Position numbers and translations under genes: made by a program. The notes below the pieces were generated by a model. The model was given only the letters and a program-made list of their open reading frames with translations, had not been told where the DNA came from and made no database searches. From Candidatus Marsarchaeota archaeon (GTDB lineage: Archaea; Micrarchaeota; Micrarchaeia; Micrarchaeales; Micrarchaeaceae), in contig JAMCZQ010000006.1 in NCBI GenBank assembly GCA_023485295.1, positions 118,502 through 182,501 of the forward strand: a stretch of DNA of 64,000 nucleotides, written 5' to 3'. Positions 1 to 64,000 of the stretch are shown here, piece by piece. The stretch's first letter is position 1, and each line of letters begins with the position of its first letter.

Positions 1-1
1 A

Positions 2-97
2 ATAGGGCCTTTGCAGAAAGGCCAATTTGTAGAAGCCGAAAACGATATTGACAAAGAATTTTTAATTAGTAACGGACTATGTATTAACCAGCAATGA
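2..97 (+). CDS. C-terminal end of a probable GINS-family replication protein (partial)
   Basis: An open frame enters from the left edge and stops at TGA 95-97, giving 31 visible residues. It contains a GPLQKG stretch followed by an acidic segment and a final NGLC motif. Archaeal GINS subunits commonly end in a similar GPFKKGD-type strand and a last residue block of this form. In Methanocaldococcus a GINS51-like gene lies just upstream of the L44e gene, which matches the position here. Too little is visible to be certain, and it could be another small beta-rich protein. GINS bridges Cdc45/RecJ-like protein and MCM in the replicative helicase. Confidence 0.45.
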   Translation: MGPLQKGQFVEAENDIDKEFLISNGLCINQQ

Positions 98-138
98 TCA
101 ATAAACAAACCAGAAAAGAACCTATTTAAGTGATTTTC

Positions 139-420
139 ATGAAAATAGCACGAGAACTCAATGCATACTGCCCAAAATGCGGAAAGCATACGCCTCATAA
201 GGTCTTGATATACTCAAAGAAGCAAGAAAGCGGCTTAAATCTCGGCAAGCGCAGAAGGGCAAGAAAGCTGAAGGGATATATAGGAAAGGTAAAAGGCCAG
301 GCAACAGTGGTCAAAATCGCCAAGCGGCAAAAGGTACTGCTGCAGTGCGATACGTGCAAGTACAAGGTAGAGCGTGTACTTGGCTCCAGGACTAAGAAAA
401 AACTGGAATTCGCAATATAA
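139..420 (+). CDS. rpl44e: 50S ribosomal protein L44e
   Basis: A 93-residue basic protein of the large ribosomal subunit, near the E site. It has two zinc-binding CxxC pairs (CPKC near the N-terminus, CDTC near residue 75) and an Arg/Lys-rich middle, as expected for L44e/eL42. The frame is open from a GTG at 130, but that GTG belongs to a GTGAT Shine-Dalgarno motif, so ATG 139 with a 4-nt spacer is taken as the start. It is followed 9 nt later by aIF2-alpha. In many archaea S27e lies between these two genes and it is absent here. Confidence 0.95.
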   Translation: MKIARELNAYCPKCGKHTPHKVLIYSKKQESGLNLGKRRRARKLKGYIGKVKGQATVVKIAKRQKVLLQCDTCKYKVERVLGSRTKKKLEFAI

Positions 421-429
421 ATGATATAA

Positions 430-1233
430 ATGGAAGGAAAGCTGCAACCAAAGAAGCCAGCGCCAAACGAGCTCGCAATAGCCCAGGTCACCAAAATAAC
501 AAGGTTCGGGGCGTACTGCAAGCTCTTGGAATACGATGGCGTAGAGGTATTCATACCGATAAGGGAAGTATCGTCAGGCTGGATAAAAAACATACACGAA
601 TACCTGCACCAGGGCCAAAACATAGTCTGCAAGATAACCTACATAGACAACCAAAAAGGCACAATAGACGCTTCCATAAAGAAGGTAATGCCGAGGCAGG
701 CTAAAGAAAAGCTTAGCGTATACAATCTCGAGAAAAAGGTAGCTGTTCTGGTGCAGAAAATCCTAAAATCGCTTAACGAAGAAAAGCAGAAAGACAAGGT
801 AATAAGCACAATATTCTCAGAGTTCGGCGGCTACGCGCAGATGTACCAAAACCTGGTAGAAAATACCGAGCAGTTCGACAATTCCAAGCTTCCAAAAAAA
901 ATCAAGACGGCACTGCAGGACTTTGTAAAGGAAAACGAGGCCAAAAAAACACACAAGGTATCATACGTCCTCAAGATCCTTAACGAAGAAACCGAAAATG
1001 GCATTACCACAATCAACAATGCCCTTTCAGACGCAGAAAAAAGCAACGTAGAAGTATATTATCTAAGCGCGCCGAATTATCGTATAACTGCAGAGGGCAA
1101 AACATACCAGGAATCCGAGCAAAAGATTAAAAGGGCGATAAACACAATAAAAGCAGAAATGAAAGGCGTTGACATATCTGTGGAAAAAGAAAAGCTAAAG
1201 CGCGACACAGAAAATGTGATGGACAATATATAA
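430..1233 (+). CDS. eif2a: Translation initiation factor aIF2 subunit alpha
   Basis: A 267-residue alpha subunit of the heterotrimeric initiation factor that delivers initiator Met-tRNA to the small subunit. Residues about 13-90 form an S1/OB domain (TRFGAYCKL, EVFIPIREVS and the SGWIKNI segment). A helical domain follows to about residue 170, then the C-terminal alpha/beta domain that contacts aIF2-gamma (VYYLSAPNYRITAEG near residues 208-222). The length is normal for archaea. It is probably cotranscribed with L44e (9-nt spacing) and the PAC2 gene (16-nt spacing). Nop10, which often follows aIF2-alpha, is missing at this site. Confidence 0.95.
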   Translation: MEGKLQPKKPAPNELAIAQVTKITRFGAYCKLLEYDGVEVFIPIREVSSGWIKNIHEYLHQGQNIVCKITYIDNQKGTIDASIKKVMPRQAKEKLSVYNLEKKVAVLVQKILKSLNEEKQKDKVISTIFSEFGGYAQMYQNLVENTEQFDNSKLPKKIKTALQDFVKENEAKKTHKVSYVLKILNEETENGITTINNALSDAEKSNVEVYYLSAPNYRITAEGKTYQESEQKIKRAINTIKAEMKGVDISVEKEKLKRDTENVMDNI

Positions 1234-1249
1234 TAACAGGTAGCTCTTA

Positions 1250-2026
1250 ATGATGGAAACGAGAATAAGGTACAAAAAAGGGCTTAAGCTCAAAAACCCT
1301 GTGCTAATTGTAGGGCTTCCAGGCATAGGCAACGTGGGCAAGCTGGTGGCCGAGCACTTGATAAAGGAATTCAAGGCAAAAAGAATCGCAACACTTTACT
1401 CGCCGCATTTTCCGCATGAGGTATTTATGACAAAGCACGGCGGAATAAGAATGGTCAGCAACAGGTTTTACCTGATTCAAAGAAAGGGCGGCAATGACAT
1501 AGTCATACTTACTGGCGACGCACAGGCACTTACCCCGGAAGGGCAATACGAAGTAAACGACAAAATAGTGAAATTCTTTAAGGAAAAGCTTTCAGGCAAC
1601 TTCATATATACGCTCGGTGGCTACAATGTCAACGGAAGCGTTGTGGCAAAGCCAAAGGTGTTCGGCAATGCCAATTACAAAAGCGTAATAGAGGAATTCA
1701 GCAAAGACGGGATTATATTTGGCAAGGCACATACTGTAATAATCGGATCAGCCGGGCTGATACTGGCATTTGCAAAGATGGAAAAGGTGAAAGCGATATG
1801 CCTGATGGGCGAATCCACATTCTTTGACATGGACCCTGCAGCCGCAAAAGCAGTGCTTGAATTTTTAATGAAAAAACTGAAGATCCAGATAGACACTTCG
1901 AACATAGACGCCATGATAAAAAAGACAGCAAAAGCACTAAAAGACCTGGAAAACCAGATAAACAACACAGTGCCTTTCCCGAGCACTGGCGACCAAAATC
2001 CAGACAAACCGTCATACATACGCTAA
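1250..2026 (+). CDS. PAC2-family proteasome assembly chaperone homologue
   Basis: A 258-residue protein of the PAC2/DUF75 family, named for eukaryotic proteasome assembly chaperones. Archaeal members (PbaA/PbaB type) bind proteasome-related proteins, but the cellular role in this organism is not shown. The family's glycine-rich N-terminal turn GLPGIGNVG is at residues 22-30. A second glycine motif is near residues 124-131, and the C-terminus is helical. The start could be ATG 1250 or ATG 1253. Adjacency to aIF2-alpha is a frequent archaeal arrangement. A paralogue lies at 59250-60026. Confidence 0.85.
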   Translation: MMETRIRYKKGLKLKNPVLIVGLPGIGNVGKLVAEHLIKEFKAKRIATLYSPHFPHEVFMTKHGGIRMVSNRFYLIQRKGGNDIVILTGDAQALTPEGQYEVNDKIVKFFKEKLSGNFIYTLGGYNVNGSVVAKPKVFGNANYKSVIEEFSKDGIIFGKAHTVIIGSAGLILAFAKMEKVKAICLMGESTFFDMDPAAAKAVLEFLMKKLKIQIDTSNIDAMIKKTAKALKDLENQINNTVPFPSTGDQNPDKPSYIR

Positions 2027-2039
2027 GCGCCAATAAAAT

Positions 2040-2131
2040 GCGCCAGTAATCTAGCCTGGTAGGATATCAGCTTCCCATACTAGATGCGATGGAAAAAGCT
2101 GAATGCCCGGGTCCAAATCCCGGCTGGCGCA
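2040..2131 (+). tRNA. tRNA-Gly (CCC) with a 19-nt intron at 37/38
   Basis: The acceptor stem GCGCCAG (2040-2046) pairs with CTGGCGC (2124-2130), discriminator A 2131, and no CCA is encoded. The D arm is ATCT/GGAT with an AGCCTGGTA loop. The T arm is CCGGG, TCCAAAT, CCCGG. The anticodon stem TCAGC (2067-2071) pairs with GCTGA (2098-2102). Anticodon CCC is at 2074-2076. The intron 2078-2096 fits a bulge-helix-bulge: central helix TTCC/GGAA (2072-2075 with 2091-2094), 5' bulge CAT (2076-2078), 3' bulge AAA (2095-2097). Cutting each bulge after its second base removes exactly 19 nt and leaves a 73-nt mature tRNA. Confidence 0.92.
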
Positions 2132-2156
2132 TCATACGGCAAAATACGGTGGAAAA

Positions 2157-2555
2157 ATGGCAAAAAGCACTGTTTTTACAGACACTGTGCATATATACGA
2201 CACAGACGCGCAAGGCATCGTGCATTATGCCGGCTATTACAGATTTTTTACTGATGCCACTGAAAAATTCATGCGCGAAGTAATAGGGATAAAATACCCT
2301 CTCCTGAACGAAAACATATGGTTCGTTGTTGTGGAATCAAACGCAGTATACAAAAAGCCTGCAAGGCTTGGTGAAACGCTCACTGTTACTGTAACTCCGG
2401 AAATGCTCTCAAAAAAGGCGTTAAAATTCAATTTTGAAATAAGCGGCATAGCGGGCGCCATTTGCAGCGGCTATATAACGCAAGTATCTATAGACAGGCG
2501 CAAGTGGCATGCGGTAGAAATGCCCGCAGAGGTCGTGCAAAAGCTTTCAAAGTAA
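2157..2555 (+). CDS. Acyl-CoA thioesterase, hotdog fold (4HBT/YbgC type)
   Basis: A 132-residue single-hotdog protein. The N-terminal signature YDTDAQGIVHYAGYY (residues 14-28) holds the conserved Asp17 of YbgC-like thioesterases, which hydrolyse acyl-CoA thioesters. The substrate cannot be inferred. The frame is open back to 2103, but that would start inside the tRNA-Gly gene. ATG 2157 with GGTGG eight bases upstream is the likely start. Its 3' end overlaps the convergent DUF92 gene by 9 bp. Confidence 0.8.
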   Translation: MAKSTVFTDTVHIYDTDAQGIVHYAGYYRFFTDATEKFMREVIGIKYPLLNENIWFVVVESNAVYKKPARLGETLTVTVTPEMLSKKALKFNFEISGIAGAICSGYITQVSIDRRKWHAVEMPAEVVQKLSK

Positions 2556-3254
2556 GCCTGTTGCGGCCGCAACTATCACGCTAAAAGCTACAGCAAGCAC
2601 CGCCGCGAAGAAATTAGAGGTAAACTTATTCCCGAACCCTTGTTCTTCGAATACCCCAAGCACCGAATCAAACACCGTCCCTAAGAACCCTGATACAAGC
2701 GTCAGCAGGATCAGGGCAGAGAATGCTGGGCCAGGCGCAATAGAAGCCCCAAGCGGCCCAAAATATATCGAAAACGTAATCAGGAGGCTGCCCAAAAGCC
2801 CAGCGCCCAGGCCTGCAAGCGTTATGCCGCCCGAGGTGCCCTTTCGCACATGCTTGAACGTTATTATTGATCTGGGCTCTCCGTCAAGCACGCCGAGCTC
2901 GCTGCTGAATTTGTCTGCAGCGACTGCTGCAATGGCCGACACAAAGCCCAGGGCTGCGAACAGCGAGAGCAGCTGCAAATGCCCAGCATTTGCAAAAAAG
3001 TAAAGCAGCGCCAAAGCCACAGGCAGGATCCCGTTGGCTATTACGTTTTTAACGCCACGGCTCTTCTCATAAAGCCCCTTCTTTTTCTTGTAGCGCGTGC
3101 CTGCCACCGTGGCGATTGCAGATATGAGCAGGAACCAAAGCATGGACAAAAAGAAATAGGGCCCATAGCTGTAGCCGCCGGCAAGCAGCAGCACTACGCC
3201 CATGCCCAATGCCACCAGAGTTGCCTTATAATCCAAAGTCAAAAACGATTTCAT
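2547..3254 (-). CDS. DUF92 / TIGR00297 integral membrane protein
   Basis: A 235-residue polytopic membrane protein with about six hydrophobic segments. It has the conserved DUF92 core DKFSSELGVLDGEPRSI near residues 114-130, followed by KHVRKGTSGGIT (about 134-145). Plant members (VTE6) act as phytyl-phosphate kinases and the family is related to CTP-dependent lipid kinases. In archaea a role in polyprenyl or phytyl metabolism is plausible but unproven. It is transcribed alone, convergent with the thioesterase and divergent from radA. Confidence 0.8.
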   Translation of the reverse strand: MKSFLTLDYKATLVALGMGVVLLLAGGYSYGPYFFLSMLWFLLISAIATVAGTRYKKKKGLYEKSRGVKNVIANGILPVALALLYFFANAGHLQLLSLFAALGFVSAIAAVAADKFSSELGVLDGEPRSIITFKHVRKGTSGGITLAGLGAGLLGSLLITFSIYFGPLGASIAPGPAFSALILLTLVSGFLGTVFDSVLGVFEEQGFGNKFTSNFFAAVLAVAFSVIVAAATGLL

Positions 3255-3288
3255 ACTGGAGCCTTTAATAATATTCCACTATTTAGAA

Positions 3289-3400
3289 AGCTTTTTAAAA
3301 GTTATCTTTCATATTATATTACGGGTTCTCTACTGTAGGAAGGTCGTGAAGAACTGGTCGCCTTGCCAGCGTGCAATGCACGCTGGCACTATTTCTTCTT
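3289..3400 (+). ncRNA. Candidate small structured RNA upstream of radA
   Basis: The 3255-3537 spacer has no convincing gene, but structure is concentrated in one block. AT-rich promoter-like sequence runs to about 3320. GTTCT (3325-3329) pairs with AGAAC (3350-3354). CTAC/GTAG forms a tight hairpin inside that stem. A strong 11-bp stem, GCCAGCGTGCA/TGCACGCTGGC, lies at 3365-3387 around a single central A. A T-rich tract follows (3388-3400). This resembles a short transcript ending in a hairpin plus T-tract. Alternatives are a protein-binding palindrome or part of the radA leader. Confidence 0.3.
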
Positions 3401-3537
3401 AATGTAGTAAAATGCCTAGCACTTCAGCCGTTGTGCTCTTCAATCGCCATATCCAAACTACTGTATATTAAGCTTAGAAAGGTATATGAATATGCAATAC
3501 GTAGAATTTGATAGTGAATTTTTAAACGGTGATGCTT

Positions 3538-4488
3538 TTGCCTAAGGAAAAAGGTGTAAAAACACTTGAAGATTTGCCTGGGATAGGGCCAACAACTGCG
3601 GAAAAACTGAGAAATTCAGGCATAGACACACTGGAAAAGGTCGCTGTAACCCCACCGTATGACCTGTCCGAGATTGCAGGGATAAGTGCGGAAAATGCAA
3701 AAAAGGCCATACAAGCGGCGCAGGAGGCCACAACAATAGAATACGAGACAGGCAGCGCCATACTGGAGAAGCGCGATGTACTTGGCAGAATTACAACAGG
3801 CTCGAAAGACCTTGACGAGCTAATAGGCGGCGGCGTCGAGACAAACGCCATAACGGAAGTTTACGGCAAGTTTGCCAGCGGAAAGACGCAGCTCGCCTTC
3901 CAATTGGCTGTCAATGCCCAGCTGCCTCCAGCCCAGGGCGGCCTTGGCGGGGCAGTGCTTTTTGTAGATACTGAAGGCACGTTCAGGCCAGAAAGAATCG
4001 TTGAGATATCAAAGGCAAAGAAGCTTGATCCCAACACGGTGCTAAGCAACATAATAGTCGTAAGAGCAACAACAACAGAGAAGCAGATGCTTACTATAGA
4101 CCGCGCAGACAGCCTGATAGTGGAGAAAAACATAAAGCTAATAATAGTGGATTCGCTTACCTCGCTGTTCCGCTCAGAATTCATAGGAAGGGGCTCGCTC
4201 GGGGAAAGGCAGCAGAAGCTCAATGTGCACATACACAAGCTTCAGGCCCTGGCAGACAAATTCAGCCTTGCTGTATACATAACCAACCAGGTGATGGACA
4301 ACCCTGGCATACTGTTCGGCGACCCTACAACGCCAATAGGCGGCAATATAATAGCTCATGCTGCGACCACCAGGCTGTACATGAGAAAAAGCAAGGAAGA
4401 CAAGCGCATAATCAGGCTGGTTGACAGCCCAAGCATGCCTGATGGCGAGTGTGTAATAAAGGTTACTCCAGAAGGCATAAAGGATTAA
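3538..4488 (+). CDS. radA: RadA recombinase
   Basis: A 316-residue archaeal Rad51/RecA-family recombinase that forms ATP-dependent filaments on single-stranded DNA and catalyses strand exchange. The N-terminal helix-hairpin-helix domain spans residues 8-65 (LPGIGPTTAEKL). Walker A GKFASGKT is at 110-117, with Ala where GEFGSGKT usually has Gly. Walker B is LIIVDSLTSLF and a DNA-binding loop NPGILFGDPTTPIGG follows. The length is typical. GTG 3529 and ATG 3532 overlap the GGTGAT ribosome binding site (3528-3533), so TTG 3538 with a 4-nt spacer is preferred. Confidence 0.95.
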   Translation: MPKEKGVKTLEDLPGIGPTTAEKLRNSGIDTLEKVAVTPPYDLSEIAGISAENAKKAIQAAQEATTIEYETGSAILEKRDVLGRITTGSKDLDELIGGGVETNAITEVYGKFASGKTQLAFQLAVNAQLPPAQGGLGGAVLFVDTEGTFRPERIVEISKAKKLDPNTVLSNIIVVRATTTEKQMLTIDRADSLIVEKNIKLIIVDSLTSLFRSEFIGRGSLGERQQKLNVHIHKLQALADKFSLAVYITNQVMDNPGILFGDPTTPIGGNIIAHAATTRLYMRKSKEDKRIIRLVDSPSMPDGECVIKVTPEGIKD

Positions 4489-4496
4489 GCAGAATG

Positions 4497-6926
4497 CTAC
4501 TGCTCTGCGCCTTCAGACAGCAGCTGTGCGTCAACCACAGTAGCATCGTCAAGCTTCATCAGCCTTACGCCTTTTGTGCCCCTGCCTGTAGTCCTTATAG
4601 AATCAACGCTGAACCTTATCGACAATCCGCTAGAGCTGAGCAGCAGTATGCTGTCAGATGTGTTGCAGCGCAACGACTTCACTACGGTGCCCGTCTTCTC
4701 GCTGACTCTTATGTTTATGACTCCCTTGCCGCCCCTGTTCTGCAGCCTATACCTGCCTATCTCGGTTATCTTGCCATAGCCCAGAGTGGTTATGCTTGCA
4801 ACCATGTCGCTCGGTTTTACGGCTATTATGTTTGCAGCAACATCCTTCTGCGAAAGCTTGATCCCGCGCACGCCCATGGCTGACCTGCCCACGGGCCTTA
4901 CGTCGTCTTCATTGAAGCGTATTGCCTTGCCCTGCCTAGTGGTTATGAAAAGCTCTGACTTCCCGTCAGAAATGCACACATCTGATATGCTGTCGCCCTC
5001 TTGCAGCTTCAGCGCTATTATGCCGCTTGCGCGCGGCCTTGAGAACAGGGTGCCCTCGCTCCTCTTAATTATGCCGTGCGAAGTCAGGAAGTTTATGAAC
5101 AGGCCCTCAAAGCTTCGCGTGTTTATTATCTTTTCTATACGCTCGTGCTCGCCAAGCGGTATCAGGTTCGGCGCTGCTTTGCCTGAACCGTACCTGCTGC
5201 CCTCAGGTATCCTGTATGCCTTGAGCCAGTAAGCCCTGCCAAGGTTCGTTACTGCAAAGAGGTAGTCCTTTGACATGCAATGCACTGCCTGCTTTACATA
5301 ATCGCCTTCCTTCAGCTCCATTGTTATGACTCCCTTGCCGCCCCTGTTCTGCATTTTGTATGCGCTGTCAGTAAGCCTTTTCATATACCCGGCAGCCGTG
5401 AGTATCACAGTGCTTTGGTAGTCCTTTATAAGCTCCTCGTTCTCTATATCAGAAGCATCCTCGTATGCAATCTCGGTTCTCCTTACTGTGCCGTAGTGCT
5501 CCTTAATTGCTGCAGTTTCGTCCTTTATTATCCTGTACACCACATCCTCGTGCGACAGTATATCATTGTAGTACTCTATGCTTTTGTCAAGCTCGGCCTT
5601 TTCAGCGTCTAATGCAGAGCCCTCAAGCTTGGTAAGCTTTGAAAGCTTCATATCAAGTATTGCTGCCGCCTGCTTCTCGGACACGCCATAGCTGTGCATA
5701 AGCGCCTCCTTCGCAGCCTTTGTGTCAGAACTGGATTTTATGGTAGTGATGATTCCGTCTATGTCATGCAAAGCTATAATGAGGCCTTCCACTATGTGCC
5801 TCCTCTCAGAAGCTATGTTAAGGTCGTAGGCAGTCCTTTGCCTTATTACGGCAACCCTGTGCTCCACAAAAATCCTTATGAAGTCCCGTATATTCAGCGT
5901 GAGCAGCCTGTTTCCAAGCACTGCAATGTTCATGACCGGCATCGAAACCTGCATCTGCGTGTGCTTGTAGAGCTGATTTAGCACAACATCCGAATTGGCA
6001 TCCGACCTTAGCTCAACCACTATGCGCATGCCGCTTTTATCGCTCTCGTCCCTTACTGCACCAACGCCGTCGATGAGCTTTTCCTTAGCAAGCAGGGCAA
6101 TCTTTTCCACAAGTGCACTCTTATTCACAGTATAAGGTATTTCATCTATGACGTACTGCCTCTTGTGCTGGTGCTCTTCTATATGCGCCTTGCCGCGTAT
6201 GATGACGCTGCCTTTGCCGGACAAGTACGCTGTCTTTAGCCTTTCGTCCATGAACACAATGCCCCCAGTCGGGAAATCGGGGCCTTTTACATAATCAAGC
6301 AGCTCAAGCGGTGTGATCTGCATGTTGTCTATATAAGCCGCTATTGCACTGCACACCTCAGACATGTTATGCGGCAGTATGTTTGTCGCAACCCCTACTG
6401 CTATCCCCGATGAGCCATTTAGCAAAAGGTTAGGCACCTTAGAAGGCAGTACAACTGGCTCCTCTTCTGTGTTGTCGAAGTTTAGCGAGAACGGCACTGC
6501 ACGCTTCTCAAGGTCTGAAAGCATTTCTTCCGCAACCTTGGTCAGCCTTACCTCAGTGTAACGCTGTGCCGCAGGCGGATCGCCATCTACCGAGCCCATG
6601 TTCCCCTGCCCTTCTACAAGCGGATAGTTCATTGAAAAATCCTGGGCCATCCTCACCAGCGTTTCATATACGGCTGCATCACCATGCGGGTGGTACTTGC
6701 CTATGACCTCTCCGACAATCCTGGCGCTCTTTTTTGTGGGCTGGTCATGCGTATTCCTAAGCGCGTACATTGCATAGAGGATCCTGCGCTGCGCGGGCTT
6801 GAGGCCGTCCCTTGCATCAGGAAGAGCCCTGCCCACAATCACGCTCATGGCATAATCTATGTAGCTGCTCTGCATTTCGTTTTCAACAGATACGTCAAGC
6901 ACATTCGGGTTCTGCTCTTCTGCCAT
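4497..6926 (-). CDS. gyrA: DNA gyrase subunit A
   Basis: An 809-residue cleavage-religation subunit of the ATP-dependent topoisomerase that introduces negative supercoils. The catalytic tyrosine is Tyr123 in AAQRYTEVR. The N-terminal winged-helix/tower region runs to about residue 500, followed by a six-bladed C-terminal pinwheel. The gyrase-box motif QNRGGKG occurs twice in the C-terminal domain. At the quinolone-pocket positions corresponding to E. coli Ser83 and Asp87 this protein has Ala84 and Glu88. The start is ATG 6926 with GTGAT at 6931-6935, which contains the gyrB stop. Archaeal gyrases are generally regarded as acquired from bacteria. Confidence 0.96.
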
Positions 6927-6931
6927 AAATA

Positions 6932-9187
<2,256 letters not shown>

Positions 9188-10837
9188 ATGGCAGAAAATA
9201 ACTCAGGACAGGTTGTATTGCTTCCAGAGGGAGCAACAAGACTTTTAGGCAGAGACGCGCAGCGCACAAACATTGCGGTTGGCGTAGCAGTAGCGAATGC
9301 GGTAAAGACCACCTTAGGACCAAAGGGCATGGACAAAATGCTAGTAAGCGACTTGGGAGACATAGTAATAACCAACGACGGCGCTACGATACTGGAGGAA
9401 ATGAATGTAGAGCACCCAGTGGCAAAAATACTCGTAGACGTGGCAAAAACCCAGGACAGGGAGGTTGGCGACGGCACCACAAGCGTTATAATAACTGCAG
9501 GCAGTCTGTTGAAGGGCGCCGAGGAGCTCATAGAGCAGGGCATACACCCAACGATAATAATAAAAGGATATAAAATGGCAGCTGCACGTGCTGCTGAAAC
9601 ACTGGCCAAATATTCAAGGAGCGTAGATCTAAACGACGACCAAACGCTGCAGAAGATAGCTATGGTGTCAATGGGCTCAAAGAATATAGGCGATGAAAAT
9701 ACAAAAATGCAGATTGCAAAGCTTGTGATAAAGGCAATCAAGCAGGTAATGGAAAAGGACAAGGCAAACCACGTGCACGTGGACCACGACTTCATAAAGG
9801 TAGAAAAGAAAGCAGGCGGCAGCATATCAGATACATCCCTGATAAACGGGGTGCTGATAGACAAAGAAGTGGCGCACCCAGGCATGCCGAAGTCCATCAG
9901 CAACGCAAAGATTGCGCTTCTTGACGTAGCGCTGGAGATAGAGAAGACAGAGACAGACGCAAAGATAGAGATAACGTCGCCTGAGCAGATACAGTCCTAT
10001 TTGCAGCAAGAAGAGCGCATGCTCAAGGAAATGGTAGAGAAAGTCAGGAAAAGCGGCGCTACCTTTGTTGTGACGCAGAAGGGCATAGACGACGTTGCAC
10101 AGCACTACCTTGCGAAGGCTGGCATAATGGCAGTAAGGCGCGTCAAGAAAAGCGACATAGAGAAGCTCGCAAAGGCAACCGGCGCAAAGATAATAACAAG
10201 CCTCGATGACCTATCGCAGGATGACCTTGGCTTTGCAGGCCTCGTTGAGGAACGCAAGATAGCTGGCGAGCAAATGGTATTCGTGGAGAAGTGCAAGGAT
10301 CCAAAGAGCGTTACCATATTCATAAGGGGCGGCTCTCAGCAAGTAATAGACGAAGCCGAAAGGTCCATAGCAGACGTTATAGGTGCGGTTGATGCTACCG
10401 TAGAAAACGATGGCAAGTATGTCATAGGCGGAGGCAGCATAGAAATCGACCTTGCAGACGAGCTTAGGGAATACTCTAGCGAGGTAGGCGGAAGAGAGCA
10501 GCTTGCAATACAGAAGTTTGCAGACGCACTCGAATCCATACCAAAGACCTTGGCAGAAAGCGCAGGCATAGACGCTATAGACACTCTTGTACAGCTAAGG
10601 AGCAAGCACAAGAGCAAGGAGGGCAAGGTATATGGAGTAGACGTATTCAGAAACGCAGTAGGTGACATGAACAAGGCAGCAATATACGAGCCTACAAAGA
10701 TGAAGATGCAGTCCATATTCAGTGCAAGCGAAGCCGCGGAAATGATCCTCAGGATCGATGACATAATAAGCTCGAGGAGCAAGCCTGGGGCATCAGGAGG
10801 CGGAATGCCAGGAGGCATGCCTGGAGGAATGGAATGA
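9188..10837 (+). CDS. thsA: Thermosome (group II chaperonin) subunit
   Basis: A 549-residue subunit of the double-ring ATP-dependent chaperonin that folds cytosolic proteins. It has TLGPKGMDKML (residues 42-52), the nucleotide-binding GDGTTS (94-99), the apical helical-protrusion domain in the middle, and a GGM-rich C-terminal tail (GGGMPGGMPGG). The start ATG has GGTG eight bases upstream. It is followed by two hairpins that may end transcription. Only one subunit gene is visible in this window. Confidence 0.97.
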   Translation: MAENNSGQVVLLPEGATRLLGRDAQRTNIAVGVAVANAVKTTLGPKGMDKMLVSDLGDIVITNDGATILEEMNVEHPVAKILVDVAKTQDREVGDGTTSVIITAGSLLKGAEELIEQGIHPTIIIKGYKMAAARAAETLAKYSRSVDLNDDQTLQKIAMVSMGSKNIGDENTKMQIAKLVIKAIKQVMEKDKANHVHVDHDFIKVEKKAGGSISDTSLINGVLIDKEVAHPGMPKSISNAKIALLDVALEIEKTETDAKIEITSPEQIQSYLQQEERMLKEMVEKVRKSGATFVVTQKGIDDVAQHYLAKAGIMAVRRVKKSDIEKLAKATGAKIITSLDDLSQDDLGFAGLVEERKIAGEQMVFVEKCKDPKSVTIFIRGGSQQVIDEAERSIADVIGAVDATVENDGKYVIGGGSIEIDLADELREYSSEVGGREQLAIQKFADALESIPKTLAESAGIDAIDTLVQLRSKHKSKEGKVYGVDVFRNAVGDMNKAAIYEPTKMKMQSIFSASEAAEMILRIDDIISSRSKPGASGGGMPGGMPGGME

Positions 10838-10869
10838 AGGCCCAAGCCTTCATCCCAGGCAAACCTGGG
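10834..10869 (+). terminator. Double hairpin at thermosome 3' end
   Basis: ATGAAGGC (10834-10841) pairs with GCCTTCAT (10846-10853) across a CCAA loop. Immediately after, CCCAGG (10854-10859) pairs with CCTGGG (10864-10869). The first stem includes the stop codon of the thermosome gene. T-rich sequence follows at about 10871-10898. The position fits transcription termination or mRNA 3'-end stabilisation before adkA. Confidence 0.45.
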
Positions 10870-10912
10870 CTTAGTGCTTTAAGCTTTTTCTTCTTTATAC
10901 CTATGGTCTTGC

Positions 10913-11494
10913 ATGCCCAAAACTAAAAATACCGTAATATTGGTTCTTGGCTCGCCAGGAGCAGGCAAAACCACCCTGATAAACAGCCTTCCAAAAAGAC
11001 CAAACACCAAAGTAATAAACATAGGCACCCTAATGGAGCATGAAGCGGCAGCCGAAGCAGTTACAAGGGACAGGCTTAGGTATCTTAGCACAAACAAGAT
11101 ACGCGCCCTAAGAAGAAAGGCTTTCAAGCGGATAGGGGCAATGTCAGGCACAATAATAGTGGATACGCATGCAACTGTTGAAAAAGGAAATAAATTTATA
11201 TTTGGACTTCCAATAAAAGATTTACATTACATGGGCAAAATATCAGGTATCATATATGTAGACGCAACGCCTGACGAGCTTGTAAAGCGAAGGCTTGCCG
11301 ACACGGTGAGGAAGAGGGAGAATGATGACCTCGAAGTGCTCAACCTGCAAAGGCAGATAAACCTTGCTGTAATGAGCGCATATGGGTCTGAATTTGACAT
11401 ACCTGTATATATATTGCACAACAAGGAAAACAAGCTTGAAAAATCAATCGAGGATTTCAGCAAGTTTGTTACAGACATACTGGAAAATACATGA
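10913..11494 (+). CDS. adkA: Archaeal-type adenylate kinase
   Basis: A 193-residue enzyme interconverting ATP + AMP and 2 ADP. It has the P-loop GSPGAGKT at residues 13-20 and the archaeal AdkA pattern (NIGTLM and DRLRYLS near the AMP site, TIIVDTHATV as Walker B, a C-terminal NLAVMSAY segment). It lacks the bacterial LID insertion. It heads a run adkA, DUF106, L34e, cmk, L14e, a conserved archaeal order usually placed downstream of secY; secY is not present here. GGTC eight bases before ATG is a weak ribosome binding site. Confidence 0.92.
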   Translation: MPKTKNTVILVLGSPGAGKTTLINSLPKRPNTKVINIGTLMEHEAAAEAVTRDRLRYLSTNKIRALRRKAFKRIGAMSGTIIVDTHATVEKGNKFIFGLPIKDLHYMGKISGIIYVDATPDELVKRRLADTVRKRENDDLEVLNLQRQINLAVMSAYGSEFDIPVYILHNKENKLEKSIEDFSKFVTDILENT

Positions 11495-11509
11495 TAAAAC
11501 AGCGATTTT

Positions 11510-12025
11510 ATGGTTGCAACAATAGCGCTTAACACTGCAATGCCGTTTACTACAATGGCGATAATAATAGCCATAGGCCTTGCTTATATTGCTTTTTCAA
11601 CATTTGCCCAGAGGAAAGTCGGCAATCCGAGAAGGATGAGGGAGCTTCAAAAACGCATGAACGACCTCTCAAAGGAGCTCAACGCCCTGATAAAGGCGCA
11701 TGCACCGCAGGAAGAAATAAGCAAAAAGCAGAGCGAACTGATGCCGCTAATGAGCGAAAACATGAAGGTTTCTATAAAGCCAATGCTCGTCATACTGCCA
11801 GTATTCTTTGCGCTCTATTACCTGCTGCTTCCTATGGCATTCGGCTCAATGGCAAACGAGTACGTGATGTTCCTGGGGTCTTTTAAGCTTAATTACCAGG
11901 GGGTATTTTTTGCATGCGTTTTCATAATAGGCATAATAACTTCGATATCGATAGTAATCTACGACAGGGTGAAAATGCGCAAGGAAAGCCAGAAGGAACC
12001 CCAGTCGCAGCCTGCAACGCAGTAG
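11510..12025 (+). CDS. DUF106 membrane protein, Oxa1/YidC/EMC3 superfamily
   Basis: A 171-residue integral membrane protein with an N-terminal transmembrane segment (about 12-30) and a charged coiled-coil region (RRMRELQKRMNDLSKELNAL, about 38-57). Two further hydrophobic segments follow near 92-112 and 130-153. Archaeal DUF106 proteins are homologues of EMC3, TMCO1 and YidC and are thought to help insert proteins into the membrane. The operon position after adkA is conserved in archaea. The acidic/basic tail after residue 155 lies in the cytoplasm by the expected topology. Confidence 0.88.
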   Translation: MVATIALNTAMPFTTMAIIIAIGLAYIAFSTFAQRKVGNPRRMRELQKRMNDLSKELNALIKAHAPQEEISKKQSELMPLMSENMKVSIKPMLVILPVFFALYYLLLPMAFGSMANEYVMFLGSFKLNYQGVFFACVFIIGIITSISIVIYDRVKMRKESQKEPQSQPATQ

Positions 12026-12086
12026 AATAATTATAAATAGCTTTACGCATAAACCTATTCTGTCAAATAACAAATTGGTGTTTATT

Positions 12087-12404
12087 TTGCCAAAACCGAT
12101 GTATAGATCGCATAGCATGAAGAAATCGCAGCGAGTGACCAAGTCCAAAAGGACCGTCACGCATTACCGCAGGGGCAAGAATTCCATGCCTCACTGTGCA
12201 ATCTGCGGCTCCGAACTTAACGGCATTTCAAGCCATGGCGGCAAAAGCAGGCGCACCAACAGCAGGATTTTTGGCGGCGTCTTATGCGCCAAATGCACTG
12301 CCCAAATAGTAAAACTTGGCAGCCGCGTTGAAAATGGCGACATAACCCTTGATGACATAGGCATGAATCAAAGGGCGTATGTGCTGCAGCTTGTTGCTCA
12401 CTGA
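12087..12404 (+). CDS. rpl34e: 50S ribosomal protein L34e
   Basis: A 105-residue large-subunit protein. The N-terminus PKPMYRSHSMKK matches the L34e start pattern, and two CxxC pairs (CAIC near 37-40, CAKC near 69-72) form the zinc site. The start is TTG 12087, nine bases after the GTG of GGTG at 12077-12080. Upstream in-frame codons would add residues without family similarity. It lies between DUF106 and cmk. Confidence 0.93.
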   Translation: MPKPMYRSHSMKKSQRVTKSKRTVTHYRRGKNSMPHCAICGSELNGISSHGGKSRRTNSRIFGGVLCAKCTAQIVKLGSRVENGDITLDDIGMNQRAYVLQLVAH

Positions 12405-12420
12405 TAAAAAGGGCAAAATA

Positions 12421-12948
12421 ATGAAAATATGCATATCTGGCTTCACTGCCAGCGGCAAAACAACAATAGCCCAAGCAGTATCAGAGGGCATGGGCATAAG
12501 CCACATACACAGGTCATACAAGGAATTTGTTAAAACCGAAGGCGACATTGCTGCCTTTGTTAGTAATGCAGACCCAAAATTCACTAAGGCCTTCGACAGG
12601 GAAATCATAAAATCCGTAAAAGCAAAAAGGGACTGCGTAGTAAGCACATGGCTCTCGCCATGGCTGGTTAAAGACGCCACACTGAAGATATGGCTTGCAG
12701 CAACCCTTGAAGAGCGCTCAAAGAGGTGGGCCCGCGATTACGGCATACCTATTAAGAAGGCAAAGAAAACTGTTGCCGCAAAGGACAGCAGCACAGTAGA
12801 AATGGCAAAGCGCACATACGGCATAGATTTGCGCGATATCAGCGCGTTTGACATAATTATAAATACTGAAAGAACAAGCAAAGAAGAAGCAGCTAAATTA
12901 ATAATATACTTTGCTAGATTGCGTTTGAACAAGGGAAAAGGTGCGTAA
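12421..12948 (+). CDS. cmk: Archaeal cytidylate kinase
   Basis: A 175-residue nucleotide kinase that phosphorylates CMP/dCMP. The P-loop GFTASGKT is at residues 7-14. The LID-like arginine segment RSKRWARDYGIP is near residues 100-111. The size and ribosomal-operon position are those of the short archaeal cytidylate kinase rather than the bacterial Cmk. ATG 12421 is chosen because similarity begins there, although the frame is open from 12379. Its stop is 1 nt before the L14e start. Confidence 0.88.
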   Translation: MKICISGFTASGKTTIAQAVSEGMGISHIHRSYKEFVKTEGDIAAFVSNADPKFTKAFDREIIKSVKAKRDCVVSTWLSPWLVKDATLKIWLAATLEERSKRWARDYGIPIKKAKKTVAAKDSSTVEMAKRTYGIDLRDISAFDIIINTERTSKEEAAKLIIYFARLRLNKGKGA

Positions 12949-12949
12949 A

Positions 12950-13192
12950 ATGTTGGTAGAACCAGGAAGAGTCTGCATAAAAAAATTCGGAAGGGACGCA
13001 GGAAGCAGAGCAGTTATAACTTCAATAGAGCCAGACGGCTTTGTAAAAATCATAACTGCAAAAAGGCCTAAAGAGCGAAAGTGCAACGTAAGGCATTTGG
13101 AATTCCTTAAAGAAGCCATAGATCCAAAAAACAAAGAGCAGGTAAACAAAACGCTTGGAATAGCAGAGCCGGCAAGGGCAAAAACAAAGTAG
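12950..13192 (+). CDS. rpl14e: 50S ribosomal protein L14e
   Basis: An 80-residue protein with the KOW-type L14e opening LVEPGRVCIKKFGRDAG and a basic RPKERKCNVRHLEFL stretch. It is a component of the large ribosomal subunit in archaea and eukaryotes. ATG 12950 is preceded by GGTGCG, with the GTG nine bases upstream; the GTG at 12941 belongs to this site. It is the last gene of the adkA-cmk run and converges on mre11. Confidence 0.93.
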   Translation: MLVEPGRVCIKKFGRDAGSRAVITSIEPDGFVKIITAKRPKERKCNVRHLEFLKEAIDPKNKEQVNKTLGIAEPARAKTK

Positions 13193-13195
13193 CAA

Positions 13196-14398
13196 TCAGC
13201 TTTCCAAAAACTGCAATGCGGCTTCTATCATTTTCTCCTTTTTTGAAGGGCCAAGGTCGGAAAGGATGTCAAAAAGCTGTTTGTAGTCTATTTTGCTGTC
13301 AAAGCCTGTTTCTATCAGCCTTTCTTTCAGTGCCTGAAGCCCTGCGTCTTTCACGCTGAGGTCATTAAGCCGGTTTTTCCTAATGTTCGCAATTCCCTCT
13401 TCTATTGACGGTTCTGAAAGCTTGGCTGTGTCAATTTCTACGATTGCTTTGCCTGCATATTTGGATGCAAGGTTTCTCAATCCCAATTCATTGCCGGCAC
13501 GCTCAAACGTTCCTTCAAGATATAATTTTACTATTGGCTTTTTTTCAGGAAATTCTGATATGCAGTCCAGAATTGCACCTTCACACCTTTCCCTGACCTT
13601 CGATGGGTTTTCTCCAGAGAATGCCAAATGCTTCACAACGAAAGGCCTGCTGTTTATCTCTACAAATTCGTATTTGTACTCGCTGGTGTCGAACAGTATG
13701 AAGCCCTTGCGCTCCTGCTCGCCCTCCTTCAGCTGTGTAAGGACAGTGCTGCCTGGTATAAGGAAGAGCTTGCCATAGAGCTTAGATGCAAGCCTGCTGT
13801 GTATGTGCCCGCATACGTACAGGTCGTATCCTTTCGGGAGCTCCTCATAATGTATAAAGTCCTTGTCGAATGGTAATATCTCATACACCGACTGATGGAA
13901 CATGAATATATTGAAGGATGAGCTTACTGGCTTTGGGTCAAGGGATCTTAGGGTCTCACGCACCCTCTCTTCAGATACGCCGCCAAGGCCGAATACTGAC
14001 ACCTTTTCGTCGCCCTTGCTTATTGTGGCTACAGATTCGCTCACGTCTATGACGAGGCCTGCAAGCGCCAGCACGCTCAATGGATTTTCCTTCCCTGCAG
14101 CTGTCCTTTCATGCGTTCCGGATATTGCTATTACTGGTTTGTCGGTATAAGCACTGCCGCTTCCAGAAAAAGATACAGTCCGCGCCCCAAAATTCCTGGT
14201 AGAAATATCCCTGAATATGCGCAGTGCCTGGGCCATAACGTCAGGCTTCGGCGCTCTTTTGTCGAAAATGTCGCCAGGCAGCAGTATCGCATCAGCCATT
14301 TCCGCTGCTTTTTCAAGCGCTTCGCGTGCTTGGTTCTGTGCGTCTTCAAAAAAGCGCTCGTATCCTATGTGCAAATCGGAAACTATTGCAATTTTCAT
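13196..14398 (-). CDS. mre11: Mre11-family DNA double-strand-break nuclease
   Basis: A 400-residue calcineurin-like metallophosphoesterase. Motifs seen are DLH (Asp8, His10), PGDIFD (Asp43), SGTHE in place of the usual GNHD, and CGHIH. These coordinate two manganese ions in Mre11/SbcD nucleases, which resect DNA ends with Rad50. The C-terminal part (about 270-400) would hold the capping and Rad50-binding regions. No rad50, herA or nurA gene lies next to it. ATG 14398 is preceded by GTGAT, which contains the stop of the upstream DHH gene, so the two are probably translationally coupled. Confidence 0.88.
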   Translation of the reverse strand: MKIAIVSDLHIGYERFFEDAQNQAREALEKAAEMADAILLPGDIFDKRAPKPDVMAQALRIFRDISTRNFGARTVSFSGSGSAYTDKPVIAISGTHERTAAGKENPLSVLALAGLVIDVSESVATISKGDEKVSVFGLGGVSEERVRETLRSLDPKPVSSSFNIFMFHQSVYEILPFDKDFIHYEELPKGYDLYVCGHIHSRLASKLYGKLFLIPGSTVLTQLKEGEQERKGFILFDTSEYKYEFVEINSRPFVVKHLAFSGENPSKVRERCEGAILDCISEFPEKKPIVKLYLEGTFERAGNELGLRNLASKYAGKAIVEIDTAKLSEPSIEEGIANIRKNRLNDLSVKDAGLQALKERLIETGFDSKIDYKQLFDILSDLGPSKKEKMIEAALQFLES

Positions 14399-14403
14399 GA
14401 AAA

Positions 14404-15375
14404 TCACTTGTAGAAAACTTCGTTTTCAAACATTTTGATGAATTCTGCCTTGCCCTCCTTCTTTGTTCCGTACGCTCCAGCAGCGCATGGATGCCCGCCG
14501 CCGACGCCGTCAATCGTTTTGGCTATGCTCTTCATGATTTTTCCCAAATGGAATTGGCGCTCTTTATCCAGGGGCGGCCTGCACCTTGCAGAAAAGGATA
14601 TCTCCTTCTCGGATTCGGAAGCAACCAGCGCTATATCAACTCCAATTTTGATCGCGTCATCAGCTGCAGCGGCCGCATGTGACTGCGTCTCGCCCTTCAA
14701 AAATAGCATTTTGTTTATGACTGCTATCTCAGAATTGAAAAGGTCCTTGAGCGTGCCAAGCCTTATTTCAGGCGGAGCCACATGCGAGAACTTTTCCGTT
14801 AGCTCCTGATAGCTTAGCCCTGCGTTTGAAAGCAGCTCGCCAATCTGCACAAAGCTGTGCGCCGTGGCATTTTTGAATTCAGCTGAATCTGCAATAATTC
14901 CTATTGCCAGCGCCTCGGCCATTCTTTTGTCAGGCGCAACCCCCAGATTCTTGAAAATGTCATAGACTATGCTTGCTGTGGAATTATAGCCTTCATCGTT
15001 GAATATCAGCAAGTCCCTGTCCACCTTGGAGGGTGCATGGTGATCTATTACAAGTATTTCGCATGAAGCATTGCGCAAATCTGTTTCAAAGCTGCCGCAG
15101 TCCTCGAAATTGTTTACGTCAACCATCACTATGAGTTCTGCATCCTTGATAAATCCATTTGTTATGTCCTTCTGATCCATGCCGAAGCTCTCCAGCACAA
15201 GCCTTGCATTTGCGCTCAAGAAATCAGGCGAGGAGATGTGTGCGTTTCCGAGCAATGCGCTTATGCCTAGCGCAGAAGAGATTGCGTCGGTGTCGCCTAT
15301 GCTGTGAAACGTTATCATGACTTTCTTGTTCTTGCTCTGCTCTATCCTCTGGCACAGTTGTTCAAAACTCAGCAC
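14404..15375 (-). CDS. DHH/DHHA1 family phosphoesterase
   Basis: A 323-residue enzyme of the RecJ/NrnA/PDE superfamily. GDTDA (Asp28, Asp30), a VDVNN segment (86-89), DHH (111-113) and the DHHA1 glycine motif GGGHPCAAGA (about 295-304) supply the metal and substrate sites. It could act on short oligonucleotides (NrnA-like), single-stranded DNA, or cyclic dinucleotides; the sequence does not decide. The start is GTG 15375. It lies between prefoldin beta and mre11 in one transcript. Confidence 0.85.
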   Translation of the reverse strand: MLSFEQLCQRIEQSKNKKVMITFHSIGDTDAISSALGISALLGNAHISSPDFLSANARLVLESFGMDQKDITNGFIKDAELIVMVDVNNFEDCGSFETDLRNASCEILVIDHHAPSKVDRDLLIFNDEGYNSTASIVYDIFKNLGVAPDKRMAEALAIGIIADSAEFKNATAHSFVQIGELLSNAGLSYQELTEKFSHVAPPEIRLGTLKDLFNSEIAVINKMLFLKGETQSHAAAAADDAIKIGVDIALVASESEKEISFSARCRPPLDKERQFHLGKIMKSIAKTIDGVGGGHPCAAGAYGTKKEGKAEFIKMFENEVFYK

Positions 15376-15387
15376 GCAAACCGCTCA

Positions 15388-15726
15388 TTACTTTTTAGAC
15401 TCATTAAGCGCAGAAGTTATCTGCTCCCTCAACTCCTGATCCTTCTTCTTGAGTTCGTCAATCTGCTTTTTAAGCATGCTTAGCCTCATGTCTATGAGCT
15501 CGTCTTTGTCCTGTATCTCTTTCAAGGCCTCCTCTTTGGTCGTTTCTATTATTGCCCCGCCAACTGCGGAATAAATCTTCCCCGTCGCCTTTTCTATCTG
15601 CTCCTTAGCCTGCTTGTACTCATCTTTCTGGGTTGAAAATTGCTCTTTTTGTGCGCTTAGCGCCTGCAGCTGCTCCTGGACCTTTTGATAGTCTACAGTG
15701 ATTTTCTCCAATTGGTTCTGATCCAT
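15388..15726 (-). CDS. pfdB: Prefoldin subunit beta
   Basis: A 112-residue protein that is almost wholly two coiled-coil helices (about 1-45 and 70-110) flanking a short hairpin region (TGKIYSAVGGAIIETT, about 48-63), as in archaeal prefoldin beta. The alpha2-beta4 hexamer captures unfolded proteins and hands them to the thermosome encoded at 9188-10837. ATG has GGTG eight bases upstream. The prefoldin alpha gene is not in this window. Confidence 0.92.
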   Translation of the reverse strand: MDQNQLEKITVDYQKVQEQLQALSAQKEQFSTQKDEYKQAKEQIEKATGKIYSAVGGAIIETTKEEALKEIQDKDELIDMRLSMLKKQIDELKKKDQELREQITSALNESKK

Positions 15727-15818
15727 AATAACACCGAACTTAGCATGTACCTGTGGTTCACTATTTATGGCTTAGATAAATATATGATACTTACTAAATT
15801 TTACCAGAACCTTCACAA

Positions 15819-16916
15819 TCACTTGTCTATCTCAGCCATTATGACGTCAAGCCCCCCAAGTATGGAAAACAGGTCAGCAAATTTCTGCCCTACTGCAATT
15901 TTTTCTAGCAGTGAGAGATTCATGTAAGTCGGCGAGCGCATATAAATGCGGTATGGCCTCTGCTTGTCAGGCACCATGTATATTATGCCCTCTCCTCTGG
16001 GCAACTCATGCCTTACTAAAACAGGCGCAGGATTTGCCTGCGGCCCTATAAGCTTTATCGGCATGCCAGTCACATCAGGCACTTCCGGCAGCGCGTCTAA
16101 TGCCTGCCTTATTATTTTTATGCTCTCAAACATCTCTTCGTACCTTACCCTATACCTCGCGTATGTATCTGACTTATTGCTTGTCGGGATCTTGAACTTC
16201 AGATTGCCATATTTGTAGTAAGGTGCCGCCTTCCTCACATCTTCCTCAATGCCTGCAGCACGCAGTACAGGGCCAGCCGCGCCCATATTTACTGCATCAT
16301 CCCTCTTCAGTATTCCAACCCCCTTTGTTCTTTCTAGGAATATTGAGTTGCCGTCCAATATGCCTGGATATTCAGTTATATGGTTTTCAATATAATCTGT
16401 GAGTTTGTAAGCCCTCTCCTTAAAGTTTGGAGGCAGGGGCTTGTCAAGCCCACCTACGCGCATGTTTACATAAAACATCCTGCTCCCTGACACGTCTTCC
16501 AAGAATTTTATCACCTGGGCTCTGTCCCTGAAGCACCACATAAACATTGTAAACATCTGCCCCAAGTCATTGCAGAAAGTTCCTAGCCAAAGCAAATGGC
16601 TGGCAATTCTTTGGAATTCATTTAAAATTACTCTTGCGTACTGCGCATCATCCTTTACTTCCTTCCCCTGCGCCATCTCTACCGCATTAACGTATAAGTC
16701 ATCCCAGGCAAGCGGAGCCACATAATCCATTTTTTCAGTATAAGAAGGGTTTTGCATGTACATTCTTGTTTCCATAAGCTTTTCGATTCCCCTGTGCAAA
16801 AACCCTATATGCGTTTCCAAATGCTCTATCGTATCTCCATTTACATCGACTACCAAGCGTAGCACTCCGTGCGTGCTCGGATGTATCGGCCCAACATTAA
16901 GTCTCATCACAGGCAT
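15819..16916 (-). CDS. nuoD: NADH-quinone oxidoreductase subunit D (49 kDa)
   Basis: A 365-residue subunit of the peripheral arm of complex I that lines the quinone site with NuoB. It has HPSTHGVLRL near the N-terminus, HRGIEKLME, and the conserved C-terminal segment ending in LFSILGGLDVIMAEIDK. The length fits a stand-alone NuoD. It is the last gene of nuoABCD. The remaining subunits (NuoH-N and any electron-input module) are not in the window. Confidence 0.94.
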   Translation of the reverse strand: MPVMRLNVGPIHPSTHGVLRLVVDVNGDTIEHLETHIGFLHRGIEKLMETRMYMQNPSYTEKMDYVAPLAWDDLYVNAVEMAQGKEVKDDAQYARVILNEFQRIASHLLWLGTFCNDLGQMFTMFMWCFRDRAQVIKFLEDVSGSRMFYVNMRVGGLDKPLPPNFKERAYKLTDYIENHITEYPGILDGNSIFLERTKGVGILKRDDAVNMGAAGPVLRAAGIEEDVRKAAPYYKYGNLKFKIPTSNKSDTYARYRVRYEEMFESIKIIRQALDALPEVPDVTGMPIKLIGPQANPAPVLVRHELPRGEGIIYMVPDKQRPYRIYMRSPTYMNLSLLEKIAVGQKFADLFSILGGLDVIMAEIDK

Positions 16917-17285
16917 TCAATCAAGCCTTTTGTAATCCTTACCCCAGACAAAGCTTTTTCTCAGTGGGGCTTCAGCCCCGTTCCATTTTTCAAGCAGAAG
17001 CCTCTTGACGTTCCTGCTAATTATTTGTATGCCGAACATTTCTGAAAGCTCGCGCTCCAGCCAATTTGCCGACATGTAAAGCATAATTACCGAATGTATG
17101 CTGGGATTTTTAGGATCCAGTTTTACAGTAATCAGTTCCTGCTCGTGCGTCTTCAGGTTGTACAGAATATAAATTACCTCTAACCTGTCAGTGTAATCCA
17201 CTGCAGTTATGCCCTTGAGGTAGTCAAACCCCTTTTTCTTCATTTCTTCTAATGTCGTCAGTAATGCCTCTTTCTGTATCTCCAT
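16917..17285 (-). CDS. nuoC: NADH-quinone oxidoreductase subunit C (30 kDa)
   Basis: A 122-residue subunit with the diagnostic C-terminal block ERELSEMFGI, followed by RLLLEKWNGAEAPLRKSF. It is shorter than many NuoC proteins (150-200 residues), mainly at the N-terminus. ATG 17285 is the preferred start; a GTG at 17297 is an alternative. It overlaps nuoB by about 62 bp and abuts nuoD. Confidence 0.9.
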   Translation of the reverse strand: MEIQKEALLTTLEEMKKKGFDYLKGITAVDYTDRLEVIYILYNLKTHEQELITVKLDPKNPSIHSVIMLYMSANWLERELSEMFGIQIISRNVKRLLLEKWNGAEAPLRKSFVWGKDYKRLD

Positions 17286-17850
17286 CAGTTTTTCCACCTA
17301 TCTTTTTTTGCAAGTTTATGAGCGCTTGGAAAAGGTTCTCGGGCTTTGGCGGGCAGCCAATCGCGTACACGTCGACAGGCAACACCTGGTCTATGCCTTT
17401 TATTATGTTGTAGCTCTCCCACCACGGCCCGCCAGATGTAGCACATTCACCATAAGCTATGACATACCTAGGTTCTGACATCTGCTCATAAAGCCTTTTT
17501 ACCCTGGGCACCATTGATTTTGTGACCCACCCAGCAACAATCATTACATCACACTGTCTTGGTGTGCCCCTAAACAGCAGGAAGCCCTTTCTTTCTGCAT
17601 CGATCCTTGCTGCTCCGAAATCCATAAGTTCCATGGCGCAGCACGCCAGGCCGAATTGCAACGGCCACAGCGACTTTTCCGCAGCCCACTGTATTACGCC
17701 AGATGCCCTTGCCTTTGCAAAGTCGCTGAGCTTTAGGAACAGTGCGTTGGTCTGGACCTTCCTGCCCTTTAGGCTGCTGGCTAGCAGGCTGTTCATCTCC
17801 TGTTCTGCGTTCTCAAAAGCCTCCTTAGTATAAGGCGCATCTTCACTCAT
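17224..17850 (-). CDS. nuoB: NADH-quinone oxidoreductase subunit B (20 kDa)
   Basis: A 208-residue subunit that carries Fe-S cluster N2. The four ligands are visible: Cys70 and Cys71 (GLACCAMELMDF), Cys134 (YGECATSGGPWW) and Cys164 (IGCPPKPEN). ATG 17850 lies nine bases after a GTG in GGTGGG and is preferred to the GTG itself (17859). The N-terminal 50 residues form a helical extension. It overlaps nuoA by 8 bp and nuoC by about 62 bp, so translation is tightly coupled. Confidence 0.95.
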   Translation of the reverse strand: MSEDAPYTKEAFENAEQEMNSLLASSLKGRKVQTNALFLKLSDFAKARASGVIQWAAEKSLWPLQFGLACCAMELMDFGAARIDAERKGFLLFRGTPRQCDVMIVAGWVTKSMVPRVKRLYEQMSEPRYVIAYGECATSGGPWWESYNIIKGIDQVLPVDVYAIGCPPKPENLFQALINLQKKIGGKTDGDTERGITDDIRRNEEKGV

Positions 17851-18199
17851 CATGCCCACCTATTAGCTTATACCCTATTATCGATAAAGCTGATGCAGCT
17901 ATAAGCATTATGAAGAAATAAATGCCCAAATACCTGCCATCAGTTTTAGAAACCAGAGCCCATAACAATGTGAGAATGGCAATTACCTCAAAAGGCAGGA
18001 AAAGCATCAGAAACGGGAAATATTCCACATCCATGTCCCTGCTGGAGCCTATCGACTTTTCGCCGCTTTCATAAGGCGCGGTTTTTACGTCGTTTAGATT
18101 TGCCGCCCTGCGCAAAAGCTTTGATGCAAAAAGGAATCCTGCAGGTATGGATATGCCAAGGAGTGCAAAAAGCACAATAGCTATATAATTATAAAGCAT
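17843..18199 (-). CDS. nuoA: NADH-quinone oxidoreductase subunit A
   Basis: A 118-residue membrane subunit with three transmembrane helices (about 5-25, 60-82, 92-112) and the conserved acidic loop PYESGEKSIGSS between helices 1 and 2. It is the first gene of nuoABCD. ATG has GTGTAAGC immediately upstream, and a TATA-like run is present about 25 nt further up on the minus strand, around 18220-18240. Confidence 0.92.
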   Translation of the reverse strand: MLYNYIAIVLFALLGISIPAGFLFASKLLRRAANLNDVKTAPYESGEKSIGSSRDMDVEYFPFLMLFLPFEVIAILTLLWALVSKTDGRYLGIYFFIMLIAASALSIIGYKLIGGHDE

Positions 18200-18258
18200 G
18201 CTTACACTGCTATACTTTGCATTGGTAATTATAAAAATATATGCGGCACGGGGCTAAC

Positions 18259-18555
18259 TTAAAAAGCGAGTTTCTTGAGTGCTTCTTTGTTGTCGTTTGC
18301 TGCAGCAACCACTGTTTTTTGCTTTTTGCACGAGAGGCATAAATAGTCTATCCAGTACGCTCCTCTCCTGTCAATGCTTACCCTAATGGGCTTCATAATA
18401 CCCCTGCATTTGTTTAGCCTGTCGCCTGGGTTTATATCTACGTGCAGGCTGTGCAGGCAATTAGGGCAATGGTCGGTATAACCATTCCCTGTTGCCTCAT
18501 ACCCACAAACAATGCATTTGAAGTTTTCAATCCTGCGCGAAAATTTTTTAGCCAT
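18259..18555 (-). CDS. RNHCP-domain zinc-ribbon protein
   Basis: A 98-residue protein with six regularly spaced cysteines. These are CIVC near residues 14-17, HCPNCLHSLHVDINPGDR in the RNHCP-type core (Arg-Asn replaced by Thr-Asp), and CLSC near the C-terminus, plus a single Cys in NKCRGIM. The family is named for its motif and has no established function; zinc or nucleic-acid binding is likely. It is transcribed divergently from dtdA. Confidence 0.75.
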   Translation of the reverse strand: MAKKFSRRIENFKCIVCGYEATGNGYTDHCPNCLHSLHVDINPGDRLNKCRGIMKPIRVSIDRRGAYWIDYLCLSCKKQKTVVAAANDNKEALKKLAF

Positions 18556-18692
18556 AGATAGCATCTTATTTCAGATATAATGCTTCATATTTCTTAATAT
18601 AAATAATATCGCTTTGTTATCGGACTAACGCCTTCGTATTGGCATTGCCAAATGCTTAATAATATTTTTAAGCGAAATAATACAGTGCAACC

Positions 18693-19436
18693 ATGCAAAT
18701 AGTATACACGACCACTGATACAGTGTCAATGAACGCAGGTTCATATTTGGAATCCAAGCGCCAAAATAATGACAGCATCAAAATCACCGTTACAGATACA
18801 TCGCTGCTGGATTTTAGCTGCGATGCCAATGCCAAAGACCCTATAATATTTTTAAGCAAGCACGTGAGCAGCAAGAACATACGCTCCTTCACTGTTCATT
18901 CTGAAGGAAACTGGGCTAGCGAGGCGAAGCTTGGCGGGAAGCCTAACGAGTTAAGCACAGCCGCTCCAATACCAATGTTCAGTGTACTGAAGCGCATGAA
19001 ATCTGCAGCCCCAAAAGACATGAATGTAACTTATGAAGCCACACATCATGGCCCATTGCTAAATGTTCCGTCTTTTTTCGCAGAAGTAGGCGGCGATGAA
19101 ACCACTATAAAAAACAAAGAGCTGGCAGAGTTTCTTGCAGACTCGGTATTGGAAGCGATAGAGAATCCAGAGAGCCCAAGGAAGGTCGTTGTAGGGATTG
19201 GGGGTAATCACTATGCATCAAAATTCACAAAGCTTGCAATAGAAAACGATTATGCGTTTTCTCATATAATGCCGCGTTACTACGTAAGCGAAACAAACGT
19301 TCTGCGACAGGCATTTGAAAGATCCGTACCTAAAGCAGAATCCGCAGTAATAGAATGGAAAACATTAAATTCTGCGGAAAGGCTAAATGTATTAAACGAA
19401 TTAAAAAAACTTGGAATCGAGTATGAAAAGACTTAA
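18693..19436 (+). CDS. dtdA: Archaeal D-aminoacyl-tRNA deacylase (DTD2/GEK1 family)
   Basis: A 247-residue proofreading enzyme that removes D-amino acids from mischarged tRNA. Family motifs seen are LSKHVSSKNIRSFTVH (residues about 53-68), ATHHGPLLNVPSFFAEVGG (about 115-133) and the zinc-associated GIGGNHYASKFT (about 169-180). ATG has GTG eight bases upstream and a TATA-like AATATTTTTAAG about 30 nt upstream. Its last 14 nt overlap the surface-protein gene. Confidence 0.93.
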   Translation: MQIVYTTTDTVSMNAGSYLESKRQNNDSIKITVTDTSLLDFSCDANAKDPIIFLSKHVSSKNIRSFTVHSEGNWASEAKLGGKPNELSTAAPIPMFSVLKRMKSAAPKDMNVTYEATHHGPLLNVPSFFAEVGGDETTIKNKELAEFLADSVLEAIENPESPRKVVVGIGGNHYASKFTKLAIENDYAFSHIMPRYYVSETNVLRQAFERSVPKAESAVIEWKTLNSAERLNVLNELKKLGIEYEKT

Positions 19437-21399
19437 ATTTTTTATAGCCGTTGCTGCTTTAGTCCTGCTTGCCATCGCCCCGCTTTCGGGCGCTCAATAC
19501 TGGTTCCAATCAGGGGTCCGTGCATCATCGTCTGACGCTTTTAACAACGGCGCAAGCGTGAGCATCGAAACAATAACTCCACAACTGCCCTCTTCCGGAT
19601 CGTTCGGCTACTGGATAGGAGAAACACTTTCTAATGGCGCTTTCATACAGGTTGGTTATGAAGTTCCTAATGAAACTGGCTATTATCCAGACAACTGCAC
19701 GTTAGATGGCTGCTCCGGCAGCGTTTTCCTTGCCCAAGGATACCCTACGTGGTTTTGGGAATACTTCCCAAAAGGGTATAACGGATCTTCGTTTTTTGGT
19801 GGCATCGGCGGAAACAATAGTGTAGGCAGCAACGGAGAATACAACACTTACTCCTTCCATTCAATAAACGACGTTTGGTATATTTATTTCAACAGCCAGT
19901 TGATCGGAAGCGTAAATCTGGGCACGTCAAATTCAGGCCATAATGCGCCTGCGGCATTTGCTGAACTGGCATCCACATATAGCAACACCACGTACATGCC
20001 GCAAGTCAGGTTCAAGAACATGTCCATATACTTCGGCAACACAAAAGAAAATGTCCAATCCGCATTCTCTTATATAGGCTACGGTGTCGGAAGCGAGACT
20101 CTGCTTGCAAACCCGTATGGCGTCGAAGAAATAAGCCCGTATAACAACTACTTTGAAGTTGGTTCGTTTTTACCTGAAGAACCAGACAATACACAGCTAT
20201 GGTCCATTGGCTACTATCTGCAGGTGAATTCCCAATACGGCAATCCTTCATCAAGCAATAATTACCCAGCTTATACCACTGCAAATATAAGCGAGCCGAA
20301 ATACGTTTACATAAACAGTACAACCAGGGAAAAATTTGTAAAGTGGGTTGGAAGCGGCATAGGCTCATACACAGGTGCAGCAAATTCCACAGCAGTAACA
20401 ATGTCAAGCAATATAACTGAAACCGCAATATGGCAAACGCAGTATTTAGTAAGCTTGCAAAGCACCTATAATGGGACATACGGCTCTGGGTGGTACACTG
20501 AAAACTCTACCGCCAGATTAAACATAACAGAGCCGAAGGTTCCAATAGGCAGAGGGACGCGGGCAAGTTTTCGTGAATTTAGCAACGGCGCCACAGCTAC
20601 AAATTACTCATTTGTCGTTGATAAGCCTGAAAACCTAAGCGTTATTTGGGGAATACAATATTTAGTAAATGCGTCAACCCCGATAGGCAAGGTCCAGGGC
20701 ACAGGCTGGTACTATGCCAATTCCACCGCCACTCTTACGCTTACGCAGCAGCAAAAGCAAATAAACTCAACATCAAAATTGATCTTTTATTCATGGTCTA
20801 CAGGCCAGAAAACGCCAAGCATTAGCTTAACAGTAACTTCGCCTGAAAATATAAGCGCAACATACATAAAGGAATTCAAGGTAAACATAATCCCACAGAC
20901 AACGAACGGCACCGCCATAAATATAACCTCGATTTACGTCAATGGCATGCAATATAATTTCACGTCAATATTTTTACCTACTGGAATTAACATAGTAAAC
21001 AACGCCACCTATGGTGGTGTAAGCGTAAGCTCGCAGACCCCAACAATCAGTGTGCTTGGTCCAGGGAACCTGCCTGTCAAATTCTCAGTATATAATGTGT
21101 TTTTCAAGGCAACCGACATTTTTGGCAAGCCGATAAGCGGAATTCTTACAGCAAAATTTGAAAACGGTTCCGAATCAGAAATAAATATAGGACAGAATGG
21201 CAGATATGTATTATACAACGTTCCAAATGGCAATGTTACCGGCACCTTTGAATATTTCGGAATAAGCGTGCCTGTAAGCGCCAACGGCGGTTCAAGCATA
21301 AAAGTAATAATGTTGACACCCCTAGTGATAATAGCAATAATAATACTGCTACTTTTTGTTGTTTCATTTTGGTTCTGGCTGTCATTCAAACACAAATGA
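19423..21399 (+). CDS. Large secreted, membrane-anchored surface protein with repeats
   Basis: A 658-residue protein of unknown function. A signal peptide (basic start, hydrophobic core, possible cleavage after SGA near residue 23) and a C-terminal transmembrane helix (about 632-653) with a short KHK end give an extracytoplasmic topology. Residues about 25-230 form an aromatic-rich beta domain. Then come at least two copies of a module opening with QYLV and containing GSGWYTENSTA or GTGWYYANSTA, plus a degenerate third copy opening KEFKVNI. NxS/T sequons are very frequent, which suggests N-glycosylation. The module resembles Listeria/Bacteroides-type beta repeats in layout, but I do not recognise a named family. 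Confidence 0.8.
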   Translation: MKRLKFFIAVAALVLLAIAPLSGAQYWFQSGVRASSSDAFNNGASVSIETITPQLPSSGSFGYWIGETLSNGAFIQVGYEVPNETGYYPDNCTLDGCSGSVFLAQGYPTWFWEYFPKGYNGSSFFGGIGGNNSVGSNGEYNTYSFHSINDVWYIYFNSQLIGSVNLGTSNSGHNAPAAFAELASTYSNTTYMPQVRFKNMSIYFGNTKENVQSAFSYIGYGVGSETLLANPYGVEEISPYNNYFEVGSFLPEEPDNTQLWSIGYYLQVNSQYGNPSSSNNYPAYTTANISEPKYVYINSTTREKFVKWVGSGIGSYTGAANSTAVTMSSNITETAIWQTQYLVSLQSTYNGTYGSGWYTENSTARLNITEPKVPIGRGTRASFREFSNGATATNYSFVVDKPENLSVIWGIQYLVNASTPIGKVQGTGWYYANSTATLTLTQQQKQINSTSKLIFYSWSTGQKTPSISLTVTSPENISATYIKEFKVNIIPQTTNGTAINITSIYVNGMQYNFTSIFLPTGINIVNNATYGGVSVSSQTPTISVLGPGNLPVKFSVYNVFFKATDIFGKPISGILTAKFENGSESEINIGQNGRYVLYNVPNGNVTGTFEYFGISVPVSANGGSSIKVIMLTPLVIIAIIILLLFVVSFWFWLSFKHK

Positions 21400-24167
21400 A
21401 GATGCGAATGGACATATACGATATATTCCTGAGGAGGTATGGCACCTTCACAGAAATACAAAAAATTTCAATGCCTGCAATAGAAGCGCATAAGAACGTG
21501 CTTATAATAGCTCCGACAGGCTCAGGCAAAACAGAAGCAGCAATGCTTCCAATAATAAAGGAACTGTCTGAAAGTACCGAGCGCAAAGGGATAAAAGTAT
21601 TGTACATAACGCCGTTGCGGGCGCTCAACCGCGACATGATTTTAAGGCTCGAGCAGCTATGCAAATATTTTAGCATAAGCGTCTCAGTCAGGCACGGTGA
21701 CACGACTAATTCCGAAAGAAGCAGGCAGGCACGCAATCCCCCGCAAATATTAATAACAACGCCGGAAACGCTACAAAGCATACTCCCTACAAAATACCTA
21801 GGCGAAGCTCTTTCCCAGTTAAAATACATAGTAATAGATGAAATACACGAACTTTATTACAACAAAAGAGGCGCGCAGCTGTCGCTGGCAATGGAGAGGC
21901 TCGAGGAAAAAAGCCATGGATTTATAAGGATAGGGCTAAGCGCAACAATAAGCAACCCCGAGAAGGTCGCAAAGTTCCTTTGCGGAGATCGTGACTGCGA
22001 AATTGTCAGTGCGCAAATCAGGAAAATGCCAAAGCTAACCGTTTGCATGCCACAGTCTTCTAAGCTATCCGAAGAGCTAAAGGAAAAATTCGGCCTGGAT
22101 AAGCCATCTGCTGCGCGCCTGAACCGGATTTCTACAGAGATAGCGGAAGGCACGTCTACGTTGGTGTTTGCAAATACAAGGCAGATAGTCGAGGCCATAG
22201 GCAGCAGGCTGCTGTACATAAACAAGATCGAGCCTTTTGGCGGCATAGGGGTGCACCACAGCTCTTTAGAGAGGGATGAAAGAATAAAGACCGAAAATGA
22301 GTTCAAAAGCGGCATATTAAAAGGACTTTTAGCCACAAGCTCGCTAGAGCTAGGGATAGACATTGGCAGCATAAACAAAGTTATACAATATGGATCGCCC
22401 AGGCAAGCCCTTAGGCTGATGCAGCGCGTCGGGCGCAGTGGTCACTCTAAAACCGGAACGCCAAAGGGGTTGATTGTTGCAACCGGCATAATAGACGCCA
22501 TAGAGGCATCTGCAGTCTGCATTAACTCTAAGGATGGCATATTGGAAAAGTATGAATGCCAGTTTGGCGCAATGGACGTGCTGGCAAACCAAATATGCGG
22601 AATTGCCCTGGACAAGCAATCCATAAGCGCGGAAGATGCACTTGGAATTATAAAGCGGTCGTATATATACAAGAAAGCCACAATTGAAGACCTGTCAGAC
22701 CTTCTTAGATTTATGGCAAAACAGATGCTCATAGGCTTTGACGGCAAGAACATAAGTGCAGGTCCGCACACACGCACTTATTATTACAGCCACCTTAGCA
22801 TGATAATCGATAGCAGAAGGCTGCTTGTAAAAAACATAGCAAACAACCGCATTATATCCAGTCTAGATGAAAAATTTGTTGCAAGCAAGTTACAGGAGGG
22901 ATCAGTATTCATAACAAAAGGCCTCCCATGGAAAATCATAAGCATAGATGAAGACTCAATCAAGGTGGAGCCATCTACGGATCTTGAGGCTGCAATACCC
23001 GACTGGACAGGCGAGGACATACCTGTAAGCCTCGACGTAGCAAATACTGTATCAAAAATAATAGGGCATGCAGACTTGATAAAAGAATATGATATATGCG
23101 AAGAAAGTGTGATTTCGCAAATAACCAACTTTTCTGAAGCATGCAAGCCCTATTCTTCCGAATCTGGCAGAAAAGCAGTACTCGAAGTCCATCAGGATTA
23201 TTCTGCGTTATATACCTTCTTGGGCACCCTTGGAAACGAAGCGCTGTCGAGGCTTATTGGCGACATGGCAAGCTTGAAATTGGGAAGAAGCGTTAACATA
23301 AAGGCATCACCCTATATGGTGTTTGTCGAAGCGGACAACAAAAAAATTGACATTGTAAAGCTGCTGAGATCAATCGATCCTGAAGGCGTAAGGGGCTTAT
23401 TGCTGGACATGCTCGAAAAATCCGAAATACTAATGTACCATTTTGTATCTGTAGCCAAGCTTTTCGGGATCGTAGACAAGGAAGCAAAAATATCCAGATC
23501 CCTTACAAAAAGACTGATGGCCTTGTTTAAGGACACTCCAGTTTATAGGGAGGCTATCAGAGAGCTCATTGACAATTATTTTGACGTTTCTGCAGTCTCA
23601 AATTTTATTTCAATGCTAAAAGAAAGGAAAAAGGAAATCATAGTGCTAGAAATAGAAAAGATAAGCACAATTACCAAGGCAATAATGGATTCGGCGTATT
23701 ATACAAGAGAGCTCATAATGCCATTGGTTCCGAGCAATGAACTGCTAAATTCGTTTGTAGAATTCCTTACTGCAAAAGAAGCGAATCTTATATGCACATA
23801 CTGTGCGTTTTATTTTTCTAAGAAGATATCTGAACTGCAAAAATTAAAAAGCATAAAATGCCCTAATTGTGGGAGCCCTATGATAGCAATAAACAAGAAT
23901 AACATAATGGAGGTAATTATAAAAAGGAAGAATTCCATAATATTAACCAAGCAGGAAACTAAGGCGCTTAAAGACACATTGACAGAAGCGTCACTTATAT
24001 CATCGTATGGTTGGAAAGCAGTGGCAGCGCTTTCAACATACGGAATCGGGCCGACTTCGGCTTCCAGGGCTCTTATGATGCTTAGAAGAGAAGACAGGCT
24101 TTTCTACATGGATTTAATAGAAGCACAGAAGCAATTCGTCAAAAACAAAAAATACTGGTCTATATAG
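21396..24167 (+). CDS. lhr: Lhr-type superfamily 2 DNA/RNA helicase
   Basis: A 923-residue ATP-dependent helicase. Walker A APTGSGKT, DEIH (Walker B), LSATI (motif III) and QRVGRSGH (motif VI) span about residues 35-350. Winged-helix and Lhr-specific domains follow. A CTYC/CPNC zinc-knuckle pair lies near residue 810. Lhr proteins act on forked DNA and DNA:RNA hybrids in repair. ATG 21396 overlaps the stop of the surface-protein gene, so the two are translated from one message, an odd pairing. Confidence 0.9.
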   Translation: MKMRMDIYDIFLRRYGTFTEIQKISMPAIEAHKNVLIIAPTGSGKTEAAMLPIIKELSESTERKGIKVLYITPLRALNRDMILRLEQLCKYFSISVSVRHGDTTNSERSRQARNPPQILITTPETLQSILPTKYLGEALSQLKYIVIDEIHELYYNKRGAQLSLAMERLEEKSHGFIRIGLSATISNPEKVAKFLCGDRDCEIVSAQIRKMPKLTVCMPQSSKLSEELKEKFGLDKPSAARLNRISTEIAEGTSTLVFANTRQIVEAIGSRLLYINKIEPFGGIGVHHSSLERDERIKTENEFKSGILKGLLATSSLELGIDIGSINKVIQYGSPRQALRLMQRVGRSGHSKTGTPKGLIVATGIIDAIEASAVCINSKDGILEKYECQFGAMDVLANQICGIALDKQSISAEDALGIIKRSYIYKKATIEDLSDLLRFMAKQMLIGFDGKNISAGPHTRTYYYSHLSMIIDSRRLLVKNIANNRIISSLDEKFVASKLQEGSVFITKGLPWKIISIDEDSIKVEPSTDLEAAIPDWTGEDIPVSLDVANTVSKIIGHADLIKEYDICEESVISQITNFSEACKPYSSESGRKAVLEVHQDYSALYTFLGTLGNEALSRLIGDMASLKLGRSVNIKASPYMVFVEADNKKIDIVKLLRSIDPEGVRGLLLDMLEKSEILMYHFVSVAKLFGIVDKEAKISRSLTKRLMALFKDTPVYREAIRELIDNYFDVSAVSNFISMLKERKKEIIVLEIEKISTITKAIMDSAYYTRELIMPLVPSNELLNSFVEFLTAKEANLICTYCAFYFSKKISELQKLKSIKCPNCGSPMIAINKNNIMEVIIKRKNSIILTKQETKALKDTLTEASLISSYGWKAVAALSTYGIGPTSASRALMMLRREDRLFYMDLIEAQKQFVKNKKYWSI

Positions 24168-24176
24168 GGTGTATGC

Positions 24177-24938
24177 ATGCTTTACCTAGTTGGTCTTGGC
24201 CTGGGCAATTCAGAACTTACCGAAAAAACAATAGAAATAATACGCAAATCAGAAGTCTTTGCGGAAAATTACACTTCAGTTATATCTTCCGAAAAATTCG
24301 AGCGTATATCAAGCATTAAAGAGGGCAAAATCAATCTGCTAGACAGAAGCCAGCTTGAGGAGAAAGCCGCAATGCTGGTAGAAAAGGCAAAAGAAAGCAA
24401 TGTTGCAGTGCTCTGCGGAGGCGACCCGCTAATAGCCACGACCCACAAAATAATACTGATAGAAGCAAGAAAGCGCAATGTGCCGTACGAAGTGGTGCAC
24501 GGCATATCTATATTGTCCGTGGCAATCGGGGAAAGCGGTCTGGACTTTTATAGGTTCGGGCCAATATGCACCATTGCAAACTGGTCTTCGCATTACAGGC
24601 CTGTTTCATTCTACGAAACAATAAAATTTAATCATGAAAATTCGCTGCACAGCCTAATGCTGCTTGATTTTGACAGCAATCTGCAGAGTTCAATCCCGAT
24701 TTCCAGAGCGTTGGAAATAGTGCTGAATGCCGAAGATCATTACAAAGGAGGCATATTTAATACGCATACAAAATTGATAGCGCTGTTCGATTTGGGGACG
24801 CAGAAGCAGGAAAAGGCGTATGCAGAAATAGGCCAGCTCATTAAGGAAAAAAGCAACAGGGCTGCAACGCTAGTGCTTCCATCAAAATTATCAGACATAG
24901 AAAAAGAGATGCTTACCGGCATGAAAGATTATATATAG
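24177..24938 (+). CDS. dph5: Diphthine synthase
   Basis: A 253-residue SAM-dependent methyltransferase that methylates the modified histidine of elongation factor 2 during diphthamide synthesis. It begins MLYLVGLGLGNSELT, the tetrapyrrole-methylase-type first strand. CGGDPLIATTH (about 80-90), a GISILSVAIGESGLDFYRFG segment and LLDFDS follow. The length matches archaeal DphB. ATG 24177 has GGTG eight bases upstream. It is probably cotranscribed with lhr (9-nt gap). Confidence 0.95.
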   Translation: MLYLVGLGLGNSELTEKTIEIIRKSEVFAENYTSVISSEKFERISSIKEGKINLLDRSQLEEKAAMLVEKAKESNVAVLCGGDPLIATTHKIILIEARKRNVPYEVVHGISILSVAIGESGLDFYRFGPICTIANWSSHYRPVSFYETIKFNHENSLHSLMLLDFDSNLQSSIPISRALEIVLNAEDHYKGGIFNTHTKLIALFDLGTQKQEKAYAEIGQLIKEKSNRAATLVLPSKLSDIEKEMLTGMKDYI

Positions 24939-24970
24939 GGATACAGCACAATAAATAGAAAGTGAGCGTT

Positions 24971-26140
24971 TTGACACTGCAAATATTATTCAATAAAAAA
25001 TCAAGGCGCATTTACGCAACTGACCAGTCGACAATAGACACAGTAAGGACTGGCGGCATAGGGGAATTAAGCAGCGGCATGCTAGAACTGATGCCTGAAG
25101 AGGGCCTTTACCTGATGGATGTGAGAAAAGCCGAATGCAAGGATTCGGAATCTGGCGAAGGCATCTCTTTCAACGGATTGGCCTCGGTATTTGTGAAAAA
25201 TAAGAAATTTATGGCGCGGTATTTTACCTACAAGGACTGGCGTGACAGAGGGTTGATGATTACAGATCCGCACCGCGCCAACAAGCCCCAAAAAGATGGC
25301 ATGCAGGCTAAAAAATATCCCTATTCAAAAATCTCGCTTTCCAGCTATTCTATGCGGGGCATATTCTTCCCTGAAGACCTCACTACAATAATTGATGACA
25401 AGGACGCAGGGAAGGAAATATACGAAAAATACTGGTTCGGGCAATATGGCACCTATAAGCTAAGCGATCATGGGATCCTGAATAAGCTGGATGTCTACGA
25501 AACCACATACTTGATGGAAAGCAATGCGCTTTCCGTGGAGGGTTACACAAAAAATGACATCATGCGCGCAGCAATGGCTGTAAGGAAAGACTCGCAAAAA
25601 CTTTATGATGTATACAAGGACTGGCGCTCTAAGGGGTATGTTGTCAAAACCGGCTTCAAGTTCGGGACGCATTTCAGGATATACTTTCCCGGCGCCCAGC
25701 CAATAAAAACCGATCAAAACTGGATACACTCAAAGCACGTACTGCATGTATTTCCACGCGACTCCAAACTGCTTACATCTGAATGGGCTAGAGCCATACG
25801 CGTTGCGCACTCTGTCAAGAAGACTTTCATACTTGCAATACCTGGCAAAAGCAGGAAAAAACGTCTTGACATAGATTTTGTGCTGTATGGCAGGAACCCA
25901 AACAACAACGTTGGCAAAGAAAGCCAATCGCCAAAATATGCGATGCTGTCCTTGAGTGAAAACGAGTATATAGGTGGCAATGAACTATCTGCAATAATCA
26001 ACGAGGCTAAAGAAAGGGCGCTGGAACTTGTTATAGCAATAGCCGACAGGGAAACTGCTGTTACATACTACAAGATAAAGCGCATAGATCTTCCAAAGAG
26101 CGAGTACGAATATTATGAGATAGACTGGATGCAGCCTTAA
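24971..26140 (+). CDS. endA: tRNA-splicing endonuclease, three-unit epsilon-2 type
   Basis: A 389-residue enzyme that excises introns at bulge-helix-bulge motifs. The catalytic triad by family pattern is Tyr238 (FRIY), His253 (WIHSKH) and Lys284 (HSVKK). An N-terminal unit (about 1-110) and a C-terminal unit (about 295-389) flank the catalytic unit, and a diverged YKDW motif near 87-90 repeats the catalytic unit's YKDWRSKGY. This three-unit layout is known from ARMAN archaea, where it cleaves non-canonical introns too. Start TTG 24971 lies nine bases after the GTG of GTGAG at 24962; that GTG is the alternative start. Confidence 0.92.
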   Translation: MTLQILFNKKSRRIYATDQSTIDTVRTGGIGELSSGMLELMPEEGLYLMDVRKAECKDSESGEGISFNGLASVFVKNKKFMARYFTYKDWRDRGLMITDPHRANKPQKDGMQAKKYPYSKISLSSYSMRGIFFPEDLTTIIDDKDAGKEIYEKYWFGQYGTYKLSDHGILNKLDVYETTYLMESNALSVEGYTKNDIMRAAMAVRKDSQKLYDVYKDWRSKGYVVKTGFKFGTHFRIYFPGAQPIKTDQNWIHSKHVLHVFPRDSKLLTSEWARAIRVAHSVKKTFILAIPGKSRKKRLDIDFVLYGRNPNNNVGKESQSPKYAMLSLSENEYIGGNELSAIINEAKERALELVIAIADRETAVTYYKIKRIDLPKSEYEYYEIDWMQP

Positions 26141-26191
26141 CCGTACAGAATCTTAATAAGTTTTTGTGTTTCAAGTGAATAACGACTTTAT

Positions 26192-26677
26192 ATGCTATAT
26201 ATAAAGAAGGGCATAGAATTTCCCACAGATTCGATTGAGATTGCGAATAAGCTAATTTTTAACAAAGATTCGCAAAACAAGCAGCCAAACCTGTACGGCA
26301 TGCTGCGCTTTGTTGAAAGCAGGTACAGGATAACAAAAATGCCGATAATTAACGGCAAAGGCCCAATAAGGCTAGTTGGGGTATGCTACACCGTTGACAA
26401 GGACCTTGAAGGGAAAATATTCAATATTGACATAGTTGAAGATAGGAATATAAACATAGGAACATACAGAACTGAGCAGCCGTCAAACCTGTTTGGCATG
26501 TTTTCCGATGCAAATTCAGATATTGCAATCAAGGTTTTTAAAACACTGGTAAGGGATGAAAGCCTAGTTGGAGTTCCAAATGATTTTAAGGGCCAGTCAT
26601 TTGAAATGAAAAAGCGCACCTTTCTACTAAAAGAGAACCCTGTCTTAAAAGATTATGGCAGTCTTGAGCGAAAGTGA
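26192..26677 (+). CDS. Hypothetical protein, 161 aa
   Basis: I do not recognise this family. The protein is soluble, has no signal peptide or membrane segment, and is predicted mixed alpha/beta. A glycine/aromatic block LYGMLRFVESRYRITKMP (about 34-51) is followed by RLVGVCYTV strands. It follows endA by 51 nt with an AT-rich spacer, so it may have its own promoter. Its TGA stop directly abuts the 3' end of the convergent tRNA-Lys gene. Confidence 0.65.
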   Translation: MLYIKKGIEFPTDSIEIANKLIFNKDSQNKQPNLYGMLRFVESRYRITKMPIINGKGPIRLVGVCYTVDKDLEGKIFNIDIVEDRNINIGTYRTEQPSNLFGMFSDANSDIAIKVFKTLVRDESLVGVPNDFKGQSFEMKKRTFLLKENPVLKDYGSLERK

Positions 26678-26751
26678 CGGGCCCAGGGGGATTTGGACCC
26701 CCGACCTACTGGTTAAGAGCCAGCCGCTCTACCAAACTGAGCTATGGGCCC
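26678..26751 (-). tRNA. tRNA-Lys (CTT), no intron
   Basis: Read on the minus strand: acceptor GGGCCCA with TGGGCCC, D arm GCTC/GAGC with loop AGTTTGGTA, anticodon loop CTCTTAA giving anticodon CTT. The T arm is GGGGG, TCCAAAT, CCCCC. Discriminator G is at 26678 and CCA is not encoded. The anticodon stem is GCTGG/CCAGT with one G-U pair. It is an uninterrupted 74-nt gene. Confidence 0.95.
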
Positions 26752-26779
26752 AATATTGCGTATGTTGTTTGTAGCGACA

Positions 26780-27919
26780 TTATAAAATCTTTTTCATCGC
26801 ATCGCTTACTCGCTTAACAAATTTTCGTTTGCATGCAACTATAATTATTTTCCGCCTTTCTTGTATCATTGACAGTGTTTTAAATATCTGCGACAATTCG
26901 TCAAAATGCCTTATGCTAGAATCCTCTTTGAACACTATGTTTATCGGGTTTTCAGCAGCCTTAAACGGAATTATATCTGCTATATACTCGCTTTCCTTTA
27001 AGCCTGCCTTTTCAACAGCTTCGCATAATTCCGGAATTTTTATGCTACCCTTAAAATTTGGGTAATAGTATGCTCTTTTAAACAGCTTCCTATTAAGCAA
27101 GTCGTTTATCATTTGCTTAGACGCGTCAATGGCTGATAAAGCATTCAAAGCTTTGGTATCGTCATAGTAAACGAATTCGTACGGGTCTACACTGCCGGAT
27201 TCCAGAGCCAGAGCCAGCGCTTTCTTGTACATTCCATTGGCTATCAGGCATGCATGGTGGAAATACACCGAAGAGTACATATAGTACCTTGCGGCCAAAA
27301 ATGACTCCACAGCCTCAATCCCGTTGTCGAATACTGCTGGCTCGCCCATTGCGTATGTTATGACGTTTCTAAGCCTGTAGTAGTCTATCACGCCGTAGGC
27401 AACTCCTGTGTAATAAGCATCCCTCATCAAGTAATCTATCCTGTCAGAGCCTATCGCTCCTGTGATTATCTTGCCGTACGAGTTACCATCGAAATAGTTT
27501 AGCACTTTCTTCTTTGACAAGCCAAAAGAGCTTAGGCAGTCAAGCATGCCTGTATCTGTAATTATCTTCCTGCCAATATCCTCGTGCAGCATCTTTGTCT
27601 TGGCGTATATTGGCCCTTCAGATTCATGTGACATTGGCATATGGCCGACATCATGCAGCAGGCCAGCAATACACAGCTCTTCATTTTCCTCAATAAGAAG
27701 CCGTTTTGAAATCTCATTTGTTATGCTCCATGTTCCAAGCGAATGCTCAAATCTGGTATGGTGGGCGCCGGGAAAGACGAGATATGAGAAGCCCAATTGC
27801 TTTACATAGCGCAACCTTTGGAATCTTTCATCTTCGATAAGCTTAGCTACAACCCCATTAAGCCTCAAGTCCCCAGACACAGGGTCTCGTATATAAAATG
27901 CCTTTTTCCTGATTTTCAT
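26780..27919 (-). CDS. HD-domain phosphohydrolase (SAMHD1/dGTPase-like)
   Basis: A 379-residue metal-dependent phosphohydrolase. HHTRFEHSLGT (His53-His59) and LLHDVGH (His89-Asp90) form the HD site, and a later Asp in GSDRIDYLMRDA (about 150-161) completes it. The FQRLRYVKQLG start is typical of the dNTPase/SAMHD1 branch. The substrate is not determined; dNTPs are likely. ATG 27919 sits 1 nt after the VKOR stop, so the two are cotranscribed. Confidence 0.85.
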   Translation of the reverse strand: MKIRKKAFYIRDPVSGDLRLNGVVAKLIEDERFQRLRYVKQLGFSYLVFPGAHHTRFEHSLGTWSITNEISKRLLIEENEELCIAGLLHDVGHMPMSHESEGPIYAKTKMLHEDIGRKIITDTGMLDCLSSFGLSKKKVLNYFDGNSYGKIITGAIGSDRIDYLMRDAYYTGVAYGVIDYYRLRNVITYAMGEPAVFDNGIEAVESFLAARYYMYSSVYFHHACLIANGMYKKALALALESGSVDPYEFVYYDDTKALNALSAIDASKQMINDLLNRKLFKRAYYYPNFKGSIKIPELCEAVEKAGLKESEYIADIIPFKAAENPINIVFKEDSSIRHFDELSQIFKTLSMIQERRKIIIVACKRKFVKRVSDAMKKIL

Positions 27920-27920
27920 T

Positions 27921-28334
27921 TCAAACGCTTGTTTTGTGCAATCTAAGTTTAAAGGTTGCAAGCAGCACGATTGCAATAATACATACGTCTAGCGTTGTGC
28001 AGTAGATACAAATCTTGCCGATAAGGTACTGCGCAGTAAAAGAGTACCCCACTCCGAATAACCCCACAATATACCATATCGGAGCCAGGAATGCAGTTAG
28101 TTCATCCCGCTTATATGAAATGACTAGCATTATCACGACCCATGCAAGCCCAAGAAAAGCAATAGGAATTCCGAAAACACTTGAGAAATTGCTTGACAGT
28201 ACCTGCGCGCAATCCACTATTCCTGTATCCGGGCATGCGAGCACACCATTGTCAAAATGCTCCACGCTGAGGTATACGCTATCCAGCAGGGCAATCGCCA
28301 CAAACACTATAAAAATCGCATTGCTGAATTTCAT
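27921..28334 (-). CDS. Vitamin K epoxide reductase (VKOR) family protein
   Basis: A 137-residue four-helix membrane protein that reoxidises disulfide-forming thioredoxin-like partners using quinone. The loop cysteines Cys34 and Cys42 (ACPDTGIVDCAQ) and the active-site CIYC (Cys109, Cys112) are all present. ATG 28334 lies eight bases after the GTG of GTGAT. A DUF929 thioredoxin-like protein encoded at 34567-35394 is a plausible partner. Confidence 0.9.
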   Translation of the reverse strand: MKFSNAIFIVFVAIALLDSVYLSVEHFDNGVLACPDTGIVDCAQVLSSNFSSVFGIPIAFLGLAWVVIMLVISYKRDELTAFLAPIWYIVGLFGVGYSFTAQYLIGKICIYCTTLDVCIIAIVLLATFKLRLHKTSV

Positions 28335-28455
28335 ATTATCACATGCCAATTTACTATCAGTAAACATTATTTAAATATATAATATCTTGGTGGTAATTGC
28401 AGTGACGGCTTATGCATTAGAATCTTTCAAAAAGCAAAAGGCAGCTAAACGCAGT

Positions 28456-29508
28456 TCAATATAGGGTCCTAATCTCAGCATTCTTTAAATGCACCGGTTT
28501 ACTGCTGATTATACCTATCTTCTCTCCGCAATTTATGCATTCTCCATTCTCGTTCAAATTGTATTCCAATATAGAAAAGCCGAAGCGTTTAATTGCCAAG
28601 CTTCCACATTTTGGGCAGTATGTGTTTTCGTACTTATGACCTGGCACATTCCCTATATACACATATTTCATACCAAACGATTTAGCTATGCTGTAATGTC
28701 TTTCCAGCGTTTTTAACGGTGTGCTTTCTATATAATCCATCTTATAATCCGGATGAAATCTGGTAAAATGCAGCGGCACATCAGTGCCTAAATTATGCAC
28801 TATCCAACTGCACAGATCTGTGCAGGCCTTATCTGAATCGCCGACGCCTGGTATAACCAAGTCTGTGATCTCAATGTGTATGCCTGCATCTTTCAAAGCT
28901 ACCAATGCCTCTTTTATCGGAGCTTCGGAATAAACCGCCATATACTTATTAGTAAAAATCCTTTCGGCATTGCCCTTAAAATCCACAACCACAGCATCTA
29001 TTTTGCCTTTCATTAGATCTATGGCTTCCTTAGTCATATAGCCGTTGCTTACGAATACTGCATAGAGCCCGTGTTTGTGGGCTTCGGTCGCTGCGTCAAG
29101 AGCGTATTCTATGAATATTGTAGGCTCGTTATAAGTGAAGGCAATGCCATCTGCATTCTGTTCCAAGGCGAGCTTTACCAGGTCTTCGGGCCCTAAATAG
29201 ACCCCCCTTACTTCGCTTTCCTTGCTTATATTGTGATTTTGGCAAAACATGCAGCCAAAATTGCAAGAGGAAGTGCCAACCCCCAGCACCGCAGTTCCTG
29301 GCATATAATGGTTAAAAGGCTTTTTTTCTATAGGGTCCAATTGTATAGCGTCTAAAATCCCGTAATTTGCCAAATACAATTCCCCTTCAATATTCTTCCT
29401 TACGTAGCAAAACCCGTGGCCGCCATTTGGTATAAGGCACCTTCTAGAGCATGCATTGCACCTTACCTTTCCGGAAACTTCTTCCCAAAGCAGCGCCTTT
29501 TTGATCAT
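28456..29508 (-). CDS. amrS: AmmeMemoRadiSam-system radical SAM enzyme (AmrS)
   Basis: A 350-residue radical SAM protein. The 4Fe-4S motif is CNFGCMFC (Cys82, Cys86, Cys89). N-terminal CNACSRRC and a C-terminal CPKC/CINC pair suggest an extra metal site. AmrS proteins occur with Memo and AMMECR1 homologues; their substrate modification is unresolved, and neither partner gene is in this window. Pyruvate formate-lyase activating enzymes are related, but no formate-lyase gene is nearby. Confidence 0.85.
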   Translation of the reverse strand: MIKKALLWEEVSGKVRCNACSRRCLIPNGGHGFCYVRKNIEGELYLANYGILDAIQLDPIEKKPFNHYMPGTAVLGVGTSSCNFGCMFCQNHNISKESEVRGVYLGPEDLVKLALEQNADGIAFTYNEPTIFIEYALDAATEAHKHGLYAVFVSNGYMTKEAIDLMKGKIDAVVVDFKGNAERIFTNKYMAVYSEAPIKEALVALKDAGIHIEITDLVIPGVGDSDKACTDLCSWIVHNLGTDVPLHFTRFHPDYKMDYIESTPLKTLERHYSIAKSFGMKYVYIGNVPGHKYENTYCPKCGSLAIKRFGFSILEYNLNENGECINCGEKIGIISSKPVHLKNAEIRTLY

Positions 29509-29532
29509 GATATTACATCGTTTCTGAAATAC

Positions 29533-30312
29533 TTATACTTTTATCTTTTTTATTATTTCAACAAACGTCTCACGCAGCGCGTCGCTTTCTAAAACAGGTA
29601 TTCTGCCCTCATCCTCCAGATCTGCAATTCGCCTGTCAAACGGTATGTGCCCCAAGACCTCGGCGCCTAATTCGTTTGCAACTTCGATGGTGTTTTTAGA
29701 CAATGCAGAATCTGACATATTTTCGATTATGCCTAGAATTGGCTTGCCCAGTCTTTTTACCATTAAGCCAGACCTTATAGAATTTATCGAGGCTATTTTT
29801 GCAGGCGTAGTCACCATCACAAAACCAGTCATGTCAAGCAGTTGCATTATCGAAAGAGGCGAGTCTGAAGTGCCTGGTGGCAAATCAATTATAAGATAAT
29901 CCAAGGCACCCCATTCAGTATTTTCAAAGAAGTCACCAAGCATTTTTGCAATCAGCGCCCCTCTCCAGATTATTGGCTTCTTTGTATCATCTACAATCAT
30001 AGCAGTAGAAGCAACCTTAACATTATTCTTTGTCAAAGGCTTTAGGGGGAATTGCGATATGTCCATGCGTTCCTTTATGCCCATGAAAAGAGGCACGTTC
30101 GGGCAGTCTATGTCTGCATCAAGCAGCCCAACAGAATACCCAATGCTGGCAAGCGCAACAGCAAAGTTTACAGATACTGTTGTTTTACCAACGCCGCCCT
30201 TTGCACTGTATACGCCTATCTTATTCTTTATGCCTGACAGCTTTTCCTTTATGCGTTCCTTCTGCCTCAGCACTCCGGCAAATGAAGGATGCACTGTGTT
30301 TACTTCGCTCAT
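29533..30312 (-). CDS. Mrp/NBP35-family P-loop ATPase
   Basis: A 259-residue ATPase with the deviant Walker A KGGVGKT (residues 38-44), DADIDCPNVP as A', and IIDLPPGTSD as switch II. Family members carry Fe-S clusters to target proteins. The usual CxxC near GIIENMS is missing here (the text continues SDSALSKN), so classical cluster bridging at that site is unlikely. ATG 30312 is preceded by GGTAGA. It is divergent from the SSB gene. Confidence 0.87.
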   Translation of the reverse strand: MSEVNTVHPSFAGVLRQKERIKEKLSGIKNKIGVYSAKGGVGKTTVSVNFAVALASIGYSVGLLDADIDCPNVPLFMGIKERMDISQFPLKPLTKNNVKVASTAMIVDDTKKPIIWRGALIAKMLGDFFENTEWGALDYLIIDLPPGTSDSPLSIMQLLDMTGFVMVTTPAKIASINSIRSGLMVKRLGKPILGIIENMSDSALSKNTIEVANELGAEVLGHIPFDRRIADLEDEGRIPVLESDALRETFVEIIKKIKV

Positions 30313-30418
30313 TCTACCAATATATGATTGTGGCAACCATATTTTATATTTTACATTCTACGCATGTTAGGATAATACCACAAATGTGCACGTGCTTTAA
30401 AGCAAAGATTAAATAAGC

Positions 30419-30430
30419 TTTATATAAAAA
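30419..30430 (+). promoter_or_regulatory. TATA box for the SSB gene
   Basis: TTTATATAAAAA lies 24 nt before the SSB start codon region (ATG 30454). With the usual archaeal spacing of about 25 nt from TATA to transcription start, the message would have a leader of only a few bases that still includes GGTG. Confidence 0.5.
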
Positions 30431-30453
30431 TATTGATAAACTCAGGTGTTCAA

Positions 30454-30831
30454 ATGAAAATAAGTGATCTTAAAGCAGGCACTGGAAACGTCAGCCTTAC
30501 GGCAACCGTAATCCAGAAGGAAGAGCCAAGGGAAGTAGTCAATAAATTTGGCAAAAGACTGACTGTAGCAAACATAACCCTAAAGGATGAAACAGGCACC
30601 ATAAACATGTCTCTATGGGGCGACGATATAAATACCGTAAAGACTGGAGACAAGATAGAGCTGTCTAACTGCTATGTCAATGAATTCCGTGGCGTGCCTC
30701 AGCTCTCTACTGGTAAATTTGGCAAAATAAAGGTAGTATCGTCTGGTGCGTCTGATGGCGAAGGCGAATCTGAAGACTCAATGGACATGCCAGATCTTGA
30801 TGAAGACAGCGAGGACAACGAGGATCAATAA
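30454..30831 (+). CDS. ssb: Single-stranded DNA-binding protein (single OB fold)
   Basis: A 125-residue protein with one RPA-type OB fold (residues 1-95: ISDLKAGTGNVSLTATVIQ, TVANITLKDETGTINMSLWG, FRGVPQLSTGKFG) and a long acidic tail rich in Asp, Glu and Ser. This layout matches crenarchaeal-type SSB. The tail probably recruits replication and repair proteins. ATG 30454 has GTG eight bases upstream. Confidence 0.9.
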   Translation: MKISDLKAGTGNVSLTATVIQKEEPREVVNKFGKRLTVANITLKDETGTINMSLWGDDINTVKTGDKIELSNCYVNEFRGVPQLSTGKFGKIKVVSSGASDGEGESEDSMDMPDLDEDSEDNEDQ

Positions 30832-30845
30832 TCGACTCTTTTGAT

Positions 30846-31892
30846 TCAAGCTTTTTGTCTTTTACGCCTGCGAGGGGCGGTCCAATACCTAAAGCTATAA
30901 ATTAACAGCGCGCCGCCTATCAAAATGCCGAACCACAACGTTGCCAGCCTAGTCATTATTGTGACTGCCGAAGAGGTTGCGGCAGTGGTTTTAAACAAAG
31001 TACCTATCAAAGCCACTAGCGAACCGTCAGTGACCCCTATATTTCCGGGTATCCCTGTTATCATGCCAAATAAATTGCTTGAAGATTCTATGAATGCGCT
31101 TCCCACAACGTGCGGTGCCAGGCCTACGGCAAGAAGCGTGAAATATAGGGCCATTGCATTAAGGAAAGCAGCAGGCAAGGTAACTGCTATTGAAACAAGA
31201 TAGGTGCTTGGCTTATTAAGTGTGCTCTGTGAAGCGAAATATTCGTCCCCATAGAGCGTGAATGTTTCTATGAATCTGCGCTTTTTGAAAAGCCTTTTTA
31301 TGAAATTGTAAAACCAGTCGTTCAATATGAAAAGGTAGGGCAGGGTAAGAACAGCATCTATAATTACTACGTATATGACGAATTCATCAAAATATAGTGC
31401 CGATATCAATGCCAGCAAACCTACACCCAAAAAATCCGTAAATATGTCTATAGTAACTACAGGCAGGATTGTGGAGGTCTTTATGCTGGTTAGGCGCCCC
31501 AGCGTATAGGCTACCAATACACGCCCAATTTTCCCAGGAGTTATGTTCATCGAATATTGCGACATGTAGACGATGAAGTTTTTTGAAGCAGGCACGTGGA
31601 TCTTGAGCTTCTTAATGTAATAATTCCATTTTATGAATCTCAGCAAATACCCTGCAAACACTGCTGCAAATGCCAATAAGTAAAGTTCCATGTTGGCACT
31701 TAAAATTATATTGAAGACATGCCCTATCCCGCCTATTACTGCAATAACTATGAATACGGCAAAGCTTGCAATGAAGCCAAGCCCAACGAAGAACGCAACG
31801 CGCCTAATCAGCTTTATATACTCCTTCCTACTCAAGCTGTTTATGTTCGTGATTGTGAACCATATGGACTTGTTTTTTTGCGTTTTCATCAT
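30846..31892 (-). CDS. Lysylphosphatidylglycerol-synthase-TM/UPF0104 flippase-like protein
   Basis: A 348-residue polytopic protein with about eight hydrophobic helices and the PF03706-type features MNITPGKIGRVLVAYTLGR (about 114-132) and GMITGIPGNIGVTDGSL (about 282-298). Relatives flip or modify lipids, and archaeal members often sit with glycosyltransferases, as here (GT4 directly upstream with a 1-nt gap). A role in moving lipid-linked glycans is an inference. ATG 31889 is an alternative start. Confidence 0.8.
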   Translation of the reverse strand: MMKTQKNKSIWFTITNINSLSRKEYIKLIRRVAFFVGLGFIASFAVFIVIAVIGGIGHVFNIILSANMELYLLAFAAVFAGYLLRFIKWNYYIKKLKIHVPASKNFIVYMSQYSMNITPGKIGRVLVAYTLGRLTSIKTSTILPVVTIDIFTDFLGVGLLALISALYFDEFVIYVVIIDAVLTLPYLFILNDWFYNFIKRLFKKRRFIETFTLYGDEYFASQSTLNKPSTYLVSIAVTLPAAFLNAMALYFTLLAVGLAPHVVGSAFIESSSNLFGMITGIPGNIGVTDGSLVALIGTLFKTTAATSSAVTIMTRLATLWFGILIGGALLIYSFRYWTAPRRRKRQKA

Positions 31893-31893
31893 T

Positions 31894-33042
31894 TTACCCT
31901 AAGCTTTCGAAAAGGCTTCCGTATTCATTTGCTATTTTATCCCAATCATGCTCCTTTATTATCGTGGTTTCTCTGCATGTGCTGGCACGCTCCCTGTATT
32001 CACTTATAGAACTCAAAACTTTTAATATGGCTCTTTTTAAATCGCCACTGCTCTTCGGAATAATATATTCGCCGTAATCTTTTACAACTTCAGGTATGCC
32101 GCCTACTCCAGTAGTTATCACAGGAGTGCAGCTTGCCATGGCTTCCATAAGCGCCATCCCTGCAGGTTCGTATAACGATGGGAAAACAAATGCGTCAGCC
32201 GCATTGTAATAGAATGGCAATTCACCTTCTGAAATCCCTTCTACTATCCTTACTCTGTCTAATATGCCAAATCTCCTTGAAAGTTCAAGCATCCGGTCTT
32301 TAAGCGGACCCTTGCCTATTACAATAAAATTGATCTGCATACCCTCTTTTGCTAGTTCGCCTAGCGCCTTTATTATATATTCATGGCCCTTTTGCTTTGT
32401 TAACCTGCCGTTGCTAAGCAGGATAGGCCCTGGGTCGAAATTTAAACTTTCTATAACGCTTCTGACTTCTTTTGAGCTCTTTTCTCTAAATCTGAAAGCA
32501 GCATAGTCTACGCCATTGTATATTACGCGTGCTTTGTCCATCATACTTTTCGGTACCGTTACCTTCACTGCATTCTCAGAGACTCCACTTATGGCATCCG
32601 CGGCTTTCATGACTTTCCTTCCCCAAAAAACGTCATAAGCCAGCCCGCCAAAGTCTGTAATAAAGTCAATTCCTTTTGGCAGAGAGTTGTGTATCGTTAA
32701 AACGAGCTTTTTGTTTTGGCTCTTTATGGCATTTATTGTGCCTCCAAAATACTGGTACCTGTTATTTATATGGTATGCGTCGGCATCCAGTTCGATTATC
32801 TTCTTATTAAGCTCGTCCATGGCAACCAGTGGCAAAGGCGCAAAAGGCACATTTATCTTCCTAGACTTCAATCTTACTATGTTTATGCCCCTTACTGATT
32901 CATTAGGCTCTGTGCCTGGAATCGCAGAAGTTAATACGGTAATGTTGTGTTTTTTTGAAAGCCTAGAGTAAATCTCAAGGAGTACCTTTTCAGTTCCTCC
33001 ATAATATGGGTAAAAAAATTGGTTCAATACACAAATATCCAT
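31894..33042 (-). CDS. GT4-family glycosyltransferase
   Basis: A 382-residue GT-B enzyme that transfers a sugar from a nucleotide-activated donor. The N-terminal domain opens with FFYPYYGGTEKVL. The donor domain has NGRLTKQKGHEYIIKAL, and the retaining-enzyme motif EPAGMALMEAMA (about 300-311) has the expected pair of glutamates. The start ATG 33042 lies nine bases after GTGAT. Sugar specificity is unknown. Confidence 0.9.
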   Translation of the reverse strand: MDICVLNQFFYPYYGGTEKVLLEIYSRLSKKHNITVLTSAIPGTEPNESVRGINIVRLKSRKINVPFAPLPLVAMDELNKKIIELDADAYHINNRYQYFGGTINAIKSQNKKLVLTIHNSLPKGIDFITDFGGLAYDVFWGRKVMKAADAISGVSENAVKVTVPKSMMDKARVIYNGVDYAAFRFREKSSKEVRSVIESLNFDPGPILLSNGRLTKQKGHEYIIKALGELAKEGMQINFIVIGKGPLKDRMLELSRRFGILDRVRIVEGISEGELPFYYNAADAFVFPSLYEPAGMALMEAMASCTPVITTGVGGIPEVVKDYGEYIIPKSSGDLKRAILKVLSSISEYRERASTCRETTIIKEHDWDKIANEYGSLFESLG

Positions 33043-33140
33043 TCAGATCACAAATGTGCCTTATTCCTATTAAAACAGAAGTGAAACCGTTTCAAAATAA
33101 TATTTATATAGTGTTTCTGCATAATTAAAACCGGTCAAAA

Positions 33141-34562
33141 ATGCAAATCAATAATAGCTCAAAGGCTGCAAACAAAAACATCATAGTATTCCTGCTGGAT
33201 ACCGCTAGGTCTGATGATGTATATGGTAATAAATCATTAAAAAACATATCTAACATATCAAAAAAGGCCGTTGTATACCGGAACGCGATTTCTCCTTCAA
33301 CATGGACTGTGCCTTCTCATGCTTCTATATTCACTTATAAAAAGCCATCAGAAATACCGCAGGTGTCAAAAGACTTTATGCAGGACTCTTCGATAGACCC
33401 GTGGTATGTAAAAATCAAATTTTTGCCTGACAACGCGGAAACAATTGCTACAAAGCTCCGCAGAATGGGTTATTATTCTGTGCTTTTTTCAAACAATCCG
33501 TTCCTAACCAGCTATACCAACCTCGCAATAGGCTTTGACAAGATCTACGATTTATGGATGCAGTCGAATATAAAATATAACCCAAAGAAGGCAAAATTTC
33601 TAACAAAATTCATAAAAGGAGGTAAAAGATCAAGGGCTGCCATGTACGCCGTTACGTCTGCTATAACCAACCTGTTTCCCAGGCCATTTTTGGACAAGGC
33701 GTACCTGAAGCTAAGGATAAAAATGGACATTGGCGTTGCAAGGGCAGACGGCACATACGCACTAGACCGCGGCGCTATAGATACCAATGCTGCATTAAAA
33801 AGCTATATGGAGAATTATTACAATTATAAACCCCAATTCATTTTTCTGAATTGCATAGAAGCCCATGAAAACTACCCTGTTGCTGACAGATCAATTATAC
33901 AGGACAAATGGCTGTACCTGAGCGGCATACTTGAAATGAATGACTATGTAATAAAGCAGCTCCATTCAGCATACAGGAAAAGGCTCGTATACCTTGACAA
34001 ACAGATATCCAAAAGCATCGACATATTAAAGGAAAACGGCATTCTTGACAACGCAAAATTGATAATAACCTCTGATCACGGCCAGTTCTTCGGGGAGCAC
34101 AGCATGCTGTACCATTCAATGTTTCCATACACCCCTGTAACGAACGTACCTTTGATAGTTGCAGACTATGAAGGGGGTAAAATCGCATCTTCGCACAGGG
34201 TCGAGGAAGACCCGATAAGCCTTTCCGAGATGCATAACATGATAATGAATGCTGCGGCTTCAAAGCAGTACCAGAATGTGCAGCGCGGTCCAGTAACAAG
34301 CGAGCATTTAGGCATAAGCGAAGGGTGGGACAGCGCCCTGCTGAGCCACCTTGGAAAGAGGTCGGTTTACGCGTCAAGAATATACAAGGCAAAATTGGCC
34401 TTCAATATCAGGTCTACAGCGATAAATTACAAAGGCTTCAAGCTGATTCATTATTTTGGCATGAGAAAAAGCGAATTGTATAAAGCCGAAGATTCAAGCG
34501 AACAGGAGGATCTGTTGCAAAAATACAGGGGCGTTGCAAAGCGCATGGCAGTATTCGCGTAA
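33141..34562 (+). CDS. Sulfatase-fold (alkaline phosphatase superfamily) enzyme
   Basis: A 473-residue protein without a signal peptide or membrane helix. It has FLLDTARSDDVYG (about 17-29), the nucleophile region STWTVPSHASIFT (about 52-64) and the metal motif ITSDHGQFFGEHSMLYH (about 309-325). The formylglycine cysteine of true sulfatases is replaced by threonine/serine, so phosphodiester or phosphoglycerol transfer or hydrolysis is more likely than sulfate cleavage. It is divergent from the GT4 gene. Confidence 0.82.
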   Translation: MQINNSSKAANKNIIVFLLDTARSDDVYGNKSLKNISNISKKAVVYRNAISPSTWTVPSHASIFTYKKPSEIPQVSKDFMQDSSIDPWYVKIKFLPDNAETIATKLRRMGYYSVLFSNNPFLTSYTNLAIGFDKIYDLWMQSNIKYNPKKAKFLTKFIKGGKRSRAAMYAVTSAITNLFPRPFLDKAYLKLRIKMDIGVARADGTYALDRGAIDTNAALKSYMENYYNYKPQFIFLNCIEAHENYPVADRSIIQDKWLYLSGILEMNDYVIKQLHSAYRKRLVYLDKQISKSIDILKENGILDNAKLIITSDHGQFFGEHSMLYHSMFPYTPVTNVPLIVADYEGGKIASSHRVEEDPISLSEMHNMIMNAAASKQYQNVQRGPVTSEHLGISEGWDSALLSHLGKRSVYASRIYKAKLAFNIRSTAINYKGFKLIHYFGMRKSELYKAEDSSEQEDLLQKYRGVAKRMAVFA

Positions 34563-34566
34563 GCGC

Positions 34567-35394
34567 TTAAGAAAGGCTTTCCCCAAGGCTTACAAACTTT
34601 TGGCTGCAGACGCTAGCAGGCTTGCCTCCATCAATAGAGCATATCTGCGCTGTATACATGTTTGCCTCGCCTATTATGCCCTGTGCTATTGCTGAGTTGG
34701 GATTATTCAATTCCGATATGACATAGCTCCAGTTGTAAGGGTTCGTCCCTCCTGGATTTATTACTTCAGGACTGCTCTCTGCGCCAATCTGCACAGTTTT
34801 ATTTGCAAAATCGATGAACGGTATGGAGCCATTCACGTCAAAATAATCGATTATTGCAGTCTGGTTTGCAGTTAATGGCTGCAATGTTTTATATGTATTG
34901 GTCAATGTTTCTACAGGAACAAAAGAAAAATAGCTGCTATGGTAACTTGAGTTGTAAAAAGTAAAAGTAGCGGTATTTGGAGAGTAATCTGTAGCGCTTG
35001 AGGTCATGTAGTGCAGGTCTGAAAAGTTTCCGAAGCGCATGAACGCTATTATCATGCCCCATCTGGTTATTGCGCAAAACGGGCAGTAATCTGCACCTAT
35101 ATATAAGACTTCTGGCTTCCCAGAAGAAGAAAGATTAATTTTTGTATTTGCTGATACTGGATAGTTTGTCGCAGCACCAAGTCCTATCGCATCAGCCAGG
35201 CTCATGTTTTTGGATATGTTCTCCAAGCTTGCCATATTCGACTGCGTCACGGCTACGTTATCGAATTTTATGTCAGCGGTCCTTGCTGCACCTGCATAAT
35301 TGAGGTAAATTGCCAAACCTGCAAGGATTATTATCAGAAAGGCAATCACAGAATAAATTGCCTTTTTATTATTCTTGATTTTACTGGCATCCAT
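34567..35394 (-). CDS. DUF929 membrane-anchored thioredoxin-fold protein
   Basis: A 275-residue protein with one N-terminal membrane anchor (13-32) and an extracytoplasmic domain carrying the redox motif CPFC (Cys104-Cys107, in [13 protein letters not shown]). A second Cys pair lies near the C-terminus ([13 protein letters not shown]), and sequons are abundant. DUF929 is archaeal. It could be the oxidised partner of the VKOR protein. The start ATG lies eight bases after a GTGA that contains the stop of the PAP2 gene. Confidence 0.85.
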
Positions 35395-35398
35395 TGAT

Positions 35399-35998
35399 TC
35401 ACTTCTTTATCGCCAATATTGGAAATATCTTTTTAGCGATGTTATTCAGAAGCCCATTTATATATCCCTTTCCCCTGTAAATTATATACGCGACTAAAAG
35501 GCTCAATCCTACGCCTGCAAGTATATCAGTGAAATAATGAAGCCCAAGATATACTCTGCCAAAAAGTATTAGCAAAAGCCAAGCGATATAGGCTACTCTA
35601 AGGTACTTGTAATCCTTCAAGAATATTGCAAGGCCTGTAAGCACGCTTGCGTGGTTGCTTGGAAAAGAGAATGTGCTTTCACAACTTATGTAATTTATTT
35701 TTATTACGTCGTCTAAATAGGGTATGTTGCAAGGTCTTGGTTCTTTAGTGAGTATCTTTATCGTATCAGATATAACATAAAGCAGTATGCCCAGAACCAC
35801 TAAGGAATAAACGTTCATGTCCTTCTTAAGGAACATGTATATTACCAGAACAGGTATTACGACCAGGAAAGACTTTGCGAGCCAATACATCACAAAGTTC
35901 ATATAAGGGCTTACAAAAAGCTTTGCAGCCTCGAAAGCCCATATGTTGATACCTATCTTGTATGCCTCAATCAGCAAAACCATAGTATTACCAAACAT
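35399..35998 (-). CDS. PAP2-family membrane phosphatase
   Basis: A 199-residue polytopic phosphatase with all three family motifs: KILTKEPRP (about 84-92), PSNHAS (about 114-119) and [15 protein letters not shown] (about 148-162). Members dephosphorylate lipid phosphates such as polyprenyl pyrophosphates, regenerating carrier lipids for glycan assembly. Its position with DUF929, GT4 and the flippase-like gene fits this. Confidence 0.9.
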
Positions 35999-36030
35999 GA
36001 GTTAAATCAAAATGCTGTGTTTTTGTCAAG

Positions 36031-36516
36031 TCAAGAAAATTCATCATAGTAGAGGACAGCCGAAATCGTCTTTTTGTCTATTATCATATTCGACTTTATC
36101 AATCTGCGGACTTCTGATAGCGAATGTTTCTCTATGTAAAGTTTTTCATCCTTATCCTTATTATACCTGCTTTTTTCTAGCCCTGTGGCAACATAGGTGT
36201 AGGACAATGTTGTCATAATGCCAGGGTTGATATAGCCCTTAAAAAGGAGGGCCATATGCGCAGCCTTGTAGCCTGTTTCTTCCATGAGCTCGCGCCTTGC
36301 AGCGTGCGAAGGGCTTTCACGTTCATCAACATGGCCTGCAGGGAGCTCTAACAGCCACTTCTTCAAAACGGGCCTATAGTGCTTTTCCATTATTACCTTG
36401 CCGGAATATAGCGGCAGTATTACAACAACGTCAGGTTCGGCAACTCTGAGCAATTCCTTGTTTGCATGCTTAAAAGTGCTTACTGTGGCTATTTTCCCAC
36501 GATAAAGTGTTTTCAT
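36031..36516 (-). CDS. NUDIX hydrolase (ADP-ribose pyrophosphatase-like)
   Basis: A 161-residue protein with a complete Nudix box, GHVDERESPSHAARRELMEE followed by TGY (from about residue 60), which binds magnesium and cleaves nucleoside diphosphate derivatives. The layout resembles ADP-ribose pyrophosphatases, though substrate cannot be read from sequence. It ends 32 nt before the PAP2 start on the same strand. Confidence 0.88.
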   Translation of the reverse strand: MKTLYRGKIATVSTFKHANKELLRVAEPDVVVILPLYSGKVIMEKHYRPVLKKWLLELPAGHVDERESPSHAARRELMEETGYKAAHMALLFKGYINPGIMTTLSYTYVATGLEKSRYNKDKDEKLYIEKHSLSEVRRLIKSNMIIDKKTISAVLYYDEFS

Positions 36517-36575
36517 GCGTTTTGATTTAGGATAAAAGGTTTATAGCAATTGCTATAGGAATAATACTGCATAGA

Positions 36576-36714
36576 GGGGTTGTGGCGTAACTTGGCAGCG
36601 CAGCAGGCTCCAGATATTTAACTTGAAATGAGCCAATAGGCAATGATGATAATCTGGAAAGCAGATATGATATGAAGTAACCTGCTGGTCCGGGTCCAAA
36701 TCCCGGCAACCCCA
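36576..36714 (+). tRNA. tRNA-Trp (CCA) with a 66-nt intron
   Basis: The acceptor GGGGTTG (36576-36582) pairs with CAACCCC (36707-36713), discriminator A. D arm GCGT/GCGC with loop AACTTGGCA; T arm CCGGG, TCCAAAT, CCCGG. The anticodon stem GCAGG (36603-36607) pairs with CCTGC (36681-36685). Anticodon CCA is at 36610-36612. The intron 36614-36679 sits at the canonical 37/38 site and leaves a 73-nt tRNA. The intron holds ATGATGA (36643-36649), a perfect box C, and ATCTGGA (36651-36657), complementary to the anticodon-loop TCCAGAT. The bulge-helix-bulge is imperfect (CTCC against GAAG with one mismatch). Confidence 0.92.
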
Positions 36715-36903
36715 ACCACAACATAGTCTGCTAGCAAGATAGTAAGCGCAAGCTGGTCAATAGGAGGCGCTCATCATATGCTAATTTTTCTGATTACAAG
36801 AAAAAGGGAGAGCACTTACCAATTTATTATCAGAGTAAAGTGTTTGAGGACACAAATTCATATAAGTATATAAAACTTGTTAAAAAATAAAACATGTGGT
36901 TTT
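36715..36903 (+). promoter_or_regulatory. Spacer with TATA box before the PH-like gene
   Basis: No gene is evident here. GTATATAAAA at 36866-36875 lies about 30 nt before ATG 36904 and is a good archaeal TATA element. The remainder downstream of the tRNA-Trp gene shows no structure I can support. Confidence 0.45.
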
Positions 36904-37368
36904 ATGGACAATGAAAGAGTTATAGGATATGTAGACAATCTTACTGCATTCGGCATAATAGCACCGGCAAGAAAAAGCCTGATAATTACTGATAAGCGAG
37001 TGCTAATTCTAAATGCAAGTACCATTTCATCCACGGCTGCTTCTGCTGGGTTCGCATACGCCTTTGGTGTCTTTGGCAGAGCCGCAGCTAATAAAATATC
37101 CAAGGACGAAATAAGGGAAACGACAGAGAAGCTGGCACAAACCAATCTTGACGATTTGTTAAAGTCAAATGCAGATAATGTTGCACTCAATATCGCAGAC
37201 ATAGAAAGTGTAGAAATAAGCAAAAAGAATATAGCAATAAAAACAAGCCAGAAAACATTTAAGTATGGGCTTTCAAATCCTGATGTCAAAAACAAGAATA
37301 GTGACGTATTCGATAGTTATGTACAGGTGCTGCAGGCTGCTTTGGGAAGCAAAGTGGTAGCAAAGTGA
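36904..37368 (+). CDS. PH-like domain protein (hypothetical)
   Basis: A 154-residue protein with a bacterial PH/GRAM-like pattern: short strands ending in SLIITDKRVLILN (about 26-38) and a later IADIESVEISKKNIAIKT (about 99-116). They are separated by a hydrophobic glycine/alanine segment (about 43-62) that might be a membrane hairpin. The function is unknown. ATG 36904 is eight bases after a GTG. It is a monocistronic unit convergent with citrate synthase. Confidence 0.65.
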   Translation: MDNERVIGYVDNLTAFGIIAPARKSLIITDKRVLILNASTISSTAASAGFAYAFGVFGRAAANKISKDEIRETTEKLAQTNLDDLLKSNADNVALNIADIESVEISKKNIAIKTSQKTFKYGLSNPDVKNKNSDVFDSYVQVLQAALGSKVVAK

Positions 37369-37458
37369 ATGCATGGGGCATCATTCTCTTCCAAGCTAGG
37401 CGAGAAACTCTCTTCTCACCACGAGCCATGAATACTGCGTATCATCACAGACGTGCAA

Positions 37459-38610
37459 TTATTTTCTTTGATCCAAAGGAACGTATGGCAAGTCAAGCTG
37501 CCCTGTGTAGTAGTCTAAGGGCCTCAACAGCCTGTTGTCTTGCCAGTATTCAAGCATATGTGCGCACCAGCCAGGCATCCTGCTTGCAGCGAAAAGCGGA
37601 GTAAAAAGGGCTTTTGGTATGCCTATGTATGTATACACCGGACCTGAAAAGAAATCGACATTTGGCCAGATTCCCTTGCTCTTGCCAAGCTTGTCAATCA
37701 TCATTTTTTCTGCCTGAAGCGCTATTGCAGTAAGGGTTTGAACCTCAGGGTTGGAATCATTTTGGATATCCTCAAGATAGGCCTTTATTATCTTGGCCCT
37801 GGGGTCATAGGCTTTGTACACCCTGTGGCCGAATCCCATAATCCTCTGCTTGCCTTCAAGAGCCTCGTCTATGTATTTTTCAGTATTCTCGGGTGTGCCT
37901 ATTGCCTTCATCATCTCCAGCGCTTTTTCATCTGCGCCGCCATGCAGCGGCCCCTTAAGCGCCGATATGCCTGCAGTCACAGCAGAATATATATCGGCCA
38001 ACGTAGACCCGGCCACAATAGTGCAGAATGTCGAAGCGTTAGAACTATGCTCAGCATGTAATACCATCATCGTGTCAAGCATCTTGGCCTTTTTATCATC
38101 GCCTACGCCTGTAAGCATCCTTATTATGTTGGCAGCAACTCCAAGGCCCATGTCTGGTTTTATGTAATTTCCGCCTGCCAAAAACCTACCTATCGTAGCA
38201 ACAATCGCTGCTGCCTTTCCTATGAGCCCAATGCTCCTCTGGATGTTGGCAGAAGCCTCGTCCTGGTATACTCCATTCTCATATACTGAGAGGGAAGACA
38301 CAACAGTCCTCAGGATGTCCATAGGCACTGCCCTGCCGGCAAACGATTTTATCATGCCTACAATATCTGCTTCAAGATCCATAGAGCGGATTAACGCAGA
38401 TTTAAAGTCTTCGAATTCTGCCTTGGTTGGCAGCTTGCCATAAAGCAATAGGTAAGAGACCTCTTCAAAGCACGAATCCTTTGCCAAGCTCTCTATGGTA
38501 TAGCCCCTATACCATAGCCTGCCGTTAACGCCGTCAACCTTGCATATCCTGCTTTCAGTGAAATATACCCCTTCCAAGCCCTTGTTTATTACTGGTGCAG
38601 CTTCAACCAA
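37459..38610 (-). CDS. gltA: Citrate synthase
   Basis: A 383-residue enzyme condensing oxaloacetate and acetyl-CoA to citrate. The catalytic residues are visible: His223 (GPLHGGAD), His262 (GFGHRVYK) and Asp319 (VDFFSGPVY). The length matches archaeal/Gram-positive dimeric enzymes; a methylcitrate synthase activity cannot be excluded. The start is TTG 38610 with GGTGAT at 38614-38619. It is divergent from the aconitase gene. Confidence 0.94.
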   Translation of the reverse strand: MVEAAPVINKGLEGVYFTESRICKVDGVNGRLWYRGYTIESLAKDSCFEEVSYLLLYGKLPTKAEFEDFKSALIRSMDLEADIVGMIKSFAGRAVPMDILRTVVSSLSVYENGVYQDEASANIQRSIGLIGKAAAIVATIGRFLAGGNYIKPDMGLGVAANIIRMLTGVGDDKKAKMLDTMMVLHAEHSSNASTFCTIVAGSTLADIYSAVTAGISALKGPLHGGADEKALEMMKAIGTPENTEKYIDEALEGKQRIMGFGHRVYKAYDPRAKIIKAYLEDIQNDSNPEVQTLTAIALQAEKMMIDKLGKSKGIWPNVDFFSGPVYTYIGIPKALFTPLFAASRMPGWCAHMLEYWQDNRLLRPLDYYTGQLDLPYVPLDQRK

Positions 38611-38696
38611 AGAATCACCAATAGGTAATTGCTCTCAAAACATTTATTTATTACCCCAAATTATGCAGAGCAGGCAAAGCTTCCTTTAGAACATAT

Positions 38697-38711
38697 TATA
38701 AAATTTTATAC
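38697..38711 (+). promoter_or_regulatory. Probable TATA region for the aconitase operon
   Basis: TTATAAAATTTTATA is a near-palindromic AT-rich element about 23-37 nt before the aconitase ATG. It would place transcription start a few bases before the GGTG ribosome binding site (38726-38729). Confidence 0.45.
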
Positions 38712-38733
38712 AGAATAAGTATAAGGTGTAAAA

Positions 38734-41529
38734 ATGGCCCAGCAGCATTCAAAAGAATCATTCATCTCAAAATTTAGTACATCTTCAGGCAAGGAGATAT
38801 CGTATTATTCGCTGCCAGCCCTAAGCAAAGCAGGCATAGGCAATTTGGCAAGGCTGCCATTTTCCATACGCGTTTTGCTAGAGTCGCTGCTCAGGAATGT
38901 GGACGGAAAGGCAATAACCATGGATGATGTTGAAGCTCTTGCCAATTGGAACGCCAAGGGGCCTGGTGATAAGGACATTCCATTCAAGGTCTCTAGAATA
39001 TTAATGCAGGATTTTACTGGAGTTCCTGCGGTTGTTGACCTTGCTGCGATGCGGCAGTACGTGAGCAAAAATTCTGGTTCTGCGGAAGCGATCCAGCCAA
39101 TAATAAACGTGGATCTGATAATAGACCATTCAGTCCAAGTCGATGCATTCAATGTTGTGGATGCAATATCAATAAACCAGAAAAAGGAAATAGAAAGGAA
39201 CAAGGAGCGCTACCAATTCCTTAAGTGGGCCTCAAAATCGTTCAGGAATTTTCGCGTATTTCCGCCATCTGCAGGCATATGCCATCAGGTGAACCTGGAA
39301 TACCTTGCAACATGCGTCTCTTTGAAGGAGGAAAATGGCACGACTTTTGCAATGCCTGATACGCTTGTCGGCACGGATTCTCATACTACCATGATCAACG
39401 GCCTTGGGGTGGTCGGCTTTGGCGTTGGCGGCATAGAAGCCGAAGCTGCATTGCTTGGCCAGCCGGTTTCCTTTTCAACTCCAAAGGTAATAGGCGTAAA
39501 ACTGACGGGCAAGCTCAACGATGGGGTAACAGCAACAGATTTTGCCCTGACGCTTACAAGGATACTAAGGGATTATGGCGTTGTAAACTCTTTTGTAGAG
39601 TTTTTTGGCGAAGGCCTTAAAGCACTCTCACTTCCTGACAGAGCAACGCTTTCAAACATGTGCCCCGAATATGGAGCAACTGTGGCAATATTTCCTCCTG
39701 ACGAAGAGACATTAAGATACATGGAGAGCACCGGAAGGAGCGCCGAGCAGATAGAACTTGTAAGAAAATACTATGAAGCTCAAGATTCATTCGGCATAGA
39801 CTACGACAAAGTAGTGTATACAGACACGATAAGCGTGGACCTGCATTCGATCATTCCTAGCGTTTCTGGCCCAAGCCAGCCAAAGCAGCAGATACCCCTG
39901 CAGGAAATAAGGTCAGAATTTACAAAATATTTCATCAAGGCTGACGGGATTAAGGCCGACGAAAAGATAAGCATGGAAGATTATACGCGCTGGTCATCGG
40001 AAAGTGAAGCCCCCGAGAACGGCCCGATAAAAGACATTGTAACAAGCGAGGACAGCATAAAGCACGTGAAGATAAAGTATGAAGACGGCCACGAGGAAAT
40101 ATTGTCTGACGGGGATGTGGTTATATCGTCTATAACTAGTTGCACCAACACAAGCAATCCATCAGTAATGATTGCAGCAGGACTGCTGGCTCGCAATGCA
40201 TTGGCAAAAGGACTGAAAGTAAATACTAGAAAGGTGAAGACAAGCTTCGGGCCAGGCTCTAGGGTCGTGACAAGATACCTTGAAAAGGCAGACCTGATCA
40301 AATACCTGGATAAATTGGGCTACGAGCTCGTAGGCTACGGCTGCATAACATGCATCGGCAACAGCGGTCCGCTGATAGACAAGCAAAGTGAAGCAATAAA
40401 CAGCCATGGCCTTGCAGTGGCATCTGTCTTGTCTGGCAACAGGAATTTCGAGGCAAGAATACACAGGGATGTAAGAGCCAACTATCTGATGTCGCCGCCG
40501 CTGCTTATAGCATTCGGTATAGCAGGGACAGTGCTTAAGGACCTGACAAAGGAGCCGCTAGGCACCGGAAGCGCTGGCAAACCTGTCTACCTAAAGGATA
40601 TATGGCCATCGAATGAAGAGATTAACGATATAATGCACAAAGTCATAACCGAAGACATGTTTGAAAAGGAATACGGCTCCAATATATACGATGTCAATGC
40701 ATACTGGAACGACCTTGAAAGCACAAGCGAAAGCATATATGCATGGGATCAGGCCAGCACATACATAAGGCTGCCGCCATTCTTCGACAGCATGGATAGC
40801 TCCGCATCAAGTCCCAAAAGCATAAAGGACGCTGCAGTCCTGGCAGTTTTTGGCGATTCTATTTCTACAGACCACATTTCGCCGGCAGGCGCAATAGGCG
40901 TAGACAGCCCAGCTGGCAAATACCTCATAGAGCATGGCGTAAAGCCGCAGGATTTCAACACCTACGGTTCAAGGAGGGGCAACCACGAAGTTATGATGCG
41001 CGGCACATTTGCAAACAACCGCATAAAGAACCTAATGGTTGGCGGCAAGGAGGGCGGTTATACTATATATTTGCCAGAAGGCAAGGAGATGCCAATATAC
41101 GATGCCGCAATGAAGTATAAGCAGCTCGGAAAGCCGCTGATAGTCCTGGCATTAAGCGAATACGGCTCAGGGAGCTCAAGGGATTGGGCGGCAAAAGGCC
41201 CTATGCTGCTCGGGGTTAAGGCCATAATAGCAAAAAGCTTTGAAAGGATACACAGGAGCAACTTGGTAGGCATGGGCATCATCCCTGTAGAGTTTAAGCA
41301 GGGCCAGGATTACAATACATTGAAAATAGACTACACCAAGCCTATTTCGATAGATATATCGGAGAACATGGGTCCTCGCGCCGAGCTGACAATGCATTAC
41401 ACAAGCAAGGAGACAGGGAAAGAAACCACAGCCACGGTCAAAAGCCGCATAGACACGCCGATAGAGCTAGAGTATTATAAGCACGGGGGAATATTGAAAT
41501 ACGTCTTGAAAAACATTTCTGGCAGGTGA
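38734..41529 (+). CDS. acnA: Aconitate hydratase (AcnA/IRP1 type)
   Basis: A 931-residue 4Fe-4S enzyme that isomerises citrate and isocitrate. The cluster ligands are Cys470 (TSCTNTSNP), Cys537 and Cys540 (GCITCIGNSG). Their 67- and 3-residue spacing equals that of AcnA/IRP1. The C-terminal swivel domain contains GDSISTDHISPAG and YGSGSSRDWAAKG. The start ATG has GGTG eight bases upstream. The TGA stop lies in the ribosome binding site of the next gene. Confidence 0.96.
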   Translation: MAQQHSKESFISKFSTSSGKEISYYSLPALSKAGIGNLARLPFSIRVLLESLLRNVDGKAITMDDVEALANWNAKGPGDKDIPFKVSRILMQDFTGVPAVVDLAAMRQYVSKNSGSAEAIQPIINVDLIIDHSVQVDAFNVVDAISINQKKEIERNKERYQFLKWASKSFRNFRVFPPSAGICHQVNLEYLATCVSLKEENGTTFAMPDTLVGTDSHTTMINGLGVVGFGVGGIEAEAALLGQPVSFSTPKVIGVKLTGKLNDGVTATDFALTLTRILRDYGVVNSFVEFFGEGLKALSLPDRATLSNMCPEYGATVAIFPPDEETLRYMESTGRSAEQIELVRKYYEAQDSFGIDYDKVVYTDTISVDLHSIIPSVSGPSQPKQQIPLQEIRSEFTKYFIKADGIKADEKISMEDYTRWSSESEAPENGPIKDIVTSEDSIKHVKIKYEDGHEEILSDGDVVISSITSCTNTSNPSVMIAAGLLARNALAKGLKVNTRKVKTSFGPGSRVVTRYLEKADLIKYLDKLGYELVGYGCITCIGNSGPLIDKQSEAINSHGLAVASVLSGNRNFEARIHRDVRANYLMSPPLLIAFGIAGTVLKDLTKEPLGTGSAGKPVYLKDIWPSNEEINDIMHKVITEDMFEKEYGSNIYDVNAYWNDLESTSESIYAWDQASTYIRLPPFFDSMDSSASSPKSIKDAAVLAVFGDSISTDHISPAGAIGVDSPAGKYLIEHGVKPQDFNTYGSRRGNHEVMMRGTFANNRIKNLMVGGKEGGYTIYLPEGKEMPIYDAAMKYKQLGKPLIVLALSEYGSGSSRDWAAKGPMLLGVKAIIAKSFERIHRSNLVGMGIIPVEFKQGQDYNTLKIDYTKPISIDISENMGPRAELTMHYTSKETGKETTATVKSRIDTPIELEYYKHGGILKYVLKNISGR

Positions 41530-41533
41530 ACAA

Positions 41534-42910
41534 TTGGACAAGTATTATGACATGATAATAGTGGGTGCAGGCATAACAGGGTCGGCACTTGCATACGTTG
41601 CCTCCAGGTATTCCAACATAAAGGACATACTAATACTGGAAAAGTATGGCAAAATAGCCCCGCTAAATTCGGACAGCACCAACAATTCACAGACGCTGCA
41701 CTTTGGCGATATAGAAACAAATTACACCGTAGAAGAGGCAGCGCATACAAAGGAAGCTGCCGAGCGCGTCATAAGCTATACATCGGCCCTTAGTGCAGCA
41801 GAACGAGAAAGGATAATATCACCAGTGCAGAAAATGGTGCTCGGCGTAGGCGACGAAGAGATAGCGCACCTTGGAAAGATATATGATTCAGGCATAAAAA
41901 AGCTCTTCCCTGGCTTAAAGGAGATTGGCCTCAAAGGCCTAGAAAAGATTGAGCCGATGGTGATAAAAGGCAGGCCTAAAGAGCAAAAGGTAACTGCATT
42001 GCTTTCTGACAAGGGCTTCATGGTGAATTTCGGGCTTCTTGCTAGGTCGTTTTCAGAAAAAGCCATCAAGTCAAAGAGCGCGCGGATTCAAATAAAATTC
42101 AATTGTCCTGCAATATCCGTGCACCCTATTGAAGACGGTCACGAAGTCATCACAAGCAAAGGCACTTTTAAAGCGAGATTTGTCGTGTTTGCCGCAGGCA
42201 CATACAGCCTTTATTTTGCAAAGCATTTGGGCTACGACCAGAACCTGTCAATTCTCTCAGTCGGCGGCGGGTTTTACATAGCGCCAAGAGTATTGCGGGG
42301 CAAGGTCTATCGCGTACAGGCGGGCGGGGTTCCTTTTGCTGCCATACACGGAGACCCAGACATAACAAACAAGGCCATAACGCGCTTCGGCCCCACAGTG
42401 AGCTTCCCACTTTCCCTAGAGGTAAGGGAACGCGGTTCGACCGTCGATTACCTGCGCACATTCGATTTTGATATACCGACAATTGAAAGCCTTTTCAATA
42501 TAATTTCGAACAAAGACATAAGGCGAATCATGCGTCGCAACATGATATACCCTCTTCCAATAATAGGCAAGCACTTGTTCATAAAGAATGAGGTGTCGCT
42601 AATAGTCCCATCCCTAGATCCAAGCAAGATATATTTCGACAAGAATGTCGGTGGAATAAGGCCGCAAATAATAGACGAAAACAAAAGATTCCTGACACTA
42701 GGCGCTTCAAAAATAAGGGGCAATAACATAATGTTCAATATTACTCCATCCCCTGGCGCCACTTCAAGCCTTCAAAGTGCAATAGACGATATAATATACA
42801 TATCTGAGATTTTGGACAAGAAATTTGACGTACAGAAATGCGAGCGCGAGCTTGGAAAAATAGATTATGAGCATTTGAGGTACAAGATAAGCCAGCATAA
42901 GCAGATATAG
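41534..42910 (+). CDS. mqo: Malate:quinone oxidoreductase
   Basis: A 458-residue FAD enzyme that oxidises malate to oxaloacetate and passes electrons to quinone at the membrane. The N-terminal dinucleotide-binding motif GAGITG is at residues 11-16. FGPTVSFPLSLEVRERG, GGIRPQIID and FNITPSPGATSS near the C-terminus are Mqo features. L-2-hydroxyglutarate oxidases are relatives, but the linkage to aconitase and citrate synthase supports Mqo. The start is TTG 41534, eight bases after the GTG of GGTGA. Confidence 0.87.
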   Translation: MDKYYDMIIVGAGITGSALAYVASRYSNIKDILILEKYGKIAPLNSDSTNNSQTLHFGDIETNYTVEEAAHTKEAAERVISYTSALSAAERERIISPVQKMVLGVGDEEIAHLGKIYDSGIKKLFPGLKEIGLKGLEKIEPMVIKGRPKEQKVTALLSDKGFMVNFGLLARSFSEKAIKSKSARIQIKFNCPAISVHPIEDGHEVITSKGTFKARFVVFAAGTYSLYFAKHLGYDQNLSILSVGGGFYIAPRVLRGKVYRVQAGGVPFAAIHGDPDITNKAITRFGPTVSFPLSLEVRERGSTVDYLRTFDFDIPTIESLFNIISNKDIRRIMRRNMIYPLPIIGKHLFIKNEVSLIVPSLDPSKIYFDKNVGGIRPQIIDENKRFLTLGASKIRGNNIMFNITPSPGATSSLQSAIDDIIYISEILDKKFDVQKCERELGKIDYEHLRYKISQHKQI

Positions 42911-42918
42911 GCATAATT

Positions 42919-43968
42919 ATGAAGTACCACCTTGCATGCATAGATTGTGGCCGCACATACGAAGCAGATTACAATTCGCAGATATGCAGCAAATGCAGCG
43001 GCTTGCTGGAAGTAATATATGACGGGAAGCTTAAGCAGGCAGAATATAAAGGAAGCTTTTGGGACTTCAAAGGCGCGCTCCCTGATTCAAAATACAAAGA
43101 AGTATTTGTTGGAAGCACACCTGCAATCAAAAGCGTTTTTACAGGCCTGGACCTTAAGCTTGAGTTTACCAATCCCACTCACTCGTTTAAGGACAGAGGC
43201 TCTGTAATAGAGGTCGCAAAAGCCCACGAGTATGGCTTCAAGGAGGTTGTCTGTGCTTCAACTGGCAATATGGCATATTCAATTGCATATTATTCAAAAC
43301 TCTATGGTATAAAGGCCCGCATATTCATAGGCAAGAGCGCAAACGAAGACAAGATCAAGGATATAAGAAGCGTAGGCGATACAGAGATTACAAAAGTCGA
43401 TGGCGATTTTACAAAAGCGCAGTCCCTTGCACTGCAATACTCTAAAAGGAATGACGTATTCTTGTGCGGCGACTATTGTTATAGAAAAGAAGGCCAAAAA
43501 ACCCTGATGTATGAAATAGCTTATTCGCTTAAAGGAATAGAAAACATAATAATCCCTGTAGGGAACGCAACGCTCCTCAGCGCTACATACAAAGCCATAA
43601 ACGAGCTTGCTGACTCAAAAAAACTGAAGTCAAAGCCAAAGATAATGGCAGTGCAGGCGCAGAAATGCAGCCCGCTTGTTACTGCAATCAAATCAAGGAA
43701 GAAGATAAGATATATAGAGCCTAAGACAAAAGCAGATGCCATAGCAGTTGGCTATCCAACCTACGGGTATATGGGAATAGAAGCGATACTGGCGACCAAA
43801 GGCGCAGCCATTGCTGTTTCTGAGAAGGAAATGCATGACGAGCAAAAGCTATTCTACAGGGATTATGGAGTGCTTGCAGAACTGGCATCCGTCTCTACGA
43901 TAGCTGCATACAAAAGGATTATGCCTAGGTTGAAATCAGTCGCTGTTATAACTGGCTCTAACGTCTGA
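42919..43968 (+). CDS. thrC: Threonine synthase (PLP-dependent)
   Basis: A 349-residue fold-type II PLP enzyme converting O-phosphohomoserine to threonine. An N-terminal zinc ribbon (Cys7, Cys10, Cys23, Cys26) is followed by the PLP lysine Lys91 in NPTHSFKDRG, the substrate loop STGNMAYS and the phosphate loop GNATLLS. These are features of archaeal ThrC. It follows mqo by 8 nt but has no obvious link to the TCA cycle. The 3' end overlaps the convergent NAD kinase gene by 11 bp. Confidence 0.9.
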   Translation: MKYHLACIDCGRTYEADYNSQICSKCSGLLEVIYDGKLKQAEYKGSFWDFKGALPDSKYKEVFVGSTPAIKSVFTGLDLKLEFTNPTHSFKDRGSVIEVAKAHEYGFKEVVCASTGNMAYSIAYYSKLYGIKARIFIGKSANEDKIKDIRSVGDTEITKVDGDFTKAQSLALQYSKRNDVFLCGDYCYRKEGQKTLMYEIAYSLKGIENIIIPVGNATLLSATYKAINELADSKKLKSKPKIMAVQAQKCSPLVTAIKSRKKIRYIEPKTKADAIAVGYPTYGYMGIEAILATKGAAIAVSEKEMHDEQKLFYRDYGVLAELASVSTIAAYKRIMPRLKSVAVITGSNV

Positions 43969-44758
43969 GGGGTTTAAACTTCCGCGGCAGCTGCACCAAT
44001 TTAAGTTTTAGCCTTTTATCCACGTGGAAAGATATTGGCTCATCCTCGTCTACCTGCACTCCTTCGCTCCCTGACATGCCAAAAAGCATCTGGTTCGCCG
44101 ACCTTTTTATCTCAGCTTTTACCGTCATTTTTACACCACCAATGTACCTGAGTACCTGCTTTGCCGGAGCTCCATTTATGCTGCAGTAGATCTTTACGGG
44201 CAGTATGTGGCATACTCCTATGCCGCTTATCTTTGTCTTACGCCGCCCCATTAGCACGTCTATGTATGAGAAATAGCCAGTGGACCCCAAGGCGGTAGTC
44301 ACGATAAATCCGTTTGAGATTGCAAATGTCTTGCATACTCTACTAGAGTCCTTTGACACCATCGAATACCTTATTGCTTCCTTTGTGCTTTGCCTTTCAA
44401 CAAAAAAGTCATAAGCAGTTCTGTATGTCCTTTTTTTGTATTCTGCACAAAGAATAGGCTCTTCGCTGATTCTTATATCATTGGAATTTATAGAGCTTAT
44501 TATGGCACCGATGTCCTCTACATAGCCCTCGGCGTTATAAGCCACGCTGATGTCCGTAGTGCGCTTTCGTTTTGTAAGGAACAACACCGGTCTGTCAATA
44601 AAATCTATTACATTGTCGGAAAAGGTTCCATCTCCGCCAACGAATACCGTCATGTCATAGTTTGATTTTGACACCTTTGCTCCTATTCTTTCAAGCCTGT
44701 CTGCAAGCGCTTCGTAACTCTCGTTATAATACTCATCTACAACTAAATTGAGTCTCAT
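43958..44758 (-). CDS. nadK: NAD kinase
   Basis: A 266-residue diacylglycerol-kinase-fold enzyme that phosphorylates NAD to NADP. GGDGT is at residues 41-45 and the substrate loop NGFIVTTALGSTGYFSY lies near 149-165. An insertion of Arg/Lys-rich strands lies between the domains. There is no clear ribosome binding site next to ATG 44758. The AT-rich sequence just upstream could be a promoter for a leaderless transcript. Confidence 0.88.
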   Translation of the reverse strand: MRLNLVVDEYYNESYEALADRLERIGAKVSKSNYDMTVFVGGDGTFSDNVIDFIDRPVLFLTKRKRTTDISVAYNAEGYVEDIGAIISSINSNDIRISEEPILCAEYKKRTYRTAYDFFVERQSTKEAIRYSMVSKDSSRVCKTFAISNGFIVTTALGSTGYFSYIDVLMGRRKTKISGIGVCHILPVKIYCSINGAPAKQVLRYIGGVKMTVKAEIKRSANQMLFGMSGSEGVQVDEDEPISFHVDKRLKLKLVQLPRKFKPLRR

Positions 44759-44808
44759 AATTTATATTTTTTAACAACATATAAATAAATACTAAACAGA
44801 AGGTTCTC

Positions 44809-45381
44809 ATGAACGACGATAGCAACCAAGCTTCGGACAATAAAATGCCTGCATGGATAATTTGCGAAGATCTGCTCGTAAAAATGCGCGAGGAGCTGTT
44901 AGAAGAAGCTATGTCTATCCTTGATAAAGAAAGGCAGGCAGGCCATATAGAGGTAAATGGCAAGCCGCTTTCAACAGGGGAATCAGGCAATTATACTGAA
45001 GAAGCCCTTTACATCATAAACAACCTGATAGCTGATGCACCAAAATTGCACGAGGAATATGCAAGGTACATTAGTGTGCAATCCGATAAGAAACTGAGCG
45101 AGGCAGATGCAAAAAGGTTCAAGGAGCTCAAGGATTTTGTCCTGGCCATAGACGAGCTATCACTGCTTATGGACTACAGCAGAATCCTGAGCGCATGGGC
45201 CGAAGAAGTCGCGCATTACGTCAAGGACACAGACCCGGCGGAGATACTGAAGAAGACATCTAACGACCCAGAAGAGCTCAGAAAGGAGGTCCTTAAGCTT
45301 TTTATAAGCAACAAAACATTCGCCTCAAAAAGCCCGCTCTCAGAGCACGAGATTAATATAGTGAGTAATGCTTTACTCTAG
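44809..45381 (+). CDS. Hypothetical helical protein, 190 aa
   Basis: I do not recognise the family. The protein is acidic, soluble and almost entirely helical by composition, with a conserved-looking WAEEVAHYVKDTDPAEIL segment near residues 127-144. It has no cysteine-rich or nucleotide-binding motif. It is divergent from nadK. Its 3' end overlaps the earliest possible start of the MFS gene by 14 bp, which suggests cotranscription. Confidence 0.6.
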   Translation: MNDDSNQASDNKMPAWIICEDLLVKMREELLEEAMSILDKERQAGHIEVNGKPLSTGESGNYTEEALYIINNLIADAPKLHEEYARYISVQSDKKLSEADAKRFKELKDFVLAIDELSLLMDYSRILSAWAEEVAHYVKDTDPAEILKKTSNDPEELRKEVLKLFISNKTFASKSPLSEHEINIVSNALL

Positions 45382-47122
45382 GTGTTTTACCATAGCGGCA
45401 AAAAAGCACGCGGAAAGCGAATATGACATGGCAGAGGCAGCGCGTGAAAGGCGCTTCGGAAAGAATTATAAATGGATCGCCTTATCAAACACCACATTAG
45501 GGGCGCTAATGTCTTCGATAAACGGGACCATACTTATAATATCTCTGCCGGCAGTTTTCACTGGCCTGGGCGTCAACCCGCTTGTGCCAAGCAACATAAC
45601 ATTGCTTTTGTGGCTGCTCTTGGGATATATGCTTGTATCTGGGGTAATAGTCGTTTCAATAGGAAGGCTTTCCGACATGTTTGGGAGAGTCAGATTATAC
45701 AACATAGGGTTTGCAATTTTCACAGTGGGCTCTGTAGCTCTTTACATATCTTCTTTCTACATCACTGGAGTCGCAGGCGCTTTATCACTGATAATATTGC
45801 GATTGGTACAGGCTGTCGGCGGCGGCTTCCTATTTGCAAACAGTGTAGCAATACTGACCGACGCATTCCCTGCTACGGAGCGCGGCAAAGCAATAGGCTT
45901 CAATCAAATAGCAGGCATAGGCGGAGGGGTTTTGGGCCTTATACTGGGCGGAATACTATCCAGCTTCAATTGGCATTTGATATTCTTGGTAAACGTTCCG
46001 ATAGGCATAGCAGGAACAATATGGGCATATCTGGCCCTGCACGAGCTTGCTACAATAAAGAAAGGGCAGAAGTTCGACATAGCGGGCAACGTAACATTCG
46101 GAGTCGGCCTGACGTTGATACTATTAGGGCTCACATACGGCTTTTTGCCATATGGCACGCATTTAATGGGCTGGACAAGCCCGTATGTATTGGCAGCAAT
46201 AGTAGTAGGACTCGTAATGCTTATATTATTCTATATCATTGAAAGGGCTGCATCAGATCCGATGTTCCACCTGTCGCTTTTCAAGATCCGTGCCTTCCTG
46301 TTCGGCAATTTAAGCTTGCTGCTTGCAGGCATAGCCAGAGGCGGCCTGCAGTTCATGATAATAATATGGCTTCAGGCAATATGGCTGCCATTGCATGGGG
46401 TGCCCTTCTCACAGACGCCATTCCGCGCAGCCATACTGATACTTCCGCTCCTGTTCGGTTTCCTTATTTTCGGGCCTATATCTGGGTACCTGTCTGATAA
46501 ATATGGCGCAAGGCTTTTTTCCACGCTAGGCATGGTCATAAACGGGATTGGCTTTCTATTACTCATTCTGGTTCCTGCCAATTTCAGCTACATATATTTC
46601 GGAGCAATAATTGCATTGATAGGCATAGGGCAAGGCTTATTCGCAGCGCCAAACACCACAGCAATAATGAATTCCGTGCCGCCTGAGCAGCGCGGCCGTG
46701 CATCTGGCATGCGTGCCACATTTACGAACGTTTCGCTCATATTCAGCATAGCAATATTCTTCACGCTACTTGTAGTCGGCGTATCATCGAGCCTAAGCTC
46801 GTCACTTTATGCAGGTTTGATAAGCCAGAGCGTGCCGGCCTCCGAAGCGCTGAGGGTATCATCCCTGCCGCCTACGTCTGCCTTATTTGCAGGGCTTCTT
46901 GGCTACAATCCAATGAAGTCATTGATAATGCCTGGCGTCCTTGCCTCAATGCCTGCGGCAAACGCGACATACGTAACGGGCAAAATATTCTTCCCCACGC
47001 TGTTATCAAGCCCATTCCATGACGGCCTGAGCCTTGTTTTCATAATAGGTGCCATAATGTCTTTCATAGCTGCGCTAGCTTCTGCATTTAGGGGCAAAAG
47101 ATACATTTATAGTGGTTCATAA
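45368..47122 (+). CDS. MFS transporter, DHA2-like (14 TM)
   Basis: A 584-residue major facilitator protein with about 14 hydrophobic helices. The loop 2-3 signature GRLSDMFGRVRLY and a DHA2-type FNQIAGIGGGVLGLILGG motif C suggest a proton-driven drug or metabolite exporter. GTGAG precedes ATG 45368 by seven bases. ATG 45428 is a reasonable alternative that removes a charged 20-residue extension. The substrate is unknown. Confidence 0.85.
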   Translation: MLYSRCFTIAAKKHAESEYDMAEAARERRFGKNYKWIALSNTTLGALMSSINGTILIISLPAVFTGLGVNPLVPSNITLLLWLLLGYMLVSGVIVVSIGRLSDMFGRVRLYNIGFAIFTVGSVALYISSFYITGVAGALSLIILRLVQAVGGGFLFANSVAILTDAFPATERGKAIGFNQIAGIGGGVLGLILGGILSSFNWHLIFLVNVPIGIAGTIWAYLALHELATIKKGQKFDIAGNVTFGVGLTLILLGLTYGFLPYGTHLMGWTSPYVLAAIVVGLVMLILFYIIERAASDPMFHLSLFKIRAFLFGNLSLLLAGIARGGLQFMIIIWLQAIWLPLHGVPFSQTPFRAAILILPLLFGFLIFGPISGYLSDKYGARLFSTLGMVINGIGFLLLILVPANFSYIYFGAIIALIGIGQGLFAAPNTTAIMNSVPPEQRGRASGMRATFTNVSLIFSIAIFFTLLVVGVSSSLSSSLYAGLISQSVPASEALRVSSLPPTSALFAGLLGYNPMKSLIMPGVLASMPAANATYVTGKIFFPTLLSSPFHDGLSLVFIIGAIMSFIAALASAFRGKRYIYSGS

Positions 47123-47136
47123 TAAATTTATTTGGC

Positions 47137-47147
47137 TTTATATAAAA
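47137..47147 (+). promoter_or_regulatory. TATA box before proline dehydrogenase
   Basis: TTTATATAAAA lies about 22-32 nt before ATG 47169, so transcription may begin very close to the start codon, giving a nearly leaderless message for the proline dehydrogenase-ProRS pair. Confidence 0.45.
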
Positions 47148-47168
47148 TGCAATTAATGCGTGTTGAAG

Positions 47169-48029
47169 ATGCAGCCGAATCTTTATGACTCGATAGAGAA
47201 GATTATAGCCGGTAGATGGATATCAGGCCAAAGAATAGAGGACGTGATACACGACTCCAAGCACTTCAATTCCATAGGCATAGGCACTGTAATAAACTAC
47301 CTCGGGGAAGAGCTTACTGACAGCTCTGCAATTGCAAACACGATAAACACTTATAAGAAGCTCATGCGTTATGTAAAAAACTACAAGCTAGACGCACAGC
47401 TTTCAATAAAACCTACGCAGATAGGCCTTTCGATAGACGAGAACACTGCAATGGAAAATTACGCTGCACTTGTTAATGAAGCCAAGCAAAGCAACATATT
47501 TATTTGGCTTGACATGGAAGCAGAGTCAACGGTAAGCAGCACAATAAGCATGTACATGTCACAGGTCCAGTCAGGCATGGTGGGCATATGCCTGCAGGCA
47601 TACCTAAAGCGCACTGAGGATGACATACTCAAAATAACAAAAAACGGCGGGATAATAAGGCTTGTCAAGGGCGCCTATGCAGCAAGCAAAAACAGGGCAT
47701 TTTCATCATGGGAAAGCACTACCAGGAATTACCTTAAACTGCTTAAGCTATTGTATGAAAATTCCACCACATTTACCGTTGCAACGCACGACATGAATAT
47801 GGTAAAGGCATCCACGGAGCTAAATAAAGAATTCAACAGGAATGTAACATATGCCATGCTAAAGGGGATAAGGAACAGGCTACTCGCCCAGATGGCCAAG
47901 GATGGCTTCAAAACAGCTGTTTATCTGCCCTTCGGTGAGCAGTGGATCCCGTATTCGTACAGAAGGCTTAAAGAAGCTGGACATTTAAAACTTATAATGA
48001 GGTCATTTCTTGAAAGACAGGGTGTATGA
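47169..48029 (+). CDS. putA-like (PRODH): Proline dehydrogenase
   Basis: A 286-residue FAD-dependent TIM-barrel enzyme oxidising proline to pyrroline-5-carboxylate with electrons passing to quinone. RLVKGAY (about 159-165), VATHDMN (about 200-206) and the terminal YLPFGEQWIPYSYRRLKE (about 256-273) are PRODH signatures. It is a single-domain enzyme and not a PutA fusion. ATG 47169 is chosen over GTG 47160 and TTG 47163. The matching second enzyme, P5C dehydrogenase, is encoded at 56746-58374. Confidence 0.92.
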   Translation: MQPNLYDSIEKIIAGRWISGQRIEDVIHDSKHFNSIGIGTVINYLGEELTDSSAIANTINTYKKLMRYVKNYKLDAQLSIKPTQIGLSIDENTAMENYAALVNEAKQSNIFIWLDMEAESTVSSTISMYMSQVQSGMVGICLQAYLKRTEDDILKITKNGGIIRLVKGAYAASKNRAFSSWESTTRNYLKLLKLLYENSTTFTVATHDMNMVKASTELNKEFNRNVTYAMLKGIRNRLLAQMAKDGFKTAVYLPFGEQWIPYSYRRLKEAGHLKLIMRSFLERQGV

Positions 48030-48032
48030 CGC

Positions 48033-49487
48033 ATGGAAAATCCAATAGATGCAGAGAAGCGTGCAATAACCGCAAAAAAAGAGGAGAACTTTTCGGAATG
48101 GTATACGCAGGTTGTAATAAATTCCGAGTTCGTTGACTACAGCGCCGTTTCTGGATGCATAGTTTTCAGGCCATCAAGCTATTTTGCATGGAATGAAATC
48201 CGCAAAAACGTTGGTGACAAATTTCAAAAAGCAGGCATAAAAGATGCATACTTTCCGATGCTTATACCTGAAAGGTTTTTAGACAAGGAAAAGGAGCACG
48301 TGGAGGGATTTTCTCCAGAGGTGGCGTGGGTAACGCAAACTGGCAATTCAACGCTAAGCGAAAGACTTGCAATAAGACCCACATCGGAGACGATAATGTA
48401 TGACAGCTTTGCGAAATGGATCAGATCTTGGCGTGATTTGCCGCTCAGGCTTAACCAATGGAATACGGTTATACGCTGGGAATTTAAGCACCCGACTCCA
48501 TTGCTCAGAAGCAGGGAATTCATGTGGAATGAAGGCCACACTGTATTTGCAACTGAGAACGAGGCAAACGCCGAAAGGGATGTCATACTTGGCATATACG
48601 CAGATGTTATAAAGAACTACCTTGCCATACCAGGCATACCTGGCAGGAAAACTGATTATGAAAAGTTTGCTGGCGCAGTTGCAAGCTACAGCATTGAGCA
48701 CATGGTTCCGGACGGCCACGCCATACAGGGCCCAGATTTCCATAATGACGGTCAAAATTTTGCAAAGGCATTTGAAATATCATACATAGACAAGAACAAC
48801 CAAAGAGTATATGCATACCAAAATACATTTGCAATAAGCACAAGGGAGCTTGGCGTTGTAGTAATGACACACAGCGACAACAAAGGGCTTGTCCTGCCCC
48901 CACGTATTGCGTTGATACAGATCGTAATAATACCCATATACAAGGACGAGAATAAGGAAGCGGTAATGGCTTATGCTAAAAAGGTCGAGGAAGCCTTGTC
49001 AGGCAGATTCAGAGTATACATGGATGACAGAGATGACTACTCAGTGGGGTGGAAGTTCAACGAATGGGAATTAAAAGGCGTCCCGTTGAGGATAGAAATA
49101 GGCCAGAAGGAAGCAAGCAGCAATCAAGTTACTGCTACTGTAAGGCATACCGGCAAAAAATACATAATAAAGCAGGAAAATTTGCCAGATAAGTGCGCCG
49201 AGATTTTAGACGTAATGCATAATGAGCTATACGAAGCTGCAGCCCATTTCATGGAGACGCATATCAAGGAGGTTGAAGATTACGAAGGCCTGAAAAATGC
49301 AATAGCAAATGGGAATTTTGCACAGGCAAAATGGTGCGGCAAAACGGAGTGCGAAATAAAAATAAAGGAGGAAACAGGCGCCAAATCCACAAACATGCCA
49401 TTCGACAAGCAGGGTTCGATAAGTGGCAATTGCGTTTATTGCGGGTCCAAAGCAAAGTACGTTGTAAATTTTGCCAAATCATATTAA
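48033..49487 (+). CDS. proS: Prolyl-tRNA synthetase (archaeal/eukaryotic type)
   Basis: A 484-residue class II synthetase. Class II motif 2 is RWEFKHPTPLLRSREF and motif 3 is PPRIALIQIVIIPI. The anticodon-binding domain and the C-terminal zinc-binding domain (CGKTEC and a CVYCG pair) are typical of archaeal ProRS without the bacterial editing insertion. It follows the proline dehydrogenase gene by 3 nt, so charging and degradation of proline share one transcript. Confidence 0.96.
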   Translation: MENPIDAEKRAITAKKEENFSEWYTQVVINSEFVDYSAVSGCIVFRPSSYFAWNEIRKNVGDKFQKAGIKDAYFPMLIPERFLDKEKEHVEGFSPEVAWVTQTGNSTLSERLAIRPTSETIMYDSFAKWIRSWRDLPLRLNQWNTVIRWEFKHPTPLLRSREFMWNEGHTVFATENEANAERDVILGIYADVIKNYLAIPGIPGRKTDYEKFAGAVASYSIEHMVPDGHAIQGPDFHNDGQNFAKAFEISYIDKNNQRVYAYQNTFAISTRELGVVVMTHSDNKGLVLPPRIALIQIVIIPIYKDENKEAVMAYAKKVEEALSGRFRVYMDDRDDYSVGWKFNEWELKGVPLRIEIGQKEASSNQVTATVRHTGKKYIIKQENLPDKCAEILDVMHNELYEAAAHFMETHIKEVEDYEGLKNAIANGNFAQAKWCGKTECEIKIKEETGAKSTNMPFDKQGSISGNCVYCGSKAKYVVNFAKSY

Positions 49488-49518
49488 ATTTTGCCGCCTA
49501 AAGAGCTATGGCTTAGCT

Positions 49519-49591
49519 AGTCCCGTCGTCTAGTGGCCAAGGACGCAGGGCTTTGGACCCTGCTACGTCGGTTCGAATCCGGCCGGGACTA
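49519..49591 (+). tRNA. tRNA-Gln (TTG), no intron
   Basis: The acceptor AGTCCCG (49519-49525) pairs with CGGGACT (49584-49590), discriminator A 49591. D arm GTCT/GGAC with loop AGTGGCCAA, anticodon stem CAGGG/CCCTG, anticodon TTG at 49553-49555, T arm GTCGG with TTCGAAT loop. CCA is not encoded. It lies between proS and the DMT exporter. Confidence 0.95.
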
Positions 49592-49640
49592 AAGCATTGT
49601 TATATTAGAAATCCTAAAACCTGCGCAGGCTTGCGATTAA

Positions 49641-50510
49641 ATGATAGAATGGTACTACCTTGTAGCTATATCCTCGGCAATAATGGGCGTTTCCACAATA
49701 GTTGAGAAATATGCTCTAAAGACGCAGCACGCGACATCTTTCAGCGCAAGTTTTTCAATACTCATAGCTGGCATATCGCTAATATTTTTGCTATTTGCAA
49801 AATTTAACATAAGCGTGTACAACATTGGAATAATATACGCGCTTAGCTTGGTTTCATCTTCTACCTATCTTCTTACTGCGCGCATATACAAGCATAGCAA
49901 CATAAGCGTATCAACTCCGCTCTTCAGTTCACTTCCACAGATGTTTGTCGTAATAATGGCATTTATATTCCTAAAGGAAAGGCTGAGCATATTGCAGTAT
50001 ATTTCGCTCGCAGCCCTGATAGCGCTGGCTTACCTGCTCCTGTTTTCAGGCAAAAAACTTAAATCCAAGACATTCGAATCAAAAAAATACGTGTATCTGC
50101 TTTTAATGACGACATTCTTAGTGGCGGTAGGCGGAATCATAATGAAGTACCTTTTGAACATAGGGGTAAACGTCTTTGAGATGTTTATACTGCTGCAGAT
50201 ATTCATAGCCCTGAACATGTCTACATACATAACACTAAAATATGGCGGCATAAGGGAGGAAATATCTAATATAAAAAACAATTGGCCTGCGCTGCTGTCT
50301 GTGGCTTTGCTTACAGCAGGATACAGAATTACCTACTATATCTCCCTAAACCTTGCTTATATAAGCCTGGCCTCACCGCTTAGGAACAGCATTTCAGTAA
50401 TGATAACAGTGCTGATTGGCGGGCTATTGTTCAAGGAGGGCAACATATACAGAAAGCTTTTAATAGCAATTGCAATGGTATTTATTGTCTATGTGCTTGT
50501 GGCAAATTAA
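49641..50510 (+). CDS. EamA/DMT-family transporter
   Basis: A 289-residue membrane protein with about ten helices arranged as two EamA repeats (about 1-135 and 145-289). The second repeat ends in the typical ISVMITVLIGGLLFKEG stretch. Members export amino acids or other metabolites. No substrate evidence exists here. Confidence 0.82.
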   Translation: MIEWYYLVAISSAIMGVSTIVEKYALKTQHATSFSASFSILIAGISLIFLLFAKFNISVYNIGIIYALSLVSSSTYLLTARIYKHSNISVSTPLFSSLPQMFVVIMAFIFLKERLSILQYISLAALIALAYLLLFSGKKLKSKTFESKKYVYLLLMTTFLVAVGGIIMKYLLNIGVNVFEMFILLQIFIALNMSTYITLKYGGIREEISNIKNNWPALLSVALLTAGYRITYYISLNLAYISLASPLRNSISVMITVLIGGLLFKEGNIYRKLLIAIAMVFIVYVLVAN

Positions 50511-50531
50511 AAATATTGGGAAGCGGATTTG

Positions 50532-51248
50532 ATGACAGAAAAGATATACCTAACCGACTCGTATATCAAGGAATTTGATGCCAAAATAGTAGAAGTAAGG
50601 GAAAACGGTGTGATTTTGGACAGGACAGCATTTTATCCTACCGGTGGCGGCCAGCCATGCGATACAGGCGCATTAAGGCTTGATAGCGGAAGCACTTACA
50701 ATGTGACTGAAACTGCCAAAGCTGGCGACGAAGTAATCCACATACTAAGCAGCGTAAGTGGGCTAAGCAATGGCATGTCAGTCCATGGGGCAATAGACTG
50801 GAGCAAGAGGTACATGCACATGCGGCTTCATACAATGCTGCACATAATCGATGGTGTGGTCTATAAGGATTATAAAGGCAGCATAACTGGAGGCCAGATC
50901 TACGATGACAAAGCAAGGATGGATTTTGACGTGCCTGGCATGACAAAAGAAACAGTAATGGAAATAATATCTGCAGCGCAAAAAATAATAGACGAAAACC
51001 ATAAAGTGACTCCAAAGGTCTTTTCAAAGGAGGAGGCCCAATCAATAAAGGGTCTTGCAAGGACCGCCCCAGGGGAAGCGCTGTTGCAAACCCTAGATTC
51101 TATAAGAGTCATAGACATAGAAGGCTTTGACTTTCAGTCTGACGGCGGAACACACGTTGCAAATACAAAAGAAGTTGGCAAAATAATATTTAGGAAATAT
51201 GAAAACAAAGGCTCGCACAACAAGCGGGTTGAATGCTCGCTGGAATGA
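50532..51248 (+). CDS. alaX: AlaX-type alanyl-tRNA editing protein
   Basis: A 238-residue trans-editing hydrolase that removes serine or glycine from mischarged tRNA-Ala. It has the AlaX glycine motif TAFYPTGGGQP (32-42), the first zinc histidines His100 and His104 (RLHTMLH), and QSDGGTHVANT (202-212) with His208. Asp204 occupies the place of the usual cysteine of CGGTH. ATG 50532 is preferred to the TTG codon just before it. It converges on sufU. Confidence 0.88.
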   Translation: MTEKIYLTDSYIKEFDAKIVEVRENGVILDRTAFYPTGGGQPCDTGALRLDSGSTYNVTETAKAGDEVIHILSSVSGLSNGMSVHGAIDWSKRYMHMRLHTMLHIIDGVVYKDYKGSITGGQIYDDKARMDFDVPGMTKETVMEIISAAQKIIDENHKVTPKVFSKEEAQSIKGLARTAPGEALLQTLDSIRVIDIEGFDFQSDGGTHVANTKEVGKIIFRKYENKGSHNKRVECSLE

Positions 51249-51251
51249 TAA

Positions 51252-51656
51252 TCAGAGCTTATCTGTTACTGCATCAGAATTCTTATGCTCGTAAACGAAT
51301 ACAGCGTGCTTCAGCGCTTTAAGCGATATGCTTGCACATTTCGCGCGGGCAGGGCCAGGGTCGATGCCTATCAGGTTGACTATGTCCTCAAATCCCATGC
51401 GCTCTATTTCTGACAAGCTTTTGCCTTTCACCAGATCGGTAAGCTTGCTTGCAGTTCCCACGCTTATTGCGCAGCCGTTTCCTTCAAAAGAAATGTCGCC
51501 TATCTTTCCATCATTTACTTTTATGTATACTGTAATGTCATCGCCGCATATCGGATTGTATTCATGCGATTCGGAATCGCTATGGCTTAGTCTCCTCTTA
51601 TTATGCGGATGTTCGTAATTTGCAATCAGGTCTTCAGCATACATATCCAATCCCAA
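51252..51656 (-). CDS. sufU: SufU/IscU-type Fe-S scaffold or sulfur acceptor
   Basis: A 134-residue protein with the three conserved cysteines Cys37 (NPICGDD), Cys62 (GNGCAIS) and Cys107 (RAKCASI). It accepts sulfur from SufS or holds a nascent cluster. It is the last gene of the suf operon. The start is TTG 51656, eight bases after the GTG of GGTGATC; the SufS stop TGA lies inside this site. Confidence 0.92.
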   Translation of the reverse strand: MGLDMYAEDLIANYEHPHNKRRLSHSDSESHEYNPICGDDITVYIKVNDGKIGDISFEGNGCAISVGTASKLTDLVKGKSLSEIERMGFEDIVNLIGIDPGPARAKCASISLKALKHAVFVYEHKNSDAVTDKL

Positions 51657-51660
51657 GAGA

Positions 51661-52905
51661 TCACCTAACCTTGAATATTTTTTTGACTTTATCTATAGCA
51701 TTGAATGCAACGTCTATATCCTTTTCATCATTGTATATATAAAAGCTCATCCTGGCCACGGCACTCTGCTTCAATTTTTGTGTAACAAGCGGCATGGCGC
51801 AGTGGTGCCCTGCCCTTATTGCAACGCCCTCACTGTCAAATATGCTTGCTATGTCGTGCGGATGCACTCCATCGATTACGAACGATATGACCCCGCCGCG
51901 CTCCTCAATATCATTAAGTCCAGGCCCAAAAGTCTCCACTGATTTTGTTTCCTCAAATTTTTCAAGGGCATATTTTGTAAGCTTCTTCTCATGCTCTGCT
52001 ATATTATTCATGCCTAAGGACTGCAGGTATTCAATGGCTGCTGAGAGCGCTATCCCACCTTCAATATTCGGGGTTCCAGCCTCAAACTTCCAAGGGAGCT
52101 CATTCCATGTGCATGAATAATATTCCACGGTCCTTATCATATCGCCTCCACCGATTACTGGGGGCATATCCTCCAATACGGACTTTTTAGCATATAATGC
52201 ACCTATGCCTGTTGGCGCAAGCATCTTATGGCCTGACAATGCAAAGAAATCGCAGTCAATATCTGTGACATCGACTGGCATATGTGGAGCCGACTGCGCG
52301 CCATCAATCAGTACAAGTGCGCCTGCCTTGTGCGCCTTGCGGCTTATTGCCCTCACATCATTTACTGTGCCCAAAACATTAGATACGTGTGTAACAGCAA
52401 CGATTTTTGGATGCTTCTCGAGCTGTTCCGAAAGGCTTTCTAGGCTGAGCTTTCCACTGTCGTCAACTTTTGCATAATCCAGAATTGCCCCTTTTCTCCT
52501 GGCCAACAGAATCCACGGCACCATGTTGCTGTGATGCTCCATTTCTGAAATGAGTATGTGGTCTCCTTTTTGTATGTTTTTTTCTCCCCATGAAAGGGCA
52601 ACAAGGTTTATTGCTTCAGTAGTATTCCTGACGTATACAATGTTTTCGATTCCGCCAGCTCCTATAAGCTTTGCAAGGGCAACCTTTGAGTTTTCGTATT
52701 CTTCGGTGGCACGCTCTGCTATAGAATAAATGCCTCTATGTATGTTGGCATTATAACTGCTGTAAAACTCTACGATCTTGTCTATCACCTGTTTTGGCTT
52801 CTGCGATGTTGCGGCGCTATCCAGGTATACAAGCCGCTTGCCGTTTATCGTCTTTAAGAATATTGGGAAATCCATTTTTATTTTATCAGGATCAATTTTT
52901 GGCAT
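51661..52905 (-). CDS. sufS: Cysteine desulfurase SufS
   Basis: A 414-residue PLP enzyme that converts cysteine to alanine and enzyme-bound persulfide. It has EMEHHSNMVPW, the PLP lysine in SGHKMLAPTG, and the catalytic Cys369 in RAGHHCAMPL. This is the group II (SufS-type) loop. ATG 52905 follows the SufC stop by 4 nt. Confidence 0.95.
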   Translation of the reverse strand: MPKIDPDKIKMDFPIFLKTINGKRLVYLDSAATSQKPKQVIDKIVEFYSSYNANIHRGIYSIAERATEEYENSKVALAKLIGAGGIENIVYVRNTTEAINLVALSWGEKNIQKGDHILISEMEHHSNMVPWILLARRKGAILDYAKVDDSGKLSLESLSEQLEKHPKIVAVTHVSNVLGTVNDVRAISRKAHKAGALVLIDGAQSAPHMPVDVTDIDCDFFALSGHKMLAPTGIGALYAKKSVLEDMPPVIGGGDMIRTVEYYSCTWNELPWKFEAGTPNIEGGIALSAAIEYLQSLGMNNIAEHEKKLTKYALEKFEETKSVETFGPGLNDIEERGGVISFVIDGVHPHDIASIFDSEGVAIRAGHHCAMPLVTQKLKQSAVARMSFYIYNDEKDIDVAFNAIDKVKKIFKVR

Positions 52906-52909
52906 TATA

Positions 52910-53671
52910 TCATTCCATCGAGTCGTATCCATTTTTTTCTATGCGTTCTATTATTTCGTGCCCTCCGCTCGTTATTATCCTGCCTGCGTTCATTATGTGA
53001 ACAAACTCTGGCTCCATATACTGGAGAATCCTGCTATAATGTGTTATAACAAGCATGCCTGGGTGTGTTTTTTGGGCGATGCTGTTTATATTCTTGGCAA
53101 CCACTTTTATAGCATCGACATCCAATCCGGAATCAGGCTCGTCCAATATCGCCATTTTGGGCTTTAGAAGTGCCATCTGCAGGACTTCTGCCTTTTTCTT
53201 TTCGCCTCCGGAAAAGCCTTTATTCAAAGACCTGCCTACAATGTTCTTGTCAAAATTCAGCGATTCGGCATAAGCCTTAATCTCATCCATGAAATATTTC
53301 GTGTTTATCGTGCTATCGTTTAGCGACTCTACGGCAGAACGTATAAAATTAACAAAACCAACACCGTCTATTTCTGCAGGATTCTGAAAGAGCATGAAAA
53401 GCCCTGCTTTGGCCCTTTTGTCAGGGCTTAGCCCGAGGATTGAGCTCCCGTCTATGGCAATGTCCCCTCCTGTAATCTTTATTGCAGGATGGCCCATTAT
53501 CGCTTTTGCAAGCGTTGTTTTCCCAGAGCCATTAGGGCCCATCAGAACATGGAATTCTCCACTGTTTATCTTTAAATTCACGCCATTTAGTATGCCTTTG
53601 CCTCCTATCTCCGCCTTGAGATTCTTCACTTCCAGTAGCACATTATCACCTATCTTATCATTATCGAGCAT
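52910..53671 (-). CDS. sufC: SufC Fe-S assembly ATPase
   Basis: A 253-residue ABC-type ATPase of the SufBCD complex. Walker A is GPNGSGKTT, the Q-loop LFQNPAEIDGV, the signature FSGGEKKKAEVLQ, Walker B MAILDEPDSGLDVDA and the H-loop VITHY. ATG 53671 follows a strong GGGAGG Shine-Dalgarno. It overlaps the regulator gene by 22 bp. Confidence 0.95.
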   Translation of the reverse strand: MLDNDKIGDNVLLEVKNLKAEIGGKGILNGVNLKINSGEFHVLMGPNGSGKTTLAKAIMGHPAIKITGGDIAIDGSSILGLSPDKRAKAGLFMLFQNPAEIDGVGFVNFIRSAVESLNDSTINTKYFMDEIKAYAESLNFDKNIVGRSLNKGFSGGEKKKAEVLQMALLKPKMAILDEPDSGLDVDAIKVVAKNINSIAQKTHPGMLVITHYSRILQYMEPEFVHIMNAGRIITSGGHEIIERIEKNGYDSME

Positions 53672-53961
53672 TCGTTTGCCTCCCCTCGTGGGCATAGCCG
53701 GCAAACAACTTTCTGGGCTTTATAGCTGTCATTAAGCATTATGCTCCTGACAAAATCATTTATGTCCTTATCAGAAACCTTGCCTTCGTTTGAAATGAAA
53801 TTTTTTGGGTTGCTTATATACTTGCTTACTTCTGCCTGTGAAATGCCAAGCATACTAGCAATTTTGGTCTGTGTCATGTTGTATTTGTGAAACAGCACAT
53901 CGGCGGCCCTGGATTTTATCTCAGGCAGAAATTTCCTTAAAACATAATCATAATCGCTCAT
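53650..53961 (-). CDS. HTH regulator with C-terminal cysteine cluster, inside the suf operon
   Basis: A 103-residue protein with an XRE-like helix-turn-helix (TQTKIASMLGISQAEVSKYI, residues 30-49) and a C-terminal C-x2-C-x7-C cluster (Cys87, Cys90, Cys98). The layout resembles the archaeal COG2522-type regulators. Its position between sufD and sufC suggests that it senses Fe-S status and controls this operon, but that is inference. ATG 53961 is preceded by GAGGAGG. It ends inside sufC. Confidence 0.8.
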   Translation of the reverse strand: MSDYDYVLRKFLPEIKSRAADVLFHKYNMTQTKIASMLGISQAEVSKYISNPKNFISNEGKVSDKDINDFVRSIMLNDSYKAQKVVCRLCPRGEANECSIMIR

Positions 53962-53972
53962 CATACCCTCCT

Positions 53973-55172
53973 CTAAAACCATATCCCCCCAATTTTAAGT
54001 TTGTCCATGGTCCCGATCTGCCTGCCTACGAGCCTTTGCTTGACAAGGCCCATGGCTATAATCTTAGCCTCGGGGTTTTCAATCTTCTTAAGCGTTTCAA
54101 ATACAAGCCCGCTGGCTATGAGGAATTTTGCAGATTGCGTATCTATGCCGCGGCTTTGAAGATAAAATGATTCATCATCAGAAATCGGAGACGTGGAGCT
54201 TGAATGGGATGCCTTTACATAATTCTCATCTATCGACATGTCAGGCATGAGTATTATGCGTGCGTCCTTATCGTATATGATGCCACGTTCAATTATTCTT
54301 GATTCTGAACCCTCGGCTCCCTTTTCCATTTTTGCCAGGCTTTTCACAATGCCGTAAGAGTTATCTGCCAAAACTGCCTTTGCATCGTAATAACATACAT
54401 TTTTCTTGGCAGCATTGACGAGATGCGCAAATATGTCGAATTTCTGCTCCCCCGTGCCAAGAACGACTTCGTTTACTTCGGTTTTTGATCCTTCGCCCGC
54501 ATTGTCCAAATAGAGCCTTTGCCTTGAGATGCTTCCGCCGGTATAAAATCCGTTATAGTTTATTATTGAATTGTCTGCAGCGCTTATGTACCTGACTCCA
54601 AATGTGTTCGTATGTCCTGGCTCATTATGCACTTCATTCAGTTCCAATTTTGCACCATTCCCAACCTTTATCTCCGCGATAGTGCCGCTTGATGACTTCT
54701 TTTCAGCATTCCTTGAGAAATAAAATTCGTTTATTGTTGAAACAGAATTATCCTCAACAGTTATCTTAATCTTGGTGGGAGCGCTTTGTTGCCCGTAATC
54801 ACAGAACAGTATGTTCAACGGTCTTTCCGTTCCGCGCATGTCAATATCCAAAACATCCTTCACATAAGAGTCAGCAAACGACCAGAATTTATCATAAAAT
54901 TTGCCGATTTGCAGTTTGCCGTCGCCTTCAATCCGCGCACTCCTATTTTCTATTATCGGCACACCGTTTCCTATAACGATATCAAACCTTATTCCCAAGG
55001 CATCCTGTATTGCAGCACGCTCATTTGCTTCATGGCCTATGCTTCCATCATGCCCAGCAAATCCATCAAGCGGGAATTTTATAAAATACTTACTGTACAA
55101 AGGATTGCTCTCGTCAGGCAGGCTATCATATTCCTGGATGGTATTATTGCCGGTTGCGTCTTCTTTGTACAT
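53973..55172 (-). CDS. sufD: SufD Fe-S scaffold subunit
   Basis: A 399-residue beta-helix protein paired with SufB. The SufBD-family C-terminal block SHSSSTSPISDDESFYLQSR (about 320-339) is present, with the histidine and serines of the family motif. ATG 55172 is nine bases after a TTGATT stretch that contains the sufB stop. The glutamate/cysteine ligands that make SufB the main scaffold are less conserved here, as usual for SufD. Confidence 0.92.
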   Translation of the reverse strand: MYKEDATGNNTIQEYDSLPDESNPLYSKYFIKFPLDGFAGHDGSIGHEANERAAIQDALGIRFDIVIGNGVPIIENRSARIEGDGKLQIGKFYDKFWSFADSYVKDVLDIDMRGTERPLNILFCDYGQQSAPTKIKITVEDNSVSTINEFYFSRNAEKKSSSGTIAEIKVGNGAKLELNEVHNEPGHTNTFGVRYISAADNSIINYNGFYTGGSISRQRLYLDNAGEGSKTEVNEVVLGTGEQKFDIFAHLVNAAKKNVCYYDAKAVLADNSYGIVKSLAKMEKGAEGSESRIIERGIIYDKDARIILMPDMSIDENYVKASHSSSTSPISDDESFYLQSRGIDTQSAKFLIASGLVFETLKKIENPEAKIIAMGLVKQRLVGRQIGTMDKLKIGGIWF

Positions 55173-55177
55173 GAGAA

Positions 55178-56593
55178 TCAAGCTATCGAATTAGTTGTAT
55201 CGAGCTTTATCAGCCTTTTAAGCTCAAGCGAGTATTCCAATGGCAAAACCTTTACCAATGGCTCTATGAAACCAAGAACGGCAGTGGCGATGGCGTCGTC
55301 TTCCTTCAATCCCCTAGACATAAGATAAAAAAGCTCATCCTCGCCCAATCTGCCAACAGTGGCTTCATGGCTGACAAAAGCATCGCTTGCATACACTTCG
55401 TTGTAGGGGTATGTATTGGTTTTTGCGTCTTTATCAAGCAGAAGCGCATCGCACTTGACGCTGGATTTTGAGCTTGTTGCCCGCTTGTCTATATGGACAA
55501 GGCCCCTGTACGAAGCAACGCCACTTCCCTTTGATACGCTTTTTGATATTATCTGAGAAGTCGTATTCGGAGCTAAGTGATAAGCCTTGCCTCCGGAATC
55601 CTGCGTTTGTCCTTCTCCTGCAACTGCTATTGACAATATATCCCCCTTAGCGCCGCTCTCTTTAAGGTAAACGCTGGGGTACTTCATGTTTACCTTGCTG
55701 CCTATGTTGGCGTCAATCCACTCAACGTGCCCATTTTCGTAAACGTATGCACGCTGAGTTACTAGGTTATAAACGTTCTTTGACCAATTCTGCACAGTTA
55801 CATACCTTATGTGCGCGTTTTTATGGGCCACAAGCTCTACCACTGCCGCATGCAATGAGGAGCTTATGTACACCGGCGCAGTGCAACCCTCTATGTATAC
55901 AACTTCGCTGCCTTCGTCTGCTATTATGAGCGTTCTTTCAAACTGCCCTGCTTTCTCGCCGTTGATTCTGAAATATGCCTGCAGCGGCATGGAAAGCTTC
56001 ACGCCTTTAGGCACGTATATGAAAGAGCCGCCAGACCACACTGCAGTATTAAGCGCAGCATACTTGTTGTCGGTAGGAGGTATGATCGTGCCAAAGTATT
56101 TCTTTACTATTTCAGGGTATTTTTTAACTGCATTGTCCATATCGGTAAAAAGGACACCCTGCTTCTCCAGCTCCTCCTTTACGTGGTGGTAAACTACCTC
56201 AGAATCAAACTGTGCTTCTGCACCTGCAAAGAACTTCCTTTCAGCCTCAGGGACGCCTAACTTATCGAATGTTTCTTTTATGTCCTTAGGTACATTATCC
56301 CAATTGTTGCTGTTTTTTGCCTTTGGCTTAAGATAATAATAAATGTCATCGTAATCTATCGCGCTAAGATCCGGTCCCCAATTCGGCACAGGCTTTGATA
56401 CGAAGATCCTGTAAGCTTGCAGCCTTTTCTGAAGCATCCAGTCTGGCTCATTTTTTGATTTCGATATCTTCGTTATGCTTTCTTCGGAAATGCCCTTTAC
56501 GACCGACTCGTAGTCATCCTTGGTCTTAAAACCATACATCTTAAGGTATTCATTATCCTTCTGGACTACATTCTGGCTTTCATCAGCTGCCAT
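55178..56593 (-). CDS. sufB: SufB Fe-S scaffold subunit
   Basis: A 471-residue core scaffold of the SufBC2D complex. It has the family core AGEGQTQDSGGKAYH, the cysteine in VKCDALLLDKD that receives sulfur, and the SHEATVG block followed by LFYLMSRGL. The first gene of the suf operon; ATG has GGTGTG upstream. A TTTAAATATTATAAG element on the minus strand (about 56612-56630) is a likely TATA box. Confidence 0.96.
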   Translation of the reverse strand: MAADESQNVVQKDNEYLKMYGFKTKDDYESVVKGISEESITKISKSKNEPDWMLQKRLQAYRIFVSKPVPNWGPDLSAIDYDDIYYYLKPKAKNSNNWDNVPKDIKETFDKLGVPEAERKFFAGAEAQFDSEVVYHHVKEELEKQGVLFTDMDNAVKKYPEIVKKYFGTIIPPTDNKYAALNTAVWSGGSFIYVPKGVKLSMPLQAYFRINGEKAGQFERTLIIADEGSEVVYIEGCTAPVYISSSLHAAVVELVAHKNAHIRYVTVQNWSKNVYNLVTQRAYVYENGHVEWIDANIGSKVNMKYPSVYLKESGAKGDILSIAVAGEGQTQDSGGKAYHLAPNTTSQIISKSVSKGSGVASYRGLVHIDKRATSSKSSVKCDALLLDKDAKTNTYPYNEVYASDAFVSHEATVGRLGEDELFYLMSRGLKEDDAIATAVLGFIEPLVKVLPLEYSLELKRLIKLDTTNSIA

Positions 56594-56745
56594 TTACACA
56601 CCATTATAACTGGGTTATAATCTTATAATATTTAAACCTTATCAATAAATTGCTGATGTAAAATAAAATTTGTTCAAGTAATTAAATAAAATGGCATAAT
56701 CAATAGAAATTAATAAAGATAAAGCGAAAACAATATGGTGTTAAA
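56594..56745. promoter_or_regulatory. Divergent promoter region, sufB and P5C dehydrogenase
   Basis: An AT-rich spacer of 152 bp. A minus-strand TATA-like element at about 56612-56630 faces sufB. AT-rich runs around 56680-56720 face the dehydrogenase. Both start codons have GTG-type ribosome binding sites at 6-8 nt. No clear operator palindrome was found for the suf-linked regulator. Confidence 0.4.
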
Positions 56746-58374
56746 ATGGCAATAAAAAATTTTTCAAACGAATCCACTTACAGGAAAATGGCCGAATCTG
56801 GCAGAGAGTCTGAATTCGACTCGCTATTCGAAAAGGCCGTTGAGGATGCAAAAGCAAGTTTTGGGAGGGAATGGCCCATCTATATAAACGGCAAAGCGGT
56901 CACTGCAGGCAGCCTGCTTGAAGAGCGTTCACCTATAGACCGCCGCATACTAATTGGCAAATTCCAACGCGGTACAAGGGAAGAGGCCCGTATGGCCATA
57001 GAAGCGGCAGCCGCGGAATTCAATTCGTGGCGCCTGACAGACTACAAAGAGAGGGTGGAAATATTCAGGGCGACTGCCGAGAAGTTCAGGCAGGCCAAAT
57101 TCTCCCTAGCAGCGATCCTGAGCTATGAAAATGGAAAGTCGAGGTATGAATCTGTTGGAGAGGTAGACGAAGGCATAGATTTTATTAATTACTATGCCGA
57201 CGAACTCGAAAGGAACAAGGGCTATATAAGAAAAAGCGTAATCAAGGAGGCCAAGAAAGCAGTAGAAGCTGGATTTCAGGGCGCTCCATCCATAAAGCCT
57301 GAGCGGATAACGATAAAGCTTAAGCCGTATGGCGTATTCGGGGTAATTGCGCCATTCAACTTTCCTGTCTCCATATCTGTAGGAATGTCCGTAGGCGCAA
57401 TGATAACCGGGAATACTGTTGTATTCAAGCCTTCTTCGACTGACAATATGTCGATGCTTACCGGCCTAAAGATATATGAACTGTTCAAGGCAGGGGGCTT
57501 ACCCGACGGCGTATTTAATTATGTCACAGGGCCTGGATCAGAAGTAGGGGATGAGCTGGCAGTAAATCAGAATGTTGCTGGGATAGCCTTTACAGGCTCG
57601 CACGATACTGGAATAAGAATGGCAGCAAAGACATACATGCAGAACAAGCAGAAAATCTTTGTTGTGGAAATGGGCGGCAAGAACCCTGCTATAATATCGA
57701 AGCATGCCAATATAGACGACGCGGTAAAGGGCGTTCTGAGCGCAGCGTTTGGCTATGCAGGGCAGAAGTGCAGTGCATTATCTAGGGTATACGTGCACGA
57801 GTCGGTCAAGGAGCAGTTCCTAAGCAAGCTGATAGAGAATGCCAGAAACTTAAAAATCGGCGACCCTATAAAGAAAGAAAATTACATGGGCCCTTTGATA
57901 AGCGAGACTGCATACAAAAGGTACGTGGAATCCGTCGAAAAGGCGAAAAATGCAGGAAGGATTTTATACGGCGGCTCGAGGGTCAATAACGGTATAGACG
58001 GGTTCTACGTTGAGCCGACGATCGTTGAGATAAGGCATGATCATGAGCTGGTGCATAAGGAGCTGTTCCTGCCATTCATAACTGTGGAAACATTCAAAGA
58101 CATGTCGGAAGCCATAAAAATGGCAAACGATACCGAATACGGTCTGACTGCAGGCTTGTACAGCAACAGTGCACAAGAAATAAAGAAATTCGAGCAGAAC
58201 ATCGAAGCAGGCACTGTGTATGTAAATAGGGCGATAAGCGCCACGACAGGCGCAATAGTCGGAATGCATACCTTTGTCGGATGGAAGGGCAGCAGCATGA
58301 CTGGAAAAGGCACCGGCAGCAGGTTCTATCTAGAGCAATTTATGCGGGAACAGAGTTTTTCCTTGACAAAATGA
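56746..58374 (+). CDS. rocA: Delta-1-pyrroline-5-carboxylate dehydrogenase
   Basis: A 542-residue aldehyde dehydrogenase that oxidises glutamate semialdehyde to glutamate with NAD. The ALDH catalytic Cys342 is in GYAGQKCSALSR, the general-base Glu in VVEMGGKNPA, and the P5CDH-type C-terminus NRAISATTGAIVG is followed by KGTGSRFYLEQF. The GQKCSA motif and length favour P5CDH over generic ALDHs. It completes the proline pathway begun by the gene at 47169. The start ATG has GTG eight bases upstream. Confidence 0.9.
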   Translation: MAIKNFSNESTYRKMAESGRESEFDSLFEKAVEDAKASFGREWPIYINGKAVTAGSLLEERSPIDRRILIGKFQRGTREEARMAIEAAAAEFNSWRLTDYKERVEIFRATAEKFRQAKFSLAAILSYENGKSRYESVGEVDEGIDFINYYADELERNKGYIRKSVIKEAKKAVEAGFQGAPSIKPERITIKLKPYGVFGVIAPFNFPVSISVGMSVGAMITGNTVVFKPSSTDNMSMLTGLKIYELFKAGGLPDGVFNYVTGPGSEVGDELAVNQNVAGIAFTGSHDTGIRMAAKTYMQNKQKIFVVEMGGKNPAIISKHANIDDAVKGVLSAAFGYAGQKCSALSRVYVHESVKEQFLSKLIENARNLKIGDPIKKENYMGPLISETAYKRYVESVEKAKNAGRILYGGSRVNNGIDGFYVEPTIVEIRHDHELVHKELFLPFITVETFKDMSEAIKMANDTEYGLTAGLYSNSAQEIKKFEQNIEAGTVYVNRAISATTGAIVGMHTFVGWKGSSMTGKGTGSRFYLEQFMREQSFSLTK

Positions 58375-58378
58375 TAAA

Positions 58379-58771
58379 ATGCTAAATGCCATCCGCAAGC
58401 GCCTGCGCTATTCTAAGCAAACAGTATACATAGGCAGTACACAGTTGGAAGCAATAGTGGCTGACAGCTTTATCAAGCGCATGATAGGGCTCATGTACCG
58501 TGACAGCATAGCCGATAACGAATGCATGCTTTTCATTTTCAGCCAAGAGGGCAAATTCGGGATATGGATGAAAAACATGCTCTTTGCCATAGATGTAATA
58601 TGGGCTGATTCCAATCTACGCATAATAGATCTCCAGCAGAACCTGCAGCCTTGCAAAAAACTTTTTTGCAAAACCTATGCTCCTCAAAGGGTGTCAAAGT
58701 ATATAATAGAGCTAAATGCCGGTTTTATAAGTAAAAATAAGATAAACAATACTACAGCAATACGCTTGTAG
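58379..58771 (+). CDS. DUF192 family protein
   Basis: A 130-residue protein with the DUF192 signature: KRMIGLMYRDSIADNECMLFIF (in two parts, residues about 33-54), FGIWMKNMLFAIDVIWAD and RIIDLQQN. The function is unknown, though the family is often near envelope or secretion genes. There is no signal peptide. It follows P5CDH by 4 nt, and the TGA of that gene sits seven bases before this ATG. Confidence 0.82.
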   Translation: MLNAIRKRLRYSKQTVYIGSTQLEAIVADSFIKRMIGLMYRDSIADNECMLFIFSQEGKFGIWMKNMLFAIDVIWADSNLRIIDLQQNLQPCKKLFCKTYAPQRVSKYIIELNAGFISKNKINNTTAIRL

Positions 58772-58794
58772 GAAAAGTGAAAGGGAAGAAGGAT

Positions 58795-59103
58795 TTACCT
58801 TCTCCTCTTTCTAGCGGAACTCTTCTTAGACATCTTTGCCCTCTTTGGCTTTGCTGCCCTTCTAGAGCTTTTGGATCCACGTGCTCTTCCGCCCCTATTC
58901 ATCTTTGTCCTTACTACATAGCCTTTTCCGTCTATATAATAAAGAAAGCCGTCTTCTCTAGAAATCCTCTCGCTGCCTACTTTGGCCTTTCTACCCCTCG
59001 TGTTCATTTTCATAGGAGTTTTCCACACATAGCCATCCTTGCCTAGATAGTAAAGGTATCCATCCTCCCTATCAATGCTCTCGTTACTTACTTTCTGTGG
59101 CAT
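58795..59103 (-). CDS. Small basic tandem-repeat protein, possibly nucleic-acid-binding
   Basis: A 102-residue protein of unknown family. Two copies of a module with the pattern REDG-aromatic-LYY then GYV and T-x-M occupy residues about 8-32 and 44-68 (REDGYLYYLGKDGYVWKT, REDGFLYYIDGKGYVVRT). The tail 69-102 is rich in Arg, Lys, Ser and Ala (RRAAKPKRAKMSKKSSARK), like histone-H1-type or Hc1-type tails. Start ATG 59103 is nine bases after a GTG; earlier codons lack coding character. Nucleic-acid or chromatin binding is a guess from charge. Confidence 0.72.
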   Translation of the reverse strand: MPQKVSNESIDREDGYLYYLGKDGYVWKTPMKMNTRGRKAKVGSERISREDGFLYYIDGKGYVVRTKMNRGGRARGSKSSRRAAKPKRAKMSKKSSARKRRR

Positions 59104-59249
59104 CTTATTCACCATTACTAATTTTATAGTTAAATTTAAATAACTATTGTAAAATATTCTCGTAAAACAAAATATGTATCCATGTTTGCAAAGGGCAAAA
59201 GCACTTAAACAATTATTAAATCTTTCATACAAATATAAAATGTGGTTCA

Positions 59250-60026
59250 ATGCTGGAAATAAAACTGCTTAGCAATAAGTCGATTGATGGTTACACCATT
59301 ATAGAAGGATTCCCAGGCGCGGGCTTGGTCGGGACAATGGCTGTCAGCTATATGGTTGAAAAGCTTTCGATGGAATATTTTGGATATTTTGATAGCCAGG
59401 CGTTCCCTCCGCTGGTTTCCATACACGACGGAATACCTATGCACCCGGTCAGGCTGTATGTATCGCATAAATACAAACTAATTGCAATATTCGCCGAATT
59501 TGCGATACCTGCCGAAATGTCCTATATGGTAGCAAGCAAGATAATTGAATTTGTCAAGGCGAATAAAATATCGCAGATTATATCAATAGGCGGTATGCCG
59601 TCACAGGGCAAAACAGAGGAACTTGAGGATGGCAATCCTGAAGCAAAAAGCGATCCGAACTCCGTATACGCAATAGTGTCAGACCCCAAATTTGCAGCGG
59701 ATCTGAAAAAGAACGGCATAACAGAAATAAAAGAAGGCGTTGCAAGCGGAATAAGCGCATTGCTTATAATTGCAGCAGCCGCATTAAAAATAGATGACAT
59801 AAACCTGCTTGTACCTATAGATCAAAACATTGTAGACCCGGCATATGCAGAGTACGCAATAAAATCAGTAAACAAGCTGCTTGATTTAAACATAGATATA
59901 ACCGAATTGGACAAAGAGGCCAAGGAAGTCGAAGCGAAAATAAAGGCGCTAATAAAAAAGAACAAGGAGTCGCACGAAGGATACAAAAAGGCAACCGAAG
60001 ACGCAGGTCCGGCAATGTACGCTTAA
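59250..60026 (+). CDS. PAC2-family proteasome assembly chaperone homologue (second copy)
   Basis: A 258-residue paralogue of the protein at 1250-2026, the same length, with GFPGAGLVG (about 20-28) in place of GLPGIGNVG. It has SIGGMPSQGKTEE near residues 110-122 and a charged helical tail. Archaea commonly carry two such proteins (PbaA and PbaB). ATG is preceded by GGTTCA. It is probably monocistronic. Confidence 0.85.
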   Translation: MLEIKLLSNKSIDGYTIIEGFPGAGLVGTMAVSYMVEKLSMEYFGYFDSQAFPPLVSIHDGIPMHPVRLYVSHKYKLIAIFAEFAIPAEMSYMVASKIIEFVKANKISQIISIGGMPSQGKTEELEDGNPEAKSDPNSVYAIVSDPKFAADLKKNGITEIKEGVASGISALLIIAAAALKIDDINLLVPIDQNIVDPAYAEYAIKSVNKLLDLNIDITELDKEAKEVEAKIKALIKKNKESHEGYKKATEDAGPAMYA

Positions 60027-60037
60027 AGACATACTGT

Positions 60038-60147
60038 GCAGGGGTTGCAGAGTCTGGTCTGGTTTTGGTATAAAGCCACAGAAAAATGCGCAGGACTTAA
60101 GATCCTGTGGCCTAGCGCCTTCGTGAGTTCAAATCTCACCCCCTGCA
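60038..60147 (+). tRNA. tRNA-Leu (TAA) with a 26-nt intron in the D loop
   Basis: The acceptor GCAGGGG (60038-60044) pairs with CCCCTGC (60140-60146), discriminator A. The anticodon stem CAGGA/TCCTG has anticodon TAA at 60098-60100. A long variable arm (GGC/GCC) and the T arm GTGAG, TTCAAAT, CTCAC identify Leu. The D loop is interrupted. TCTG (60053-60056) pairs with CAGA (60079-60082), with 5' bulge GTC (60057-60059), inner helix TGGTTTT/AAAGCCA, loop GGTAT, and 3' bulge AAA (60083-60085). Cutting after the second base of each bulge excises 60059-60084 and leaves an 84-nt tRNA with a normal 3-bp D stem (GCA/TGC). Confidence 0.93.
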
Positions 60148-60164
60148 CATTAAAAGCAACAAAT

Positions 60165-60184
60165 CGCCATCGCGGATGATGGCG
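60165..60184. terminator. Hairpin between tRNA-Leu and the signal peptidase gene
   Basis: CGCCATC (60165-60171) pairs with GATGGCG (60178-60184) around a GCGGAT loop. A short T-run (60191-60194) follows on the plus strand. It sits between convergent genes and could end either transcript. Confidence 0.35.
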
Positions 60185-60210
60185 CGCAGGTTTTGCTGCC
60201 TTATTATCGC

Positions 60211-61230
60211 TCAATGCACTACTGTAGAATTGCATCCCTGCGGCTGCACAAAATCATTGCTAAGGATGAGCTTGATGTAGCCCAAGTAAGGCACTGCAGC
60301 TATAACCTTGCCGCTAATATTGTCCATGCCTGTAGGATAATTTTCATACTGCATGTCCAGCCCTGGATTGTTGTCTCCTTTTGTTAGAAAATAATAGTTT
60401 CCGCTATCGTTCAGGACTGCATATACCCTATGCACTATATAACTGTCTCCTTCCTTGTAAAATAGGTCGTTGGGATTCGTTTTGTATACTATTATGCTGT
60501 TACCTCTGTCACCTTTTACTGTAACGTTGTTCACGATTATCGCTTCTGTGTAAGCTTCGTTGGCCGTAGTGCCGTTTGCATAAACTATCTCCCTTGATCC
60601 GCAAACATACCTGACGACATTTTTAGCCTGGCTGCTGTTAGATACGATGTAATATCCTGAAGCTGTGCTTTCCAACAAGCCAACCTTGTAGCCCGGCTTT
60701 ATTATCTGGTCTACCTGTGTGCCTGTAGGGGATACGTAATAAGCAACGCATTCCAGCGATTCGCTATTCTCATGATTAAGCACATAAGCCATTTGGGCGT
60801 TTGTAACGTTTATGACTGGGGCTTTAATCTGCGATATGGATTTAACTCCATCGAGCACTATCATGTCCCCCCTGTGCAAAACAGGCAGCATGCTGCAGCT
60901 GGGAACCACATCTATAGGATCGTTTGTCTGAAGTATGAATTTAAGCGCATACCAAAATGCGACTACAATTACCAGTGCAATGACGATTTCAACAATGCTC
61001 TTTTTGTACCCTTCCTCCTTGCCGCCGCTCAACAGCTCTACAACTATGGTTATTATTATCATAAAGAAAAGCAGGATCCCTATTACAATAGCCGCAGACC
61101 TTAGCCTTTGCAGGGCTATGTAGAGAACGAATAGTATTATTACTATCACATAAAGCGGCCAGACTTTGATTTTATCATTGCTGCCTTCCTTACTCTTCCT
61201 ATCTGCTTTGCTGTTATTGGTTTTAGGCAA
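60211..61230 (-). CDS. Signal peptidase I (archaeal/ER-type)
   Basis: A 339-residue membrane protease that removes signal peptides outside the cytoplasm. Three N-terminal hydrophobic segments (about 24-40, 46-67, 80-99) precede the catalytic region: nucleophile Ser113 in CSMLPVLHRGD, His267 in YIVHRVYA and Asp286 in TKGDNNPG. The general base is His, as in archaeal Sec11-type enzymes, not the bacterial Lys. A large insertion of about 100 residues lies between Ser and His. The start is TTG 61230, eight bases after the GTG of GTGAT, which holds the SMC stop. Confidence 0.88.
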   Translation of the reverse strand: MPKTNNSKADRKSKEGSNDKIKVWPLYVIVIILFVLYIALQRLRSAAIVIGILLFFMIIITIVVELLSGGKEEGYKKSIVEIVIALVIVVAFWYALKFILQTNDPIDVVPSCSMLPVLHRGDMIVLDGVKSISQIKAPVINVTNAQMAYVLNHENSESLECVAYYVSPTGTQVDQIIKPGYKVGLLESTASGYYIVSNSSQAKNVVRYVCGSREIVYANGTTANEAYTEAIIVNNVTVKGDRGNSIIVYKTNPNDLFYKEGDSYIVHRVYAVLNDSGNYYFLTKGDNNPGLDMQYENYPTGMDNISGKVIAAVPYLGYIKLILSNDFVQPQGCNSTVVH

Positions 61231-61234
61231 AAAA

Positions 61235-64000
61235 TCACTTTATTGGCATGCTGCTCCTGTTGCCGACTACCTCAACTCCGAACACCTTGGATTCACCGTT
61301 GGCCTTAGCCACGCCTATTGCTGTGTCCGCGTGCGATATGAGCGCATCGTTATGGCTCACCACTATGAATTGTGACCTGCTGCTCATCTGCTTGATAAGA
61401 GCTGACAGCTTCTTCGAATTCTCCTTGTCAAGGGCCGCGTCAATCTCATCGAATATATAGAATGACATAGGCTTGCATATCTGTATTGCGAATACGAGCA
61501 TCAGTATAAGAAGCGAGTTCTCGCCTCCGGAGAGTGCTTGCCTGTTTACCTTCGCAGCCCATGATTTCAAGTTGAATTCAAGGCCCGAGTTGAACGGGTC
61601 CTTGCGGTCTTCCAGCATCAGCTCGGCCTCGTCATTGAAAACACTCCTATGTATCTCCTTGAAATTTTCATTTACCGCGTTGAACGTTTCATAAAATACA
61701 TCAAGCTTCTTAGACTCTATTTGCTTTATCATGCTTAAAATCGATTCACGCTCTTTTTCCAAGGTGCCGAGCTTTTCAAAAGCTTCCTCTACGTCTTTTG
61801 CCTTATCTCTGTACATATCAGGAGCGCGCATGTTTACATTTCCCATCCTGTCTATCTCATTTTTCAAAGGGCCAAGCTTTGCCTCCAGTTCTTCAAGGAT
61901 ACCATCAAGAGGCTCAACGTCAGCATACGATGACATTTCCGCCTTTATATCGGAGAGCCTGGTCTCTACCTGCGCCTTTTCCGCGTCAATGCCGATGAGC
62001 TCCCTTTCAATTCCTTCCAGCTTGCCGGATAATACCCCGCGCCTGCTGGAGATGTCTGAGATCGATTTGTCTATTACGACTATGGCTTGGTACGCCTCGC
62101 TTGTTTGCTTGTCGCTGGTCTTTATCTTTTCCTCTATTGCATTTTTGTCGGTTTCAAGCGCCTTGAGCCTTGCTTTTATTGCCCTCATCTCTTCAGAATG
62201 GCCTTTCATACTGGCTTCATATTCAGAGTTGCGTTTTTCCAATTCTGAAATCTTGGAGTTTAGCATCTCATTTTCCTTTAAAAGTTCTGCCCTGCGTATC
62301 CTGAGCTTTTCCAGCTTTGCGGATTCATCCTTAACTTTTTGCTTATACTCCTTGCTTATTCCGCCTCCCTGCTGTGCAAATCTGCTTATCTGCTTATACA
62401 GCATTGCACTCTCGTTCTTGAGCTGAACCAAGCGTGCCTGCAAATCCTCGATTGACCTGTCAGTGTTTTCCGCGTTTTTTGCCAGCTCCGAAATCCTTTC
62501 TCTGCATGAGCCAAGGGCTTTTTCTGAATTGCCTCTTTCAAGCAGGGCCGACTTCATTTCGGATTCAGCTTTTTCCTTTTCGATTCTGAGCTCGATAAGC
62601 TGCGTTTCAATCCTGCCCAATGCCTTCCTGCTTTTTTCTTCTGACGCCTGCAAGCCAGATACTTCTTCACGAAGCTCCTGCTCCCTTTTTTCCACAGTTT
62701 TAAGCTCAAGCTGCGATTTATTATACTGGAATGTCTTAATTGTGCCTCCGCTGACGACTCCAGACTGCTCTACAAGCTCTCCGTCAAGCGTCACAAACCT
62801 GTAAGACCCTATCTCATTTTTGGCATCAGATACACTATCTACAAGCATCGTATTGGAAAATACGAATTTTATTGCCTTTTCGAATTTGTCATCGTATTGG
62901 ATAAACTTTAGCAGCGGGGGCCATCTAGATGACTTTTGGCCGTCCATTTTTTGATTGCTGACCCTTATGGAGTCTAGAGGTATGAATGATGCCCTTCCAA
63001 GCCCCCTGCTTTTAAGTATGCCTATGCACTGTTCTGCTGTTTCTACGGAATCCACCACAAAGTAGTTCATCCTTCCCATCGCTGCGGCATTTACTGCATT
63101 GGCATATCTGGGCTCAAAGCTGCAAAGTTCAAATACCATCCCGTAAAAGCCGCTTTTTACCGATTGCTTTAGTAAGCTGTTTACCTTCTCAAAGTTACCT
63201 CCATGGAGTGCAATGTTTTCCTTCAGGTTTATCTTGTTTTCCTGCAGCACGTCCAATTCAGCTTCAAGACCTCTTTTTTTTGCTACCAGCATCTCTATTT
63301 CAGAATTTGCATCGCGCAACATTCTTTCCGCGCTTTTTTGGCCTTCCTCATTTTCCTTAATAATGCTTTCAATCTCCTTTACTTTCTTTGAAACGCTCTC
63401 AATCGTTGCGTCAGCTGCAGTTTTTGCAACGCTTTCATGCTCTAAAGCAATGTTGATGCTCGCCTTTTCCTTCTCCAAGCTTGAAAGGTTCTCAGACAGC
63501 GCAGCAATATCATTAACGCACTTTTCATAACGCTTGTACAATTCCTCGTCATTGCCGCTTGGGTTCTGCTCAAATCCTTCAACCACTTTTTCCAAAGACG
63601 ATATTTCAGCCTCTACCTCGGATATCTGAGAATTATTTTTTCCTATGGTCTCCTTTGCGCCAAGCAATTCGTTTTTCAAATTCTCCATCTCAGCAGAGAT
63701 GCGCTTGGAATCGCCTTCAAGGTTTGTGTAGGAAGCCTGTGCAATGGCAATGTCCCTATTCAGCTCCTCAAGCGCCTTGTTGATCGAAGCGGTTTTTGTC
63801 GAATGCTCGTTAAGCGCTTTAGACTTTGCATTCCTTTCATTCATTAGCTTCTCATTTTCAAGGTCAAGGCTGTCTAGCTCTGACCTGTAAGACTTGCTTG
63901 AAGCTGTCAAATCGTTACGCCTGGATATGTCTTCCATTAATTTCTTTTCCAAATTGTCGTAGCGCAACTTAAGCACAGTATAAGAAATGCGCTTAATCAT
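61235..64000 (-). CDS. smc: Chromosome segregation protein SMC (N-terminus outside the window)
   Basis: 921 residues are visible and the frame is open at the right edge; the Walker A head half lies beyond 64000. From the N-terminal side there is a long coiled coil, the SMC hinge (GFYGMVFELCSFEPRYANAV through VVSGGTIKTF, about residues 288-433), a second coiled coil, and the C-terminal head with signature LSGGENSLLILML and Walker B FYIFDEIDAALD. SMC organises chromosomes together with ScpA-type kleisin. It is translationally coupled to the signal peptidase gene. Confidence 0.95.
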   Translation of the reverse strand: MIKRISYTVLKLRYDNLEKKLMEDISRRNDLTASSKSYRSELDSLDLENEKLMNERNAKSKALNEHSTKTASINKALEELNRDIAIAQASYTNLEGDSKRISAEMENLKNELLGAKETIGKNNSQISEVEAEISSLEKVVEGFEQNPSGNDEELYKRYEKCVNDIAALSENLSSLEKEKASINIALEHESVAKTAADATIESVSKKVKEIESIIKENEEGQKSAERMLRDANSEIEMLVAKKRGLEAELDVLQENKINLKENIALHGGNFEKVNSLLKQSVKSGFYGMVFELCSFEPRYANAVNAAAMGRMNYFVVDSVETAEQCIGILKSRGLGRASFIPLDSIRVSNQKMDGQKSSRWPPLLKFIQYDDKFEKAIKFVFSNTMLVDSVSDAKNEIGSYRFVTLDGELVEQSGVVSGGTIKTFQYNKSQLELKTVEKREQELREEVSGLQASEEKSRKALGRIETQLIELRIEKEKAESEMKSALLERGNSEKALGSCRERISELAKNAENTDRSIEDLQARLVQLKNESAMLYKQISRFAQQGGGISKEYKQKVKDESAKLEKLRIRRAELLKENEMLNSKISELEKRNSEYEASMKGHSEEMRAIKARLKALETDKNAIEEKIKTSDKQTSEAYQAIVVIDKSISDISSRRGVLSGKLEGIERELIGIDAEKAQVETRLSDIKAEMSSYADVEPLDGILEELEAKLGPLKNEIDRMGNVNMRAPDMYRDKAKDVEEAFEKLGTLEKERESILSMIKQIESKKLDVFYETFNAVNENFKEIHRSVFNDEAELMLEDRKDPFNSGLEFNLKSWAAKVNRQALSGGENSLLILMLVFAIQICKPMSFYIFDEIDAALDKENSKKLSALIKQMSSRSQFIVVSHNDALISHADTAIGVAKANGESKVFGVEVVGNRSSMPIK

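Follow-up and report, generated by a model that had tools for sequence, protein, structure and literature searches.

The gene for tRNA-Leu(UAA) at positions 60038 to 60147 (plus strand) of the window, the 64,000-nt stretch of DNA analysed here, has a short insert, folded as a hairpin, within its D-loop. This insert is very probably an intron: the organism's own epsilon2-type tRNA-splicing endonuclease is predicted to excise it and the ligase RtcB likely to reseal the precursor, giving an ordinary leucine tRNA. Noncanonical tRNA introns, including those at position 20/21, and this type of enzyme have already been published, and the Leu(UAA) intron is of that known kind. The insert, its covarying helices, its near-universal presence in the order, its absences and the genes for both enzymes are all features of the sequence.

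The window corresponds to C6:118502-182501 of the host genome (G000), an assembly of 885 kb in 8 contigs with a completeness of 95.7%. Both sequence and fold place the parts of the gene: the acceptor stem (60038-60044/60140-60146), the D-stem (GCA 60047-60049 paired with TGC 60087-60089), the anticodon TAA (60098-60100) and A73 (60147), with no encoded CCA. Apart from the D-loop insert the gene is intact, and the sequence and coordinates given for this interrupted gene by an earlier note on the same DNA hold. A genome-wide scan with the tRNA family, together with the tRNAs read from it, detected no second Leu(UAA) gene in the 95.7%-complete assembly, the case that the earlier note had named as telling against its own reading; no other tRNA read from this genome has the anticodon TAA, and the anticodon-arm sequence occurs in it exactly once. 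With a completeness of 95.7% one could still suppose that the copy described here is a pseudogene and that an intact Leu(UAA) gene lies within the missing 4% of the genome, but the acceptor, anticodon and T arms are all fully paired in the minimum free energy (MFE) fold, and the interrupted form recurs in 128 of the 129 resolved genomes of the order, so that we consider this explanation extremely improbable. It should be noted that D-loop-interrupted tRNA genes are missed or truncated by common tools: ARAGORN missed the gene at 60038-60147, a scan of the window with Rfam at the gathering threshold did not include it among its matches, and the genome-wide tRNA family scan recovered the locus only as a partial match of 22.4 bits.

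The MFE fold of the precursor is a cloverleaf with one additional hairpin. The whole precursor folds at -44 kcal/mol (z -3.88), with none of 200 shuffles equally stable, and the D-arm folded alone has a z of -2.38, with 4 of 200 shuffles equally stable. The earlier note had described a TCTG/CAGA central helix, and this helix is present in the MFE fold at 60053-60056/60079-60082. Depending on the register of splicing, its 5' strand would comprise 53-56 (26-nt register) or 54-57 (24-nt register) within 60053-60057, and its 3' strand 79-82 or 78-81, respectively, within 60078-60082 (here and below, pairs are numbered by the final two digits of the window position). A 5' bulge within 60057-60060 (GTC 60057-60059, or 60058-60060) would contain the 5' splice site, and a run of A residues at 60082-60086, lying within an internal loop, would contain the 3' splice site. 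Between them stands the inner hairpin of the intron (60060-60078), which has 8 pairs in the MFE fold where 7 had been described, and of which pairs 61-77, 62-76 and 63-75 are kept or covary in relatives.

The motif had also been called a textbook bulge-helix-bulge with two 3-nt bulges, which overstates it in both the MFE fold and the D-arm fold. The 5' bulge GTC is there, but the 3' side is one strand of a 3x4 internal loop, with GAG facing AAAA ahead of the closure of the D-stem. By the strict definition, a 4-bp helix between two 3-nt bulges, only the 5' one of the two bulges is found; by the relaxed one, a single bulge with a retained central helix, both elements are present, with three central pairs in all 95 distinct precursors. 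The motif is thus closer to the relaxed form in the literature (PMC6379350) than to the strict one. Removal of the intron yields an ordinary cloverleaf tRNA by either of the two candidate cuts discussed below. A chance hairpin is ruled out by conservation at the same site in 128 genomes.

This conservation, in 128 of the order's 129 resolved genomes (131 genes), is far above chance, the counts being of genes and genomes that are related and not of independent events. A search pattern, GGRCTTAAGAYCC, has matches in 127 of the order's 148 genomes, our own included. Reading the D-arm in a first set gave 106 intron-bearing genes in 103 genomes, spanning 46 genera, and one intronless gene (L201, in G008); the remaining genomes with the pattern contributed the intron in 22 more. 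In three of the 21 genomes with no pattern match (G108, G011 and G015) there is an intron-bearing gene whose anticodon stem is altered; L368-L370, which differ in that stem, were missed by the 128-gene pattern and were read by eye. The 19 genomes outside the 129 are G101 and the other 18 of these 21, and second pattern matches in G120, G045 and G101 are not in the counts. A search for CTTAAGA in the 21 genomes proved too loose for use, and L172, L235, L236, L237, L299, L300, L312, L403 and L412 were set aside as chance pattern matches that are not tRNA genes.

Outside the order the pattern matched in 23 of 99 genomes; 18 loci were read, 3 of them chance matches, and 5 matches were left out. 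None of the 15 Leu(UAA) genes thus read from other orders of the class has a D-loop intron. The intron-free allele is represented by these 15 outgroup genes and, within the order, by L201 as the only intronless Leu(UAA) gene; L201 is mismatched (A.C) at one pair of its anticodon stem and may reflect a real loss, a decaying or imperfect copy, or an assembly error. The simplest history that we can infer is a single gain at the order's base, followed by at least one later loss. The earlier note had regarded D-loop introns as rare, a description that fits neither the listing of position 20/21 as an archaeal intron site in the part of the literature available (PMC4090602) nor the almost universal presence of the intron in this order.

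The length of the insert ranges from 16 to 31 nt across the order (in the 24-nt register), and the hairpin loop is freely variable in both length and sequence. The helices of the insert covary. Pairs 54-81, 55-80 and 56-79 hold in every one of 95 distinct precursors, with 55-80 being TA in 58, TG in 31 and CG in 6; these figures come from parsing patterns that fixed the helix letters G56, G57, C79 and G81, which all 106 of the first genes passed. In the inner helix, pair 61-77 is invariant, and for both 62-76 and 63-75 there is a single precursor with the pair lost and there are others with double changes. Of the flanking pairs, 53-82 is broken in 21 of the 95 and 60-78 in 10.

Where exactly the insert would be cut can be weighed by comparison. 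The earlier note placed the ends at 60059-60084, giving a 26-nt intron (exons GGT|AATGC), an 11-nt D-loop, GAGTCTGGTAA, and an 84-nt tRNA; each of these ends is probably displaced by one base, and a 24-nt intron at 60060-60083 (exons GGTC|AAATGC, product 86 nt) fits the comparative data better. We prefer the latter because only these ends leave a D-loop length found in intronless leucine tRNAs. Among 28 distinct, parser-accepted intronless leucine tRNAs from G000, its relatives and the outgroups, the stretch from GG to the D-stem measures 5 nt in 24 tRNAs and 4 nt in the other 4; L201, L309, L313 and L315, which lie outside those 28, read by eye as TCAAA, AAAA, TCAAA and TCAAA. In the 24-nt register the stretch left after GG in 128 genes would be TCAAA (59), TTAAA (31), AAAA (20), TCAAT (14) or, more rarely, TCAAC (2) or TTAAC (2). 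TCAAA is also the stretch of the sole intronless relative, L201, and the spliced product GGAAAA of the AA type equals outgroup Leu(UAA) alleles. The notion that the spliced D-loop always copies the other leucine tRNAs of the same genome fails for the AA type, in whose genomes the leucine paralogues have GGTCAAA or GGCCAAA and not GGAAAA.

The 26-nt cut is distinctly the less probable choice, yet it has points in its favour. It has the four Watson-Crick pairs TCTG/CAGA of the MFE fold, with T53-A82 in 97 and T60-A78 in 115 of the 128 genes (under the 24-nt register G57 would stand opposite A78 in 127 of them), and the homologous register is the one used by the Ser(GCU) intron described below, whose helix ends at G18. 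Against it, the stretch after GG would shrink to 3 or 2 nt in each of the 128 genes, and none of the 28 intronless leucine tRNAs has such a length; the pairs on which it draws, 53-82 and 60-78, are broken in some of the distinct precursors, as noted above; and in the Gln(CUG) intron it is the other register that is used. More generally, intron ends placed from the helix alone can err by one base, and comparison with intronless alleles can correct them.

The same genome has D-loop introns in two other tRNA genes, tRNA-Ser(GCU) (L238, G000:C6:21152-21253, minus strand) and tRNA-Gln(CUG) (L268, G000:C2:108375-108466, minus strand). For Ser(GCU), 21 loci have the intron and 24 do not (45 parsed of 46, our own included), and for Gln(CUG) the figures are 11 and 11 (22 parsed of 30, our own included), these tallies covering those 46 and 30 loci, a subset of all matches. 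Cutting two bases into each 3-nt bulge converts L238 (Ser) into L260 and L270 (Gln) into L277, and since these cuts reproduce intronless alleles exactly, the cutting rule works in the D-loops of this group. G18 is the end of the helix in Ser(GCU) and G19 in Gln(CUG), which provides a precedent for both Leu registers. In the MFE fold of the Ser(GCU) precursor the AGAG/CTCT helix is kept; that of the Gln(CUG) precursor does not show the motif. The contrast between the Leu(UAA) intron, present in 128 of 129 genomes, and the patchy Ser and Gln introns is large, again among related and non-independent genomes.

At D-stem pair 12-23 (the equivalents of 60049/60087), 45 of 128 intron-bearing Leu(UAA) genes have A.C, as do members of 17 of the 46 genera among the first 106 genes, against one of 30 parsed intronless leucine tRNAs. 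Either C-to-U editing or a tolerated A.C pair may explain it.

These observations bear on whether the insert might instead be retained, leaving a mature tRNA with a long, extended D-arm. The enrichment of A12.C23 in intron-bearing genes could mean a relaxed D-stem and so lend this reading some weight. However, G18 and G19, whose usual contact is with the T-loop, would then be tied up in or beside a helix, the inserts that Ser and Gln have at this place are missing exactly from relatives, one relative has a Leu(UAA) gene with no insert (L201), and the hairpin loop is free to vary in length and in sequence. We therefore judge retention very unlikely.

Several other tRNA genes of this genome also have unusual forms. 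Six have inserts in the T-loop (L039, L041, L043, L044, L045 and L047), with anticodons, by eye, of Leu(CAA), Ala(GGC), Cys(GCA), Arg(CCT), Arg(TCT) and Arg(TCG). The tRNA-Trp(CCA) gene at 36576-36714, which ARAGORN misses, has a long anticodon-loop insert containing ATGATGA, which resembles a C box, and the tRNA-Gly(CCC) gene at 2039-2133 has an insert past the anticodon. A degenerate proline tRNA copy lies about 2.3 kb from an intact one (the two loci being L046, G000:C5:50496-50569, and L049, C5:52825-52897, both on the minus strand) and is possibly the trace of an integrated element.

Excision of the Leu(UAA) intron is predicted to fall to an enzyme encoded in the same window. The ORF at 24962-26140 (plus strand, 392 aa), which the earlier note had picked out as an endonuclease gene at 24971, is confirmed as an epsilon2-type tRNA-splicing endonuclease: it matches both Pfam tRNA endonuclease domains (PF01974 and PF02778), and its residues 5-392 align end to end with residues 2-387 of ARMAN-2 EndA (PDB 4fz2, 568 bits). 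The marks of the epsilon2 type, a single chain of about 390 aa with a catalytic Tyr, His and Lys and a loop Lys, are all there, with Y241, H256, K287 and the loop lysine K166 conserved; the ARMAN-2 counterparts, as given in the part of the source available, are Y236, H251, K282 and K161 (PMC6379350). By analogy with the ARMAN-2 enzyme, this one would have relaxed substrate specificity. An RtcB ligase gene is found at G000:C2:31417-32721 (E 3.9e-165). We propose that precursor RNA would be transcribed with the hairpin insert in its D-loop, that the epsilon2-type endonuclease would cut the insert out, and that RtcB would likely rejoin the exons to give ordinary tRNA-Leu(UAA); transcription, cleavage, ligation and the exact ends are all inferred. 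Across the class, 140 of 147 genomes contain a match to the endonuclease, in other orders as well, and many of these matches cover nearly its whole length. Of its relatives, the 80 loci kept have record titles naming Micrarchaeota, Marsarchaeota, Micrarchaeum, Mancarchaeum or Micrarchaeaceae. The relaxed endonuclease is not enough to explain where the intron occurs, since homologues exist in other orders, yet none of the 15 Leu(UAA) genes read there has the intron.

The closest points of comparison are the noncanonical archaeal tRNA introns at 20/21 and other sites, the ARMAN genomes, and Caldiarchaeum subterraneum, which belongs to another phylum. In the parts of these sources available, 20/21 is among the noncanonical archaeal tRNA intron positions (PMC4090602), and a survey of 217 archaeal genomes with 10,372 tRNA genes counts 673 noncanonical introns (PMC8450103). 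The intron described here shares with published 20/21 introns a short D-loop insert, a bulged helix and a presumed endonuclease substrate, and relaxed motifs (hBH, HBh') are known among them (PMC4090602, PMC6379350). It differs in being nearly fixed across an order and in that its preferred junction would lie one residue further (20a/20b). As far as the available text goes, the ARMAN epsilon2 enzyme cleaves non-canonical introns (PMC4033280, PMC6379350) and has been described with RNA (PMC12397907); the enzyme type in ARMAN-1 and ARMAN-2 is the same as here, and ARMAN genomes are listed with multiple-intron tRNAs (PMC4033280, PMC6379350, PMC12397907). Caldiarchaeum subterraneum likewise has an intron-bearing tRNA-Leu(UAA), and D-arm introns in its genome, but its Leu(UAA) gene has multiple introns whose placement in the D-arm is not stated in the part of the source available (PMC3293823). 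Among titles and abstracts, a coverage that is without the primary ARMAN paper, we found none on an order-wide Leu(UAA) D-loop intron, and we make no claim that it is unreported.

Why the Leu(UAA) intron should be so firmly held is a matter for conjecture. One suggestion, which we regard as speculative and rather unlikely, is that it has become a required step in tRNA maturation across the order, for example by masking G18 and G19 until folding or D-arm modification is done. This would explain why the Leu intron is retained in 128 of 129 resolved genomes while the Ser and Gln introns come and go, and why A12.C23 is tolerated almost only in intron-bearing genes. Whatever its cause, the order offers a natural series for asking why archaeal tRNA introns persist, with one near-fixed intron showing one apparent loss and two others present in about half of the parsed relatives, and the occurrence of the Leu(UAA) intron at the same place in nearly every resolved genome makes it well suited to testing why introns of this sort likely persist.
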